Assembly (NCBI GenBank): GCA_002687735.1
Contig: NZBD01000004.1
Location: forward strand, 27,849 to 83,605
Direction of reading: 5' to 3'
Length of the DNA stretch: 55,757 bases
DNA from: Candidatus Iainarchaeum sp.
GTDB lineage: Archaea; Iainarchaeota; Iainarchaeia; Iainarchaeales; Iainarchaeaceae
Shown here: piece after piece, positions 1 to 55,757 of the stretch
Layout of the letters: each line of letters starts with the position of its first letter
Position numbering within the stretch: position 1 is the first letter of the stretch
Translations under genes and position numbers: made by a program
Notes under the pieces: model-generated
Seen by the model: only the letters and a program-made list of their open reading frames with translations
What the model was told of the DNA's origin: nothing
Databases searched by the model: none

Positions 1-1469
1 TGTGCCTGAGGCCGCATATTCATAGGGAACAATTTTTTATGAAATTTTTCATCCTCTGCCCATCTTGAATTAATCTGTGGTGTAAGAGAAGAAGTCATCC
101 AAGTGTCAAGAACATCCTTTTCAGGAACAAATTCTTTTCCCTTGCATTTTGGGCACTCTTTTACTGGTGCCTTATCCTGTATTGGATCCACAGGAAGCTG
201 TTCTTCTTTTGCAAGTATTTCAGTTTCACAATTTTTACAATACCATACAGGAAACGGAACCCCAAAAAACCTCTGTCTTGAAATGCTCCAGTCCCACTGT
301 AAACCTTTAATCCAGTTATCAAACCGAACTTTCATATGCTTAGGGTGCCATTCCAGTTCTTTTCCTTTTTTTAAAAACTCATCTTTCAAATCCAAGTATT
401 TCACAAACCATTGTTTTGCATTCATGATTTCTATTTCAGTTTTGCATCTCTCATGAACATTAACCGCGTGCCTTATTGGTTTCTGATCAACAAGCAAACC
501 AGCATCTTTCAAATCAACAATAATTTCTTTTCGTGCTTTCTTAATTTTCATTCCTTTATATTTTTCAGCTAATTCAGTCATTCTTCCGTCTTTGGTAAAA
601 CTCATTTTCAAAGGCAAGTTATGCGCAAAGTACCATTCCATATCTGTTTGATCTCCGAAAGTACAGCACATTACAATCCCTGAACCCTTTTCAGGATCAA
701 CTCTTTCATCTTCTAAAATTGGCACTTCATGATTAAACAAAGGAACTTTTGCTTTTTTTCCTAATAATTCTTTTTTTCTTTTATCTTTCGGGTGTATAAA
801 AACTGCAACACAGCTTGAAAGTAATTCTGGTCTTGTTGTTGCAATAATCAAATCTTTTCCATCAACCTTGAAAATTATATCATTAAAAGTAGAATCCAGT
901 TCCACATCTTCCAGCTCAGCCTGTGCGATTGCTGTTTCGCAGGTTGGACACCACATTGAGGGAGCTTCTTTTCGATAAGCTCTTTTCATTTTGTGAATTT
1001 CAATAAAACTTTTCTGACTTGTTTTTCTTTCAAAAGAATCAATTGTTCTGTAAAGTAAATTCCAGTCAACACTTAAACCAAGTGAATAAAAATCATCTTT
1101 CATTATTTTCTCGTGTTTTTTTGTTTCTTCCAAACAAATTTTGATGAACTCTTCTCTTGTAAAATCCTTAGCTCTTATTTTTTTACTTTTTTCAACTAAG
1201 CGCTCCGTTGCTAATCCATTATCATCAAATCCGAAAGGATAGAAAACATTAAATCCCTGCATTCTTTTGTATCTTGCAATAAAATCTGCCTGCGTGTAAG
1301 AAAAAGCATGCCCTAAGTGCATTTTTCCGGAAACAGTTGGAGGTGGAGTATCAATAGAATAAATGCTCCCGTCTCTTTTTGAGTCAAAAGAATAAACCTT
1401 ATCAGATTCCCATTTCTTCTGCCATTTTTGCTCTATTGCATGAAAATCTGTTCCTTTCTTTTCAGCCAT
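1..1469 (-). CDS. valS: Valyl-tRNA synthetase, partial (C-terminal part runs off the left edge)
   Basis: Minus-strand reading from ATG at 1469: MAEKKGTDFHAIEQKWQKKWESDKVYSFDSKRDGSIYSIDTPPPTVSGKMHLGHAFSYTQADFIARYKRMQGFNVFYPFGFDDNGLATERL; HIGH-type motif (HLGH) and ValRS-like sequence, open to position 1. Confidence 0.93.
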   Translation of the reverse strand, partial: MAEKKGTDFHAIEQKWQKKWESDKVYSFDSKRDGSIYSIDTPPPTVSGKMHLGHAFSYTQADFIARYKRMQGFNVFYPFGFDDNGLATERLVEKSKKIRAKDFTREEFIKICLEETKKHEKIMKDDFYSLGLSVDWNLLYRTIDSFERKTSQKSFIEIHKMKRAYRKEAPSMWCPTCETAIAQAELEDVELDSTFNDIIFKVDGKDLIIATTRPELLSSCVAVFIHPKDKRKKELLGKKAKVPLFNHEVPILEDERVDPEKGSGIVMCCTFGDQTDMEWYFAHNLPLKMSFTKDGRMTELAEKYKGMKIKKARKEIIVDLKDAGLLVDQKPIRHAVNVHERCKTEIEIMNAKQWFVKYLDLKDEFLKKGKELEWHPKHMKVRFDNWIKGLQWDWSISRQRFFGVPFPVWYCKNCETEILAKEEQLPVDPIQDKAPVKECPKCKGKEFVPEKDVLDTWMTSSLTPQINSRWAEDEKFHKKLFPMNMRPQA

Positions 1470-1523
1470 AAAAACACCAGTAATTAGTTATTTCAATAGA
1501 ATAAGGCTTAAAAAAGGATAAAA

Positions 1524-2639
1524 TTAGTCGAAAATTCCTTTCAATTTACCAAAGAAACCCTTTCGTTCACTCTGTATTTTCTCTTCTGCTTGAAGTTCTT
1601 CGAGTGTTTTTTTCATTTTTTTGCTCATTTTTTCAGGAGTTTTAACAATAACTCTTACATATTGGTCTCCGAAATCTTTTCTCTGAAGCTTCTGAATTCC
1701 TTTTTCTTTCATTTTGAATAAAGTGCCTGATTGAGTTCCTGAAGGGACTTTTAGTTTTGCTTTTCCTTTCAAAGTAGGAACAGCAATTTCATTTCCCAAA
1801 GCAGCTTCACTGAAAGAAACAGGAAGTTCCATAAAAATATCAAACCCGTCTCTTTTGAAAACTTCATGAGGTTCAACAAAAATAACAGTAATCAAATCTC
1901 CTTTAACTGCGCCTTTTTCCCCTTCATTTCCCTGATCCCTTAATCTTAAATGATTACCAGAATCAATTCCTGCAGGAATAGTAATGCTGATTTTTTTCTT
2001 TTTGTGTTCTCTTCCTGAACCAGAACAAACCGGGCAAGGATCATCAACAGATTCTCCTTGGCCTTTACATTTTCTGCAGGTTGTTTGAGTAGCAATAGTT
2101 CCTAAAAAAGTTCTCCGAATTTGTTTTTCCATTCCAGAGCCATTACACGTGCTGCAAGTAACTATTTTTGTCCCTGGCTTTGCACCGGAACCTTTACAAT
2201 TATCACATTCTTCTATTCTGTCAACTTCAATTTCTTTTTTAATTCCAAAAGCTGCTTCCTCAAAACTCAATGAAAGCTTAACAATAATATCCTCGCCTCT
2301 TCTTGGGCCTCTTCTTCCCTGACCAAAAATATCTCCGAAGCCTCCGCCGCCAAATTGTTCAAAAATATCAGAAAAATCAAAACCTTCTCCTCCAAAACCC
2401 TGGAAACCGCCCTGGCCAAATCTTTCGGATTGTTCGCCAAACTGGTCATAGTTTCTTCTTTTTTGTTCATCTCCGAGAACAGAATAAGCATGCTGTACGT
2501 CCTTGAATTTTTGTTCAGCATCAGTTTCTTTAGAAATGTCTGGGTGGTATTTTTTAGCAAGCTTTTTGTAGGCTTTTTTGATTTCTTCCTGAGAAGTACC
2601 TCTTTGAATGCCTAAAATATTGTAGTAATCTTTTGCCAT
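1524..2639 (-). CDS. dnaJ: Chaperone DnaJ (J-domain, G/F-rich, 4x CxxCxGxG zinc domain)
   Basis: MAKDYYNILGIQRGTSQEEIKKAYKKLAKKYHPD; CDNCKGSG, CSTCNGSG, CRKCKGQG, CPVCSGSG. Confidence 0.98.
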   Translation of the reverse strand: MAKDYYNILGIQRGTSQEEIKKAYKKLAKKYHPDISKETDAEQKFKDVQHAYSVLGDEQKRRNYDQFGEQSERFGQGGFQGFGGEGFDFSDIFEQFGGGGFGDIFGQGRRGPRRGEDIIVKLSLSFEEAAFGIKKEIEVDRIEECDNCKGSGAKPGTKIVTCSTCNGSGMEKQIRRTFLGTIATQTTCRKCKGQGESVDDPCPVCSGSGREHKKKKISITIPAGIDSGNHLRLRDQGNEGEKGAVKGDLITVIFVEPHEVFKRDGFDIFMELPVSFSEAALGNEIAVPTLKGKAKLKVPSGTQSGTLFKMKEKGIQKLQRKDFGDQYVRVIVKTPEKMSKKMKKTLEELQAEEKIQSERKGFFGKLKGIFD

Positions 2640-2680
2640 TTATCCACCAATATAAGAACAAGAGTTAAAGGATATGGAAT

Positions 2681-4567
2681 TTATTTCTTTTTCTCTTTAT
2701 CCTTGTCTTCTTCTGTAAATTCAGCATCAACAACCTTTTCGTCTTTAGCATCTTTCTTATCCTTATTTTCTCCGGTTGTTCCTTGTGCTTGCTGTTGCTT
2801 TGCAGCTTCTTCCTGAGCTTTTTTGTAAAGTTCTGAAGAAGCTTCCTGAACCTCTTTGTTAAGTTCCTCAAGCTTTGCTTTCAAAGCAGAAATATCCTTC
2901 TTCTCAGGTTCAAGTAATTTCTTTAGTTCCTCATTCTTTTCCTTAATAATTTTCACTTTATCTTCAGGGATTTTTCCTTTCATTTCTTCCATCATTTTTT
3001 CTGTGGAATAAACAGTTGCATCAGCTGTGTTGATAGTTTCAATTTCTTCCTTCTTTTTCTTATCTTCATCAGCGTGAGATTCTGCATCTTTCTTCATTTT
3101 TTCAATTTCTTCTTCGCTTAATTTATTTCCTGCAACAATCTTGATGCTTTGTTCTTTTTGAGTTCCAAGATCCTTTGCGGTTACATGAACAATTCCGTTT
3201 GCGTCAATATCAAAAGTAACCTCTATTTGAGGAACTCCCCTTGGTGCTGGAGGAATTCCAACTAACTGGAATCTTCCTAAAGTTTTATTATCCGGAGCCA
3301 TTTCTCTTTCTCCCTGCAGAACATGAATATCAACTGCCGGTTGGTTTTCAGCTGCTGTTGAAAAAATCTGGCTCTTTTTGGTTGGAATAGTTGTATTTCT
3401 CTGAATTAAAGGAGTTCTTATTCCTCCGAGAGTTTCTATTCCGAGAGTTAAAGGGGTAACATCTAACAACAATACATCCTTGACTTCTCCTGAGAGAACC
3501 CCTCCTTGAATTGCTGCGCCCATTGCCACACATTCCATAGGATCAACTCCTCTTTCTACTTTTGCGCCTATTTCGGATTCAACGAATTTTTGAACAGAAG
3601 GCATTCTTGTTGGGCCGCCCACTAAAATAATTTTGTGAATATCTCCAGGGGTTACTTTAGCATCAGCCAGTGCTTGTTGTATAGGCTTGTCACATTTCCT
3701 GATTATCGGCATTACCAGTTCCTCAAGCTTAGCCCTGTTTAACTTTAATTGCAAATGCTTTGGACCCTCTTGAGTTGCGGTTAAATAAGGAAGATTAATT
3801 TCAGTTTCAAGAGTAGTTGATAATTCTATTTTTGCTTTCTCTGCAGCTTCTCTCAATCTTTCCATTGCAGTATTATCTTTTGTTAAATCAAAATTTTCTT
3901 GTTTTTTAAATTCCTCAACCAAATAATTTGCAAGAGCTTCATCCATGTCTCTTCCTCCAAGCTGAGTATCTCCGCTTGTGGATTTAACCTCAAAAACCCC
4001 ATCCTCATATTCCATTACTGTAACATCAAGTGTTCCTCCACCCAGATCAAAAACAAGAACCTTAAAATTCTTGTCCTTCTTATCAAGTCCGTAAGAAAGT
4101 GAAGCCGCGGTTGGTTCATTAACAATCCTTTCCACTTTCAAACCTGCAATTTCTCCTGCGTCTTTTGTAGCTTGTCTTTGGTTGTCATCAAAATAAGCCG
4201 GAACAGTAATAACTGCCTTTTCCACTTTATCTCCTAAAAACTCTTCTGCGTCTTTTTTAATTTTTTGTAAAACAAAAGCTGATAATTGCTGTGCAGTGTA
4301 TTCTTTGTCCCCTGCTTTGAACTTTTTGTTGGTTCCCATGTCTCTTTTGAAACCTGAAAAAGTTCCATCAGCATTAGTAACTGCCTGTCTTCTTGCCGGC
4401 TCTCCAACTAACATCTGGCCTTCTTTTGTAAATGCAACTACGCTTGGAAAAGATTTTCCATAAGCTGTGTTTCCTTCCGCACTTGGGATTATTTTTGGTT
4501 TTCCGCCCTCTAATACAGCCGCAGCTGAATTGCTTGTCCCTAAATCAATTCCGATTATCTTTGCCAT
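2681..4567 (-). CDS. dnaK: Chaperone DnaK (Hsp70)
   Basis: [22 protein letters not shown]...[17 protein letters not shown]...[10 protein letters not shown]. Confidence 0.98.
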
Positions 4568-4592
4568 TACTCACCATCTCCTGTTTTTGCAA

Positions 4593-5075
4593 TTATTCTT
4601 TTTTGTTTACCTTGACCTTTGCAGGCCTCAAAATTTTTCCGTTTAAAGTATAACCTTTCTGAAACTCTTCCAGAATTTCATCATCTTTTCCTTGCTCATT
4701 TACAGTCAGCATACATTCATGAAAGTTATGGTCAAACTTTTTCCCAATACTTTCAATCTGCTTAACTCCATTTTTTTCCATTATTTGAGTTAACTGCTTC
4801 TGAACCAGTTCAAATCCTTTTTTCATTTCCTCATTATTGCTTTTTTCAGCTTGCTTGATTCCTTCTCCAAGAGAATCAACTAAAGGCAAGAATTCCTCAA
4901 TTATTCCTGCATTTGCCATTCCTCTAAAGGCATGTATTTCCTTTTCTGTTCTTTTTTGAAAATTTTCAAATTCTGCTTGGATTCTTTGCATATTGTCCTT
5001 ATACTCCTCAGCAAGCATCTTTGCTTCCTGAATTTCTTTATCATGTTCTTTTTTCTTGGTCAAAAAATCCCTCAA
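4593..5075 (-). CDS. grpE: Nucleotide exchange factor GrpE
   Basis: QAEFENFQKRTEKEI...FLPLVDSLGEGI...KFDHNFHECM; directly upstream of dnaK. Confidence 0.93.
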   Translation of the reverse strand: MRDFLTKKKEHDKEIQEAKMLAEEYKDNMQRIQAEFENFQKRTEKEIHAFRGMANAGIIEEFLPLVDSLGEGIKQAEKSNNEEMKKGFELVQKQLTQIMEKNGVKQIESIGKKFDHNFHECMLTVNEQGKDDEILEEFQKGYTLNGKILRPAKVKVNKKE

Positions 5076-5108
5076 GCAAAACTAAAAAATGCCCAAAATG
5101 TTTGAACA

Positions 5109-5161
5109 TTAACTAAACTCTTTAGACAAAGGTTTTTTAAAGGTTTCATCTAAGTTTAGTT
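5109..5161. promoter_or_regulatory. Divergent grpE / HTH-regulator promoter region with candidate operator repeats
   Basis: Imperfect inverted repeat AACTAAACTCTTTAGA (5111-5126) / TCTAAGTTTAGTT (5149-5161); tandem AAAGGTTT (5128-5135, 5139-5146), 11 bp apart, over a TTTTTTAAA TATA-like element. Confidence 0.55.
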
Positions 5162-5163
5162 TT

Positions 5164-5601
5164 ATGGACGTTGATCCTAGTAGAGTTTCTTTCAAAATTG
5201 TTGTTAAAAAGGTCGAAAGGCCTTTTTCTCACGATCCTTTAGACGAGTTTGAATGGCTATGTCAAACATTAGGTTTTTTGGAGCCTATCGATAAGGATAA
5301 AACCGCTGCTTCTATTTTCAAGGTTATGCTGGCTGCATCTGATAAAGGTCAGGCTTTGACCTCAACTGCTATTGCTGATAGAATTGGCATGAGCAGAACA
5401 GCAGTAATAAATCACCTAAACAACCTTATGAGGTCTGGTATTGTTGTTAGAGCGGGAAAATATTATATGCTCCGTTCGAGATCCATGCTCAGAACTATAG
5501 AAGAAATTCAGGAAGATGTTGAAAGGATTTTCCAGAAAATGAAAAAAACAGCCCTTGAAATAGACCAGGAATTAGGAGTTATTCCTGAACCAAAAGAATA
5601 G
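5164..5601 (+). CDS. HTH transcriptional regulator divergent from the grpE-dnaK-dnaJ operon
   Basis: Winged-HTH-like LTSTAIADRIGMSRTAVINHLNNLMRSGIVVRAGKYYMLR. Confidence 0.75.
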   Translation: MDVDPSRVSFKIVVKKVERPFSHDPLDEFEWLCQTLGFLEPIDKDKTAASIFKVMLAASDKGQALTSTAIADRIGMSRTAVINHLNNLMRSGIVVRAGKYYMLRSRSMLRTIEEIQEDVERIFQKMKKTALEIDQELGVIPEPKE

Positions 5602-5630
5602 TTTTTATATTTCAAATTTCTATTTAGTTC

Positions 5631-6095
5631 ATGGCAAAAAAAGGTTTAGCCTGGGAATCCAGTTTTCTGATTAAGGATAAAGCTAAAGAAAAATTCTTGT
5701 TGTTTAAGGATATTCACTGGACTGCACTTGTAATTGTAGAGTTTTTTTTAACCCTTATTTTGGTTGGCGGAATTCTTCTGTATTTGGATGGCAGATTTAA
5801 CACAATTGATTTTCCAATAAACCTTGTGATTTTTGCAGCAATTGGTTACGGAGTTTTATATTTCTATAGGTACACTGAACAGTTCAGAACTCTGCGAGGA
5901 ATGAAAAAAGAAACTTCTTTCAAATCATTTATTTTAGAATTTATTATTTTTATTGTAATAGTTGGTTCAGCTTACCTTTACGAGGATCCTAACATAAACA
6001 TCCTTCCTTACCCTTTCAACATTTTCTTATTTGTAATATTAGTTGGCATTCCGCTGTATTTTTATGTGAATGAAAAGTTTGTAAGACTGAATTAA
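5631..6095 (+). CDS. Membrane protein of unknown function (about 4 TM segments)
   Basis: Hydrophobic stretches ALVIVEFFLTLILVGGILLYL, NLVIFAAIGYGVLYFY, SFILEFIIFIVIVGSAYLY, NIFLFVILVGIPLYFYV. Confidence 0.65.
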   Translation: MAKKGLAWESSFLIKDKAKEKFLLFKDIHWTALVIVEFFLTLILVGGILLYLDGRFNTIDFPINLVIFAAIGYGVLYFYRYTEQFRTLRGMKKETSFKSFILEFIIFIVIVGSAYLYEDPNINILPYPFNIFLFVILVGIPLYFYVNEKFVRLN

Positions 6096-7075
6096 ACCCA
6101 GTTAATCTTTTCCAAATCAGTTCTGAATCTTTGATTAGTAGTTGCTTTTTCTATTTCTGTTGTTCTTCCCTTTTTGAACATTATTAAACCAGTCCAAGCA
6201 ATCATTGCTCCGTTATCAATAGCCAATGGCACAGGACACACAAACATCTTAATTCCCCGATCTTCACACATTTCTCCGATCATTTTTTGCAATGCTTTAG
6301 AAGCAGCAACCCCGCCAACCAATAAAACTTCTTTTTTTTCAGTATGAGCTAAAGCTCTCTCTGTTACTTCAGTTAACATCGCAAAACCAGTGTGCATCAA
6401 AGAATAAGCCAAATCAGTTTTGTCTTCTTTCCCGATTTTTTGTTTTGCCGAGGTTAAAACCCCAGAAAAATTCAAATCCATTCCCTTAACAGAATAAGGT
6501 AATTCAATGTAATTCTTTCCTTCAAAATACATTTTATCAATTATTGGCCCTGCAGGAAAACCTAATCCCATTTGCCTTCCAAAAGAATCCAATAAATTCC
6601 CAACACCGATATCCAGAGTTTCTCCATAAACTCTGTACTTTCCAGTTTCATAACCGATTATTTGTGAGTTTCCACCGGAAGCATAAACAACCAAAGGATC
6701 TTCACAACCAGTTGTTTGTTTTCCTATTTCTATGTGGGCTACGCAATGATTCACAGCCACAAGAGGTTTATTATGTAGAAGAGAGAGCATTCTTGCGAGT
6801 GTTGCGCCTGTACTTAATGCAGGCCCCATTCCTGGTCCAGCACTATAAGAAATACAATCAATTTCACCCCAACTAATTTTTGCTTTTTCAAATGCATTCT
6901 TCAAAACCTGAGGAAACTTTTCCACATGGTGTTCTGCAAGTTCGCGAGGAATCATTCCTCCTTCTTCTGTTGTAAAAGTATCTCTTTCATTAGCAAGAAC
7001 ATCTCCTTTCTCATTCATTATTCCTATTCCGGCAGTATGTGCTGTGCTTTCAATTCCCAAACAAATCATTTTCAT
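6092..7075 (-). CDS. kae1: KEOPS subunit Kae1 / TsaD (t6A biosynthesis), not fused to Bud32
   Basis: LGIESTAHTAGIGI...AGPGMGPALSTGATLARML...NHCVAHIEIGK...VVYASGGNSQI; ends without a kinase domain. Confidence 0.95.
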   Translation of the reverse strand: MKMICLGIESTAHTAGIGIMNEKGDVLANERDTFTTEEGGMIPRELAEHHVEKFPQVLKNAFEKAKISWGEIDCISYSAGPGMGPALSTGATLARMLSLLHNKPLVAVNHCVAHIEIGKQTTGCEDPLVVYASGGNSQIIGYETGKYRVYGETLDIGVGNLLDSFGRQMGLGFPAGPIIDKMYFEGKNYIELPYSVKGMDLNFSGVLTSAKQKIGKEDKTDLAYSLMHTGFAMLTEVTERALAHTEKKEVLLVGGVAASKALQKMIGEMCEDRGIKMFVCPVPLAIDNGAMIAWTGLIMFKKGRTTEIEKATTNQRFRTDLEKINWV

Positions 7076-7138
7076 TCACTCTTTTAGAATTTCCGTATGA
7101 ACTATTTATTATTTTGCGCATTCTAAGAATTAGTTATT

Positions 7139-7270
7139 CTAATAGTTGGTATTTTCCACCAAATATGCTAATGCAGCTCCAACAAGCACTCCGCCTGCTC
7201 CACCTGTAGCTAAACCGCCGATAATGGCTCCCGAAACGGTTATTGCTCCTACTCCAAGCTTTTCTTTCAT
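7139..7270 (-). CDS. Small glycine-zipper membrane protein (43 aa; not in the ORF track)
   Basis: Minus-strand ATG at 7270: MKEKLGVGAITVSGAIIGGLATGGAGGVLVGAALAYLVENTNY*; ATGA overlap with the stop of the upstream small membrane ORF. Confidence 0.6.
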   Translation of the reverse strand: MKEKLGVGAITVSGAIIGGLATGGAGGVLVGAALAYLVENTNY

Positions 7271-7497
7271 TTTGGTTTCTCCATTTTTTTAATACGTTTT
7301 ATTGCTCTTGTGATATTTACTCCTGCAAAATCCAAGAGTGCTAACACAATGACGAATAATATTAGGATGAACCCATATAAATCTATTCCTATTGTCTTGT
7401 CCAGCATCGGATAAACAATCAGAATTGTACCGATAATTGTCAAAGATAATAGTATAATTGCTGCATTTGTTCTTGGGATCCTGCCTTTTTGTTTCAT
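7267..7497 (-). CDS. Small membrane protein (two predicted TM segments)
   Basis: AAIILLSLTIIGTILIVYPML and LYGFILILFVIVLALLDFAGV. Confidence 0.6.
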   Translation of the reverse strand: MKQKGRIPRTNAAIILLSLTIIGTILIVYPMLDKTIGIDLYGFILILFVIVLALLDFAGVNITRAIKRIKKMEKPK

Positions 7498-7613
7498 TCA
7501 TGTTCAATTAAATTTTCTATTAATTAATTTAAATAGTCTTGTAGACCTCTTTGCCGGTGCGGATTTTAAGAAAAATCACTTTTTCACCAAAAACCGCTTT
7601 TCTAAAAATCTTT

Positions 7614-8189
7614 TTAACTTTCTAAAACTTTTTTAATCTCTTTTTCGCTTACAGGCCCTTCTCTAATAATTTTCTTTTCTTCCAAATCAAATATCGTACT
7701 TGCTTCTGATTTCTGAAGCTTTCCTGCATCAATAAGCAATATTTCTTCTCCGAAATATTTTTTTACTTCTTTTTCGGAAAAAGCTGGTTTTTTTTCATGT
7801 AAATTAGCGCTTGTTCCTGTAATAGGTTTTCCGAATTTGCGGGAAAGTTTATTTGCAATTTCATTTGAAGAAATTCTAAATGCAACTTTTTCTTTGCTTA
7901 AAAAATCCGGAACACTTTTCCTTTTCTTTGCAATTAAAGTTAAAGGTCCTGGCATGAACTTTTCAACAAGTTTCAAACCATTTTCCCCTAAATTTGCTAT
8001 TTCATCAATCATCTGCTTTGAAGCAACAATCAAAAGAATCGGCTTATCCAAAGGCTCTTTTTTTAATTCGTGTAATTTCCTAACTGCTTTTTCATTAAAA
8101 GGATCACAAGCCAAGCCATAACTTGTTTCTGTTGGAAATGCTACAATATTTCCTTTACGGATTTCTTTTACAAATTTTTCAATTTCCAT
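7614..8189 (-). CDS. L-threonylcarbamoyladenylate synthase (Sua5/YrdC/YwlC domain)
   Basis: IVAFPTETSYGLACDPFNEKAVRKLHELKKEPLDKPILLIV...PGPLTLIAKK...ITGTSANLHEK. Confidence 0.93.
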   Translation of the reverse strand: MEIEKFVKEIRKGNIVAFPTETSYGLACDPFNEKAVRKLHELKKEPLDKPILLIVASKQMIDEIANLGENGLKLVEKFMPGPLTLIAKKRKSVPDFLSKEKVAFRISSNEIANKLSRKFGKPITGTSANLHEKKPAFSEKEVKKYFGEEILLIDAGKLQKSEASTIFDLEEKKIIREGPVSEKEIKKVLES

Positions 8190-8192
8190 TTT

Positions 8193-8729
8193 TTACACCA
8201 AAAAACTAATTGCAATTAAATTGTAAAGCAAATGCCCAATATAATTCGGAAGTATTCTCCCGTGTTGTTTGTAAGCTATTGCCAGAATCATTCCGAGAAA
8301 GGTAGCTCCCACAATTTCTCCAACAGAACCATATCCATAATGGGTTATTCCAAAAAGAACACTTGAAACAACAACTCCTACTCGAGGAACCAAGAATGCT
8401 CTGAAAAAGTACTCTTCCAAAAAGACCCTTACAAGAAAAAAGTAAACAAGCAAAAACGGAGAAAGTTCCACAATACGCTGTATTCCTTCCTGAACCCCCT
8501 GAAAATCATTCAATCCAATCACAAAAAACAAGAATGATAACAGGAATGAGTATACTAAAAGAGTAAGAAAAATTTTGCTTGAAAGAGCCATATCATCTAT
8601 AGCTCCTTTTGTTTTGAAACCAAAATCTTTCAAAGCAGGTTTCTTTTTTTCAATTACTAGTATGAAAAGCAGGGGCACTAAAAGTAAGCCAAGATCAAGC
8701 AAAAAATTGGTTATGAGGACTTCCATCAT
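8193..8729 (-). CDS. CPBP-family (Rce1-like) intramembrane metalloprotease candidate
   Basis: EEYFFRAFL motif, FGITHYGYG motif, multiple TM segments. Confidence 0.75.
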   Translation of the reverse strand: MMEVLITNFLLDLGLLLVPLLFILVIEKKKPALKDFGFKTKGAIDDMALSSKIFLTLLVYSFLLSFLFFVIGLNDFQGVQEGIQRIVELSPFLLVYFFLVRVFLEEYFFRAFLVPRVGVVVSSVLFGITHYGYGSVGEIVGATFLGMILAIAYKQHGRILPNYIGHLLYNLIAISFLV

Positions 8730-8740
8730 TGGAATCCCCT

Positions 8741-8941
8741 TTACTTGTATTCAGTAAAACCGCATTTTCCGCAATGGGTTCTTTTTTCGTGTTCAGCCAT
8801 GAACACACCCGCACCGCATTTTGGACAGGTTTTTTTCCTTATTACTTTGTCTCCTTCTATTTTGTAAGCTGTTTCTCCCTTCTTAATACTGGGGTGCTTT
8901 TTTCTCACACTTTTTGGTTTTGCTTCTTTTTCTTTAGCCAT
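8741..8941 (-). CDS. rps27ae: Ribosomal protein S27ae (eS31)
   Basis: Zinc ribbon KTCPKCGAGVFMAEHEKRTHCGKCGFTEYK. Confidence 0.93.
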   Translation of the reverse strand: MAKEKEAKPKSVRKKHPSIKKGETAYKIEGDKVIRKKTCPKCGAGVFMAEHEKRTHCGKCGFTEYK

Positions 8942-8947
8942 TCAAAA

Positions 8948-9412
8948 TCACTTCTTTTCCTCTACTGGTTTTTCTTCTACTTTAGGACTTTCTTTGGCTG
9001 CAGCTTTATCTTCTTTAGGTTTCTCTTCTGCAGTTTCCTTTTTTACTTCTTCCTTCTTTTCAGGAGATTCAGCTTTTGCTGTTCCTTCAGCCGCTGGAGC
9101 TTCTTTTTTCTCTTCTGCTTTTTCATCCTTTCCGAAGTTTCTTACAAGAATGTGTTTAAGTTCTGTTTTTTTCATTTCAGCTTCGTTTTTATAAATTCTT
9201 GCAACTCCTTTCAGTTCTGATGTTCCGTAACTTGTGTCAAGAACATCAACAACCAATAATTTTTCGTCAGCATTTGCCTGTGCAGCAACCTGCTTTCTTA
9301 TTTCCTGTCTTGATGGTGTTGCTTCTGTTTCCTTTACTATGAAACTTACTTCTTCCCTGTTTAATACAGGGTTTTCATTTTTACTTTCAATTTGTATTAT
9401 CATTGTTTTCAC
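8948..9412 (-). CDS. rps24e: Ribosomal protein S24e with C-terminal Lys/Glu-rich tail
   Basis: IESKNENPVLNREEVSFIV...TPSRQEIRKQVAAQ...YGTSELKGVARIYKNEAEMK; neighbour of S27ae. Confidence 0.93.
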   Translation of the reverse strand: MKTMIIQIESKNENPVLNREEVSFIVKETEATPSRQEIRKQVAAQANADEKLLVVDVLDTSYGTSELKGVARIYKNEAEMKKTELKHILVRNFGKDEKAEEKKEAPAAEGTAKAESPEKKEEVKKETAEEKPKEDKAAAKESPKVEEKPVEEKK

Positions 9413-9606
9413 CTACTTAACCTTAAAGCATATTTTCCTGCTTTTGTAATTCCCATTTTTTGTGCTATCTCTGATGCTTCTGCATTAATTATTACTGTGT
9501 ATCCTCTCCAGAAGGTTGTGAATGAGTTTGATCCGCAGACCGGACAAACATCTCCGCCTTCCTCAAGAACATATCTGCAACTTCTGCATGCTTTTTGCTG
9601 TTTCAT
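9409..9606 (-). CDS. spt4: Transcription elongation factor Spt4 (RNA polymerase E'' subunit)
   Basis: ACRSCRYVLEEGGDVCPVCGSNSFTTFWRGYTVIINAEASEIAQKMGITKAGKYALRL. Confidence 0.93.
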   Translation of the reverse strand: MKQQKACRSCRYVLEEGGDVCPVCGSNSFTTFWRGYTVIINAEASEIAQKMGITKAGKYALRLSR

Positions 9607-10226
9607 TTTTTAGCCTCTTTCTTTCCGTCTTTTTTATCATTTTTTTTGGCCTCTGCTGGGCTTTTGGTTGCTGTTTTTTTCTTGTTTTTTTCAGCAAGTT
9701 TTGCCCATTCTTCTTTCCCTAGTCCTTCTTGTCTCATTGTTAATCCGATTTTTGAACTGGAAATGGTTCCTTTAAGGCTGACTGTTACTATTCTTGATTT
9801 AACAACATCCTTTACAGTGAGCTTTCTTTTTGTTTCTTTTCCAACAAAGCCTGGTAATTTTGCATCATAGTTAATGTAATCATCCATTATTTGGCTTACA
9901 TGAATCAGTCCCTCTAAAGGGCCTGTTTTTATGAATGCTCCGAATTCTGTTACGTCTGTAATTTCTCCTTCCACTAGTTCATGAACCTGTGGTTTGTAGG
10001 TTATCATGCCAACATCTGTTTCGTAATAAGCTGCTCCGTCTCCCGGAACTATTTTTCCGTCACCGATATTTCCGATGCTGGTTATAGCTACTATTACGCC
10101 AATATCTTCATCCATAATTCCTTCATATACTTCCTTTGCCTGCTTTAACAGGGTATTCTTCAGGTTTCCGCTTATATTTGCAGGAGGAACCCTGATAGTA
10201 TCAGTTATTGTATAGTTCATGTACAT
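9603..10226 (-). CDS. rpoE: RNA polymerase subunit Rpo7/RpoE' (S1 domain) with Lys-rich tail
   Basis: TDTIRVPPANISGNLKNTLLKQAKEVYEGIMDEDIGVIVAI...GDGAAYYETDVGMITYKPQVHELVEGEI. Confidence 0.95.
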   Translation of the reverse strand: MYMNYTITDTIRVPPANISGNLKNTLLKQAKEVYEGIMDEDIGVIVAITSIGNIGDGKIVPGDGAAYYETDVGMITYKPQVHELVEGEITDVTEFGAFIKTGPLEGLIHVSQIMDDYINYDAKLPGFVGKETKRKLTVKDVVKSRIVTVSLKGTISSSKIGLTMRQEGLGKEEWAKLAEKNKKKTATKSPAEAKKNDKKDGKKEAKK

Positions 10227-10241
10227 TTTTTTTGCTCACCT

Positions 10242-10670
10242 CTAGGCCATTTCCAAGAATTTTTTTTGCCTTAAGTATAATACGCGACCATTCATTTCTC
10301 TTACGGAATCTTTTAATTCCTTGTCATTAGTCGCTATAATTACCTCAGAAGCCATTTTTTCTAGTGCTTCATCAGCATCCATTCCTTTTACCTCAATGAT
10401 TTTAACATTATTGTTTTCAATTGCCATTTTAGCCACATTCACTTCTTTTCTCAAACTCTGTCCATGTTCTGCAAGTTTATCTAATTCCTGCATAACCTGT
10501 TTTGGTATCATAAATTCCACATTCCCTAACATTTTTTTTGTCTCCTGAAAAACATCAACATTAAACCTTGCAATATTCAAAAGCATATTGGTATCAAACG
10601 CCACCTGCTCGTGGCGGGTGAGCGGACTATCTTCGCTTGTGCTCGATAGGCCTTTACTTTGCAATCCCAT
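10242..10670 (-). CDS. PIN-domain protein (Fcf1/Utp24-like); true start may be GTG near 10612
   Basis: VAFDTNMLLNIARFNVDVF...VIIATNDKELKDSVREMNGRVLYLRQKKFLEM; the N-terminal MGLQSKGLSSTSEDSPLTRHEQ comes from hairpin DNA and precedes the conserved DTN start. Confidence 0.85.
   Translation of the reverse strand: MGLQSKGLSSTSEDSPLTRHEQVAFDTNMLLNIARFNVDVFQETKKMLGNVEFMIPKQVMQELDKLAEHGQSLRKEVNVAKMAIENNNVKIIEVKGMDADEALEKMASEVIIATNDKELKDSVREMNGRVLYLRQKKFLEMA
10599..10651. repeat. GC-rich double-hairpin element (LSSxSED class) at the aIF2gamma/PIN junction
   Basis: CGCCAC-CTGCTC-GTGGCG (10599-10616) and CTATCTTCGCTTGTGCTCGATAG, nearly identical to the rtcB element. Confidence 0.6.
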
Positions 10671-11856
10671 ACGCTCTTAGCCTCCAACCACTTTGTTCTC
10701 TTTTGCTTATTGCAACCTGCTGGCCTTTCTCCAGAACAACAGGATTTTTCAAAACAAACTCAAATTCATTCTTGCTTCCTATTTTAGCTACTTGTCCAAC
10801 CGCAGTGCTTGTTCCGATTGCTAAAACAACAAAATCATTAGCTTTCAATTCCTCTGCTTTACTTGTAACTAATCTTTCCACATGATGAACTTCTAATGTA
10901 ACCTGTTTGGTTGGCTTTGGTAATTTTCCCGGCTTTGCAATCATTTGACCGCGCATTTCATCATTCTTTGAAAAGAAAGCATCAAGTTTTGTTCCAACAG
11001 CTATTAATCCACCAGCGGTTGCATCAGTAATACTTCCGCTTTCAACACCTAAACTAACAACTTCAGTTTCAATTGGTTTTCCATCAAGTCCCGGAGTTAT
11101 TTCTATTTTGTCTCCTGCTTTTAAAGTTCCGCTTACAATACTTCCGCCAATAACTCCGCCTTTTAGTTCCTCAGGCTTTGCGCCTGGTTTGTTAATGTCA
11201 AAACTTCTAGCCACATACATTTTCAAATCCTTTGACTTGTCTTTTTTTGGAGTTGGGATGTGTGTTTCAATTGCCTCAATTAAAAGATCAATATTAACTC
11301 CTTGGTTTGCTGAAATTGGAATAATTGGAGAGTTTTCATAACCATATTCTTTGAGAAATTTTGTTATTTCTGTATGGCTTTCTTTTGCTCTTTTCATATC
11401 AACAAGATCAATCTTGTTTTGTGCCACTACAATATTTTTTACTCCTGAAACACTTAGCGCCATAAGATGTTCAGCAGTCCTTGGCTGAGGACATTTTTCG
11501 TTAGCAGCAACAACAAGAACAGCTCCGTTCATTAAAGCAGCGCCACTGAGCATTGTTGCCATTAAAGTTTCATGCCCTGGCGCATCCACAAAGGAAACCC
11601 TTCTTAACTGAACAGCTTTTCCAGTTTCACATTTTCCATCAACATTGTATCCTTCAGCTCCTTTTGCCTTATCACATTTATAGAATGTAGTATCTGCATA
11701 TCCAAGCCTTATTGAGATTCCTTGTTTTAGTTCTTCGGAGTGGGTGTCAGCCCATTTTCCCGTTAAGGCCTGAACTAAGGATGTTTTGCCGTGGTCAACA
11801 TGCCCTATCATTCCGATGTTAATTTCGGCTTGCTGTCCAGTTTTTTGTTTTGTCAT
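10654..11856 (-). CDS. eif2g: Translation initiation factor aIF2 gamma subunit
   Basis: [45 protein letters not shown]1-G4 GTPase motifs. Confidence 0.97.
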   Translation of the reverse strand: MTKQKTGQQAEINIGMIGHVDHGKTSLVQALTGKWADTHSEELKQGISIRLGYADTTFYKCDKAKGAEGYNVDGKCETGKAVQLRRVSFVDAPGHETLMATMLSGAALMNGAVLVVAANEKCPQPRTAEHLMALSVSGVKNIVVAQNKIDLVDMKRAKESHTEITKFLKEYGYENSPIIPISANQGVNIDLLIEAIETHIPTPKKDKSKDLKMYVARSFDINKPGAKPEELKGGVIGGSIVSGTLKAGDKIEITPGLDGKPIETEVVSLGVESGSITDATAGGLIAVGTKLDAFFSKNDEMRGQMIAKPGKLPKPTKQVTLEVHHVERLVTSKAEELKANDFVVLAIGTSTAVGQVAKIGSKNEFEFVLKNPVVLEKGQQVAISKREQSGWRLRAYGIAK

Positions 11857-11866
11857 TTTTTAACAC

Positions 11867-12331
11867 TTAATGCCTTGCTTTTTTTGTTGGCGGAGGTGTT
11901 GGTGCATTACCCACACCCGCTAATGATTCCTTTACTGCTTTTTCTGCAAAGGATGTTTTTTCTTCTTTTTTTTCTTCTGTTTTTCCACCAAGAAGTTCTT
12001 CAAGTTTCTTGTTTCCTTCTTTGATAACCTTAAGGTTAATCTGGGAAATTTCTTCACTTATCAAGTTCCCTCTTTTTGAAACTTTTTTTCTTATTCCGTG
12101 TTTTGCATCTTTTACAATGTAAATTTTTTTCCTGTTTGATCCTTCCAAATCAGGTCTTAATGGAAAACCCTGTTTGTCTGAACCTCCAGTTATTTTAGCT
12201 TTATAACCATCTAATCCGAACAAGCCAAGTTCTATTTCTTCCCCGATTTTTTTGCCAATAAACGGCTTCGGACTGTCAATTTTCTTTAAGTATGCTTTTT
12301 TTGTTTTTGGATCTGACACCACTAAATTCAT
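11867..12331 (-). CDS. rps6e: Ribosomal protein S6e
   Basis: MNLVVSDPKTKKAYLKKIDSPKPFIGKKIGEEIELGLFGLDGYKAKITGGSDKQGFPLRPDLEG. Confidence 0.96.
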   Translation of the reverse strand: MNLVVSDPKTKKAYLKKIDSPKPFIGKKIGEEIELGLFGLDGYKAKITGGSDKQGFPLRPDLEGSNRKKIYIVKDAKHGIRKKVSKRGNLISEEISQINLKVIKEGNKKLEELLGGKTEEKKEEKTSFAEKAVKESLAGVGNAPTPPPTKKARH

Positions 12332-12345
12332 TTTGAATTACCTCC

Positions 12346-14091
12346 TTAAGCTTCAACTTCTTCCTGTTGTTCCATTTTTTTTATTTCATCTATTAACTCC
12401 GCTTCTTCCGGAGTAAACGAATCAATAATTGTCATTAATTCACTGAACTGTTTCTGTGGAATGTGACTATAAAGCTCATCCTTTTCAAACAAGTTCTTTT
12501 CAACAATAGCATCAGCTATTGAAACAGCAACTTCCATTCCTTTTGTTGCTTCATCAATTTCCTTTCCCTCATTTTGAATTGCCTTAACTTTCCCAATAAT
12601 TTCCCCGTTCTTCATTAATTTTATTTCTTTTTTCAATTTCCCTTCAACAACTTTAACACCAACAATCGCAGGCTTGCTGTTTCTGAAAGTGTGATTTGGC
12701 ATCACATAAATTTTAACAGGCATTACAAGATTTGAAAGTTTTGATTTTTTGTCTTTATCTTTTTCTCCCTGCATCCATTCTTCATACTCTTCTAATAATC
12801 TATAAACAACATCATTTTCAAAAATTTTCACATTCCTTTTTTTAGCTTCAACTTTTGCAGGCTCACTAATTTTAGTGTGGAATGCAAAAATAACTCCTTT
12901 GAATTGATCTTTTTCAGCAACCGATTCAATTTCCAGAACATCTTTTCTGGGAATTTCCCCAACATCCGCTTTTTTTACTTTAATTCCTCTTTCTTCTAAA
13001 AGTTTCAAAATAGCCTCTAATGACCCCAAAGTGTTGCTTCTCACTATCGGGCCTATAGCATCTGAGTCTACTTTAATTTTCTGAATTTCATCTTTAATTT
13101 CCTGTTCTGCTTCGCTTGAATAATGCCTTACCGGAGAACCGCTTAAAGCATCATCCAGATTCGGAGCTGCTATTTTCACTCCTGCTGCGGCATGAATCTC
13201 TTTTACATTATTAAATTTTTCATTAGGGCTTCCTTCGCCTATTGGTTTTGGTTCTAATAAAGCTCTGATCTTAGTTTTTATAATGCCGTTTTTTCCACCG
13301 ACAGCAATTTCTTCTCCAACACTAAGCATTCCATCATAAATTATAACATCAATTGTTTTTCCCAATCCTTTTTCTTCCTTAACCTCTAAAACAGTTCCTT
13401 TACAGTTTCCTTTTTCATGAACCTCTAGTTTTTTTTCTAAATATTTTTGTGATAATCCTGCAATAAACATCAGTAATTCTGGTGTTCCTACTTTCATTTT
13501 TGCAGACATTGGAATAATTGTTACTTCCTTTGTAAAATCAGTAACCCTATCAAATCTTTCACTCGGAAAACCCATTGTGTGAAGCTGGCCAACAAGTTCA
13601 TAAATTTTGGTTTCTAAGCTTTCAATTACCTCAGGTCTCTGGATTTTCAATGATTCAGAAATACTTCCTTCCTGTAATGTCCATCCTTGTAAAGTATCAA
13701 CTTTGTTTGCTGCAAGTATAAATGGAGTTTTGTAACTTTTCAAAATCTCTATTGCTTCTTTAGTTTGTTCCTGTAATCCTTTGTGAATATCAACCACAAC
13801 AACAGCGAGGTCAGCAATACTCCCGCCTCTTTTTCTTAAGGTTGTAAAAGCTTCATGTCCCGGAGTATCAATAAATAAAAGTCCGGGTATTTGTAAATCA
13901 AATTTGTATTTTTTCAAGAGTTCTCCTGCTTGAGAATCAATGATTTTTATCGGTACTTCTGTTGCACCAATGTGCTGTGTTATTCCGCCTGCTTCTTTTT
14001 CTGCAACAGCCGTTCCTCTAACCGAATCAAGTATTCTGGTTTTGCCTGCATCAACATGCCCCAGAACTGTTATGATAGGTTTTCGAATCAT
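12346..14091 (-). CDS. infB: Translation initiation factor aIF5B (ORF track starts at 14220; preferred start is the ATG at 14091)
   Basis: MIRKPIITVLGHVDAGKTRILDSVRGTAVAEKEAGGITQHIGATEV; the 43 aa upstream in the called ORF overlap dut and are not IF5B-like. Confidence 0.93.
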   Translation of the reverse strand: MIRKPIITVLGHVDAGKTRILDSVRGTAVAEKEAGGITQHIGATEVPIKIIDSQAGELLKKYKFDLQIPGLLFIDTPGHEAFTTLRKRGGSIADLAVVVVDIHKGLQEQTKEAIEILKSYKTPFILAANKVDTLQGWTLQEGSISESLKIQRPEVIESLETKIYELVGQLHTMGFPSERFDRVTDFTKEVTIIPMSAKMKVGTPELLMFIAGLSQKYLEKKLEVHEKGNCKGTVLEVKEEKGLGKTIDVIIYDGMLSVGEEIAVGGKNGIIKTKIRALLEPKPIGEGSPNEKFNNVKEIHAAAGVKIAAPNLDDALSGSPVRHYSSEAEQEIKDEIQKIKVDSDAIGPIVRSNTLGSLEAILKLLEERGIKVKKADVGEIPRKDVLEIESVAEKDQFKGVIFAFHTKISEPAKVEAKKRNVKIFENDVVYRLLEEYEEWMQGEKDKDKKSKLSNLVMPVKIYVMPNHTFRNSKPAIVGVKVVEGKLKKEIKLMKNGEIIGKVKAIQNEGKEIDEATKGMEVAVSIADAIVEKNLFEKDELYSHIPQKQFSELMTIIDSFTPEEAELIDEIKKMEQQEEVEA

Positions 14092-14092
14092 T

Positions 14093-14155
14093 CCGGGGAC
14101 ACCTCCCCGGCCAGAGGTGTGCACCTTCGGTAGCACGTACTGACTTTGTTCGCTT
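14093..14155. repeat. GC-rich hairpin element (VLPK class) between dut and infB
   Basis: GTGCACCTTCGGTAGCAC (14119-14136); CCGGGG/CCCCGG and ACACCT/AGGTGT arms at 14093-14120; GACTTTGTTCGCTTGT resembles part of the other class. Confidence 0.6.
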
Positions 14156-14167
14156 GTTTCATCACAT

Positions 14168-14599
14168 TCACTCCAAACCGGTAGAACCAAATCCACCTTC
14201 TCCTCTTGAACTCTCATCAAGTTCCTTCACTTCTATTAATTCAGGTTCTTCTATTTTGTTGAAAACAACCTGTGCTATTTTTTTCCCTTTCTCAATCAAG
14301 TATTCTGTGTCGCTCAAGTTTGCCATTATTACTTTTACTTCTCCTCTATAACCAGCGTCTATTGTACCCGGAGTATTAAGGAGGGTAATGCCGTGGTTTA
14401 TTGCTAAACCACTTTTTGGCCGTACTTGTGCCTCATAACCTTTGTCGAAAGCTATGCTGATTCCTGTTGGAATAAGCTTTCTTTCCATTGGTTTCAAAGA
14501 GGCTGTTTCGTTTGCGTAAAGGTCAAAACCAGCATCGCCTTCATGCTCTACTTTAGGCATCTTGGCTTCTGTATCCAGTTTTTTGACCTTCACTATCAC
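14168..14599 (-). CDS. dut: dUTP diphosphatase
   Basis: AGFDLYANE, RPKSGLAI, NTPGTIDAGYRGE and C-terminal RGEGGFGSTG motifs. Confidence 0.95.
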   Translation of the reverse strand: MIVKVKKLDTEAKMPKVEHEGDAGFDLYANETASLKPMERKLIPTGISIAFDKGYEAQVRPKSGLAINHGITLLNTPGTIDAGYRGEVKVIMANLSDTEYLIEKGKKIAQVVFNKIEEPELIEVKELDESSRGEGGFGSTGLE

Positions 14600-14603
14600 G
14601 TTA

Positions 14604-15071
14604 TCACTCTTTTTCTGTGTCTGAATAAATTACTTCCATATCAATTTTATCCCAGTCAAGAATTTCTTGTTCTGTGAAAAATCGTGTAACTTCTTTTTTT
14701 GCTGATTCCTGAGAATCTGAAGCGTGGATTATTGTGTTTTGTACACTTAGTGAGAAGTCTCCTCTTATTGTTCCCGGCATTGCTTCTGTTCCTTCAGTTA
14801 CACCTGCCAGTTTTCTCACAACATCAACAACCTTTCTTCCTTCAAGAACTATCAGAATGCTTGGTGCTCTTTGCATAAATTCTTTTATTCCTGCAAAGAA
14901 AGGCTTGTCAACAAGATGCGAGTAATGTTCTTCCAGAATTTTGTCATCAAGGTGTTTCATTTTCATTGCAACTAACTTGATTCCTTTTCTTTCGAATCTG
15001 TCAATTACTTCTCCAACCAAACCTCTGTTGATTGCATCAGGTTTTATGATTACTAATGTTCTTTCCATCAT
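14604..15071 (-). CDS. ndk: Nucleoside diphosphate kinase
   Basis: RTLVIIKPDAINRGLVGEVIDRFERKG...PGTIRGDFSLSVQNTIIHASDS. Confidence 0.97.
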   Translation of the reverse strand: MMERTLVIIKPDAINRGLVGEVIDRFERKGIKLVAMKMKHLDDKILEEHYSHLVDKPFFAGIKEFMQRAPSILIVLEGRKVVDVVRKLAGVTEGTEAMPGTIRGDFSLSVQNTIIHASDSQESAKKEVTRFFTEQEILDWDKIDMEVIYSDTEKE

Positions 15072-15283
15072 TGATCCCCCTTGCTTCTTAGTTTTATTTT
15101 TTTAGTCTTGTGGTATACATTGGTCCACTTTGTTTTTCCCGGACTTCTTTTTAATTTCAAGAAGTTTGCTTCTGTTTTCTGGTTTTTGAACCAGTAAATA
15201 GTGCCATCTTTCTTTACGTACATGTGGCCTGTGCCTTTTGGTATTTCTTCTCCGGTAAAATGATCTTTAACCATATTATTCAC
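15068..15283 (-). CDS. rpl24e: Ribosomal protein L24e, zinc-ligand cysteines absent
   Basis: [50 protein letters not shown]; position between S28e and Ndk. Confidence 0.9.
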
Positions 15284-15486
15284 TTAGCCCTGATCTCTTT
15301 TGCTTCCCTTTCAGTTGACAGCAAAATGACCACATCTCCTTTTCGGATGTTTCCTTTAATGTTTCTTCTTTTTACTCTTCCCTGTTCTCTTCCTTCAAGT
15401 ATTTTGCAAAGCACCTGAACTATTTCTCCGTTAACTCCGGTTCTTCCAAGAAGTTCAACGACTTCTGCTGGTGTTCCTCGATCCAT
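15280..15486 (-). CDS. rps28e: Ribosomal protein S28e
   Basis: [60 protein letters not shown]. Confidence 0.96.
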
Positions 15487-15492
15487 TTAGAA

Positions 15493-15858
15493 TCACTTTG
15501 CAAGTTCCTGAAGCTTCTTTGTAAGATCTTCAAAGTCTTTTTTTGTGTCGCCTTCATCAGTAATAGCTAATGCAGCAGTTCCAACTTCTAAGCCTACTTT
15601 TTCCCCCAATTCTTTTTTGGTCGATGTGTAGCTGTAAGGAATGTTTTTTTCTTTGCAGATTATTGGTAGATGCATTACTATTTCTGGCGGGCTAACATCT
15701 TCAGCAATAACAATAAGTTTAGCTGTGCCTCTTTCAGCGGCTTTGGTTGCTTCATTAGCTCCTATTCTTATTTTTCCTGTCTTATTTATTTTTTCTAAAA
15801 TTGTTGCCTGTTTTGTTTTTAGCTCCTCAGGTACGGAGTACTTAACGTAGTCAGCCAT
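15493..15858 (-). CDS. rpl7ae: Ribosomal protein L7Ae
   Basis: KIRIGANEATKAAERGTAKLIVIAEDVSPPEIVMHLPIICKEKNIPYSYTSTKKELGEKVGLEVGTAALAI. Confidence 0.97.
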   Translation of the reverse strand: MADYVKYSVPEELKTKQATILEKINKTGKIRIGANEATKAAERGTAKLIVIAEDVSPPEIVMHLPIICKEKNIPYSYTSTKKELGEKVGLEVGTAALAITDEGDTKKDFEDLTKKLQELAK

Positions 15859-15863
15859 ACTTA

Positions 15864-15899
15864 TTACACCTCCTTAGCCCAACAGGGCTTCATTGTCAT
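15864..15899 (-). promoter_or_regulatory. L7Ae leader: 11-codon upstream ORF (MTMKPCWAKEV*) containing a hairpin and the SD-like GGAGGTG
   Basis: Minus strand ATGACAATGAAGCCCTGTTGGGCTAAGGAGGTGTAATAAGTATGG; AGCCC-TGTT-GGGCT stem at 15876-15889. Confidence 0.45.
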
Positions 15900-16076
15900 A
15901 CGGCGAGAAAATGAATTATTTCTACTATTAATTGCCCCTGCAAGCTTTTAAAAACCTTAATAGAAACTGTTTTTTGCCATATTTGCGAAGAAACCCAGCT
16001 TTTCCAGCCACCCATAATTAAGTAAAGTAATATATACGCTGAAGCAGTTATTTTCCTACTTTTTAAGGTTTTTTGA

Positions 16077-19000
16077 ATGGGTTCTAAAGGATTTTCAATT
16101 ATAGAACTGGTAATCGGGATTATTGCTGTTATAGCAGTTGTCGCAGTAGTTGCTACAATAGCAGATGTTCTTTTTAATTCTTCAGATTCTGGTGATGGGA
16201 CAGTTACCACTGAACCGCCTGTTATTGATTCTGATTCCGGAGCAGTTGTCGGAGAATTATGTTCCGATCAGCTTCACTTAATCGGAGATTCTCCCTGGCC
16301 AGCTGGTGATGGATGTAATACCTGCAGTTGTGGTTCTGATGGTTCGATTACTTGTACAAAAATTGCATGTGGGGGGTTTCCTGATTCAGACCCTTTACCA
16401 AAAGTAAAGTATAAGTGGAATTGGCAGGATATAGCTGCGGATTCTTGTGATGCTGATGTTTCTGATGCAATTTTTTGTGATTCAACCCAGTTTACAATTG
16501 CTTTGCTTAAAAGCATTAACGATTTCCAGAACACCGGGAGTGCAAAATCCCGTTCCTCATTTTCAGGTTTTGAGTTTGAAGCCAATTTAATGAAATCCGG
16601 TTTTTCTGATGACTTCAGAAAAGATTTTGATCAATATTATCAAAGCTCATTTTTTGCTGATCTTGGGACCCCGACTTTTTATAATAATTCAGATGGTTTA
16701 TGGCAGTACTTTTATGATTCTTCCAATGATGGCAGGTTTGTGTTTCAGAATAATGGTCAGCCCTGGACTTCAGGCATGAGCCTTGAACCAGGAGTTTATA
16801 CAGTTACTGTAACTATTCCCGGAACATTTAATCTTTCTTCCCCGCAAGATGATCCAATAGAGGTTAATTTTGAGTTTGTTTCTGCACCAGCCAGAGACAG
16901 TGTTTTGTATTATCTGCCTTTTAACGCTGAACTAGGTTTGCGTTCTGCTTCAGGTAAAATTGATCGTATTGGTTATGGTGTCGGATTCTCAGGAACTGAC
17001 ACTGAGGATATTCCGATTAATAGTCTTGTAAACTTTGATGTTTCAGAATTAAAGCTTAGCGATGGTATTGTAAGATTGTCCAAAGCAGAAACAAGAACAA
17101 GTTTGGTTGAACTCAATGATCCAATTAATCTTGTTAAGAGAGGGGAATTATTGAAAATTTCCAGAGGTACAAATAACAATTCTTATAATCTTAAGTTTTC
17201 TCCTTCAATCCCTAATCCTGTTTTGTTCAAAGTAACGAGACCTGAAGGTTCACCGGGAAGTTTTCCAATTTTTTACACGGTTTATGATGGTAGTAGTTTA
17301 TTTGAGTTTGAACCGCAGCCGCAATCATTTATCAATTGGACAACCACCTCTAATTCATGTCGTGACTTTACCGGGGTTCTATTAACTGCTTTGTATGGAG
17401 AAGGAGTATTTGATACTGTTGCAAACTCAACCCAAATTCCTGATGAATCAACCAGAAACAGCACTTTTGGTTTTTCCTGGAATAACGTTTCTGCTTTAGG
17501 AAATGTTACTTTAGAATCAGTAGTGTATGCGCATTCTTCTGATAGGTCTATTCAGGTTGATTTTTCAAATGATAATCCTCAGCCAACTGATCCTTTCGGA
17601 ACTTTTGTTTCAATTGGAGATTCAGGAATAGCAAGCGGTAACACGTTTAGTCTGAATGGTACTTATAATAAATTGCTTGACAACACAACCAAGTCTCTTG
17701 CTGATGTTTTTGCCTTGGTTGAAGCAGGCTATGTTAATGTTATAGAAACTGATGATTCAATAACCTTTGTCTGGAACCAAAATAAAATATTGGAGTTGGT
17801 TGATGCCTCCAGACAGGAACTTTTCAACGAATGTATTTTAGCTGTTGCTCAAGAAACTAATCCTCCGGCTGTTACTTTGACTGCTGTTCCTGTTAGTGGT
17901 GTTGTTCCTTTGGATGTGAAGTTTGAGGTTGCGTGTTCTGATGCTGAGGATGATGCTGATACTGTGAATGATTATCCTGCTCAGTTTTGCAGGATTGATT
18001 TTGGTGCACATGTTGAGGTTGTGGAGGGTAATTTGGCTGATGCTGACGAGGTCGGAGATTCTATCACTTGGTTTAGATTTCCTTGGCATATTAATAATGA
18101 TAAGTGGGTTACTGTGAGGTATAGTGAGCCTGGAACGTTTACTGCTAAGGGTACTGCAAAAGATAAGGATGGCAATGAAGTTGAAACAACTAAAACAATT
18201 ACAGTTACTCAGGAAAATATTCCTCCAACCAGCGGAAGGTTACTTTCATCTAGTGTATTTGTTGACACAATTGCTGATGGTTCAACAACCGGAATAGGAT
18301 ATGTTGAGGTTACAAAAGGTACAGATGTTATTGAATTGTATGACGGGCAGGTTTATCCTTTTGGTTCAGCATCAACCGGAGAACCAATACCTTACAAAGT
18401 TAAAATTGTTCCAGCGTCTAATAACCCTAATGCATTGTACGCTATTCAAGTTAAAGCTTTTGATGAAGAATGGATAGATTCGGAAGATGGGCTTCCTGAT
18501 TATGGTCCTTTAAGTGTAGGGGACACTGCTAACTTTTTACAAAGTTTATCTATCGGAACACTTGGAAAAGATTTTGTTAACATAGAATTCCTTGGTTTTA
18601 ATGGAAACGGTTCTCAAGAGGGGGATGATGTAGAAATTGTTGTTTATGGTCAGCAAGTCATTAGAGAAATCACGGGCGCAGAAATATTAACTCTAGAAAA
18701 TGGGGCATCAGGAATAACCGATAGCGGAGTTACAGTAAGTGTTCAATCAGTTTCCGGTGGAAGTTGTGTTGTGAATGGATCAGTTGCAACAATAGATTTG
18801 TCAGATTTAGAAGCTTATTTGTTAGTTAATGGCGATGAGTTTGTTAATAATTTGTTAGTTGGCGAAACCAGAATTACTGCTTCTGGAACCAGAGTAACTT
18901 TCGAATCTATTTCGGGAGGTTCTTGTGGGGTAGCTGGCGGTGGAATTGCTGTTCTTGATTTAAGTGATATTGAATTAGATATTACTATTGGCGGAGAATT

Positions 19001-22000
19001 AAATTTTGGAGCTGGTGCAAAAGTATATAGATCCGCACTTAATTCTAGTCCCGGAAGTGTAGAAGTTGGCGCTGGTTTAACTTCAAATAGTGCCCTAACA
19101 GATGCTCAATTACCTCATTTATTTAACAATGCAATTACTCAAAGAGTTAATCCAAATGCCACATCTCTTGTTACAAGAGAAAGGATTGGTGTTGAAGTTG
19201 ATGCTTTCCTTGAGGGCGGGGAGTTAATTGCTACAATTGACGGCGGAAACTTTTCGGGACTTGCTTATGAAACAACTCTTGGTTCTCCTGAAACAGGATT
19301 AGATTTAGGTACTACGCATTTTGTTGATGATTCAATTGACAATGTTACAATTATTTTATTTGGTGAACAATACAAATTAGCAGAAGCTAGGTTAACAGCA
19401 CCAAGGTATGTTAGATTAGTTAAAAGTTCATCTAGAGAAACATACAAGGTAGGAGAAACTATCCAAGGTTTAGTTGGTGCCGGTCTAATTGCGGGTCAAG
19501 ATGTTTCAATTAACGTAACCCAAGTTGAAGCAATAGATGAAACCGCAACAGAATTTGAGGCAACTTTTGAGTTGTTTTATACGCCTGCTGGTGATAATCG
19601 ATTAATTTTTGTTGAATCTCAAAAGGTTGGGTCAGGAGTTAATTTAAGAGATGTTTTTGGAATTGTTCCTCCAAATCAACGAATCAATTTACTTTCAAAC
19701 CCCGGCTTTGAGGAAGGTTCTTTAGGTACAGGGAACTCTAATGCTGGGTCTAACGGTGCAATAATTACTGATTGGGTTGGGGTTGATTGTCCTAATTGTG
19801 CCGGAGACTTTTTTTGGGATACTTCAGTAAAACATTCAGGGATTAATAGTGTAAAGCTAACAACTGATGGTTCTAAAAATTATAATATTGTTTTACAAGG
19901 AAATGATCCTTTAGCTCCTTTAGAACAAGGTGAAACTTATAAGTTAACTGGTTGGATGAAGTCAAATCTTTCCAGTGGACAATGTACAATGGATGTTGTT
20001 AAGTGGGATAATGGGGCTTTAGAATTAACTTCTGGTATTTCTGCATTGCGTCCAACTATTTCCGGAATTATGGGTTGGACTAATTATTCAATGGACTTCA
20101 CTATTCCTCAAGGAGTAACCCAAACTCAGTTTAGAGTTATTCAAAGACCTCGAGGTTCTGCAAACCCAGTGGGTGATTGTTGGTTCGATGACATGCGATT
20201 AGTTAAGGGTGTTCCAGAGGTAAGTGAAAAACTAATTACTTTTACTGTGTTTGATGCAAGTAATAACTTTACTCAATTAAGTGGAGTTACGGTAAGGATT
20301 CTTCAAGATAGTGTGTTGGTTATTGAGGGAACTACTGATTTGCAGGGAGAAGCTTTATTTGAATTAGAAATGGGGGAGTATGAATTTGTAGTTAGTAAAA
20401 GTGGTTATGATTCTCAAGGGGATTCTTTTACTGTTGCTAATTTATCTCATACTTTTGCAATAAGTCTAGTAGAGGTTTCAGGAGAAACATTAACTTTAGC
20501 TGTTGGCGAATCAGTTACAACCGATTCGGGAATTTCGGTTAGATTTGATGGTGTTGATAGTTATGTTTGCTCCACCTTTTCCTTTGCCTGCGTGGAAGAG
20601 CCTGTAGATGTAGTTGTTCGCTTAACAACTTCAATCGATTCTGATATTGAAGCGTTATTTATAGGTCTTAATGAAACTATAACAACTGATTCCGGAGTAA
20701 CTGTTTCATTTGATAGTTCTACTGCTGTTTGCGGTGGAGTTTTGGGTTTCCTGTGCGGTGTCAATCCTGCGGAAATGAGTATTGATGTTACTGTAAGTTC
20801 TGAAGCACTACCTGTATTTTGTGGTGATATTCCAGTTAGTTCCTGTGATGTTGCAGGTAATGTTGTGACCTGTGTAGGAGGCCAGTATGCTCGTGGCGAT
20901 GCGACTTTTAGTGAGGCAGAGGCATGTGTCAGCCAGTGGGATCAATCTAATCCTAGTGCTGCTGATCAGCAAAGAGTGACAGATCTATTAGCTTGTCTCC
21001 TTGATTATAATGCAGGCACTATTGACTTATTAGCTTTGCTTAGGTGTATATCTGTTTTCAATACTCCGCTTTGCGATTTGCCCGGTGATATTGATGGTGA
21101 TGGGGAAATAACTTGTGGTGATGTTAGTTTGATTGCTGAGAGGTGGCAGACTGGTGGTTATTATTCTTGTTTGGATTCAGACAATAGTGGTGTTCTTGGT
21201 ATTAATGAGGCTATTGGCGGAATTTCCAATTTGATTGATGAACATAATTTGGATTGTGGGGAGACCGCATCAGTTAATCTTCAAGAAGGCTGGAATCTTA
21301 TTTCAATTCCTGTTGTTGATGGTTTGAGTGTTTCTGATTTGCAAAGTAAATGTGATATTGCTAGTTCTATATGGGCTTGGGATGCTGCATATGGAAGATA
21401 TGAGCAAGAAGGAACAAAGCTTGAAGCAGGGAAAGGTTATTTTGTTAAAGCGAATGAAAGTTGCACTTTTATTATTTCTGGCACGCCTTTTTCCTTTGAA
21501 GGTTTTTCAATTCCACGTGGCTTAAGTTTGATTGGATCTACAACGGTATCTGTAAATGTTTCAGATATTTTAGGGACTTGTCCACTAGACACAGAATTTT
21601 ATTTATATGCTCCTCTTACTGATCCATTGAATTCAGCTTCAAGTGTTCCTACAGCTAAAAGCAGTACGGATGAGGTTTATATACAAACCACTACTTTAAG
21701 TCCAAGCAAAGGTTATTGGGTAAAAAACAATTCTGATGAAGCTTGCTCTTTAGCTGCAGGAGAATCGGCTTGCGATTTGCCCGGTGATATTGATGGTGAT
21801 GGTAGTGTAACTTGTGATGATTATGATTTGATTGAAGAGTTATGGAACAGCGAAGTTGACCCTGCTAGTTGTGTTGATTCTAATGATGATGGAGTAGTTA
21901 ATATTTTTGATTGGCTAGCATTCATTGATAATGTTCCTGCTGGTTTGGATTGTTCTGTGCCTCAAGTTTCTTGTTTAGATGGTCAAAGAATTGGTGATGT

Positions 22001-23828
22001 TGATAGGGATGGAAAAGTTAACATAACTGATTCATTACTTGCTTCGCATATTACTACGGGTCTTGTTGCGTCCCCTTCTAACATTTGCTGTGTTGATGTA
22101 ACTCAAGATGGCGTCATAAATCATGATGATGTGGACGAGATTGTGAATATTGCTGTTGGTAACGCAGAAAGCCCTGGAACATGCGACGAAGAAGTTGTTG
22201 TTTCAGGAGAAACATTAACTTTAGCTGTTGGCCAGACAGCTACAACTGATTCTGGAATTTCAGTTACGTTTGATAGTGTTGACAGTTATGTTTGTAGCAG
22301 TGCTGATTTTGCCTGTGTGGAAGAGCCTGTGGATGTAGTTGTCAACCTTACAATTGTTGATGATTCAGAGGCTGAAACAATAACTGTGAGTACTAATGCG
22401 ATTGCTGAGACTGATTCCGGAATAACTGTTGAAATTGATAATTACAGTGCTGTTTGCGGTGGAGTTTTGGGTTTCCTGTGTGGAGTCAATCCTGCGGAAA
22501 TGAGTATTGATATTACTGTCAGTTCTGAAGAACTTACTGTTTCAGTTTCTCCTCCGGGTAAGCCAACTTGGTTTGGTGTTGCTCCTGCTGAAAATATTGA
22601 TGGGGCTGTGAGGGTTACTTGGAATCCTGTTGTTGGTGCGGATTTTTATAATTTGTATAGGCATAATTCTGTTACTGGTGTGACTGAGTCTGAACCTTTT
22701 TTGGATGATTATGTTGGTACAGTTAGTGCGACTTATGGTACAATTTCTTATTTTGATCGAGATCTGAGTTCTGGTTCTTATTGTTATAGGGTTACTGCTG
22801 AGAATGCTGGTGGTGAATCTGGTGTTGCTACTAATACTGTTGGTGGTGCTGGCGATTGTGCTACGGTTGAGGGCGTTCCACAGGTAACTGCTCCAGGTTT
22901 TCCGTCTTGGTATGGTGCTGCTGCGGTTGATGCTGGTACTATTAGAATAACCTGGAATACTGACCGAGGAGGAGAAACTTTTAATTTATATAGAGTTAAT
23001 CCATCAACCGTTGTTGGGGAGATAGACCCTCAGAGGGATGAAATTTCTTCTTCACCATTTGTAACAGATCTTTTTGGTTCTGGTGACATTATTAATTATT
23101 TTGATGAAGGTTTAGCAGCAGGAACTTATTGTTATACTGTTACTGGGGTTAACTCGGGAGGAGAATCTGCCTTTGCTTTTAATACTCAAGATGGTTCGGG
23201 TCCTTGTGCTACTGTAGAGGGTGTTCCACAGGTAACTGCTCCTGGTTTTCCATCTTGGTATGGTGTTGCGCCTGCTGAAAATAGGGAGAATACTGTGAGA
23301 ATTACCTGGAATCCTGTTAGCAGTGCGGATTTTTATAATTTGTACAGGCATGATTCTGTTACTGGTGTGACTGAGTCTGAACCATTTTTGGATGATTATG
23401 TTGGTACAATTAGTGAAATTTATGGCACTATAACATATTTAGAGGAAAATCTAAGTGCTGGTACTTATTGTTACAGAGTAACTGCTGAGAATGCTGGTGG
23501 TGAGTCTGGTGTTGCTACTAATACTGTTGGCGGTGCTGGTGAGTGTGCAACCTTAGAATCAACAGAGCTTCCTGTTGCTCCAACAGAACTTTCAGCTGTT
23601 GCAAATAATAATGGGTTTATTGATCTTTCATGGATTGCTTCTGAAGGAGCAACAAGTTATGATATTTATGATGCGGGAAATAAAATAGGTTCATCTAGCA
23701 GTATCTCTTATGAGGACGACAGTCTCACAGATTATGTCGAACATTGTTATGAGGTAAAAGCAGTTAACTCAGCAGGTGCTTCTGCAAGTTTTTCAAATGA
23801 AGCTTGTGCAACACCATTAGAAGAGTAA
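16077..23828 (+). CDS. Giant (2583 aa) multidomain surface protein: type IV pilin-like N-terminus, VWC/pacifastin-like Cys motif, PKD-like, CBM-like, dockerin-like, GWNLISIP and Fn3 modules
   Basis: N-term MGSKGFSIIELVIGIIAVIAVVAVVATIA; CNTCSCGSDGSITCTKIAC; NPGFEEG...WFDDMRL; three GD(I/V)DxDG dockerin-like motifs; four Fn3-like repeats; single uninterrupted frame. Confidence 0.85.
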   Translation: MGSKGFSIIELVIGIIAVIAVVAVVATIADVLFNSSDSGDGTVTTEPPVIDSDSGAVVGELCSDQLHLIGDSPWPAGDGCNTCSCGSDGSITCTKIACGGFPDSDPLPKVKYKWNWQDIAADSCDADVSDAIFCDSTQFTIALLKSINDFQNTGSAKSRSSFSGFEFEANLMKSGFSDDFRKDFDQYYQSSFFADLGTPTFYNNSDGLWQYFYDSSNDGRFVFQNNGQPWTSGMSLEPGVYTVTVTIPGTFNLSSPQDDPIEVNFEFVSAPARDSVLYYLPFNAELGLRSASGKIDRIGYGVGFSGTDTEDIPINSLVNFDVSELKLSDGIVRLSKAETRTSLVELNDPINLVKRGELLKISRGTNNNSYNLKFSPSIPNPVLFKVTRPEGSPGSFPIFYTVYDGSSLFEFEPQPQSFINWTTTSNSCRDFTGVLLTALYGEGVFDTVANSTQIPDESTRNSTFGFSWNNVSALGNVTLESVVYAHSSDRSIQVDFSNDNPQPTDPFGTFVSIGDSGIASGNTFSLNGTYNKLLDNTTKSLADVFALVEAGYVNVIETDDSITFVWNQNKILELVDASRQELFNECILAVAQETNPPAVTLTAVPVSGVVPLDVKFEVACSDAEDDADTVNDYPAQFCRIDFGAHVEVVEGNLADADEVGDSITWFRFPWHINNDKWVTVRYSEPGTFTAKGTAKDKDGNEVETTKTITVTQENIPPTSGRLLSSSVFVDTIADGSTTGIGYVEVTKGTDVIELYDGQVYPFGSASTGEPIPYKVKIVPASNNPNALYAIQVKAFDEEWIDSEDGLPDYGPLSVGDTANFLQSLSIGTLGKDFVNIEFLGFNGNGSQEGDDVEIVVYGQQVIREITGAEILTLENGASGITDSGVTVSVQSVSGGSCVVNGSVATIDLSDLEAYLLVNGDEFVNNLLVGETRITASGTRVTFESISGGSCGVAGGGIAVLDLSDIELDITIGGELNFGAGAKVYRSALNSSPGSVEVGAGLTSNSALTDAQLPHLFNNAITQRVNPNATSLVTRERIGVEVDAFLEGGELIATIDGGNFSGLAYETTLGSPETGLDLGTTHFVDDSIDNVTIILFGEQYKLAEARLTAPRYVRLVKSSSRETYKVGETIQGLVGAGLIAGQDVSINVTQVEAIDETATEFEATFELFYTPAGDNRLIFVESQKVGSGVNLRDVFGIVPPNQRINLLSNPGFEEGSLGTGNSNAGSNGAIITDWVGVDCPNCAGDFFWDTSVKHSGINSVKLTTDGSKNYNIVLQGNDPLAPLEQGETYKLTGWMKSNLSSGQCTMDVVKWDNGALELTSGISALRPTISGIMGWTNYSMDFTIPQGVTQTQFRVIQRPRGSANPVGDCWFDDMRLVKGVPEVSEKLITFTVFDASNNFTQLSGVTVRILQDSVLVIEGTTDLQGEALFELEMGEYEFVVSKSGYDSQGDSFTVANLSHTFAISLVEVSGETLTLAVGESVTTDSGISVRFDGVDSYVCSTFSFACVEEPVDVVVRLTTSIDSDIEALFIGLNETITTDSGVTVSFDSSTAVCGGVLGFLCGVNPAEMSIDVTVSSEALPVFCGDIPVSSCDVAGNVVTCVGGQYARGDATFSEAEACVSQWDQSNPSAADQQRVTDLLACLLDYNAGTIDLLALLRCISVFNTPLCDLPGDIDGDGEITCGDVSLIAERWQTGGYYSCLDSDNSGVLGINEAIGGISNLIDEHNLDCGETASVNLQEGWNLISIPVVDGLSVSDLQSKCDIASSIWAWDAAYGRYEQEGTKLEAGKGYFVKANESCTFIISGTPFSFEGFSIPRGLSLIGSTTVSVNVSDILGTCPLDTEFYLYAPLTDPLNSASSVPTAKSSTDEVYIQTTTLSPSKGYWVKNNSDEACSLAAGESACDLPGDIDGDGSVTCDDYDLIEELWNSEVDPASCVDSNDDGVVNIFDWLAFIDNVPAGLDCSVPQVSCLDGQRIGDVDRDGKVNITDSLLASHITTGLVASPSNICCVDVTQDGVINHDDVDEIVNIAVGNAESPGTCDEEVVVSGETLTLAVGQTATTDSGISVTFDSVDSYVCSSADFACVEEPVDVVVNLTIVDDSEAETITVSTNAIAETDSGITVEIDNYSAVCGGVLGFLCGVNPAEMSIDITVSSEELTVSVSPPGKPTWFGVAPAENIDGAVRVTWNPVVGADFYNLYRHNSVTGVTESEPFLDDYVGTVSATYGTISYFDRDLSSGSYCYRVTAENAGGESGVATNTVGGAGDCATVEGVPQVTAPGFPSWYGAAAVDAGTIRITWNTDRGGETFNLYRVNPSTVVGEIDPQRDEISSSPFVTDLFGSGDIINYFDEGLAAGTYCYTVTGVNSGGESAFAFNTQDGSGPCATVEGVPQVTAPGFPSWYGVAPAENRENTVRITWNPVSSADFYNLYRHDSVTGVTESEPFLDDYVGTISEIYGTITYLEENLSAGTYCYRVTAENAGGESGVATNTVGGAGECATLESTELPVAPTELSAVANNNGFIDLSWIASEGATSYDIYDAGNKIGSSSSISYEDDSLTDYVEHCYEVKAVNSAGASASFSNEACATPLEE

Positions 23829-23832
23829 ATTT

Positions 23833-25500
23833 TTACTCATGGCAGAACCAGGCTTTTGGTCGGCCTTCATCAATAGAATCAATTATACAATAACCCTTTT
23901 TTTCTAAGTATAAGTATTGGCCTTTTTTCAGGTTCTTTTTTTCAATAGCCCCGACTTCTTTTTGTCCATTGGGCAATAACAATTCCAAATCCATTGTTTC
24001 TCGCAACCATTGAACAACCTGCTTTCCTGTTGTTTCTTTTCCTACAAATTGGCCATTCAAAAGCAAACCTTCTTTATTCTCAACTTTAACATTTCCAATA
24101 TTCCTTAATCTAAAAACAGAATCCTTAATTTTCTTGATTGCGGATTCCGAAATCATAAACTCCTGAATCCCCTGCTCAAGAGAAAATTTTTCTCCTTCTT
24201 TCTCAGCATCAATCGCTTCCGGAAGATGAACCTCTAATTTTATAGGATCTATAATGTATGTTGTTCTTTCAGCTTCTTCTTGAATGAGTTCCTTATTATA
24301 AGCCCCCATTTTTTCCATTGAAATGTTAGCATCGCTTGTGGTTAATCCAGAATCGATAATAATCTTATGCAATGCTTCTGGCTTAAAACCGCGCCTCCTC
24401 AAAGCCTTGATAGTCCCTAATCTTATGTCATCCCAGTCAGTATATTCTTCATTCTCAATTCCTTCTTTAATTTTAGAAGTGCTAAGAACCATTTCTCCGA
24501 TTTTTAGTCTTCCAAAATGAACAGCATTAGGATAATCCCACTTTAAATAATTGTACAAGAATTCCTGTTTAGTTTGATTTTGAGAATGTTCCTGTCCTCT
24601 AAGAATAAATGTTATTCCCATTTCATGATCATCAATCCCGCTTTGGAACATATAACTTGGCCAAACGTGATAAGTTCCTTTAATCCTTGGATTATCTGGA
24701 TTATCAACAATGCGTGCCAACCACCAGTCTCTGACACTAGTGTCTTTATGTTCCAAATCAGTTTTAATTCTCAAAACAGCCTGTCCTTCTTTTAGTTCAT
24801 TTGAAACCATTTTTTCAAACTCTTTTAATTGAACTTCACTGGGTTGTTCCCTGTGCTCACAAGCCTTTTTTTGTTTTATTAGTTCTCTCCATGATTCAGA
24901 TTCACATTTACAAACATATGCATTTCCCTGTTCAAGGAGCTTTCTCATGTAGGAATAATAAGTTTCCATTCTGTCAGATGCAAAAAACACTTTTCCAATC
25001 TTAATCCCTAGCCATGTCAAATCTTCACGAAAAACCTTTTCCGGATTATCAATCGGCTTTTTTATTTTAGGGTCAGTATCCTCAAACCTCAGGATAAACT
25101 TTCCGCCATATTTCTCGGCATAAGCATAACTCAAATAAGCTGCTCTCGCATTCCCTAAATGAAACGGTCCATTAGGGTTTGGAGCATATCTAGTAATTAC
25201 TTTTTCCTTGTCAGCCCAATCCAGTTCAGGAAGTCCTTCTCTTTCAGGCTTTGGCTTTAATTCATAACCTTCCTGAAAACCATTGAATGCTTCCTCAATT
25301 TCCTTTGAAGTCATTCCATTGACTTTTTTAACCACTTCAATAGCAACAGGCATTAGTTCAGGAACCGGAGTATCCTTGTGCAGTGCCTTGAGCTTTCCAA
25401 TAAGTGGCCCTATTTCAGATTTGCCTGCATGCTCAAAAGCGTTCTTTACAGCGTATCTATAAGCGTCTTCTTTAATGCTCATAAGAATTAGGATGTTCAA
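23833..25500 (-). CDS. gltX: Glutamyl-tRNA synthetase (archaeal type); likely start MSIKED near 25482
   Basis: VITRYAPNPNGPFHLGNARAAYLSYAYAEKYGGKFILRFEDTDP...VLSTSKIKEGI. Confidence 0.95.
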   Translation of the reverse strand: MNILILMSIKEDAYRYAVKNAFEHAGKSEIGPLIGKLKALHKDTPVPELMPVAIEVVKKVNGMTSKEIEEAFNGFQEGYELKPKPEREGLPELDWADKEKVITRYAPNPNGPFHLGNARAAYLSYAYAEKYGGKFILRFEDTDPKIKKPIDNPEKVFREDLTWLGIKIGKVFFASDRMETYYSYMRKLLEQGNAYVCKCESESWRELIKQKKACEHREQPSEVQLKEFEKMVSNELKEGQAVLRIKTDLEHKDTSVRDWWLARIVDNPDNPRIKGTYHVWPSYMFQSGIDDHEMGITFILRGQEHSQNQTKQEFLYNYLKWDYPNAVHFGRLKIGEMVLSTSKIKEGIENEEYTDWDDIRLGTIKALRRRGFKPEALHKIIIDSGLTTSDANISMEKMGAYNKELIQEEAERTTYIIDPIKLEVHLPEAIDAEKEGEKFSLEQGIQEFMISESAIKKIKDSVFRLRNIGNVKVENKEGLLLNGQFVGKETTGKQVVQWLRETMDLELLLPNGQKEVGAIEKKNLKKGQYLYLEKKGYCIIDSIDEGRPKAWFCHE

Positions 25501-25520
25501 AAAAGGTTAATAATCTGACT

Positions 25521-25730
25521 TTATTGGTTTTCAGGCTCTAATTTTCCTACTCTTCCACTGCCGCCGAAACCTCTTCCTTTTTTTTCTTTAGATTCATCAT
25601 CTTTAGGAGTTTGTCTGGCTTCTTCTTTTTTTGCAGAAATTCGTCCGCCTCTAAAAAGAGATTTTAATTTAGATACTCCAGACCCTATTTTCGCTATCCC
25701 TCTTCTTAATCTACCAGGCATTTCAATCAC
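25521..25730 (-). CDS. Small basic protein, unknown
   Basis: ORF 69 aa MIEMPGRLRRGIAKIGSGVSKLKSLFRGG..., spaced snugly between gltX and trmB. Confidence 0.5.
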   Translation of the reverse strand: MIEMPGRLRRGIAKIGSGVSKLKSLFRGGRISAKKEEARQTPKDDESKEKKGRGFGGSGRVGKLEPENQ

Positions 25731-25735
25731 TCAAA

Positions 25736-26494
25736 TTAAATTTGTTTTCCTTGTTCCCAAGTATGGTCAAAGTACTTTTTTAATGCATCGGCCATTGGCT
25801 TGTTTTCAGGCCAGATTGTGAAATGATACTCTGGTTTTTCTAATTGAAAATCGCTCAAAGCCAAAACAACTTTTTTATCATCAATAATATAAGCATTCAT
25901 TCCGTGATCAAAGTCCCTCATGCTGATTCCGGAATTGTTTAATTCATTTGCAAGTTTCTTTGTATCTTCATTAACCTTACTTATTAGTTTTATTTCCACG
26001 TTTCTTCCAGCTGCCTTTTTCATTGATTCTTTTATAAGTCCGTGTTCTTTTCCTAATGGGGCTAATCCTATTACTGATTTGTTTGCTGAATCGATTTGCT
26101 GGCTAAGAATTTTCATAAAATCATTTTTGTCTTTTATCTTCATTACTTTTTCATGTTTTCCGTTTGTTGAATCGAAAATAATTGTGTCTTTTAATGAACC
26201 AGCTTCCTGTTCAAGTGTCTGCAATTCTGTTTTCTTTTCCTGAATAAGTGTATTGAAAACATTTTCTGGCTCAATAGCCATGTATCTTTTTGGTCTTCCG
26301 TGGATTTCAATAATAAGTGTTTTTTTTGTTAACCTGTCAAGCACATCATAAACTCTTGTTTTTGGTACCTGTGCGGTTCTTGATATTTCTGGGGCTTCAG
26401 CTTCTCTGAGTTTGAATAATGCTGAAAGAGTTTTAGCTTCATATTCAGTAAGGCCTAATTTTTCCAGAAAGATATTAATGTCGTATTCCTGCAT
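25736..26494 (-). CDS. TrmB-family transcriptional regulator
   Basis: HTH LTEYEAKTLSALFKLREAEAPEISRTAQVPKTRVYDVLDRLTKKTLIIEIHGRPKRYMAIEPENVF plus C-terminal PLD-like region. Confidence 0.9.
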   Translation of the reverse strand: MQEYDINIFLEKLGLTEYEAKTLSALFKLREAEAPEISRTAQVPKTRVYDVLDRLTKKTLIIEIHGRPKRYMAIEPENVFNTLIQEKKTELQTLEQEAGSLKDTIIFDSTNGKHEKVMKIKDKNDFMKILSQQIDSANKSVIGLAPLGKEHGLIKESMKKAAGRNVEIKLISKVNEDTKKLANELNNSGISMRDFDHGMNAYIIDDKKVVLALSDFQLEKPEYHFTIWPENKPMADALKKYFDHTWEQGKQI

Positions 26495-26559
26495 CTAATC
26501 AACTCTAAATTATTTCCCCCGAATTACTATATATTATGCCAAAACCCATTATTAAATTT

Positions 26560-26571
26560 ACTGTTTACAGT
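26560..26571. promoter_or_regulatory. Palindrome upstream of the TrmB gene, candidate operator
   Basis: ACTGTTTACAGT (5-bp arms, 2-nt spacer), 66 nt upstream of the trmB start. Confidence 0.3.
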
Positions 26572-26644
26572 TATTCAATTATTTTAGTGGTTTTAAATAG
26601 GCTCAAAACACCAATATTTTAGTATGCTGGAGGTAAAATAAGCA

Positions 26645-26672
26645 GTTTTTTGGTAAAAAAAGCCAAAAAAAC
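26645..26672 (-). terminator. Stem-loop downstream of rps2
   Basis: GTTTTTTGG (26645-26653) / CCAAAAAAAC (26663-26672), T-rich on the minus strand after the S2 stop. Confidence 0.4.
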
Positions 26673-26714
26673 GCTATTAAATTGCTTTTTTCATGGTTCT
26701 TTGGCTTAATTTAG

Positions 26715-27617
26715 TTATCTTCGGCCTCTTTGCCCTGATCTGCCGTTAGGAGGGCCTCTGCCAAAGCTTCTGAATGGTTTTCTCCTGAAACTCTTCTTAT
26801 CTTCGCCTTCTTCTGTCATTTTATATTCGAAGTCTTCTGGATTCTTTGAGAAATCAGTATCTGCCTTAATTTCTTCTCTTGCTTTAAGAATTTCTTTAGC
26901 TAAAATCCAATAGCCTAAAGCTAGACTCTTTTTTCCCTTATTATTGATTGGAATTGCCAGATCAATGTTTCTTAGAGAATTATTAGTTGAAGCTAATGCA
27001 ACTACAGGTACTCTTATTGTTGAAGCTTCCTTGATAGCTTGTGAATCCGCTTCAGGGTCTGTAATCACAACTACTTTTGGTTCAACAAAATGGTTACTTT
27101 CAGGGTTTGTGAATGTTCCTGGAACAAATCTTCCTGTTACTGAGTTAGCGCCTATTGAATCTGCAAATGCCTTTGCCGGAGTCTGTCCGTAAACTTTTCT
27201 TGAAACAACAACAACCTGATTTTTAGGAAAGTTTGCAATAAACTTTGAAGCAAAACCAAGTCTCTGGTCAAGTGTCTGAACATCCAGAACATTCAAACCA
27301 TCTTTTCTTACCTTGTAAATGTACTTTCTCATATCTCCTGATTTGAATTTTGTTCCAATGTGTGAACCGGTATTCAAATATTTTTCAGTATCTACAAGAT
27401 TTGTCTGCTTTACTTCCTCATCGTCTGAACTCTTTTTTTCTACTTTGACTGCAGTTTTAGGTTTTTCTTCTTTTGCAGGTTCTTTATCCTTTACTTCTTT
27501 CTTTTCTGCTGGGCTTTCTTTGGCCGTTGGCTTAGCTTCTGCCTTCTTTTCTTTAGCTTCAGCTTTAACCTCTTTTTTTGCAGCCTTTACTTCTTTTTCT
27601 TCTTTCTTTTCAGTCAT
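26715..27617 (-). CDS. rps2: Ribosomal protein S2 with about 70-aa Lys/Glu-rich N-terminal extension
   Basis: YLNTGSHIGTKFKSGDMRKYIYKVRKDGLNVLDVQTLDQRL...VVVITDPEADSQAIKEAS. Confidence 0.96.
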   Translation of the reverse strand: MTEKKEEKEVKAAKKEVKAEAKEKKAEAKPTAKESPAEKKEVKDKEPAKEEKPKTAVKVEKKSSDDEEVKQTNLVDTEKYLNTGSHIGTKFKSGDMRKYIYKVRKDGLNVLDVQTLDQRLGFASKFIANFPKNQVVVVSRKVYGQTPAKAFADSIGANSVTGRFVPGTFTNPESNHFVEPKVVVITDPEADSQAIKEASTIRVPVVALASTNNSLRNIDLAIPINNKGKKSLALGYWILAKEILKAREEIKADTDFSKNPEDFEYKMTEEGEDKKSFRRKPFRSFGRGPPNGRSGQRGRR

Positions 27618-27621
27618 GTTT

Positions 27622-27822
27622 TCACGTCTTGTAGTTTAGTACTGTATCAATGAAATCTACTTGTGAGAAGATCATTCTTCTGCAACAATATTTTTTTACC
27701 CCTAAATCATCCATTACTTTTTCTGGGCTTTCTCCTTTCTCTACTCTTTCTTTGAATTTTTCGTAGTGTTCTCCTACAACACTTCCGCAACTAAAACATC
27801 TTACCGGTACGATCATTTTCAA
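27622..27822 (-). CDS. rpoN: RNA polymerase subunit Rpo10 (RpoN)
   Basis: [21 protein letters not shown]...[19 protein letters not shown]. Confidence 0.97.
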
Positions 27823-28281
27823 TCACCTCTTACTTGCCTGTTTTTTTGCTCTTGCTTTAGGTCCTAATTGTTTCTTTGGTTCAACGCGTCTTGCGTCATC
27901 AACTAAAAGCATTCTGTCGTATGCTAAAAATTTTTTCTTAAGCTTTTCATCGCCTCTTCTGAATTCCAGAATTGCTTTTGCAATTGCCGCTCTTGAAGCA
28001 ACACTTTGCCCCATGAATCCTCCGCCGTTAACAGTTACTTCCACATCAACTTCAGATGAAACTGATCCTGCTAATTCAAGCGGTTCTCTGATAAATTCTT
28101 TAACATAATCCGGACTAATAGTATCAATAATTCTTTTGTTTATTCTAACAGTTCCTTTTCCTTTTCTTATTACTGCGTTTGCTGTAGCATCTTTTTTCTT
28201 TGCTTTTGAGGTTATTCCTCTTTTCTTCTTTTTCTTTTTTACTACTTCCACAATCTTTTCTACTTCGCTCATTTCTACCAC
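27823..28281 (-). CDS. rps9: Ribosomal protein S9
   Basis: GKGTVRINKRIIDTISPDYVKEFIREPLELAG...GGGFMGQSVASRAAIAKAI...DRMLLVDDARRVEPKK. Confidence 0.96.
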   Translation of the reverse strand: MVEMSEVEKIVEVVKKKKKKRGITSKAKKKDATANAVIRKGKGTVRINKRIIDTISPDYVKEFIREPLELAGSVSSEVDVEVTVNGGGFMGQSVASRAAIAKAILEFRRGDEKLKKKFLAYDRMLLVDDARRVEPKKQLGPKARAKKQASKR

Positions 28282-28697
28282 TTAGCCCCTAAGTTCTTGC
28301 TTAATTGTTCAACGGTTAAGAATCCTTTCTGTTTTTTATTAACTGCAGTTTCTATTTTTTCAGTTTTTGCTTTTTCAAACTCTTCAGGAGTTCCAATATG
28401 TGCTCTGAAATTTTTGAATGCTTTTTTTCCAGTAGAGGTTTTCCACGGAACCATTCCCCTTACTGCTCTTTTAACAATCCGATCAGGCATTCTTGAGTAC
28501 TTTGGTCCCTTATGCGGGTTTCCTTTTTCTCCAAGTTCCCTTCTTGTTGTGTATTTTTCCAAGAGGTTTTCTTTTCTGCCTGTAAAAATCATTTTTTCAG
28601 CATTAACAATTTCAATTTTTTCTCCCTGAATAAGCCTTTTAGCTATTACGCTTGCTGCTCTTCCAACTACTAAGTTTGATCCGTCTATGATGCTCAT
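28275..28697 (-). CDS. rpl13: Ribosomal protein L13
   Basis: IIDGSNLVVGRAASVIAKRLIQGEKIEIVNAEK...RMPDRIVKRAVRGMVPWKTSTGKKAFKNFRAHIGTPEEF. Confidence 0.96.
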   Translation of the reverse strand: MSIIDGSNLVVGRAASVIAKRLIQGEKIEIVNAEKMIFTGRKENLLEKYTTRRELGEKGNPHKGPKYSRMPDRIVKRAVRGMVPWKTSTGKKAFKNFRAHIGTPEEFEKAKTEKIETAVNKKQKGFLTVEQLSKNLGAKW

Positions 28698-29059
28698 TGT
28701 ACTATCACCATTTCAGATTCTTTTGGTTTTGCATCAATCAATTCAGAAAGTGAAAGAACTTTTCCTTTCTGTTCTTCAATTTTTTCTCTTGCTTTTTCAG
28801 AATAATTAAAACACGCAACTTCTATTTTTGTGTCAATAAAACCCATTGAAAGAACTTTTCCCGGCACAACAAATACTTTGGCCTTTTGCTTTTTTGCTAA
28901 TTTATTAAGCTTATCAACATTAACTTTTGCCCTTATTCTTGTTGGTTTTGCCAGTCTTTTAGCTAGGCTTTTCCAAACGTTCTTTTTGGTTTTCTTTCCC
29001 TGTTTTTCCAGAGAAACAATTAATTCCTTTGTTGATTTTTTTGCCATTGTTTTTCTCAT
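28694..29059 (-). CDS. rpl18e: Ribosomal protein L18e
   Basis: KSLAKRLAKPTRIRAKVNVDKLNKLAKKQKAKVFVVPGKVLSMGFIDTKIEVACFNYSEKAREKI. Confidence 0.95.
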   Translation of the reverse strand: MRKTMAKKSTKELIVSLEKQGKKTKKNVWKSLAKRLAKPTRIRAKVNVDKLNKLAKKQKAKVFVVPGKVLSMGFIDTKIEVACFNYSEKAREKIEEQKGKVLSLSELIDAKPKESEMVIVQ

Positions 29060-29079
29060 ATCAAATCACTTTTTTTAAT

Positions 29080-29162
29080 GCAGGAGGGCGGATTCGAACC
29101 GTCGAAGGCGCTGAGCCACAGGATCTTAAGTCCTGCCCCGTTGACCGCTTGGGTACTCCTGC
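29080..29162 (-). tRNA. tRNA-Leu (anticodon UAA)
   Basis: Acceptor GCAGGAG/CTCCTGC; anticodon arm CAGGA-CTTAAGA-TCCTG; T-loop GGTTCGAATCC; long variable arm. Confidence 0.93.
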
Positions 29163-29182
29163 GGTCAAATAATTGGTGGGGA

Positions 29183-29869
29183 TCAGCTTAAAACCTTTAA
29201 TTCTTCTCTGAAATCCTTAGATTTCTGTTTTAAGCCCTCCACTGCGTTTAGGAATAATTCTTTTACGTCTATGTTGCCGAATGATTCGACAATAAATACG
29301 AATGTTGTAGGATCATAGTCTAATTTCTGGTCGTTTTCAACAATAATGTCTCTTTGCTTTTCATCAAGAATCATTTCAATTACATCTGCCTTGTAACTTT
29401 TTCCTTTTCCTGAAAGGACTGGTAATTCTTGGTAAGAAGCTATAGCGGGTTGCCATTTTGCGTGTTCTTTTCCCAAACCAACAAGAGCATCCATTTCAAG
29501 TTTTACTTTTTGTCCTTCAACAAGCTTTGTAAGTGGAATATTAAGCTCTGCAGGCTCTACTTTTGGATCAGTACTCTTAATGTCTTTGCTGTAAACTGTA
29601 CAAGGCCCGTCTTTTTCAAGAACTAATTTTACTTTATCTCCTTGCTTGTATTTTACAGAATCCATTTTAAGCGGAACAAGTGCAAGTCTGTGTGCTAGGG
29701 TTTCATCAGTTACTGCTCCGTTGTTCTGATAAAAATGAACATCTTCCACAGCCAATACAGGGATTCCTGCCATGATTTGTCTTCTCAAACCATTTACAAA
29801 AGCGTGGTTTGTTCCTTTCAAAAGTAATTTTATTGTTTTTCCTTTAGTTTCTAAAAGTTTTATATCCAA
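29183..29869 (-). CDS. rpoD: RNA polymerase subunit Rpo3 (RpoD)
   Basis: FVNGLRRQIMAGIPVLAVEDVHFYQNNGAVTDETLAHRLALVPLK. Confidence 0.96.
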   Translation of the reverse strand: MDIKLLETKGKTIKLLLKGTNHAFVNGLRRQIMAGIPVLAVEDVHFYQNNGAVTDETLAHRLALVPLKMDSVKYKQGDKVKLVLEKDGPCTVYSKDIKSTDPKVEPAELNIPLTKLVEGQKVKLEMDALVGLGKEHAKWQPAIASYQELPVLSGKGKSYKADVIEMILDEKQRDIIVENDQKLDYDPTTFVFIVESFGNIDVKELFLNAVEGLKQKSKDFREELKVLS

Positions 29870-29889
29870 GTTTTAACACCTCTAAGACT

Positions 29890-30273
29890 TTAGTCTTTCT
29901 TGCTCCTATGTCTTTTCTTTCTTCTGCAACCATCATGTGGGGTTGGGGTAACGTTTTCTATTGTCTTTATTCTCACATTATTTCTTGTTAATGAAAGTAT
30001 TGCTGCTTCAGCACCTTGTCCGGGGTTCTTAGGTCTAATTCCTCCCTGACCTCTTACTTTTACTATTACTTCTTCTATTCCTTTTTCCCTTGCTTTTTCT
30101 GCTACAACTTCTGCAACTTTCATTGCAGCATAAGGAGAACCTTCTTTGTGTTGTGCCTTTACAACCATTCCTCCGGAGCATTTTGCAATTGTTTCAGAAC
30201 CTGTAATATCTGTTAACAAAATTATTGTGTTATTTCTTGAAGCGTAAATGTTGATTATTCCTGTTTTGGTCAT
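29890..30273 (-). CDS. rps11: Ribosomal protein S11
   Basis: GIINIYASRNNTIILLTDITGSETIAKCSGGMVVKAQHKEGSPYAAM...GGIRPKNPGQGAEAAI...TPTPHDGCRRKKR. Confidence 0.97.
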   Translation of the reverse strand: MTKTGIINIYASRNNTIILLTDITGSETIAKCSGGMVVKAQHKEGSPYAAMKVAEVVAEKAREKGIEEVIVKVRGQGGIRPKNPGQGAEAAILSLTRNNVRIKTIENVTPTPHDGCRRKKRHRSKKD

Positions 30274-30944
30274 TCTGTTGCCTCCGCTTTAGGTTCTTCC
30301 TTAGTTTCGGTCTCGGTTTTCTCTGGAGCTTCCTCTTTTTTCTCAACCTTTTCTTCAGCAGGTTTTTCTGCCGGAGCTTCTTCAGCTTTTTCTTCAGTTT
30401 GAGCTTTTCCTGCTGATTCTTCAAACTCTTTTTTCAAATCTTTCTTTGGTTTTTCATTTTCAATCTTTATTGGTTTTCTATGCCAGCCAAGTTCTGAGAT
30501 TTCATCTATATGAACCAGATAGCCAGGAGCTGAAATCCTTTTTCCTTTAATTGAAATGTGTCCGTGAACAATGAACTGTCTTGCTTGTTTGGATGTGTTT
30601 GCAAGTCCTTTTCTCAGGATTGCTGTCTGTAATCTTTTTTCAAGCAATTCTTCAACTTTTAATCCTAAAACATCATCTAGTATAGCATCTGCTTTTACAA
30701 GATCGATTTTTCTCAAACCGCTCATTAGTTCTTTTTCTCTTATCATTCTTGTTTCAAGAGGCAGTGCCAATAAACTTCTAGCTATTTGTCTTTTGTTCCT
30801 TAACCAGGTTGTATGTTTCCTTAGTTCTTTCTTGTTTTTCAAACCGTAAAAGTTAACTACTTTTCTTTCTGATTCAAGTAATTGTTTATCCCACTTTTTT
30901 CTCGGGGTTGTGTATTGTTTTCTTCTTTTTTTAGGGTCGCCCAT
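30270..30944 (-). CDS. rps4: Ribosomal protein S4 with C-terminal Lys/Glu-rich tail
   Basis: MGDPKKRRKQYTTPRKKWDKQLLESERKVVNFYGLKNKKELRKHTTWLRN...ANTSKQARQFIVHGHISIKGKRISAPGYLV. Confidence 0.96.
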   Translation of the reverse strand: MGDPKKRRKQYTTPRKKWDKQLLESERKVVNFYGLKNKKELRKHTTWLRNKRQIARSLLALPLETRMIREKELMSGLRKIDLVKADAILDDVLGLKVEELLEKRLQTAILRKGLANTSKQARQFIVHGHISIKGKRISAPGYLVHIDEISELGWHRKPIKIENEKPKKDLKKEFEESAGKAQTEEKAEEAPAEKPAEEKVEKKEEAPEKTETETKEEPKAEATE

Positions 30945-30950
30945 TTTTCA

Positions 30951-31544
30951 TCACTTCTTGTTGTCCTTTTTTGTTACGCCTACGGTAGTACCTTTATTCC
31001 TGTGGGTAGATTTATTTCTCTGGCCCCTTACCGGAAGCTTCCAAGTGTGTCTTAATCCTCTGTATGACTTGATTTCTCCAAGTCTTTGAAGATCGGTTCT
31101 CAAACCAAATTCAAGTTCACCCATAATTCTGTGAGTGTTTTCTCCTGTTGTAAAATCATTTTGTCTGTTAAGACTCCAAACCGGAATATTAAAATCGGTT
31201 GGTTTAAGCACAATCTGTTCAAGCTTTTTTACATGTTCTTCTTTAAGTTCTCCTAGTTTTTCATTTCCTGAAGCCCCAGTTTCTTTTTCAAACACAATAG
31301 CAATGTTCTTAGCCATTCTTAGGCCAATTCCTCTGATTTTTGTCAGAGCTCTAATCACTGTTGCTTTTCCATCCAAGTCATTATCAGCGACTCTTACTAT
31401 AAGCTCAATATTTTCAACTGGTTTTTGAACTTTCTTTTCCGTAACCGTTGCATCAGTTGGCGCCTTTTGAGCGGCGTCTGCCTTCGGCAGGACTGCTTTG
31501 TCAGTAGTTTTTATTTCTTTTTCGTTTTTTTGTTCTTCAACCAT
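30951..31544 (-). CDS. rps13: Ribosomal protein S13 with N-terminal extension containing a hairpin-encoded segment
   Basis: LIVRVADNDLDGKATVIRALTKIRGIGLRMAKNIAIVF...YRGLRHTWKLPVRGQRNKSTHRNKG. Confidence 0.96.
   Translation of the reverse strand: MVEEQKNEKEIKTTDKAVLPKADAAQKAPTDATVTEKKVQKPVENIELIVRVADNDLDGKATVIRALTKIRGIGLRMAKNIAIVFEKETGASGNEKLGELKEEHVKKLEQIVLKPTDFNIPVWSLNRQNDFTTGENTHRIMGELEFGLRTDLQRLGEIKSYRGLRHTWKLPVRGQRNKSTHRNKGTTVGVTKKDNKK
31460..31494. repeat. GC-rich hairpin element (VLPK class) inside the S13 N-terminal extension
   Basis: GCGTCTGCCTTCGGCAGGACT (31474-31494), stem TGCC-TTC-GGCA; adjacent GCGCC...GGCGT arms (31460-31476). Confidence 0.6.
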
Positions 31545-31548
31545 ATTA

Positions 31549-31764
31549 TCACGCTATCTTTGCCAATTCTTCTTTTGTAATTTTTTTTGCATCAATTGTT
31601 TTTCCTGTAGGAAATAAATGTGAAATATTACATTTTCTCTTTTTCACTTTTGCTCCCTGAACCAAAACATAATTATCATCAACTTTTTCAACCACAACAA
31701 CCTTGTTTCCGGCTTCTCTTCCTGCGGTTTTTACGCAAATGCTTCCAACACTCATTGAACTCAT
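31549..31764 (-). CDS. rpl14e: Ribosomal protein L14e
   Basis: SVGSICVKTAGREAGNKVVVVEKVDDNYVLVQGAKVKKRKCNISHLFPT. Confidence 0.93.
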   Translation of the reverse strand: MSSMSVGSICVKTAGREAGNKVVVVEKVDDNYVLVQGAKVKKRKCNISHLFPTGKTIDAKKITKEELAKIA

Positions 31765-32096
31765 TTAGATGCCTCTTTTACTTTTACAAATTTCTTAAGT
31801 TTAATCGGAATATCCGTAATGTCTTTTCTTCCTGAATCAACAAGAGCATAATTTTCCCAAACCTCTCGCCTTGTTTTGCTTCCAAGAATTCCGCCGAAAG
31901 CTACACTAGGTCGCCTCTTGCTTTTTGCAAGCCCCCTAACAATAGCTTTTGACTGATTACCTGTTCCTGATAATTGTTTTCCTGTAATAGGGTCTCGTGC
32001 TTTTGAATTTTTATCTCTGGTGTACTGGATAGCTGTGTTTGATCCTGGAGTTTTCCTGAACTTTTTCTTCTTAACTCTTGTTTGTCTATCAACCAT
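31761..32096 (-). CDS. rpl34e: Ribosomal protein L34e, zinc-ligand cysteines absent
   Basis: RKTPGSNTAIQYTRDKNSKARDPITGKQLSGTGNQSKAIVRGLAKSKRRPSVAFGGIL; conserved locus between DUF106 and L14e. Confidence 0.88.
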   Translation of the reverse strand: MVDRQTRVKKKKFRKTPGSNTAIQYTRDKNSKARDPITGKQLSGTGNQSKAIVRGLAKSKRRPSVAFGGILGSKTRREVWENYALVDSGRKDITDIPIKLKKFVKVKEASK

Positions 32097-32595
32097 TCAT
32101 TACACCAATCTTTTTCAATAATTTTTTCCCGATATTCATTACTATTGTTATTCCAAGATAAACCAAAAAGTACCATCCGTACCAGTTTGTTTGTTCATAA
32201 AGATCAATTCCCCATGTTCCCAAATTGAACAAGTCAAATCCATTTGCAAGCCAAGGAATCTCGAATGGTAAATCAATGATTGCTTCTCCATAGAAGAAAC
32301 CTAATATTGCAAATGCCGGAAGAAAAATCACAAGTGAATATTTCATTATTTTCATTGTGCCTCCCATCATTTCCTGCATGTGCTGCATCATTTCTTTTTC
32401 CAATGTTTCCAAGTCATTCTTGGATTTTTGATCTTCTTTTCCCATCAGCTCCTTCATTTGTGCTTGTTTTTCTTTGATTAATTTTTGTTTTTCTTTCATT
32501 TCGTCTCTGTTGCCAAATTTTTTCTGAATTATTTGGCTCAGGATTACCAATACAAGTGAGATAACTGCAATGTCAATCATGGCGCTAATAATCAT
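32089..32595 (-). CDS. DUF106/EMC3/TMCO1 superfamily (YidC-like) membrane protein
   Basis: TM segment, coiled-coil (KEKQKLIKEKQAQMKELMGKEDQ), TM segments; position between SecY and L34e. Confidence 0.85.
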   Translation of the reverse strand: MIISAMIDIAVISLVLVILSQIIQKKFGNRDEMKEKQKLIKEKQAQMKELMGKEDQKSKNDLETLEKEMMQHMQEMMGGTMKIMKYSLVIFLPAFAILGFFYGEAIIDLPFEIPWLANGFDLFNLGTWGIDLYEQTNWYGWYFLVYLGITIVMNIGKKLLKKIGVMNG

Positions 32596-32658
32596 AAATA
32601 AAACCTCTTAGAGAGAAAAAAGGACTATGAAGATTACATAATCTTCCACCGATTCCTT

Positions 32659-34083
32659 TTAAAAGCTCCCTCCCTGTCCGAATATTCTTCCTAACATTGG
32701 ATGCATTTCCATTAATTGTTCCTTAGCTAATTCCTCATACATCCTGTAAACAATTCCAACGGTTAATAAAATTCCTGTTCCTGAACCTATTGCTCCGGTC
32801 AAATCAGCAAACCCTGCCAATAAACCAACAAATGCAGATCCGAGAATTGTTATGGTCGGAATATACCTATCAAGAACCTGCTTGATTACTCTTGGGTCTC
32901 TTCTGAAACCAGGAATATACATTCCGGATTTTTGTAACTGTGCTGCTACTTTATCAGGGCCTTGGCCTCCAATTTCAATCCAAAGTCTTCCAAAGATTAC
33001 TGCCGCAACTGTAAGAATAATTATGTATAAGAAAGCGTGGATTATTGATCCACCCAAACCAATTAGTTGTAAACTCATAATACTCTGAATCATTTGGTCA
33101 AAGATTAATGGACTTAAACCCTCAAGCAGAACCTGTTGGAATAAACCATAAGGAGGAATAACTATTTGCGCAATCCCCGTCAAAATATCTCCTAGGATAG
33201 GTATGCCCTGTGTTAACGATGCCCAAATACTAAAGTTGGCAAACAACGCAACTGCTAATATTACCGGCATATTGGAAACGTAAAGAAATTTCACAGGATA
33301 TCGTCCGCCTGTGCCTCTTCTGCCCATTGTTATCGGGATATTAACATGAATTCCCTCAGCATAAACAACTGCAAAGAAAACAAGTAATGTAAAAATTACT
33401 GGAAGTAAAGCAACAATAAATGCACTTGCCATGTTGGTTCCTATTTCTCTAAAAAATAAGAAGAACAATCCTGATCCTTCAGTTAGTGAAATATTCATTG
33501 CTAAATCTAATGGTGAGAATATCCTCCAGATAATTTCTCCTGCAACTCCCCCTGCAATAAATAATCCAACTCCTGAACCAATACCGTATTTTGAAACAAC
33601 TTCATCAAGATACAAAAGTGCTATTGATCCTAAAGCAACCTGAACTATAACCCACACAAACATACCCTCAGCTGGTGCTAAGAAACCAGTAAGCGTGTAA
33701 ACAATTGCTTCAAAGAAACTCAAAATAATTGCCAATAACTTTTGAACACCACTGAACTTTGCTTTATCCTCGGGATTTGAGAGATCTAATTTTACAAGAC
33801 CTCCTCCAATTAGCAATTGTAATACAATTGATGCAAGTACAATAGGGCCTATTCCCACTGTTATTAATGAACCAATCTGTGATGCAAGTATAACCTGTAA
33901 TTGTTCTAATTGTCCAGCACTTGTTGCATCTAAACCAATAACACTAATGTTTCCCATTAGGAAAAACACAAGCAGAACTATTCCTGTCCAAATCAGCCTT
34001 TTCTTTAATGGCTGTTTTTCTTCAGGTGCCTTTACTTCAGGCAACAAACTGTAAATAGGTTGTAAAACCTCAAATAAACCCAT
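32659..34083 (-). CDS. secY: Preprotein translocase subunit SecY
   Basis: Multi-TM 474 aa; GIHVNIPITMGRRGTGGRYPVKFLYVSNMPVILAVALFANF...GGQGPDKVAAQLQKSGMYIPGFRRDPRVIKQVLDRYIP. Confidence 0.97.
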   Translation of the reverse strand: MGLFEVLQPIYSLLPEVKAPEEKQPLKKRLIWTGIVLLVFFLMGNISVIGLDATSAGQLEQLQVILASQIGSLITVGIGPIVLASIVLQLLIGGGLVKLDLSNPEDKAKFSGVQKLLAIILSFFEAIVYTLTGFLAPAEGMFVWVIVQVALGSIALLYLDEVVSKYGIGSGVGLFIAGGVAGEIIWRIFSPLDLAMNISLTEGSGLFFLFFREIGTNMASAFIVALLPVIFTLLVFFAVVYAEGIHVNIPITMGRRGTGGRYPVKFLYVSNMPVILAVALFANFSIWASLTQGIPILGDILTGIAQIVIPPYGLFQQVLLEGLSPLIFDQMIQSIMSLQLIGLGGSIIHAFLYIIILTVAAVIFGRLWIEIGGQGPDKVAAQLQKSGMYIPGFRRDPRVIKQVLDRYIPTITILGSAFVGLLAGFADLTGAIGSGTGILLTVGIVYRMYEELAKEQLMEMHPMLGRIFGQGGSF

Positions 34084-34577
34084 TAAGCTTCAGCCTCATC
34101 TGCTTTATTTTCATCTTTTTCCATTTCTTCTTCCTCAGTTTCTTCTGCTTTAGAATATTCTTCTATTGAAACATTCCCGCCTGCTTTTTGGATTTTTTCT
34201 CTTGCCATTTTGGAAGCATTTGCATTTTCAATTTTTATTTTATGATTAATAATTCCGTTTCCAAGAACTTTTCCAAATCTAAAAGCTTTACCATCAATAA
34301 CAATAATGCTTCCGTCTTTCTTTACTTTTCCATCAGCTAACCATTTCTCTACATTATCATTGATATAAGCAAGGCTGATTGTATTTTCTTTTTTCTTTGG
34401 CTTTAATGTTTTCTTTACTCCAAAGTCAACGTAATGTTTGCTAAACTTATGTTTGTGTGAACCGGCTTTTCCTACTCCGCCTCTTGAGCCTGCACCTCTT
34501 CTGTTTTTGGTGCCTCCGCCTCCGTGAGTTCTCTGGCCTCTTACTTTGTTTTTCTTTCTTCTTCTTCGCACAACCAT
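34083..34577 (-). CDS. rpl15: Ribosomal protein L15
   Basis: RRKKNKVRGQRTHGGGGTKNRRGAGSRGGVGKAGSHKHK. Confidence 0.95.
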   Translation of the reverse strand: MVVRRRRKKNKVRGQRTHGGGGTKNRRGAGSRGGVGKAGSHKHKFSKHYVDFGVKKTLKPKKKENTISLAYINDNVEKWLADGKVKKDGSIIVIDGKAFRFGKVLGNGIINHKIKIENANASKMAREKIQKAGGNVSIEEYSKAEETEEEEMEKDENKADEAEA

Positions 34578-34585
34578 TTTTTCAC

Positions 34586-35047
34586 CTAGTTCATTTTGAC
34601 TATAAGTTTGTTAATTTCTTCTCCGCGGTTTCCTAATGCTCCGCCTACCGTGAATGGTTTTTTGATTCCTGCTCTTTTGTGTCCTTTTCTTGGAGGATGT
34701 AATCTTATCACAGGAACAATTCCCAAATCCTTAAATTTTACTTTACCTTCGATAATACTTTTAGCTAATTCTTCAAAGCTGTTAATTTTCTTTTCTTTTA
34801 AAAATTCAAGTGTAACTTTCTTTTTCCCTTCTAATTTTCCTCTTTTTATAAGTACTTTTGCAAGTGTTTCCTCATTTATTTCTCCGAAAGCAACGTAATC
34901 TTTTATTTTTTCAATCATTTTTTTGGAAGACTTATCATCTTTAAGCAAAACCATGTGGTTTGGTCTGAATAATCTTAAATTTTCCATTGTGTAAGTTAAA
35001 CCAGGGTTAACGTTCACAGTACCTCTTATTCTAATAACTGCTATCAT
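34586..35047 (-). CDS. rpl30: Ribosomal protein L30
   Basis: MIAVIRIRGTVNVNPGLTYTMENLRLFRPNHMVLLKD. Confidence 0.95.
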   Translation of the reverse strand: MIAVIRIRGTVNVNPGLTYTMENLRLFRPNHMVLLKDDKSSKKMIEKIKDYVAFGEINEETLAKVLIKRGKLEGKKKVTLEFLKEKKINSFEELAKSIIEGKVKFKDLGIVPVIRLHPPRKGHKRAGIKKPFTVGGALGNRGEEINKLIVKMN

Positions 35048-35757
35048 CGCTTAACCTCCAGCTTAGTATTAATATCATCAGAAACCCTGATTCTGCTTGT
35101 TGCAGCCAAAGCATCAATTGCTGCCTGAACAAAGTCTAAAGTTGAAGCAGTGTTTCCTTCACTTTTACTCCAAGCATCCCTGACTCCGGCAAACTTCAAA
35201 ACCTCTTTAATGTTATCTCCGGCAACCAAACCAGTTCCTTTTGGTGCTGGTAAAAGTTTTACTCTTACTGAGGATGATTTTCCTATAACATTAAATGGAA
35301 CTGAATGAGATTCCTTACATCTGCATTCCCAGCTTCCGCATGCTTTTCTTACTTTTTTAATGCTTAATTTTGCATTCCTTGTTGCCTTGTTTATTGCGGG
35401 AAACTTTTCCTTATCCTTAGCTGTTCCTAAACCAATGTATGATTGTCCGTCTCCAATCAGAACTGCTGCTCTGAATGAAAAGTTTCTTCCCTGTCTTGTT
35501 ACTTTTGTGGTTTTCTTAAAGTCAACCATTTTGTCTTTCAGATCAGGTACTAAAGTATCAATTATTTGAGGTTCCATTATTCTGTGACCTTTTGTAAAGA
35601 AATCATCAAGGCTTGTTATTTCTCCTGCTTTTACTAATTTTCCCGCTGCTGTTTTCGGAACCCAGTCTGAGATAATCTTTAGCCTGTCTTCTTCTTTTTT
35701 TATAGTTCTTTCTTCTTCAGTTTGCACTCTTCTTGGTCTTCTGGCCATTTTACTCAC
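35044..35757 (-). CDS. rps5: Ribosomal protein S5
   Basis: QGRNFSFRAAVLIGDGQSYIGLGTAKDKEKFPAINKATRNAKL...LLPAPKGTGLVAGDNIKEVLKFAGV. Confidence 0.96.
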   Translation of the reverse strand: MSKMARRPRRVQTEEERTIKKEEDRLKIISDWVPKTAAGKLVKAGEITSLDDFFTKGHRIMEPQIIDTLVPDLKDKMVDFKKTTKVTRQGRNFSFRAAVLIGDGQSYIGLGTAKDKEKFPAINKATRNAKLSIKKVRKACGSWECRCKESHSVPFNVIGKSSSVRVKLLPAPKGTGLVAGDNIKEVLKFAGVRDAWSKSEGNTASTLDFVQAAIDALAATSRIRVSDDINTKLEVKR

Positions 35758-36259
35758 CTAGCTCCTTATCAATATTCTTTTTTGTTTCTTCAAAATTTTT
35801 CTCCACATCTTCGCTAATGTGTTTTCCGCTAATTCTGCCATCTTTCGGGAATACTTTTTCATCAGAAGGCATAGTTAATCCGGCATCAATTGCTCCTTTT
35901 AATGCACCAAATATTCTTCCACCGTGAACCGGTGTTACTAAACCCAAATCAAGCACTGCTTCTCCAACCTTGTCCTTCATTGCTTTTTTTGCACAAGCAT
36001 AACCTGTCAAGTATGCTGCAGGAATGTTTCCAGTATGGCCTTTCCAACCTAATTTTTTTAATGAACTTGTTGTGAAGTGAGCTCTAACCTTGTCTCCTTC
36101 TGTTTTGTAAGTAACAATTTCACAAACAGTTGAGTTGTTGCTTTTTCTTACAACTAACCTGTCCTTGTTTGATTTTAACAATCCAAGTCTTTTCTTGTAA
36201 TTAGTTTTGGATTCTCTTCTTCTTCTGAATTTTACATTATAAGTCGGGCCTGAACTCAT
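35750..36259 (-). CDS. rpl18: Ribosomal protein L18
   Basis: MSSGPTYNVKFRRRRESKTNYKKRLGLLKSNKDRLVVRKSNNSTVCEIV. Confidence 0.95.
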   Translation of the reverse strand: MSSGPTYNVKFRRRRESKTNYKKRLGLLKSNKDRLVVRKSNNSTVCEIVTYKTEGDKVRAHFTTSSLKKLGWKGHTGNIPAAYLTGYACAKKAMKDKVGEAVLDLGLVTPVHGGRIFGALKGAIDAGLTMPSDEKVFPKDGRISGKHISEDVEKNFEETKKNIDKELGE

Positions 36260-36696
36260 TTTTTAGCCTCCTCTACCATTGATTGAACATACTTCTTTCC
36301 TTTGAAGTATCCTCCTTTAATCATCAAGTAAATCTGCCTTGCTGGTTTTTTCAGTTTAGCATTACTTTCTTTCATTTCTTTCAGAACTCTTCTTTGAGCT
36401 CTGACATTTTTAATCCATTTTTCTTTCTTGTTGGATCTTGCGGTTTTCTTTCCTGTTCTTTTACCGTGGCCTTTTTTTCTGCCTTTCTTTTTCTTTTCTT
36501 TCAGAACTCTTGCTCTTGATTTACTCTGTAAATCATCTTTTCTTTTTTTGATAACTCCGTCTTTGATAAGTACTCTAACATCCTCTTTTGTCATGGCTTC
36601 TTTAATTCTTTGTCCTTCGCTTGGACTGATGTATACTTTTGTTTCCCCGATCTTCAGGAGTGCTGCTGTGATTTTTTTTGCTTTCTTATGATCCAT
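36256..36696 (-). CDS. rpl19e: Ribosomal protein L19e
   Basis: KKRKDDLQSKSRARVLKEKKKKGRKKGHGKRTGKKTARSNKKEKWIKNVRAQRRVLKEM. Confidence 0.95.
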   Translation of the reverse strand: MDHKKAKKITAALLKIGETKVYISPSEGQRIKEAMTKEDVRVLIKDGVIKKRKDDLQSKSRARVLKEKKKKGRKKGHGKRTGKKTARSNKKEKWIKNVRAQRRVLKEMKESNAKLKKPARQIYLMIKGGYFKGKKYVQSMVEEAKK

Positions 36697-36704
36697 TTTT
36701 TCAC

Positions 36705-37313
36705 CTATGGGTTCAAAACCTTGATTCCTTTTTCTATTGCCTTGTCAACTATTGCCAGTTTTTTCTTTCTTCCAAGTCCTGATGCAACTCTTATTGCGTG
36801 TTTATCAGGAACATTATTTATTTCCTGTATTGTTTTAACATTAAACTCTCTGTATCCGCTTGGGTGAACATCCCGGATTTCTTTAGGGGTTCTGAAACCC
36901 TCTTTTGGGTTATATCCTTCAGATACCTCGTGCTTTACGTCAATTCCTCTTGGGAATCTCCATTTGTTCCACTTTGCTTTGCTTTTCTTTCTAAGTGTTC
37001 TTTTTCCAAATCTTCCTCTGAAAGTAGGGGTTCCTTGTTTTTGGTTAACTTTTCTTCTTGTTTGAGCAACCGCAGCGTCGATTTTAACTTTAACCTTTCT
37101 GCTCTTTTTCACTTTCTTTTCTTTCTTTGGTTTTTCCTCTTTCTTTGAATCTTTAATATCCTTTTTATCTTCTTTTTTAGCATCAGTCTTCTTTTCGGTT
37201 TTAGCTTCAACTTTAGGTGTTTCTTTTTTTGCCTCTTTAGCAACAGCCTTTACTTTAGGCTCTTCTTTTTTCTCTTCCTTCTTTTCAACTTTTTTTGTTT
37301 CTTTCTCAACCAT
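36705..37313 (-). CDS. rpl32e: Ribosomal protein L32e with Lys/Glu-rich N-terminal extension
   Basis: PTFRGRFGKRTLRKKSKAKWNKWRFPRGIDVKHEVSEGYNPKEGFRTPKEIRDVHPSGYREFNV. Confidence 0.95.
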   Translation of the reverse strand: MVEKETKKVEKKEEKKEEPKVKAVAKEAKKETPKVEAKTEKKTDAKKEDKKDIKDSKKEEKPKKEKKVKKSRKVKVKIDAAVAQTRRKVNQKQGTPTFRGRFGKRTLRKKSKAKWNKWRFPRGIDVKHEVSEGYNPKEGFRTPKEIRDVHPSGYREFNVKTIQEINNVPDKHAIRVASGLGRKKKLAIVDKAIEKGIKVLNP

Positions 37314-37323
37314 TTCAATTCAC

Positions 37324-37863
37324 CTAAACTGTTTTTGCTTTTTCTGTAATGTAAATTCCGTCAGTGTAAACTCTGATATCTTTTCCTTTGATTTTTGTGG
37401 CTTGTTCCATATTAGCTGCTGTCTGGCCAACGTTTTCCTTATTATGTCCTGATACAGTAATCTCTTTTCCTTTTACCTCAACTTTTGTTTTTCCTAAAAT
37501 CTTTGCTTTTCTTGGTTTCTTTCCGCCTGCAAGATTGTTTATTTCAACAATTCCATCGTTTACTTTTACAGTCATTGGAAAGTGACTGTAAACAACTTCT
37601 AATTTGTAAACAAAATCTTCATGTAATCCATGCATCAAGTTTTTGATGTGAGATCCTATTGTTTTACTTTCTGCCAGAACATTTTTTCTTTCACTTTTTG
37701 CCCAGACTTCTATTTTTGAATCTGCTTTTTTAAGCAAAACTTCTGTTGACTTGAAATGTCTTGTGTTTTCCTTTCCATTAGTGCTTACCTTAATGTCATT
37801 TCCGTTAAGCTCTATTTGGATTCCTTCAGGAATTTCAATTGTTTCTACTAGTTTTTCTGTCAT
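37324..37863 (-). CDS. rpl6: Ribosomal protein L6
   Basis: TIEIPEGIQIELNGNDIKVSTNGKENTRHF...SHIKNLMHGLHEDFVYKLEVVYSHFPMTV. Confidence 0.95.
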   Translation of the reverse strand: MTEKLVETIEIPEGIQIELNGNDIKVSTNGKENTRHFKSTEVLLKKADSKIEVWAKSERKNVLAESKTIGSHIKNLMHGLHEDFVYKLEVVYSHFPMTVKVNDGIVEINNLAGGKKPRKAKILGKTKVEVKGKEITVSGHNKENVGQTAANMEQATKIKGKDIRVYTDGIYITEKAKTV

Positions 37864-37873
37864 TTTTGATCAC

Positions 37874-38266
37874 TTAGTAAACGTATGCTAACAGCCTTCC
37901 TCCGGTCTGCATTTCTTTTGCTTTGTTGTGTGTTGTTACTCCTTTTGGAGTTGAAACTATCAGTGTTCCAATATCATATGAAGGCAAGTATCTTTTCTCG
38001 AACTTTTCATATTCTGCTTTTTTTACAGCATATCTTGGCTTAATTGCTCGGCACTCGTTTATTTTTCCGATTAATTCAATCTTGAAAAGGCCTTCTCTTC
38101 CGTCATCAATAAACTCGAATGTTCCGATGTAGCCTTTTTCCTGCAATATTTTCAGGATTTCCTTGAGTAGTTTTGATGCTGGCCTGATCACGCATTCTTT
38201 CTTTGATGCGTTCTCTGTATTTTTGAGGTTTATTAGTGCATCTGCTACCGGATCGTTTCTACTCAT
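37874..38266 (-). CDS. rps8: Ribosomal protein S8
   Basis: [45 protein letters not shown]...[29 protein letters not shown]. Confidence 0.96.
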
Positions 38267-38281
38267 TCCAAATCATCTCCT

Positions 38282-38440
38282 TTAATCATACTTCCTGAAT
38301 CCTATTTTTTCTGCGCTTTCTTTGAAACATCTTCTGCAAATCTGTAAACCATATTTTCTGATTACGCCTTTGTGTGAACCGCATTTTTTGCATATCTGTG
38401 GCTGCACTTTCCAGGGTTTTACCTGTTTTTCTTCACTCAT
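38282..38440 (-). CDS. rps14: Ribosomal protein S14 (52 aa; below the ORF-track cutoff)
   Basis: Minus strand ATG at 38440: [52 protein letters not shown]. Confidence 0.95.
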
Positions 38441-38958
38441 TCTACTTCAACTCCGAAATTTTCCTTTATAAAATCTATTGCCTCGTTTTGATGAATCAAG
38501 TGTGAATGTAAGATCTTTGACTTGTCAATTTTTCTTCTCTTAATCCTGTAACCAGGCCTTTCTAAAGTAACCAGAACATCAAGTCCTTTGATTCCAAGTT
38601 TTGGATCATACTTTGCTTTTGGCAGATCAATGTATTCTTTTATTCCAAACCCGAAGTTTCCTTGCTTGTCGAAGCTCTTTTTATTTATCTTCTTGTCTTT
38701 CGCAAGAAATGCCTCTGTAAGGAATTTTTTTGCCTTTTCTCCTCTAAGTGTAACTTTTGTGCCGATAGTTAACCCTGGCCTTAAACCCCAATCGGGCTGT
38801 TTAACCTTACACTTGGTTAGTGTTGGCTTTGCTCCAGTAACCGTTTCGAGAATAGTCGTAGCTTTCTTTAATTCCTCTCCTTTTTGACCAACGCCCATGT
38901 TGACAGTTACCTTCTCTACTTTGATTTCCTTCATTTTATTATCATCCATAATAATCAC
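38437..38958 (-). CDS. rpl5: Ribosomal protein L5
   Basis: [42 protein letters not shown]. Confidence 0.96.
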
Positions 38959-39683
38959 TCTGCTTCGAGAACCTCTACTTCCGGCTTTGATTTTCCAACA
39001 ACCATAACGTTTCTGGTTACGGTCTGGAATCCTGTTTCTTTATCGCCTAAACTTACAAATTTCTTTTTCTGCAGGCTTCCTTTATCAACACTATCCACTT
39101 TGTTTGTTTCTCCAACGTGTGTTCCTCCGGTTAGGAATACTGTGTATCCTTTTTCCATCGGATAAATTTCTTCAATCTTAGCCTCTGGTAATGAAACCTT
39201 GATTGAGTCATCCACATTTACTTTTTCCTTGTCAATTGCAATTGTAAAACCATCATTTGTGGTTATCCATGTTTTACCACCTTTGACTTTTCTTTTGTTG
39301 ACTATTTTGCTTATCTTAAAATCTTTTCCTTTTGCGTCAACTTCTTTCATAACAATTCTTCCTTTTTTATCAAAAACGGCCCTGTATTTTTTCTTTGAAT
39401 CATCTATTGCAACAACATCAAACAACCCTACAGGAAACCTGTGGTTTTTCCTTACTGAACCGTTAACTTTCACTTTACCGTCTGAAATAATCTGCTTTGC
39501 TTCTCTCATGTTTCCTACTGCTTCAAGTAAGTGTTTTAGAACAAAAGCTAAAGGAACTGATGTTTCTTTGGTGTGAGGTCCTGGTTTGCTCTGAACAGTA
39601 AACACGTTTTCTTTTCTCATAAAGTACCTTGCTTTAGGTGCTGATAAGCTCTTCTGTGATTTTGTTTCTCCTCTATTTGCCAT
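38955..39683 (-). CDS. rps4e: Ribosomal protein S4e
   Basis: TVQSKPGPHTKETSVPLAFVLKHLLEAVGNMREAKQIISDGKVKVNGSVRKNHRFPVGLFDVV. Confidence 0.96.
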   Translation of the reverse strand: MANRGETKSQKSLSAPKARYFMRKENVFTVQSKPGPHTKETSVPLAFVLKHLLEAVGNMREAKQIISDGKVKVNGSVRKNHRFPVGLFDVVAIDDSKKKYRAVFDKKGRIVMKEVDAKGKDFKISKIVNKRKVKGGKTWITTNDGFTIAIDKEKVNVDDSIKVSLPEAKIEEIYPMEKGYTVFLTGGTHVGETNKVDSVDKGSLQKKKFVSLGDKETGFQTVTRNVMVVGKSKPEVEVLEAE

Positions 39684-40122
39684 CTTCTTTCACCTTCTCC
39701 TCTACAGTTGCGGCTGTAGGCTGCGCGTCCACCTTCGGTAGGACTTTCTTTGCTTCCTTAGCCACTTTCTTTCCTTTCAATCTCCTGTTATCTTTATCCT
39801 CAATATTCACAATCCTCAAATTACTGGCTTTGAAAGGAACTTGAATTTCAGTGCCGTCTAATCTTTTTCTTGTTATTCCTTCAATAAGCACCTGTTTTTT
39901 TTGTCTTAAAATCGCAGTAATAACTCCCTGCTTTCCAACAAACTTTTCATTTCCTCTCATTACTTTTACCGTGTCTCCTTTTCTTCCATCCAAACTTCTT
40001 TTTCCAATGCTTTTCTTCAAATCCTTGCTTAAGTGCATTGCGAATTCTTTTTGTTGTAAGTGTAATGGTTTGGTGTAATGCCATTTTCTTTGTTTTTTTG
40101 GTTTTGAACTTGTTACTTCCAT
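39673..40122 (-). CDS. rpl24: Ribosomal protein L24 (uL24) with C-terminal tail containing a hairpin-encoded segment
   Basis: SKPKKQRKWHYTKPLHLQQKEFAMHLSKDLKKSIGKRSLDGRKGDTVKVMRGNEKFVGKQGVI. Confidence 0.95.
   Translation of the reverse strand: MEVTSSKPKKQRKWHYTKPLHLQQKEFAMHLSKDLKKSIGKRSLDGRKGDTVKVMRGNEKFVGKQGVITAILRQKKQVLIEGITRKRLDGTEIQVPFKASNLRIVNIEDKDNRRLKGKKVAKEAKKVLPKVDAQPTAATVEEKVKEDGK
39725..39745. repeat. GC-rich hairpin element (VLPK class) inside the L24 C-terminal tail
   Basis: GCGTCCACCTTCGGTAGGACT; arms GTCC-ACC-TTC-GGT-(A)-GGAC. Confidence 0.6.
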
Positions 40123-40124
40123 TT

Positions 40125-40526
40125 TTATGCAACTCCTGCGCTTATTCCTGCTATTTTAGGAAATCTTTCTCCAACTTCCTTTGCAACTACTCCTTTAACC
40201 TCTGATCCTTTAGGAAGACCTTTTTCATCAACCAGAACAACTGCATTGTCCTCAAATTTTACTCTTGTTCCATCAGGCCTTCTGTATTCTTTCTTTTGTC
40301 TGATTATAACTGCTTTTTCAACCTTTTTTCTTATTTCAGGTTTTCCTTTCTTAACAACAACATTGCACATTTCTCCGACTCCGCCTCTTGGATGTGTACC
40401 TTTTCTGCCATGGTATTTGTAAACCGCGATTATCCTTACTTCTTTTGCGCCTGAATTATCTGCACAAGTACAAATACTGCCAAAACCCAATGCTCTAACC
40501 GGAGATGCACTTATTGCTTTCATCAT
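40125..40526 (-). CDS. rpl14: Ribosomal protein L14
   Basis: GSICTCADNSGAKEVRIIAVYKYHGRKGTHPRGGVGEMCNVVVKKGKPEIRKK. Confidence 0.96.
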   Translation of the reverse strand: MMKAISASPVRALGFGSICTCADNSGAKEVRIIAVYKYHGRKGTHPRGGVGEMCNVVVKKGKPEIRKKVEKAVIIRQKKEYRRPDGTRVKFEDNAVVLVDEKGLPKGSEVKGVVAKEVGERFPKIAGISAGVA

Positions 40527-40816
40527 TGTTCACCTTTTTTAACTATCTCTAAAACTACAAAACTTTTGGTCTTGGAAATTTTTCTTGTTTCGCCGATTTT
40601 TACAACATCCCCTTCTTTAATTTCCATTCCTTCAGGAATATGTGCGCTGATTTTACTTTTTGATTTCTTGTATCTTTCGAACTTCCTGATGTACTGAGTT
40701 GTTTTTCTTTCAATTGTAACCGTTTTCGGTGCTTTTGCACTAATAACTTTACCAACAAAAATACTGCCTCTTACACTGTGGCTGTCACTTATTGCTTTTG
40801 TTTCTTTTTCACTCAT
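40523..40816 (-). CDS. rps17: Ribosomal protein S17
   Basis: RGSIFVGKVISAKAPKTVTIERKTTQYIRKFERYKKSKSKISAHIPEGMEIKEGDVVKIGETRKISKTKSFVVLE. Confidence 0.96.
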   Translation of the reverse strand: MSEKETKAISDSHSVRGSIFVGKVISAKAPKTVTIERKTTQYIRKFERYKKSKSKISAHIPEGMEIKEGDVVKIGETRKISKTKSFVVLEIVKKGEQ

Positions 40817-41135
40817 TTTTCTTCCTCCAAAGTACTTTCACTCGTTGCTCTGGTTTATATAAAATCTTTTTTCCATCAACCTTTACATTTTCTTTTCCAA
40901 GTTTAAACTCAAATTCTGCTTCATTTTTTGGAACAATTTTTTCAATGCCTTTGCTTTCAATAACCAAAGTGTTTTTGGTCTCATCTATTACTTTACCTTT
41001 CAGGCCTTCTCTGCTTACATCGCTGCTGTTTGAAACTCTTGCTTCCAAGCCTATAAGCTCGTGTGCCAAGATATTTTCAGGCGTTATGCAGTAATGTTCT
41101 GTTTTAAGCATCGATTTGTTCCTCCTTGTATCCAT
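40809..41135 (-). CDS. rnp1: Ribonuclease P protein component 1 (Rpp29/Pop4); alternative start MLKTEH avoids the overlap with aIF1
   Basis: NILAHELIGLEARVSNSSDVSREGLKGKVIDETKNTLVIESKG; between S17 and SUI1. Confidence 0.92.
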   Translation of the reverse strand: MDTRRNKSMLKTEHYCITPENILAHELIGLEARVSNSSDVSREGLKGKVIDETKNTLVIESKGIEKIVPKNEAEFEFKLGKENVKVDGKKILYKPEQRVKVLWRKKNE

Positions 41136-41406
41136 CTTTCAATAAAATTTCCTTAACCTTCACTGAATGTTTTCCTTGTAATTCAATTACTCTTTTTTTG
41201 ACAGTTCCGCCGCAAGCAAGTTTCTTTTTCATTTCTTTTCCGAGCCTTTTTGCTTCTTTGTCATCTTCGAATCCTGAGACCATTGTAACTATTTTACCGA
41301 ACCTTCTTGCTATTTCTCTTATCTTGATTTTTTGGGTTTCTTTTGTTATTTCCCCAAAATCAAGAAGGTCTTTTGGTAATCCTGTTTCCTTATCAATCTC
41401 AACCAT
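41104..41406 (-). CDS. Translation initiation factor aIF1 (SUI1)
   Basis: KIKIREIARRFGKIVTMVSGFEDDKEAKRLGKEMKKKLACGGTVKKRVIELQGKH. Confidence 0.95.
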   Translation of the reverse strand: MVEIDKETGLPKDLLDFGEITKETQKIKIREIARRFGKIVTMVSGFEDDKEAKRLGKEMKKKLACGGTVKKRVIELQGKHSVKVKEILLKDGYKEEQIDA

Positions 41407-41408
41407 TC

Positions 41409-41630
41409 TTACTTTGTCACCCCTGCGTTTTTCTCTGCAACTATTGTCAAAATCCTTGCAATCTGTCTTCTGGTGTTTTTTATTTTTGAAGGCTTTTCTG
41501 CCCTTGTTCCAGAAGCAACCATTGCTTTTTCCTTTGAAAGGACATTCTTCAAGTCAACAAGCTTTCCTTCAAGCTCCTCAACTGAATTATCCCTCAAAGT
41601 CGCAAGTCTTTTTTTACCCATAAAAATCAC
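41409..41630 (-). CDS. rpl29: Ribosomal protein L29
   Basis: LRDNSVEELEGKLVDLKNVLSKEKAMVASGTRAEKPSKIKNTRRQIARILTIVAEK. Confidence 0.94.
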   Translation of the reverse strand: MIFMGKKRLATLRDNSVEELEGKLVDLKNVLSKEKAMVASGTRAEKPSKIKNTRRQIARILTIVAEKNAGVTK

Positions 41631-42562
41631 TCTTTGTTAGCCTCATCTTTTTCTTCTTTAGTTTCTGCTTTTGATTCTTCCTTAGCTTCTTTTTTTTCTT
41701 TAGTTTCTTCCTTTTTTGGTTCCTCTTTCTTTTCCCCTTCGGGACTTACTTCGGTCGCAACTTTTTCTTTTTTAACTTCCTTTTTCTCTTCTTTTACTTC
41801 TTTTTTTTCCTTTACTGGTTTTTCTTTCCCTTTGGGACTTTCCTCAGTTTTTTCTTCTTTTGCTGGTTTCTTTTCAGTTTTTTCCTTAGTTTCCTTTACT
41901 TCTTCCTTTTCAGATTTTGTTTCCTTCTCTTCAGTTGTTTCTTCCACAACTTCTTCTTTTGTTTTAATATAATCTGTAATCTTTTCCTTGTCTGGGAAAA
42001 CTGTGTCAGGATGTACAATCTTAACCTTGATTCCGATTGCTCCTACTTTTGGATAAGCATCTGCCTTACCATAATCAACAAGCTTTGCCTGTTCTCCGAC
42101 CTTTTTTAAATAACCATAAGCGATTCTCTGTTTTCTTTTTCTTCCTGCTTTTCCTGTGATCTTTCCGCTCAAAATAATTTCTAATCCTTGCGCTCCGGAT
42201 TTTTGGGTTTCATTTACTGATTTAAACACAATACTTCTCCATGAGAATCCTCTTTCAATAAGAGCTTTCATCTTGTTTGCAACAGCTTGCGCATCAAGTT
42301 CAGGGCTTTCAATTTCCCTAATCTCTAATTGAGGATTATCAATGCCAAATCTGCTCCCGATTGTTTCGGTTAATTGAGTAATATTAGAACCGCTTTTTCC
42401 AATTGCAAGTCCTGGTCTTGTAACATTAACAACAATTCTTGTTACTAACGGAGTTTTTACAATTTCTGATTTTGTAAAGCCAGCTCTATCAAGTTCTTTT
42501 GAAAGATAATCATCAAGTTCTAGTTTTTTTAATCCTTGTTCAATGAAATATTTTTCTATCAT
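41627..42562 (-). CDS. rps3: Ribosomal protein S3 with about 100-aa Lys/Glu-rich C-terminal tail
   Basis: KTPLVTRIVVNVTRPGLAIGKSGSNITQLTETI...GRKRKQRIAYGYLKKVGEQAKLVDYGKADAYPKVGAIGIKVKI. Confidence 0.96.
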   Translation of the reverse strand: MIEKYFIEQGLKKLELDDYLSKELDRAGFTKSEIVKTPLVTRIVVNVTRPGLAIGKSGSNITQLTETIGSRFGIDNPQLEIREIESPELDAQAVANKMKALIERGFSWRSIVFKSVNETQKSGAQGLEIILSGKITGKAGRKRKQRIAYGYLKKVGEQAKLVDYGKADAYPKVGAIGIKVKIVHPDTVFPDKEKITDYIKTKEEVVEETTEEKETKSEKEEVKETKEKTEKKPAKEEKTEESPKGKEKPVKEKKEVKEEKKEVKKEKVATEVSPEGEKKEEPKKEETKEKKEAKEESKAETKEEKDEANKE

Positions 42563-43033
42563 TTACTTTGCCTCCATTACAACTATTTCCAAATGGGTTG
42601 ATTTGTTCTGTCTTCTTTTTCCTGAAATTCTTCCCTGGCTCTGGTATGAAGCCCTCTGGAAGCCTTGGGATGCGAACATGTGGGTTATCAAAAGATTTTC
42701 TGAATCAAGACCTTTGTAATCTGCATTAGCCTGTACTGATTCAAGCAATTCAACAAAAGCAGTTAAACACCTTTTTGGGTATCTTCCTATTTTGGTAAAT
42801 CCTTTTGAAGCGCCTTTTTTGTGTCCGATTTTTTTGTTATACTTCCTTAATGGCAAAAACTCTTCTTCATTAATTATTCTCTGTAACCATGCTAGTGATT
42901 TGTCAACTCTTTTTCCTTTAATGTTGCTGATGATTTCCGTACTATACTTTAATGAAACCGGCTTGTTTTTCATCATAGCCTGTGCGGTTTTTTTGGAATT
43001 GATCTTTTGCACTTGCATTGTTTTCTTTACCAT
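42563..43033 (-). CDS. rpl22: Ribosomal protein L22
   Basis: KRVDKSLAWLQRIINEEEFLPLRKYNKKIGHKKG...RRQNKSTHLEIVVME. Confidence 0.95.
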   Translation of the reverse strand: MVKKTMQVQKINSKKTAQAMMKNKPVSLKYSTEIISNIKGKRVDKSLAWLQRIINEEEFLPLRKYNKKIGHKKGASKGFTKIGRYPKRCLTAFVELLESVQANADYKGLDSENLLITHMFASQGFQRASYQSQGRISGKRRQNKSTHLEIVVMEAK

Positions 43034-43037
43034 TTCA

Positions 43038-43439
43038 TCATCTCGCTGTTATTGCAGTTGAGCTTCTTGTTGCTCCTATTCCTGCTTTTCCGTGTAACAA
43101 TCTTTTTCTTGTAAGAACCATTTCTCCTAAATAGTGACCTAACATTTTTTCCTTGACCTCTACATTCACAAAATCTTTTCCATTATGAACCCCAACTGTA
43201 ATTCCAACCATTGAAGGAACAACAATATTGTCTCTGTTGTGTGTTTTCACTGGTTTTGGATACTTTCCCGCAGCTAGTGTCTCTTGTGCTTTTACCACTT
43301 TTTTCAGGAAGTGTTCATCAATACCTTTTAACAACGATCTTTTTGCTCTTGTAGGACATAATTCAGCAAACTGTATTATCGATAGTCCTTTCAGTTCTTC
43401 TATTGTTTTTCCTCTGAATGTGAATTCTTTTTTAACCAT
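43038..43439 (-). CDS. rps19: Ribosomal protein S19
   Basis: FTFRGKTIEELKGLSIIQFAELCPTRAKRSLLKG...VVPSMVGITVGVHNGKDFVNVEVKEKMLGHYLGEMVLTRK. Confidence 0.96.
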   Translation of the reverse strand: MVKKEFTFRGKTIEELKGLSIIQFAELCPTRAKRSLLKGIDEHFLKKVVKAQETLAAGKYPKPVKTHNRDNIVVPSMVGITVGVHNGKDFVNVEVKEKMLGHYLGEMVLTRKRLLHGKAGIGATRSSTAITAR

Positions 43440-43451
43440 GATTTAACCTCT

Positions 43452-44171
43452 TTACTTTTTTTTCCTTCCTGTTCTTGATGATGCGACATCTCCAACCTTT
43501 CTTCCTGGAGCTGCTCTCCTTGATGTGGACTTTGATTTTCCAGGGTGATGGTTAGCTCCGCCAAAAGGATGATCCTTAGCGTTCATTGCAATTCCCCTTA
43601 CGGTTGGGTATTTCTTGTGCTTTGCTCTCATTGCAAAGTGTTTCTTTCCTGCCTTTACAAATGGCTTTTCTCTTCTTCCTCCGGAACCAACACAACCTAT
43701 AGTTGCTCTGTTCTTTGGATTTAATTCCATTGTTTTTCCTGAAGGCATTTTAACATAAACTGTTTTTTTATCCTTAGTAACTATCAAAGCGTAAGTTCCA
43801 GAGCTTCTTACTAAGCTCCCCCCATCACCTGGGGTTTTTTCAACATTGAATATTGGGCATCCTTCCACACAATTTCCAATTGGTTTAACATTTCCAACCT
43901 GTAAATCAGCTTCTGTTCCGTATTCGACTTTTTGCCCTACAAACATGCCCTCTGCTGCAACACTGTATGATTGTGAACCGTTATCAAATTCTATTTTTGA
44001 GAGAACTGCGGTTCTTGCAGGATCATGAATAAGTCCAACAACTTCTCCTTTCAATGTTTTTTCTGTCATTTCTGTATAATCAACATACTGTGCCGGAGCT
44101 GCGCCTTTATTTGTTGCCACGAATACTGGGCTTCCTTTTCCTCTTCTTTGTGATTTTAATCTCTTAGGCAT
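43452..44171 (-). CDS. rpl2: Ribosomal protein L2
   Basis: MPKRLKSQRRGKGSPVF...GGRREKPFVKAGKKHFAMRAKHKKYPTVRGIAMNAKDHPFGGANHHPGKSKSTSRRAAPGRKVG. Confidence 0.97.
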   Translation of the reverse strand: MPKRLKSQRRGKGSPVFVATNKGAAPAQYVDYTEMTEKTLKGEVVGLIHDPARTAVLSKIEFDNGSQSYSVAAEGMFVGQKVEYGTEADLQVGNVKPIGNCVEGCPIFNVEKTPGDGGSLVRSSGTYALIVTKDKKTVYVKMPSGKTMELNPKNRATIGCVGSGGRREKPFVKAGKKHFAMRAKHKKYPTVRGIAMNAKDHPFGGANHHPGKSKSTSRRAAPGRKVGDVASSRTGRKKK

Positions 44172-44172
44172 A

Positions 44173-44574
44173 TTAGATTACTCCTAGTTTTGTAGCTATA
44201 TCATCAGCTTTATATTTTTTGTCAATTGTAACAACTGCTTTTTTTCTTGATTTCATATCTTTAACCATGTTGACTTTGCTGACCTTAACTTTGTAAAGCC
44301 CTTCAATAGATTTCTTTACGCTGATTTTGTTTGCATTTTTATCAACAATAAATGTAAGTTTGTTTTCTGCTTCAATCATATTAACTGCCTTTTCTGTAAT
44401 CAAAGGATACTTAATAATTGTCAAACCTTCAATCTCTGCTTCAATTTCTTCTAAAGTTTTTTTACCCTTTTTCACTTCTTTTTTTTCCTCTTTCTTTTCA
44501 ACTTTAGGCTCAGCTTTATGAGTGTGTTTTTCAACTTTCTTAATTTCCTTTTTTGCTTTTTTCTTTTCTGCCAT
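44173..44574 (-). CDS. rpl23: Ribosomal protein L23 with Lys/Glu-rich N-terminal extension
   Basis: [65 protein letters not shown]. Confidence 0.95.
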
Positions 44575-44584
44575 TTCAATTCAC

Positions 44585-45436
44585 CTAAGCTTTTGCCTCA
44601 ACTTTTGCTTTTTCTTTCGTTTTTGTTTCTTTCTTTTCTCCAGCCAATTCCTTAATTGCGTTTTCTGACCAAAGAGTCAATCTTCCAGGTAGAGTTCCTG
44701 GTGCTAAAAGATCAGCATTAATATTAACAGCGCTTATAATGTCAACTCCTTCTAGGTTTCTTGCTGCTTTGTAAACTTTTTCCGGGTTTTCAACCACAAT
44801 CAAGACACTCTTTCTTTTCTTGTATTTTCTTCCTCTTTTTTTTCCTTTTCCTGGTCTTAATTGTCTTTTACTCAAAGCCTTTTCTACATCCTGATAAATA
44901 TCAATTGCTTTCAAAGCATCTCTAATATCTTTTGTTTTTGTAAGATTTTCAAGTTTTGCTTCAACAATAATAGGAAACTCTAATTTTTCTCCAAACTTGT
45001 GGCCTCTTTCTTTTACTAATTCTTTTTTTCCTGTTGCTGCGATTGCTGATTCTGTAGCCTGTCTTTTTTCTTTCTTGTTGATTTTTTCTTCCCATTCCTT
45101 GTTTGGTTTTGGCGGGTGAGCTCTTGGGCCTCCGACAACAGCAGGAATACTGGCAACATGACCTGATAAAACTCCTCTTCTGTTTTTCAATCTTGGTTTT
45201 CTTGCATGACCAACGTTAATTGTCCTGTGAATATTAGGTTTGTGCCTAGCACCAATATATTCAGCAGTATTAGCCCTTCCTGCTTCTGGTTTAGGGAAAC
45301 TGTTCTGAACACCAGCAGACTGAATAGCTTGTACTGCTCTTTTAATCAATTCTTTATTAACATCAGCAGAGAACTGTTTTGGTAAAGTAACCTCTGAACC
45401 TTTTTTTCCATCCAAACCTAAAACACGGGCTTTCAT
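44585..45436 (-). CDS. rpl4: Ribosomal protein L4
   Basis: AVQAIQSAGVQNSFPKPEAGRANTAEYIGARHKPNIHRTINVGHARKPRLKNRRGVLSGHVASIPAVVGGPRAHPPKPNKEWEEKINKKEKRQATESAIAA. Confidence 0.96.
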   Translation of the reverse strand: MKARVLGLDGKKGSEVTLPKQFSADVNKELIKRAVQAIQSAGVQNSFPKPEAGRANTAEYIGARHKPNIHRTINVGHARKPRLKNRRGVLSGHVASIPAVVGGPRAHPPKPNKEWEEKINKKEKRQATESAIAATGKKELVKERGHKFGEKLEFPIIVEAKLENLTKTKDIRDALKAIDIYQDVEKALSKRQLRPGKGKKRGRKYKKRKSVLIVVENPEKVYKAARNLEGVDIISAVNINADLLAPGTLPGRLTLWSENAIKELAGEKKETKTKEKAKVEAKA

Positions 45437-46515
45437 TTCTTTTCAGCTCCTTTAGATTCTTCTTTAGCTTCAGCTTTTGCTTCCTTTACTTTTTCTTTAA
45501 CTTCTTTTTTCTCAGGCTTTGCTTCTTCTTTCTTCTCAACCTTTTCTTCCGTTTTCTTTTCTTTTGCTGGTTCAGATTTCTTTTCTTCCTTTACCGCTTC
45601 AACCTTTTCTTCTGTTCCATATGGTAATTGTAAATCAGTGTATTTTGCTAAGTTTTTGTCAACTTTTCTTATTGCGTGTCTTAATGCAATTGTTCTTTTT
45701 GCCGGCCCCGGAACTGATCCAGATACAACAATAAAATCATTCTTTAAAATTCCGTAATTTACTAATCCTTGTGGCGGGCTTATTGTTTTTGGATCGTTTT
45801 CAACAAAAAGAATCCTCTTGTTGTATTCTGTTCTTGTATGATATCCCATTTGTCCTGGTCTTGGCACAGTCCACATTACTGTAGCTGGATGCCATGGACT
45901 TATTGATCCGACTGCTCTGTGTTTCTTTGCTTTAGGCCTCTGGATTTTAATTCCAAATCTTTTTACAGGTCCTTGGAATCCTTTTCCTTTGTTTACTGCC
46001 CTAACATCAATAAATTCCTGTACTTCAAAAACATCATTAATTCTTATTTCTTTTCCAAATTTTTCTTTTGCAAATGCTAATTGCTGTTCAATAGTTCCGT
46101 TAAGTGTAAGTTCTGCCACATCAGCTTTCTTTTTCCCGATTCCTGTAGCACTTGGCTGTAATTCTGATAATAGTACAACTTTTACTGCTTTTTCCTTGAA
46201 TTTTTCAAGGTCTTCAAATTTAGAATAAGTTTTTGTTCCTTCACTCTTACTAGTACCTTCGGCTGAACTTCCTTTGGTTGTTTTTGTTTGCTTTTTTCCC
46301 TGTTTTTTGAAAGCTTTTACTTTGTCTCTCAGGTGCTTTCCCGGCTTTTCAATAGTGGCTTCTCCCAAAGCTTTTAGGCCATCAGTTGTTTTTTTGTAAA
46401 CCCTAGCCCCTATGATTTTGATTGGTGGGCATTCGATAATGGTTGCAGGAATTGCTGTTTCAGTGCCAAAATTTACGCTCTTTTCCTGTGCGTTCTTGCC
46501 AAAAATAGTGGTCAT
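45433..46515 (-). CDS. rpl3: Ribosomal protein L3 as called from the internal ATG; homologous coding sequence continues upstream to about 46673 across an apparent frameshift
   Basis: FGIKIQRPKAKKHRAVGSISPWHPATVMWTVPRPGQMGYHTRTEYNKRILFVEND; upstream in frame: IVGGHKPRSGSLAYYPRVRAKRQLANFSTYPTIKTESSKPINFFGFKAG. Confidence 0.95.
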   Translation of the reverse strand: MTTIFGKNAQEKSVNFGTETAIPATIIECPPIKIIGARVYKKTTDGLKALGEATIEKPGKHLRDKVKAFKKQGKKQTKTTKGSSAEGTSKSEGTKTYSKFEDLEKFKEKAVKVVLLSELQPSATGIGKKKADVAELTLNGTIEQQLAFAKEKFGKEIRINDVFEVQEFIDVRAVNKGKGFQGPVKRFGIKIQRPKAKKHRAVGSISPWHPATVMWTVPRPGQMGYHTRTEYNKRILFVENDPKTISPPQGLVNYGILKNDFIVVSGSVPGPAKRTIALRHAIRKVDKNLAKYTDLQLPYGTEEKVEAVKEEKKSEPAKEKKTEEKVEKKEEAKPEKKEVKEKVKEAKAEAKEESKGAEKK

Positions 46516-46700
46516 TCCTGCTTTAAATCCAAAGAAATTGATTGGTTTTGAGGATTCTGTTTTGATAGTTGGATAAGTAGAAAAATTGGCTAATTGCCTC
46601 TTAGCCCTTACCCTTGGGTAATAAGCCAGGCTTCCTGATCTGGGTTTGTGTCCTCCGACTATTTTTGATCCATCCTAAAATACTGAATATTTGGCGTACT

Positions 46701-46767
46701 AACCCCTCTCACCAAGGGATTCCTATGCTAAATTCCGAAAAAAATAGTGTTTTTCGGCATTTATATC
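46701..46767 (-). promoter_or_regulatory. L3-operon leader: two hairpins plus TATA-like element
   Basis: AACCCCT-ctcacca-AGGGATT (46701-46721), CCGAAAAAAATAGTGTTTTTCGG (46735-46757), minus-strand GATATAAATG TATA-like element at about 46758-46767. Confidence 0.5.
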
Positions 46768-46938
46768 CCAAAAAGATTTATTTGGAATACAGTGTGCACC
46801 AATCTAATAATCTGCTTTGAAAGCTTTTAAAAAGGTATGTGAAATAAGATTTGCGAAAAACTTACTAGTTCGCATATTGCGGTTGATTAGTAAATACTTT
46901 ATAAAATTATTAGTAAAAATGGAATTAACTATTTAATA

Positions 46939-47203
46939 TTAGTCAAATTTAGAACACATTGCAGATGCGCTTATTAGATTGCTTATGCTCATATGATCGA
47001 GTCCATATGCGGTTGATCCACCACAAGCAACATGCCATCTATCATTAGTAATTTGGATCTCCAATTTCTAATGGGCTGTGTCCGGGGTCGTAGTTATCAA
47101 CGTTATATGGAACTCCTATCCCAGTTACAATTCCAATAGTTACTAACGCTATTAGAGTAGTGATGATTATTCTTGCTGCGTTTTTTTCAATTAGTGATTT
47201 CAT
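46939..47203 (-). pseudogene. Small secreted/anchored protein gene, apparently frameshifted (52-aa ORF 47045-47203 plus continuation in the +1 frame to 46939)
   Basis: MKSLIEKNAARIIITTLIALVTIGIVTGIGVPYNVDNYDPGHSPLEIGDPNY* then TNDRWHVACGGSTAYGLDHMSISNLISASAMCSKFD* in the shifted frame; joined by removing one base near CCAAATT. Confidence 0.45.
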
Positions 47204-47250
47204 TGTATTTATTTAGTGTTTTAAAAGTATTTAAAGTTTTATGGTAGGTT

Positions 47251-48756
47251 TTATTGGAAAGCGATGAAAACTACTCTTGGGGTGTAATTCCTTGTATAAG
47301 TGTAATCTAATGTGTTTCCTTGAAGAGTTATATATATCGTAGTTTCTTGACTTCCATAGTCTCCTGTAAATGCCACATCCGTATCTCCCTGAAATGCAAC
47401 CCATGAAGAATCTGCATCCCCCCATCCCGAACTAATTATCAAAACAAAAGCAGGATCGAAATCAAAAGTTACCGTTCCACTTGTTGGATCCACCGCAATA
47501 TCCACAAATTTAATTTGTCTTGAACCTCCACCTGGTCCACTACTTGTTAGACATGAGGGTGTTCCCCCGAATGCATTAGCACATATATTTCCTTCTACGT
47601 CTAGGTCTCCTGTGCTTCCTGTTAATTGCATGCTTAATGTTTCTGCTCCGTCTGCGCCTTTATAGAATTCTATGTTGCTAGTATCTGATCCTCCTCTTAT
47701 TAGAAATTTTGTTGACTGATTCCCCAAAGCATCTCCTGTTGTTAATTCCAAAGTATTACCCAAACCAACTTTTCCCTGTGTTATTCCCACATCATATCCT
47801 CCTGCTCCTGCGTTTAATGCTAATATTCCTGACGGTGCATTTGTTGCTCCTATTGCTAGTGGTCCTCCAAGGGTTGTTGTTCCGGTAAATCCTGAAGCAT
47901 CTGAGTTTTCATCCAATACTTCTAATAATGTTGATGATCCTGTGCCTCCAACAACCGATAATGGGTTTAAAGTAGTACCATCGCCTGTCAAATTAGCATC
48001 AGATTGTACTGTTTGTGTTCCCCAGTTATCTGCACTTCCACTCCCTGTTGGCCAGCTTGATATGCAATTTAGGTTGAGGCATAGTTTGACTCCGGAGGGT
48101 ATTTCTACTTTGCGTGCGCCTGTTCCACCATCATGTAAGATTAGTTCTGGTTCTCCTACGGTGGTATCGCCTTCATGGTAGGCGTTAAGTATGCCGGTGG
48201 AGTCTCCGCTGGTGGTGTTGTGTGCGGAGCTTAAGAGTAAGCTGGCGTCTCCGTTGCTTCCGCCGGGTCTTCTGACTGATAGTCCATATGGGGTTGAAGA
48301 TGTTCTTAATTCTAAAAAACCGTTAGCGCTGTTTATTTGTACTCCGTCTGTGTCACTTAGCTTTAGTGGGCCTGATGTTCCTGATCTTATTTGGTTTGGT
48401 ACTACTAGGTCTCCATAGATGTTTACTGAACCTGTGCTTGTGATGAGTTCTGGGACAAGCCTTCCTAAGTGTAATTGTTTGTTATTTCCGTTTATTCCGA
48501 TTATGTTATTGTTGTTTAATTCGAATGGTGCTACTGAGCCTGCTTCCATATAGTTAGCTCCGTCTGCTGGGCTCATTATCCAGAACCATCCTGTTGCATC
48601 TCCGGTTGTGTATAATCTTACGCCTCTTGAATCACTTAGATCGTGTCCTGGGTCTTGTTGTCCGACAGCTGCTCCTGGTCCGCCAGGGCCAGAGATAGCA
48701 ATTCCGACTAAGCTTACAAATATAACAGTTATTACTAAAAGTTTTGAGAAATTCAT
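47251..48756 (-). CDS. Secreted protein with tail-fibre/beta-helix-like repeats
   Basis: Signal peptide MNFSKLLVITVIFVSLVGIAISG; DNWGTQTVQSDANLTGDGTTLNPLSVVGGTG typical of fibre-like proteins; Gly/Ser/Thr-rich, aromatic C-terminal domain. Confidence 0.7.
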   Translation of the reverse strand: MNFSKLLVITVIFVSLVGIAISGPGGPGAAVGQQDPGHDLSDSRGVRLYTTGDATGWFWIMSPADGANYMEAGSVAPFELNNNNIIGINGNNKQLHLGRLVPELITSTGSVNIYGDLVVPNQIRSGTSGPLKLSDTDGVQINSANGFLELRTSSTPYGLSVRRPGGSNGDASLLLSSAHNTTSGDSTGILNAYHEGDTTVGEPELILHDGGTGARKVEIPSGVKLCLNLNCISSWPTGSGSADNWGTQTVQSDANLTGDGTTLNPLSVVGGTGSSTLLEVLDENSDASGFTGTTTLGGPLAIGATNAPSGILALNAGAGGYDVGITQGKVGLGNTLELTTGDALGNQSTKFLIRGGSDTSNIEFYKGADGAETLSMQLTGSTGDLDVEGNICANAFGGTPSCLTSSGPGGGSRQIKFVDIAVDPTSGTVTFDFDPAFVLIISSGWGDADSSWVAFQGDTDVAFTGDYGSQETTIYITLQGNTLDYTYTRNYTPRVVFIAFQ

Positions 48757-48814
48757 GTGAACCTAAATTCTAAAGTTCAATGTAATATATATATGTTTCT
48801 AAAAAAATTGATTT

Positions 48815-50650
48815 TTATTCCCGAGAAACAAGAATTAGTCCTACTAAAAGAACAAGCAAAATTAGCCCTAACAGCAAACCATTCTCACTTAGGAATGAAA
48901 ATCCTGTTGCTAAAAAACCGTTATTTTCTTCTGTTTGTTCACGTTCGTTTTCTATTGGAATATAAATTTCAGTAACTTGAGGAGCTATTGGTTGAGAAGC
49001 AACCTGAATAACATTAGTATACTTTTGTAAGTATTCTCTATCATCAGCTTTAACATCAAAGAAGATTGTTCCTTCTTCATCCAGACCATTAATTGTTACA
49101 ATTCTTGTGCTTAATGTTTTTGGGCTTAGGGTAAATTCTTTTGGAGAAACTAAAACATCATTAGAATAAACTTTTACTGTGATAACTTCATTGCTCGGGT
49201 TATCAACCTCAAATGTAACAAAGCCTGCTTTTCCTTTAACCTCAATCTCTGCAGGATTGTAAAGCTTAACCTGATCAATTCCTGGTTCATTATCTAATCC
49301 ATTAACTCTCACATAAAAAGTATCTGATGCTAATACGCAATTCAAGCCTGAATTAAAGTGGCCATTAATTGTAACATAAGCGCTCCCTGTACTGTCTTCC
49401 TCAGGATCAGAACCATGAGCCCTTACTTTTATTGCGGTTGTCTGTCCTGAATAAACAGTGCTTAGCTCTCTATAAGCTTCGATTCCAAAGTCAGGGCTGT
49501 AATCAACAGCTTCAATATTATCTATGTGGAAGTTTTCTGTTGAGTAATTTCTGAAAGTAAAATAAGCTGTTTTATCATAATTAGCATTAACAACAAAGTT
49601 TTCTTCTCCTATTGAAAGAGAGCTACAGTTAGCTGCTGGAATTTGAGGTTCTGCGTAATAAGTTAAAATTGTTTCTGGAAGTTCCTCTTGAACCGGTTCA
49701 GGTTCAACTTCTACCCATTCCTGTTGGGTTTCTCTAGCAACATTAAAAGAAGTACTTCCCTGAGTATTGCAATAAGGTCCGTTTTCATAAATACAATTAT
49801 CCTCTGGTTCGGGTTGAGCAAAACCATTTACATTAACATAAAAATCTCTTTCCAAATCGCTTCCTGAACATCTAACCCCGTCTCTGAAAGTCCCTATAAC
49901 ATTAATAGTGCCCCTTCTTGCTTGGCTTGTAACATAAGGTTCAACTCCCAAATCAAACTCGATTCTTTCAGTTGAATTACTTCTCACAACCCCATCATGT
50001 TCAATGTTTGAAACATCTATATCAAAGCCATCAACATAAATGTACGCATTCTCCAAATCCATGTCCATTGAAGAATAATTGTTTATGTAAAAGATCACAC
50101 TTCTTTCAGTTCCGGGATTAATGCGAACATTGCTCACACTCAAACTAGCTTCTCTACAATCTGTTCTAACTGTCGGGTGATAATTTTGTCCTGTTAGAAC
50201 TGCTGAGTTTGTGGGATAATTTCCGGTTTCTGCATAATAAGTATCGTAAACCGTTGGGGGGTAATAATAAGCTCCGTAATAACTTGGTGCGTAAGAATCA
50301 ATCCAGCCAGGGGAATAATTCCAATAATTGTTGTAGTAGTAATAATTGGGGCCGTAATAAGAGTAATAGTTTGCGTAAGGGTTTCTTGAAAAACCATCAT
50401 CAAAAGTGTACCATCCTGGTTCAAAGTAATGGTAGTTTCCGTAAGAGTAAACTCTGTAAGGATAATCAAAATAATACCAGTTATCGGAAGTGTATGAGTA
50501 AGGGGCATCAGAATAATAGTAGTTTCCGCCGCTGGAAACCTCAAAATAAAAATTATCCCCGTAATAACTCAAAAAGAAGCTTGCACTCGCTACGCTCGCT
50601 GAACTAATAAAGAACAGTAATGCTATTGCAAGTAATCCCCAAGTTTTCAT
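48815..50650 (-). CDS. Surface protein: signal peptide, Tyr-rich N-terminal domain, two related beta-sandwich-like repeats, C-terminal TM anchor
   Basis: NYYSYYGPNYYYYNNYWNYSPGWIDSYAPSYYGAYYYPP; C-terminus ENGLLLGLILLVLLVGLILVSRE. Confidence 0.75.
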   Translation of the reverse strand: MKTWGLLAIALLFFISSASVASASFFLSYYGDNFYFEVSSGGNYYYSDAPYSYTSDNWYYFDYPYRVYSYGNYHYFEPGWYTFDDGFSRNPYANYYSYYGPNYYYYNNYWNYSPGWIDSYAPSYYGAYYYPPTVYDTYYAETGNYPTNSAVLTGQNYHPTVRTDCREASLSVSNVRINPGTERSVIFYINNYSSMDMDLENAYIYVDGFDIDVSNIEHDGVVRSNSTERIEFDLGVEPYVTSQARRGTINVIGTFRDGVRCSGSDLERDFYVNVNGFAQPEPEDNCIYENGPYCNTQGSTSFNVARETQQEWVEVEPEPVQEELPETILTYYAEPQIPAANCSSLSIGEENFVVNANYDKTAYFTFRNYSTENFHIDNIEAVDYSPDFGIEAYRELSTVYSGQTTAIKVRAHGSDPEEDSTGSAYVTINGHFNSGLNCVLASDTFYVRVNGLDNEPGIDQVKLYNPAEIEVKGKAGFVTFEVDNPSNEVITVKVYSNDVLVSPKEFTLSPKTLSTRIVTINGLDEEGTIFFDVKADDREYLQKYTNVIQVASQPIAPQVTEIYIPIENEREQTEENNGFLATGFSFLSENGLLLGLILLVLLVGLILVSRE

Positions 50651-50661
50651 ATTTTCAACTC

Positions 50662-51030
50662 TTAGTTAATCCATGAAGGATAATTGTTGTATCTGCTGTT
50701 GTAATTATACCCGTTATTACTCGAGTAGTAATAATAGTCAGGGTAATAATCGTTGTAGTAATTGTATCCGTAGGAGTTCCCGTAATAGTTAGGGTAATAG
50801 TTGTATCCGTAATAATCTGGAGCGTATGACCAATAACTATCAGGGTAATATGAATTGTAGTAACTGTCGTACTGGTATGGTGCTACGTAGTAGTCCACAT
50901 AATAATCGTAATAATTTCCTGCCACAATAGTGTAGTGGTTTCTGTAAGCCCCATCATACACGTATGGGTAATATGCGCTTGCTTGTGCTGCAAAAATAAT
51001 CATTAATCCAAGAATCAACCATTGTTTCAA
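50662..51030 (-). CDS. Secreted extremely tyrosine-rich protein (122 aa)
   Basis: Signal MKQWLILGLMIIFAAQASA followed by YYPYVYDGAYRNHYTIVAGNYYDYYVDYYVAPYQYDSYYNSYYPDSYWSYAPDYYGYNYYPNYYGN...; 41 Tyr counted in about 103 mature residues. Confidence 0.75.
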   Translation of the reverse strand: MKQWLILGLMIIFAAQASAYYPYVYDGAYRNHYTIVAGNYYDYYVDYYVAPYQYDSYYNSYYPDSYWSYAPDYYGYNYYPNYYGNSYGYNYYNDYYPDYYYYSSNNGYNYNSRYNNYPSWIN

Positions 51031-51184
51031 ATTATATTCCCCCAGCTCTCAGAGCCTATACCTATTGCTGCTGAACCAATATATAAACCTTTTCCTTTGT
51101 TCACGGGATTAAGTTATTTATAAAGGTTGTTTTGTCTCAGCAAGCTTAATAAAGCGCATAGCACTTATTTTTTAGTGATACAAA

Positions 51185-51655
51185 ATGTCACCTAAGCCTA
51201 CATCCAAATACCGAAGAGGAGATTCTTCCAGTTCAGGCAGGAAATCTCCAGGGTCTGAAAATCGCAGGTATAAAAGAGAAGGTATTGGTGAGGTTCAGGG
51301 TACTCGTAATTCTGGACGTGGTATTTTAACTCATATGCCTAACCCTCCTAGGATGAGTAGTGGCAAAGCAAGTGTGTTTGATGGTGTCTGGAAGCAAATA
51401 ACTACAATTAACCCTGATCTAGAAAAAAGGGCTGGAAAGGAACAAAAGTTTTATGGTAGCTTAGCTAATCCTAAGGGGATTAAATATTTAGAATTCCGCA
51501 GGGATTATTGGAGAAGGCATCTTACACGATTAAGAGGATATGCAAGAAGAAAAGCAGGAAAAGTAAGGCAGGGTGATGCTAGCTTAAAAGAAGAGCTTGA
51601 AGACAGAATTGCCAAAATAACTTCCTATCTTAAATATGCACGATCTAAGCAATAA
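51185..51655 (+). CDS. Basic protein of unknown function
   Basis: 156 aa ORF with TATA-like TTTATAAAGG upstream; Arg/Lys-rich, no family recognised. Confidence 0.6.
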   Translation: MSPKPTSKYRRGDSSSSGRKSPGSENRRYKREGIGEVQGTRNSGRGILTHMPNPPRMSSGKASVFDGVWKQITTINPDLEKRAGKEQKFYGSLANPKGIKYLEFRRDYWRRHLTRLRGYARRKAGKVRQGDASLKEELEDRIAKITSYLKYARSKQ

Positions 51656-52867
51656 TTATTTCTTTTTTGAACGTCTTTTTTCCCCTTTCCAATTAATCAA
51701 TGGTTTTATCTGGGTAACAATTTTCACACTCTCTTTCTGAGCATCCATTACCTCATAAATGTCCTTATAAGCCATTGGCGCTTCATCAATGGTTCCTTCC
51801 GAAACGGTTCCTTTAATGCCTTTCATACTTTTTTCAAACTCTTTCATGGAAAACTCTTTTTGTGCCTGAGTCCTGCTGTACTTTCTTCCTGCTCCGTGAG
51901 AAGAACTATTAAGAAATTCAGCATTCCCTAATCCCTCAACCAAAAAAGAACCATCCCTCATGTTGCCAGGAATAACTCCTCTTTCGCCTTTCTTTGCAGG
52001 AGTAGCTCCTTTTCTGTGAATAAAATAACCATCATCAGGAACCGCGTGATTATGGTTCTTATTTACCCACAATTCCCATTCAATCTTTTCCCCAAGAACT
52101 TCTTCCAAACTTAAAATTACTTTCCTTGCCATTTCCATCCTGTTAAGCAAGGCAAATTCAAGGCTAAAATCAAGGATATTCAAATACTCCTTTCCAGTAT
52201 CAGAGTCCTTATGGATTGGATAAGTTTTTTCAAATTCTTTATCTCCCTTGGCACTTTGTTTCATATAAAACTCAGCAACCTTATAACCAACACCGCGAGA
52301 ACCTGAATGGATCACAACCCACACAGCGGAAAGGTCCGCTGCCAGACCTGTACCATCTTCGCTTGAGCTCGATAGTACTTCCTCAGAATAACCAAGCTCT
52401 ATGAAATGGTTCCCCGAACCAACAGTCCCTAAATGCTGAACAGCTTTACCCTCTAAAAATTGCAGCACTTCTTTCCTGTGGGGTTTTTTCTTAAACTCAT
52501 TCAAAAGCTTTTCATACTCTGCAAGAGTCCCATCAGAAATATTTTTCTTCTCATTTATTTCACCAACGCCCATCGGAACTCTGGCTTTCACAGAATCAAA
52601 AATCTTATTCTCATTTTCTTTTATCTTTTCTAACAAATTTTTTCCTTTAATTTCAACAGCAATAACCCCGCAACCAATATCAAAACCAACCCAAGAAGGA
52701 ACAACATAATCCTTAGTAACAAGAACAGCGCCAATCGGAGCCACATATCCCTTATGAGCATCGGGCATCAAAGCAGCTTTAGAAACAAACTCCTGCTCAT
52801 AGCAATGCTTAAATTGCTGCAAAGTATCCTCATCCGGATTAAGAGCGAAATTGTTTATTTTTTTCAT
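51656..52867 (-). CDS. rtcB: RNA ligase RtcB with a hairpin-encoded insertion
   Basis: ALMPDAHKGYVAPIGAVLVT, WVGFDIGCGVIAVEI, LGTVGSGNHFIELG, VVIHSGSRGVGYKVA, NHNHAVP, SSSHGAGRKYSR. Confidence 0.95.
   Translation of the reverse strand: MKKINNFALNPDEDTLQQFKHCYEQEFVSKAALMPDAHKGYVAPIGAVLVTKDYVVPSWVGFDIGCGVIAVEIKGKNLLEKIKENENKIFDSVKARVPMGVGEINEKKNISDGTLAEYEKLLNEFKKKPHRKEVLQFLEGKAVQHLGTVGSGNHFIELGYSEEVLSSSSEDGTGLAADLSAVWVVIHSGSRGVGYKVAEFYMKQSAKGDKEFEKTYPIHKDSDTGKEYLNILDFSLEFALLNRMEMARKVILSLEEVLGEKIEWELWVNKNHNHAVPDDGYFIHRKGATPAKKGERGVIPGNMRDGSFLVEGLGNAEFLNSSSHGAGRKYSRTQAQKEFSMKEFEKSMKGIKGTVSEGTIDEAPMAYKDIYEVMDAQKESVKIVTQIKPLINWKGEKRRSKKK
52337..52384. repeat. GC-rich double-hairpin element (LSSxSED class) inside rtcB
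   Basis: Includes a perfect 7-bp stem CAGCGGA-AAGG-TCCGCTG and GTACCATCTTCGCTTGAGCTCGATAGTAC. Confidence 0.6.
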
Positions 52868-52920
52868 AAGAATAAGTTATTAGGAAAAATTGTTTAAAAC
52901 AAAAAGTAGTTATGTAGAAG

Positions 52921-53238
52921 TTATTTGTTTTTTTCTTTCAATTCTATTTCTAAATGCACTTTCTCAGGAATTTCAACTCTCATAACTCTTCTGAGTGTTG
53001 TCTCATCAGCCTGAATATCTATAATTCTTTTATGAATTCGCATCTGCCACTTTTCGTAAGTTTCAGTGCCACCGCCACAAGGACTCTTCCTAGTGGGTAT
53101 AAGCATTTTTTTTGTAGGTAAAGGTATTGTTCCAGAGTGTCTAGCACCTGTACGTTTAGCTACTTCCTGTATTTTACCACAGATATCTTCCAACTCTGTG
53201 AAATCTCCTGAACTCAGTTTTAATCTTGCGGTTTGCAT
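52921..53238 (-). CDS. rps10: Ribosomal protein S10 (start reassigned to MQTARLKL; the ORF track starts at 53280)
   Basis: ARLKLSSGDFTELEDICGKIQEVAKRTGARHSGTIPLPTKKMLIPTRKSPCGGGTETYEKWQMRIHKRIIDI; downstream of EF-1alpha. Confidence 0.95.
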   Translation of the reverse strand: MQTARLKLSSGDFTELEDICGKIQEVAKRTGARHSGTIPLPTKKMLIPTRKSPCGGGTETYEKWQMRIHKRIIDIQADETTLRRVMRVEIPEKVHLEIELKEKNK

Positions 53239-53290
53239 TTTTATCACTAAAAAGAAATTAATTTGGGGAAAATCCCCCAATTTTATTCAG

Positions 53291-54556
53291 TTACTTTGGA
53301 GTAACGCTAAGGATTACTCCTGCTGCAACTGTCTGTCCCATGTCTCTGATTGCAAATCTTCCTAACTGTGGGAACTTCTTGTATTCTTCCACACATACAG
53401 GTTTCAAAGGAACAACCTTAACAACTGCTGCGTCTCCGGTTTTCAAGAATTTAGGGTTCTCTTCCTTAACTCCGCCTGTCTTAGGATCAAGCTTTTTCTG
53501 TATTTCAGTAACAGTACAGCTTAACTGTGCTGTATGCATATGGAATACAGGTGTGTAACCAACAGGAATTGCTGTTGGATGACTTAATACAACGATTTGT
53601 GCTGTAAACTCTTTTGCAACGGTTGGAGGATCACTTGTGTGACCAACAACGTCTCCTCTTGCTATGTCTTTCTTTTCAAGACCTCTGACGTTGAATCCAA
53701 TGTTGTCTCCAGGTTTTGCATCCGGCAACTGTTCGTGGTGAGCCTCAACAGACTTAACCTCTCCGGTTTTTCCTGATGGCATTACAACAATTTTATCTCC
53801 TGGTTTTAAAATTCCAGTTTCAACTCTTCCAACAGGAACAGATCCAACACCCTTGATGTTATAAACATCCTGAACCGGCAACCTTAGTGGCTTGTCAGTT
53901 GGTAAAGCTGGAGCTTTAAGATCATCTAGTGTATCAACCAATGTCTGGCCTTTATACCATCCCATTTTTCCTGTTGATTTCGCAAGATTTTCTCCTTCCC
54001 ATGCTGAAATAGGTACATACTGAACCTGATCTTCTTTGTAACCAATTCCGGTCAAAAGTTTTTTCATTTCATCCTGAACCGCTTTGAACTTAGCTTCATC
54101 GTATGAAACTTCGTCCATTTTGTTTATTGCAACAATTAATTGTTTCAAACCCATTACCTGTGCCAGGAATGCGTGTTCTTTTGTTTGTGGCTGAGGCCCT
54201 TCTTTACAAGCAACAACCAAAACACCAGCGTCCGCCTGAGAGGTACCCGTAATCATGTTTTTTACAAAGTCTCTGTGGCCTGGGGCATCAATTATAGTGA
54301 ACTGATTTTTCTTACCAGTGAATTTTTTATAAGCAACATCAATGGTTACTCCTCTTTCTCTTTCTTCCTTGAGGTTATCCATTGCGTATGCAAATGCAAA
54401 TGTTCCTTTTCCTTTTGCTTCAGCTTCTGCTTGTAATTTTCTGTATTCCTGCTCAGGAAGAGCTCCGGTATCATAAAGCAGTCTTCCGACTGTTGTTGAC
54501 TTACCGTGGTCAACGTGTCCTATGAACACCAAATTAAGATGTGGTTTTTCTGCCAT
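53291..54556 (-). CDS. tuf: Translation elongation factor EF-1 alpha
   Basis: [69 protein letters not shown]. Confidence 0.98.
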
Positions 54557-54653
54557 TATAATTCCTCCTTAAATAATCCAAAAATTCCTAAAAACGCGTT
54601 AAACCCGCTTTTAAATGCTAAATACTACTAATAAAAAACATTTATAAAACAAC

Positions 54654-54682
54654 CTTTTCTTTTCTTGAGAAGAAAAGAAAAG
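54654..54682. terminator. Perfect 13-bp inverted repeat between the surface-protein gene and EF-1alpha
   Basis: CTTTTCTTTTCTT-GAG-AAGAAAAGAAAAG. Confidence 0.55.
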
Positions 54683-54716
54683 CTTGGACAAAAGAAAAGA
54701 ACCCAAATTTATGGCC

Positions 54717-55757
54717 TTATTCCCTTGCTAAGAGCAATATAACAGTTAGTGCAATAAACACTATAAATATTGGCGGTATTTCCGGGGTTGCTGTTGTTCC
54801 GCCGCCTGGTAAATCACCGGCATCAACGATTGTTATTGTTCTAGATGCTGAATTGTTTACAAGATGATTTTCTCCTGAAAGAGGTGATGCATTAACTACA
54901 AGTGTCACAAGACCCCCTGAAAGATCATCAACATTTAATGTAACCTCCTGTAAATTGTCTCCTTCGGTCAAGGAAACTGAATTGCTATTCATTGTTGTTC
55001 CACCTGCACTAACTGTTATGGTTGTTGCTGGCGATGCATGTGGTTCTTTCAAATATACGTTAAAGTTCAGTGTAACAGTTTGGGCAGGATCAGCATTTCT
55101 AATGTATTCAGTAGGATCAATTACTAAATCTTTTACTAGAATAAAATCTTCAGTTCCTGCTCCGCCTCCAAAGCATGTTTCGCCTGGTAATAAAGTTGAT
55201 CCAAAGCAATTGCATACTACTTCTGTTGGTGATTCGTCATCTGGGCAAGTTTGAAGGGTTGTTGATGTTTCAACTGTAATTGCAGTACTACACGTACCAA
55301 TGCCGGTTCCTGCAGCATTAATATTTGTTGATCCTGCCGTGTTTCCGGTTACAAGGCCTGTTGCATCAACGCTTGCTATGGCGGTGGCATCAGATGAGAA
55401 TGTTAAAGTAGGGCAGATAGTTTCTATTTCCCCTTCTGCATAACAAATTGCTGTTGCCTGAGTTGTTTGGGTTTCCTCAATAATTGTTTCTGCAAGTGTT
55501 AAAATACACCCGGTTGCTGGTTCTGGTGGTAGAGTTCCGCAGCAAATTTTTGTATTATAAGTATTATACTCTGCTATGTGTGCATTGGTTACGGAATTAA
55601 CTGTTGCTCCTTGCTGACCACTAATGCTTGCAATTCCAATTTCCGGACATTCTCCTGGAATAGTATAACAAAATGTGGTTCCTCCGTTGCTTATGCTAAC
55701 CGCTACAGGATAAGATCCATCAGGTGTTTGGACATGTGCATTTGTTGTATCTGATAA
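54717..55757 (-). CDS. Partial surface protein with Ig-like (Big2-type) and CARDB-like segments and C-terminal TM anchor; frame open to the right edge
   Basis: Minus-strand reading upstream of the called TTG start stays open: ...GTGIGTCSTAITVETSTTLQTCPDDESPTEVVCNCFGSTLLPGETCFGGGAGTEDFILVKDLVIDPTEYIRNADPAQTVTLNFNVYLKEPHASPATTITVSAGG...; C-term IPPIFIVFIALTVILLLARE. Confidence 0.8.
   Translation of the reverse strand, partial: LSDTTNAHVQTPDGSYPVAVSISNGGTTFCYTIPGECPEIGIASISGQQGATVNSVTNAHIAEYNTYNTKICCGTLPPEPATGCILTLAETIIEETQTTQATAICYAEGEIETICPTLTFSSDATAIASVDATGLVTGNTAGSTNINAAGTGIGTCSTAITVETSTTLQTCPDDESPTEVVCNCFGSTLLPGETCFGGGAGTEDFILVKDLVIDPTEYIRNADPAQTVTLNFNVYLKEPHASPATTITVSAGGTTMNSNSVSLTEGDNLQEVTLNVDDLSGGLVTLVVNASPLSGENHLVNNSASRTITIVDAGDLPGGGTTATPEIPPIFIVFIALTVILLLARE

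Follow-up and report, generated by a model that had tools for sequence, protein, structure and literature searches.

Two adjacent genes of a Candidatus Iainarchaeum genome encode the exported proteins P0001 and P0002, of which the first is 40% tyrosine in its mature chain and the second is anchored in the membrane and carries a tyrosine-rich head of its own. We rate the pair as a putative surface coat or adhesin of extreme composition. Specifically, our leading proposal, held at slightly less than even confidence, is that P0001 and P0002 are the two components of a coat or adhesive on the surface of Iainarchaeales (Diapherotrites) cells.

P0001 is a conserved, secreted, tyrosine-rich protein

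The P0001 gene lies on the minus strand of the window (the whole 55.7-kb stretch of DNA analysed) and runs from a TTG start at 51030 to 50662. The initial annotation had described a secreted tyrosine-rich protein at this site and named no strand; both the reading frame and the secreted, tyrosine-rich character of its product were borne out. The gene and its upstream signals are as follows.

50662..51030 (including the stop codon), minus strand: P0001, secreted tyrosine-rich protein of 122 aa, TTG start, kept in the sister species (G002:C76)
50974..51030, minus strand: P0001 signal peptide of 19 aa, MKQWLILGLMIIFAAQASA, read from the sequence; helix 4-19 in the AF2 model
50665..50973, minus strand: P0001 mature chain of 103 aa with 41 Tyr (40%) by composition count; AF2 pLDDT 46
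51038..51043, minus strand: ribosome-binding site GGGGGA, retained in the sister species
51079..51087, minus strand: TATA box of the operon (TTTATATAT), from the sequence and the comparison with G002
51100..51116, minus strand: 17-bp dyad element TAACTTAATCCCGTGAA of the type TNAC-N8-GTKAA, just upstream of BRE/TATA and conserved at the locus across the order

Cleavage falls between MKQWLILGLMIIFAAQASA and YYPY, the signal peptide ending in AQASA. Besides the 41 Tyr, the mature chain contains 15 Asn, 9 Ser, 8 Asp, 7 Pro, 6 Gly, 2 Arg and 2 Trp. Lys, Leu and Glu, of which the initial annotation had noted almost none, are absent altogether, as are Cys, Phe and Met. The tyrosine codons (26 TAC and 15 TAT) are mixed in irregular order, and P0001 is thus not a DNA microsatellite or short DNA repeat. 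Nor is its tyrosine density a matter of chance, because six-frame translation of the window revealed only two tyrosine-dense frames, P0001 (up to 19 Tyr per 40 aa) and P0002 (17 per 40), which share one operon. A scan of the source genome (552 kb, 63% complete) with TAYTAYNNNTAYTAY likewise matched these two tyrosine-rich proteins only.

No match to P0001 was found in Pfam, NCBIfam or PDB sequence searches, and as judged by its sequence it belongs to no known family. A viral origin was considered and rejected, as there were no relatives in IMG/VR. AF2 run on the single P0001 sequence predicted no fold (pLDDT 46) and hence a disordered chain, although such a prediction for one low-complexity sequence is weak evidence in either direction. 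The predicted disorder of P0001 on its own is what would be expected of a low-complexity assembling chain.

The initial annotation had made the standing of the gene depend on its conservation in sister strains, and it is indeed conserved in the sister species G002, whose copy covers the first 49 codons up to a contig end. Over these codons the identity is 90%; 12 codons differ synonymously and 5 nonsynonymously (dN 0.053, dS 0.60, dN/dS about 0.09). Four of the five amino-acid changes fall in the signal peptide, and 29 of the 30 shared mature residues are identical. G002 also keeps the TTG start codon, the GGGGGA ribosome-binding site, the TATA box and the signal peptide, and the ~40 bp upstream of the gene are identical or nearly so. 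The excess of dS over dN across the 49 codons shows that P0001 is a real gene under purifying selection. In G001, the third member of the genus, contigs break on both sides of the P0001 site, which makes this genome uninformative on presence. Short-read contigs often end in or near the tyrosine-rich genes (G001:C8/C159, G002:C76, G006:C3, G007:C102/C61); in G007, where the contig end is probably chimeric, radical-SAM-like sequence continues the P0002 frame.

P0001 leads an operon with its own promoter

P0002 starts 11 nt past the P0001 stop codon, which leaves no space for a second promoter, so that the two genes form one transcription unit. Upstream of P0001, the dyad is kept at this locus from family f1 to family f18, and it also precedes the homologous gene in other families whose product has no tyrosine-rich head. 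Since the promoter is conserved at the locus even in these headless families, P0001 sits between an ancestral promoter and P0002, as the leader of the operon. The initial annotation was right about the tyrosine-rich gene, but it missed P0002, with its own tyrosine-rich head, and that P0001 leads their common operon.

Within the window, the site at 51100-51116 was the only one that scored highly with a position weight matrix (PWM) and was then followed by a TATA box. A PWM trained without the complete Diapherotrites genome AR10 placed the AR10 locus site at the top of a 400-kb AR10 sample, with a score of 20.0 against 12.4 for the next TATA-linked site; this sample was used instead of whole genomes, over which a long degenerate promoter pattern missed even known sites. 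The P0001-P0002 operon is thus predicted to be driven by a locus-specific promoter made up of the dyad and a TATA box, and the dyad points to a dedicated regulator. In AR10, a second target may exist at a weaker TATA-linked dyad site (L178:16154, TTAACCGAGTAAAGTTAA).

Two further frames adjoin the pair. A divergent small basic ORF of 156 aa (51185-51655, plus strand), with an apparent counterpart in G002 (L019:301-669), shares the intergenic region with the tyrosine-rich operon. On the other side, between P0002 and rpl3, lies the gene of a secreted, fibre-like protein of 501 aa (47251-48756, minus strand; beginning MNFSKLLVITVIFVSLVGIAISGPGGPG), which could be a further member of this surface operon.

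P0002 carries a conserved tyrosine-rich head on a predicted Ig-like stalk

P0002 consists, in order, of a signal peptide, a tyrosine-rich head, three Ig-like domains and a C-terminal TM helix.

48815..50650, minus strand: P0002, membrane-anchored, 611 aa; orthologues found
50171..50581, minus strand: tyrosine-rich N-terminal head, residues 24-160, conserved by position in 12 genomes; low-confidence short strands (AF2)
49820..50158, minus strand: Ig-like domain 1, residues 165-277; AF2, Foldseek (ASH/HYDIN-type), Pfam Cep192/HYDIN in family members
49301..49630, minus strand: Ig-like domain 2, residues 341-450; AF2, Foldseek, Pfam in family members
49001..49267, minus strand: Ig-like domain 3, residues 462-550; AF2, Foldseek
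48821..48913, minus strand: C-terminal TM anchor, residues 580-610; AF2 helices 580-589 and 591-610, hydrophobic sequence

The Ig-like domains were modelled by AF2 with a pLDDT mostly of 70-90, and the head with a pLDDT of 22-51 and short strands placed at 53-112. From this order of parts, the tyrosine-rich head is predicted to be membrane-distal and the TM helix proximal. Tyrosine makes up 28% of the head, and 24-32% across the P0002 family.

P0002 was present in seven of the eight genomes of its GTDB family, with the head seen in six; in the eighth, G002, the contig ends before P0002. Comparison with seven orthologues confirmed the signal peptide, tandem Ig-like domains with a conserved Cys/FRDG motif and the C-terminal TM helix as shared features. 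The named relatives, eight in all, are Diapherotrites and include the complete genome AR10 (CP010424); they came from an alignment-based contig scan, a single-protein query having given none. Across the phylum, a tyrosine-rich head with conserved positions was found in 12 of the 87 Iainarchaeota genomes (that of the window among them), which belong to six families of a single order. Ten residues (P50, Y51, Y59, R66, G79, W80, Y98, W110, P114 and Y128) are invariant in ten heads, and heads of different families are 31-53% identical. Because residues are conserved by position, the head is more than a biased composition.

The Ig-TM part is far more widespread, being found in 69 of the 75 genomes of the order by an order-wide profile search. 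Its gene usually lies between rtcB and rpl3, and in many families a P0002 homologue without the tyrosine-rich head occupies the place ahead of rpl3, often directly behind rtcB. In family f3 (L101, L103, L104 and L111), the Ig-TM protein has a different, moderately tyrosine-rich N-terminal domain (9-11 Tyr per 40 aa), perhaps an alternative head. AR10 also contains two adjacent giant frames of ~1700 and ~2800 aa with local tyrosine-rich stretches (12 per 40 aa; L177, G043:C1:660001-680000), possibly further surface proteins. In the window, a 2583-aa protein (16077-23828, plus strand) combines an N-terminus, MGSKGFSIIELVIGIIAVIAVVAVV, reminiscent of type IV prepilin signals with a giant ectodomain of many domains that includes dockerin-like GDIDGDG repeats.

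A short tyrosine-rich gene recurs upstream of P0002 in a second family

Both sampled species of family f18 have a short secreted tyrosine-rich gene at the same operon position, separated by 14 and 16 nt from the P0002 homologue downstream. These ORFs (150 and 174 aa; 30% and 31% Tyr in the mature chains) are homologous to each other, with a shuffle z of 12.8. P0001 aligned to them with z of 0.8 and 1.9 over composition-matched shuffles. Against the P0002-head profile it scored 41.6 bits, with a shuffle median of 44.5 and 317 of 500 shuffles scoring as high. The idea that P0001 is a duplicated or detached P0002 head, suggested by the likeness of SYAPDYYGYNYYP to SYAPSYYGAYYYP, was therefore rejected; as the scores are no better than those of shuffles, neither shared ancestry nor like-with-like pairing of P0001 and the head can be claimed on the strength of alignment.

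In eight head-bearing genomes (G003, G004, G005, G007, G043, G058, G062 and G067) no short tyrosine-rich gene precedes P0002; G006, whose contig starts too close to P0002, was left out of this count. P0001 is thus missing from most P0002-bearing genomes, where the head must work without it, and within f1 its presence at the locus is limited to the genus. In an EF-1alpha tree with weak deep resolution, the carriers of short genes from f1 and f18 stand apart. This means that the arrangement either arose twice or is old and was often lost; the tree is too weakly resolved to separate single from multiple origins of the tyrosine-rich head.

A proposed two-component coat and its alternatives

How might the two proteins work? 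In the model that we favour, P0001 and P0002 would be made from one mRNA under the locus-specific promoter and both exported by their signal peptides, as read from the sequence. The C-terminal helix of P0002 would keep the protein in the membrane, and its three ASH/HYDIN-type Ig domains would, from sequence and fold prediction, serve as a stalk that lifts the tyrosine-rich head off the cell. P0001 lacks an anchor and nearly matches the head in composition; it would be released from the cell and then retained there through multivalent aromatic stacking, tyrosine hydrogen bonding and backbone contacts at the surface, its partners being the P0002 heads and P0001 itself. The product may be a dense tyrosine-rich outer layer or glue, serving attachment to a host cell, to neighbours or to minerals, or forming an amphipathic envelope.

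We infer that P0001 and P0002 assemble. We count in support of the coat the 11-nt gap, the single promoter and the like arrangement in two f18 species; that the only tyrosine-rich proteins found in the genome share an operon; the conservation of head positions across six families; the distal head; the purifying selection on P0001 and its predicted disorder; and that no peroxidase or Cu-oxidase was found in the genomes searched. Against it count the alignment of P0001 with the head, which stays at the level of shuffles, and the many P0002-bearing genomes without the short gene. Of the earlier suggestion of an adhesive or amyloid-like extracellular material, the extracellular part is upheld, and an adhesive or self-assembling coat is still the best reading. 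A bolder version, which we regard as possible but doubtful, is a non-covalent, tyrosine-driven polymer in which a released 40%-Tyr subunit is templated on tyrosine-rich heads borne by Ig stalks. It would be a new class of archaeal envelope material, one that originated, with a promoter of its own, within the operon encoding a surface protein found throughout the order, and possibly did so twice (f1 and f18).

The positional conservation of the head also suits a different view, which we consider unlikely though worth serious attention: the head is a folded aromatic ligand-binding domain, a glycan or host-surface receptor functionally like choline- or glucan-binding YG repeats, and P0001 forms no polymer but accompanies it as a soluble protein, for example a shedding decoy, a spacer or a co-receptor. 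Specific positions are kept beyond composition across families at 31-53% identity, and Tyr spacings of 7-8 residues, summed over ten heads, exceed those of shuffles (z 3.4-4.4), which suggests a repeating strand pattern. The short AF2 strands at 53-112 agree with this, and motifs such as GNYxYFxPGWY resemble YG-type repeats by eye. However, the head matched no binding repeat in Pfam, NCBIfam or PDB, its pLDDT is 22-51, and P0001 gives no head-profile signal.

In an improbable scenario, the tyrosine-rich layer is one side of a contact with a particular archaeal host, and the pair is the attachment adhesin of an ectosymbiont. All cultivated DPANN archaea require host contact, according to one account (PMC11291902). 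The membrane-distal head would suit such a role, and the lineage-specific gain of a short protein fits host adaptation. Counting against it, we know of no host for this Diapherotrites lineage. Moreover, the capacity for an independent life has been inferred for at least one Diapherotrites member (PMC6349945).

Cross-linking of the chains by dityrosine, which the initial annotation had put forward, lost ground. The comparison here is with the coccidian oocyst wall, whose secreted proteins GAM56 and GAM82 have tyrosine-rich low-complexity stretches, are proteolytically processed and form a protective layer; the Eimeria tyrosine-rich wall proteins are believed to be dityrosine-linked (PMC2726925). 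GAM56 and GAM82 resemble P0001 and P0002 in secretion and in these stretches, as functional analogues only; they differ in being eukaryotic and processed and have no known homology to the archaeal pair, and no cross-linking enzymes were found in the archaeal genomes searched. Haem peroxidase (PF00141) and multicopper oxidase (PF07732) were not found in eight carrier or sister genomes, several of them incomplete, in searches whose controls worked, which argues against enzymatic dityrosine; the controls of the tyrosinase search (PF00264) were silent, so that it bears neither way. An oxidant of another kind or from a host is conceivable and the tyrosine content is very high, but we judge an enzymatically or oxidatively cross-linked wall distinctly improbable. 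The favoured coat would not need covalent dityrosine bonds, and we do not favour them.

A pi-stacked conductive filament, also raised initially, has high aromatic density in its favour and is highly improbable: neither protein has a pilin-type (class III) signal, the P0001 signal peptide being of the signal-peptidase-I type (AQASA before YY, with no hydrophobic helix after), P0002 has a C-terminal helix that ties it to the membrane, and no sign of a filament or electron-transfer partner was found. Finally, that P0001 is a non-functional low-complexity by-product of the neighbouring tyrosine-rich gene, as its genus-limited presence at the locus in f1 and a likeness to its neighbour demonstrable only in composition might suggest, is scarcely credible given the dN/dS of about 0.09, the conserved start, ribosome-binding site, TATA box and signal peptide, and the like arrangement in f18 with clearly homologous short genes (z 12.8).

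Discussion

Small secreted proteins beside a surface-attached partner are familiar from curli, a functional amyloid whose small secreted subunit is encoded with such a partner gene. P0001 and P0002 share this layout with curli, but P0001 lacks imperfect amyloid repeats, Tyr replaces the Gln/Asn/Gly pattern, and no nucleator or export genes were noticed. Among prokaryotic coat proteins, the Gly/His/Tyr-rich YeeK type of the Bacillus subtilis spore is a small tyrosine-rich protein of the outer coat; P0001 is similarly small and tyrosine-rich but has no His enrichment, comes from another kind of organism and would be anchored differently, homology having been searched for in Pfam, NCBIfam and PDB.

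P0002 resembles archaeal S-layer and tandem-Ig surface glycoproteins in its signal peptide, Ig stalk, C-terminal TM helix and expected surface location, and differs in the distal head of its family (24-32% Tyr) and its 40%-Tyr partner; neither protein matched an S-layer model in Pfam or NCBIfam. Its stalk recalls the ASH/HYDIN/Cep192-SPD2 Ig domains (PF22073, PF22544, PF22067 and PF15780), to which P0002-family members gave weak matches (best E 1.4e-5) and whose PDB structures match the AF2 model by Foldseek. Here, however, the domains would form the extracellular stalk of an anchored archaeal protein, and P0002 of the window passes no curated cut-off.

Literature searches yielded no description of tyrosine-rich surface proteins in DPANN or other archaea, and as far as could be found the cell surface of Diapherotrites is undescribed. 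The aromatic, sticky outer coat that the pair is proposed to build would be unlike any archaeal surface layer described. With a conserved protein beside the ribosomal operon and a conserved promoter, the locus supplies a specific candidate for one of the main components of the envelope; in some lineages this protein has a soluble partner of extreme composition. Should the two proteins indeed assemble, they would amount to a minimal tyrosine material that is genetically encoded in Archaea. It could then be used to study the assembly of aromatic low-complexity chains where cross-linking enzymes are lacking, and the way in which DPANN cells attach.
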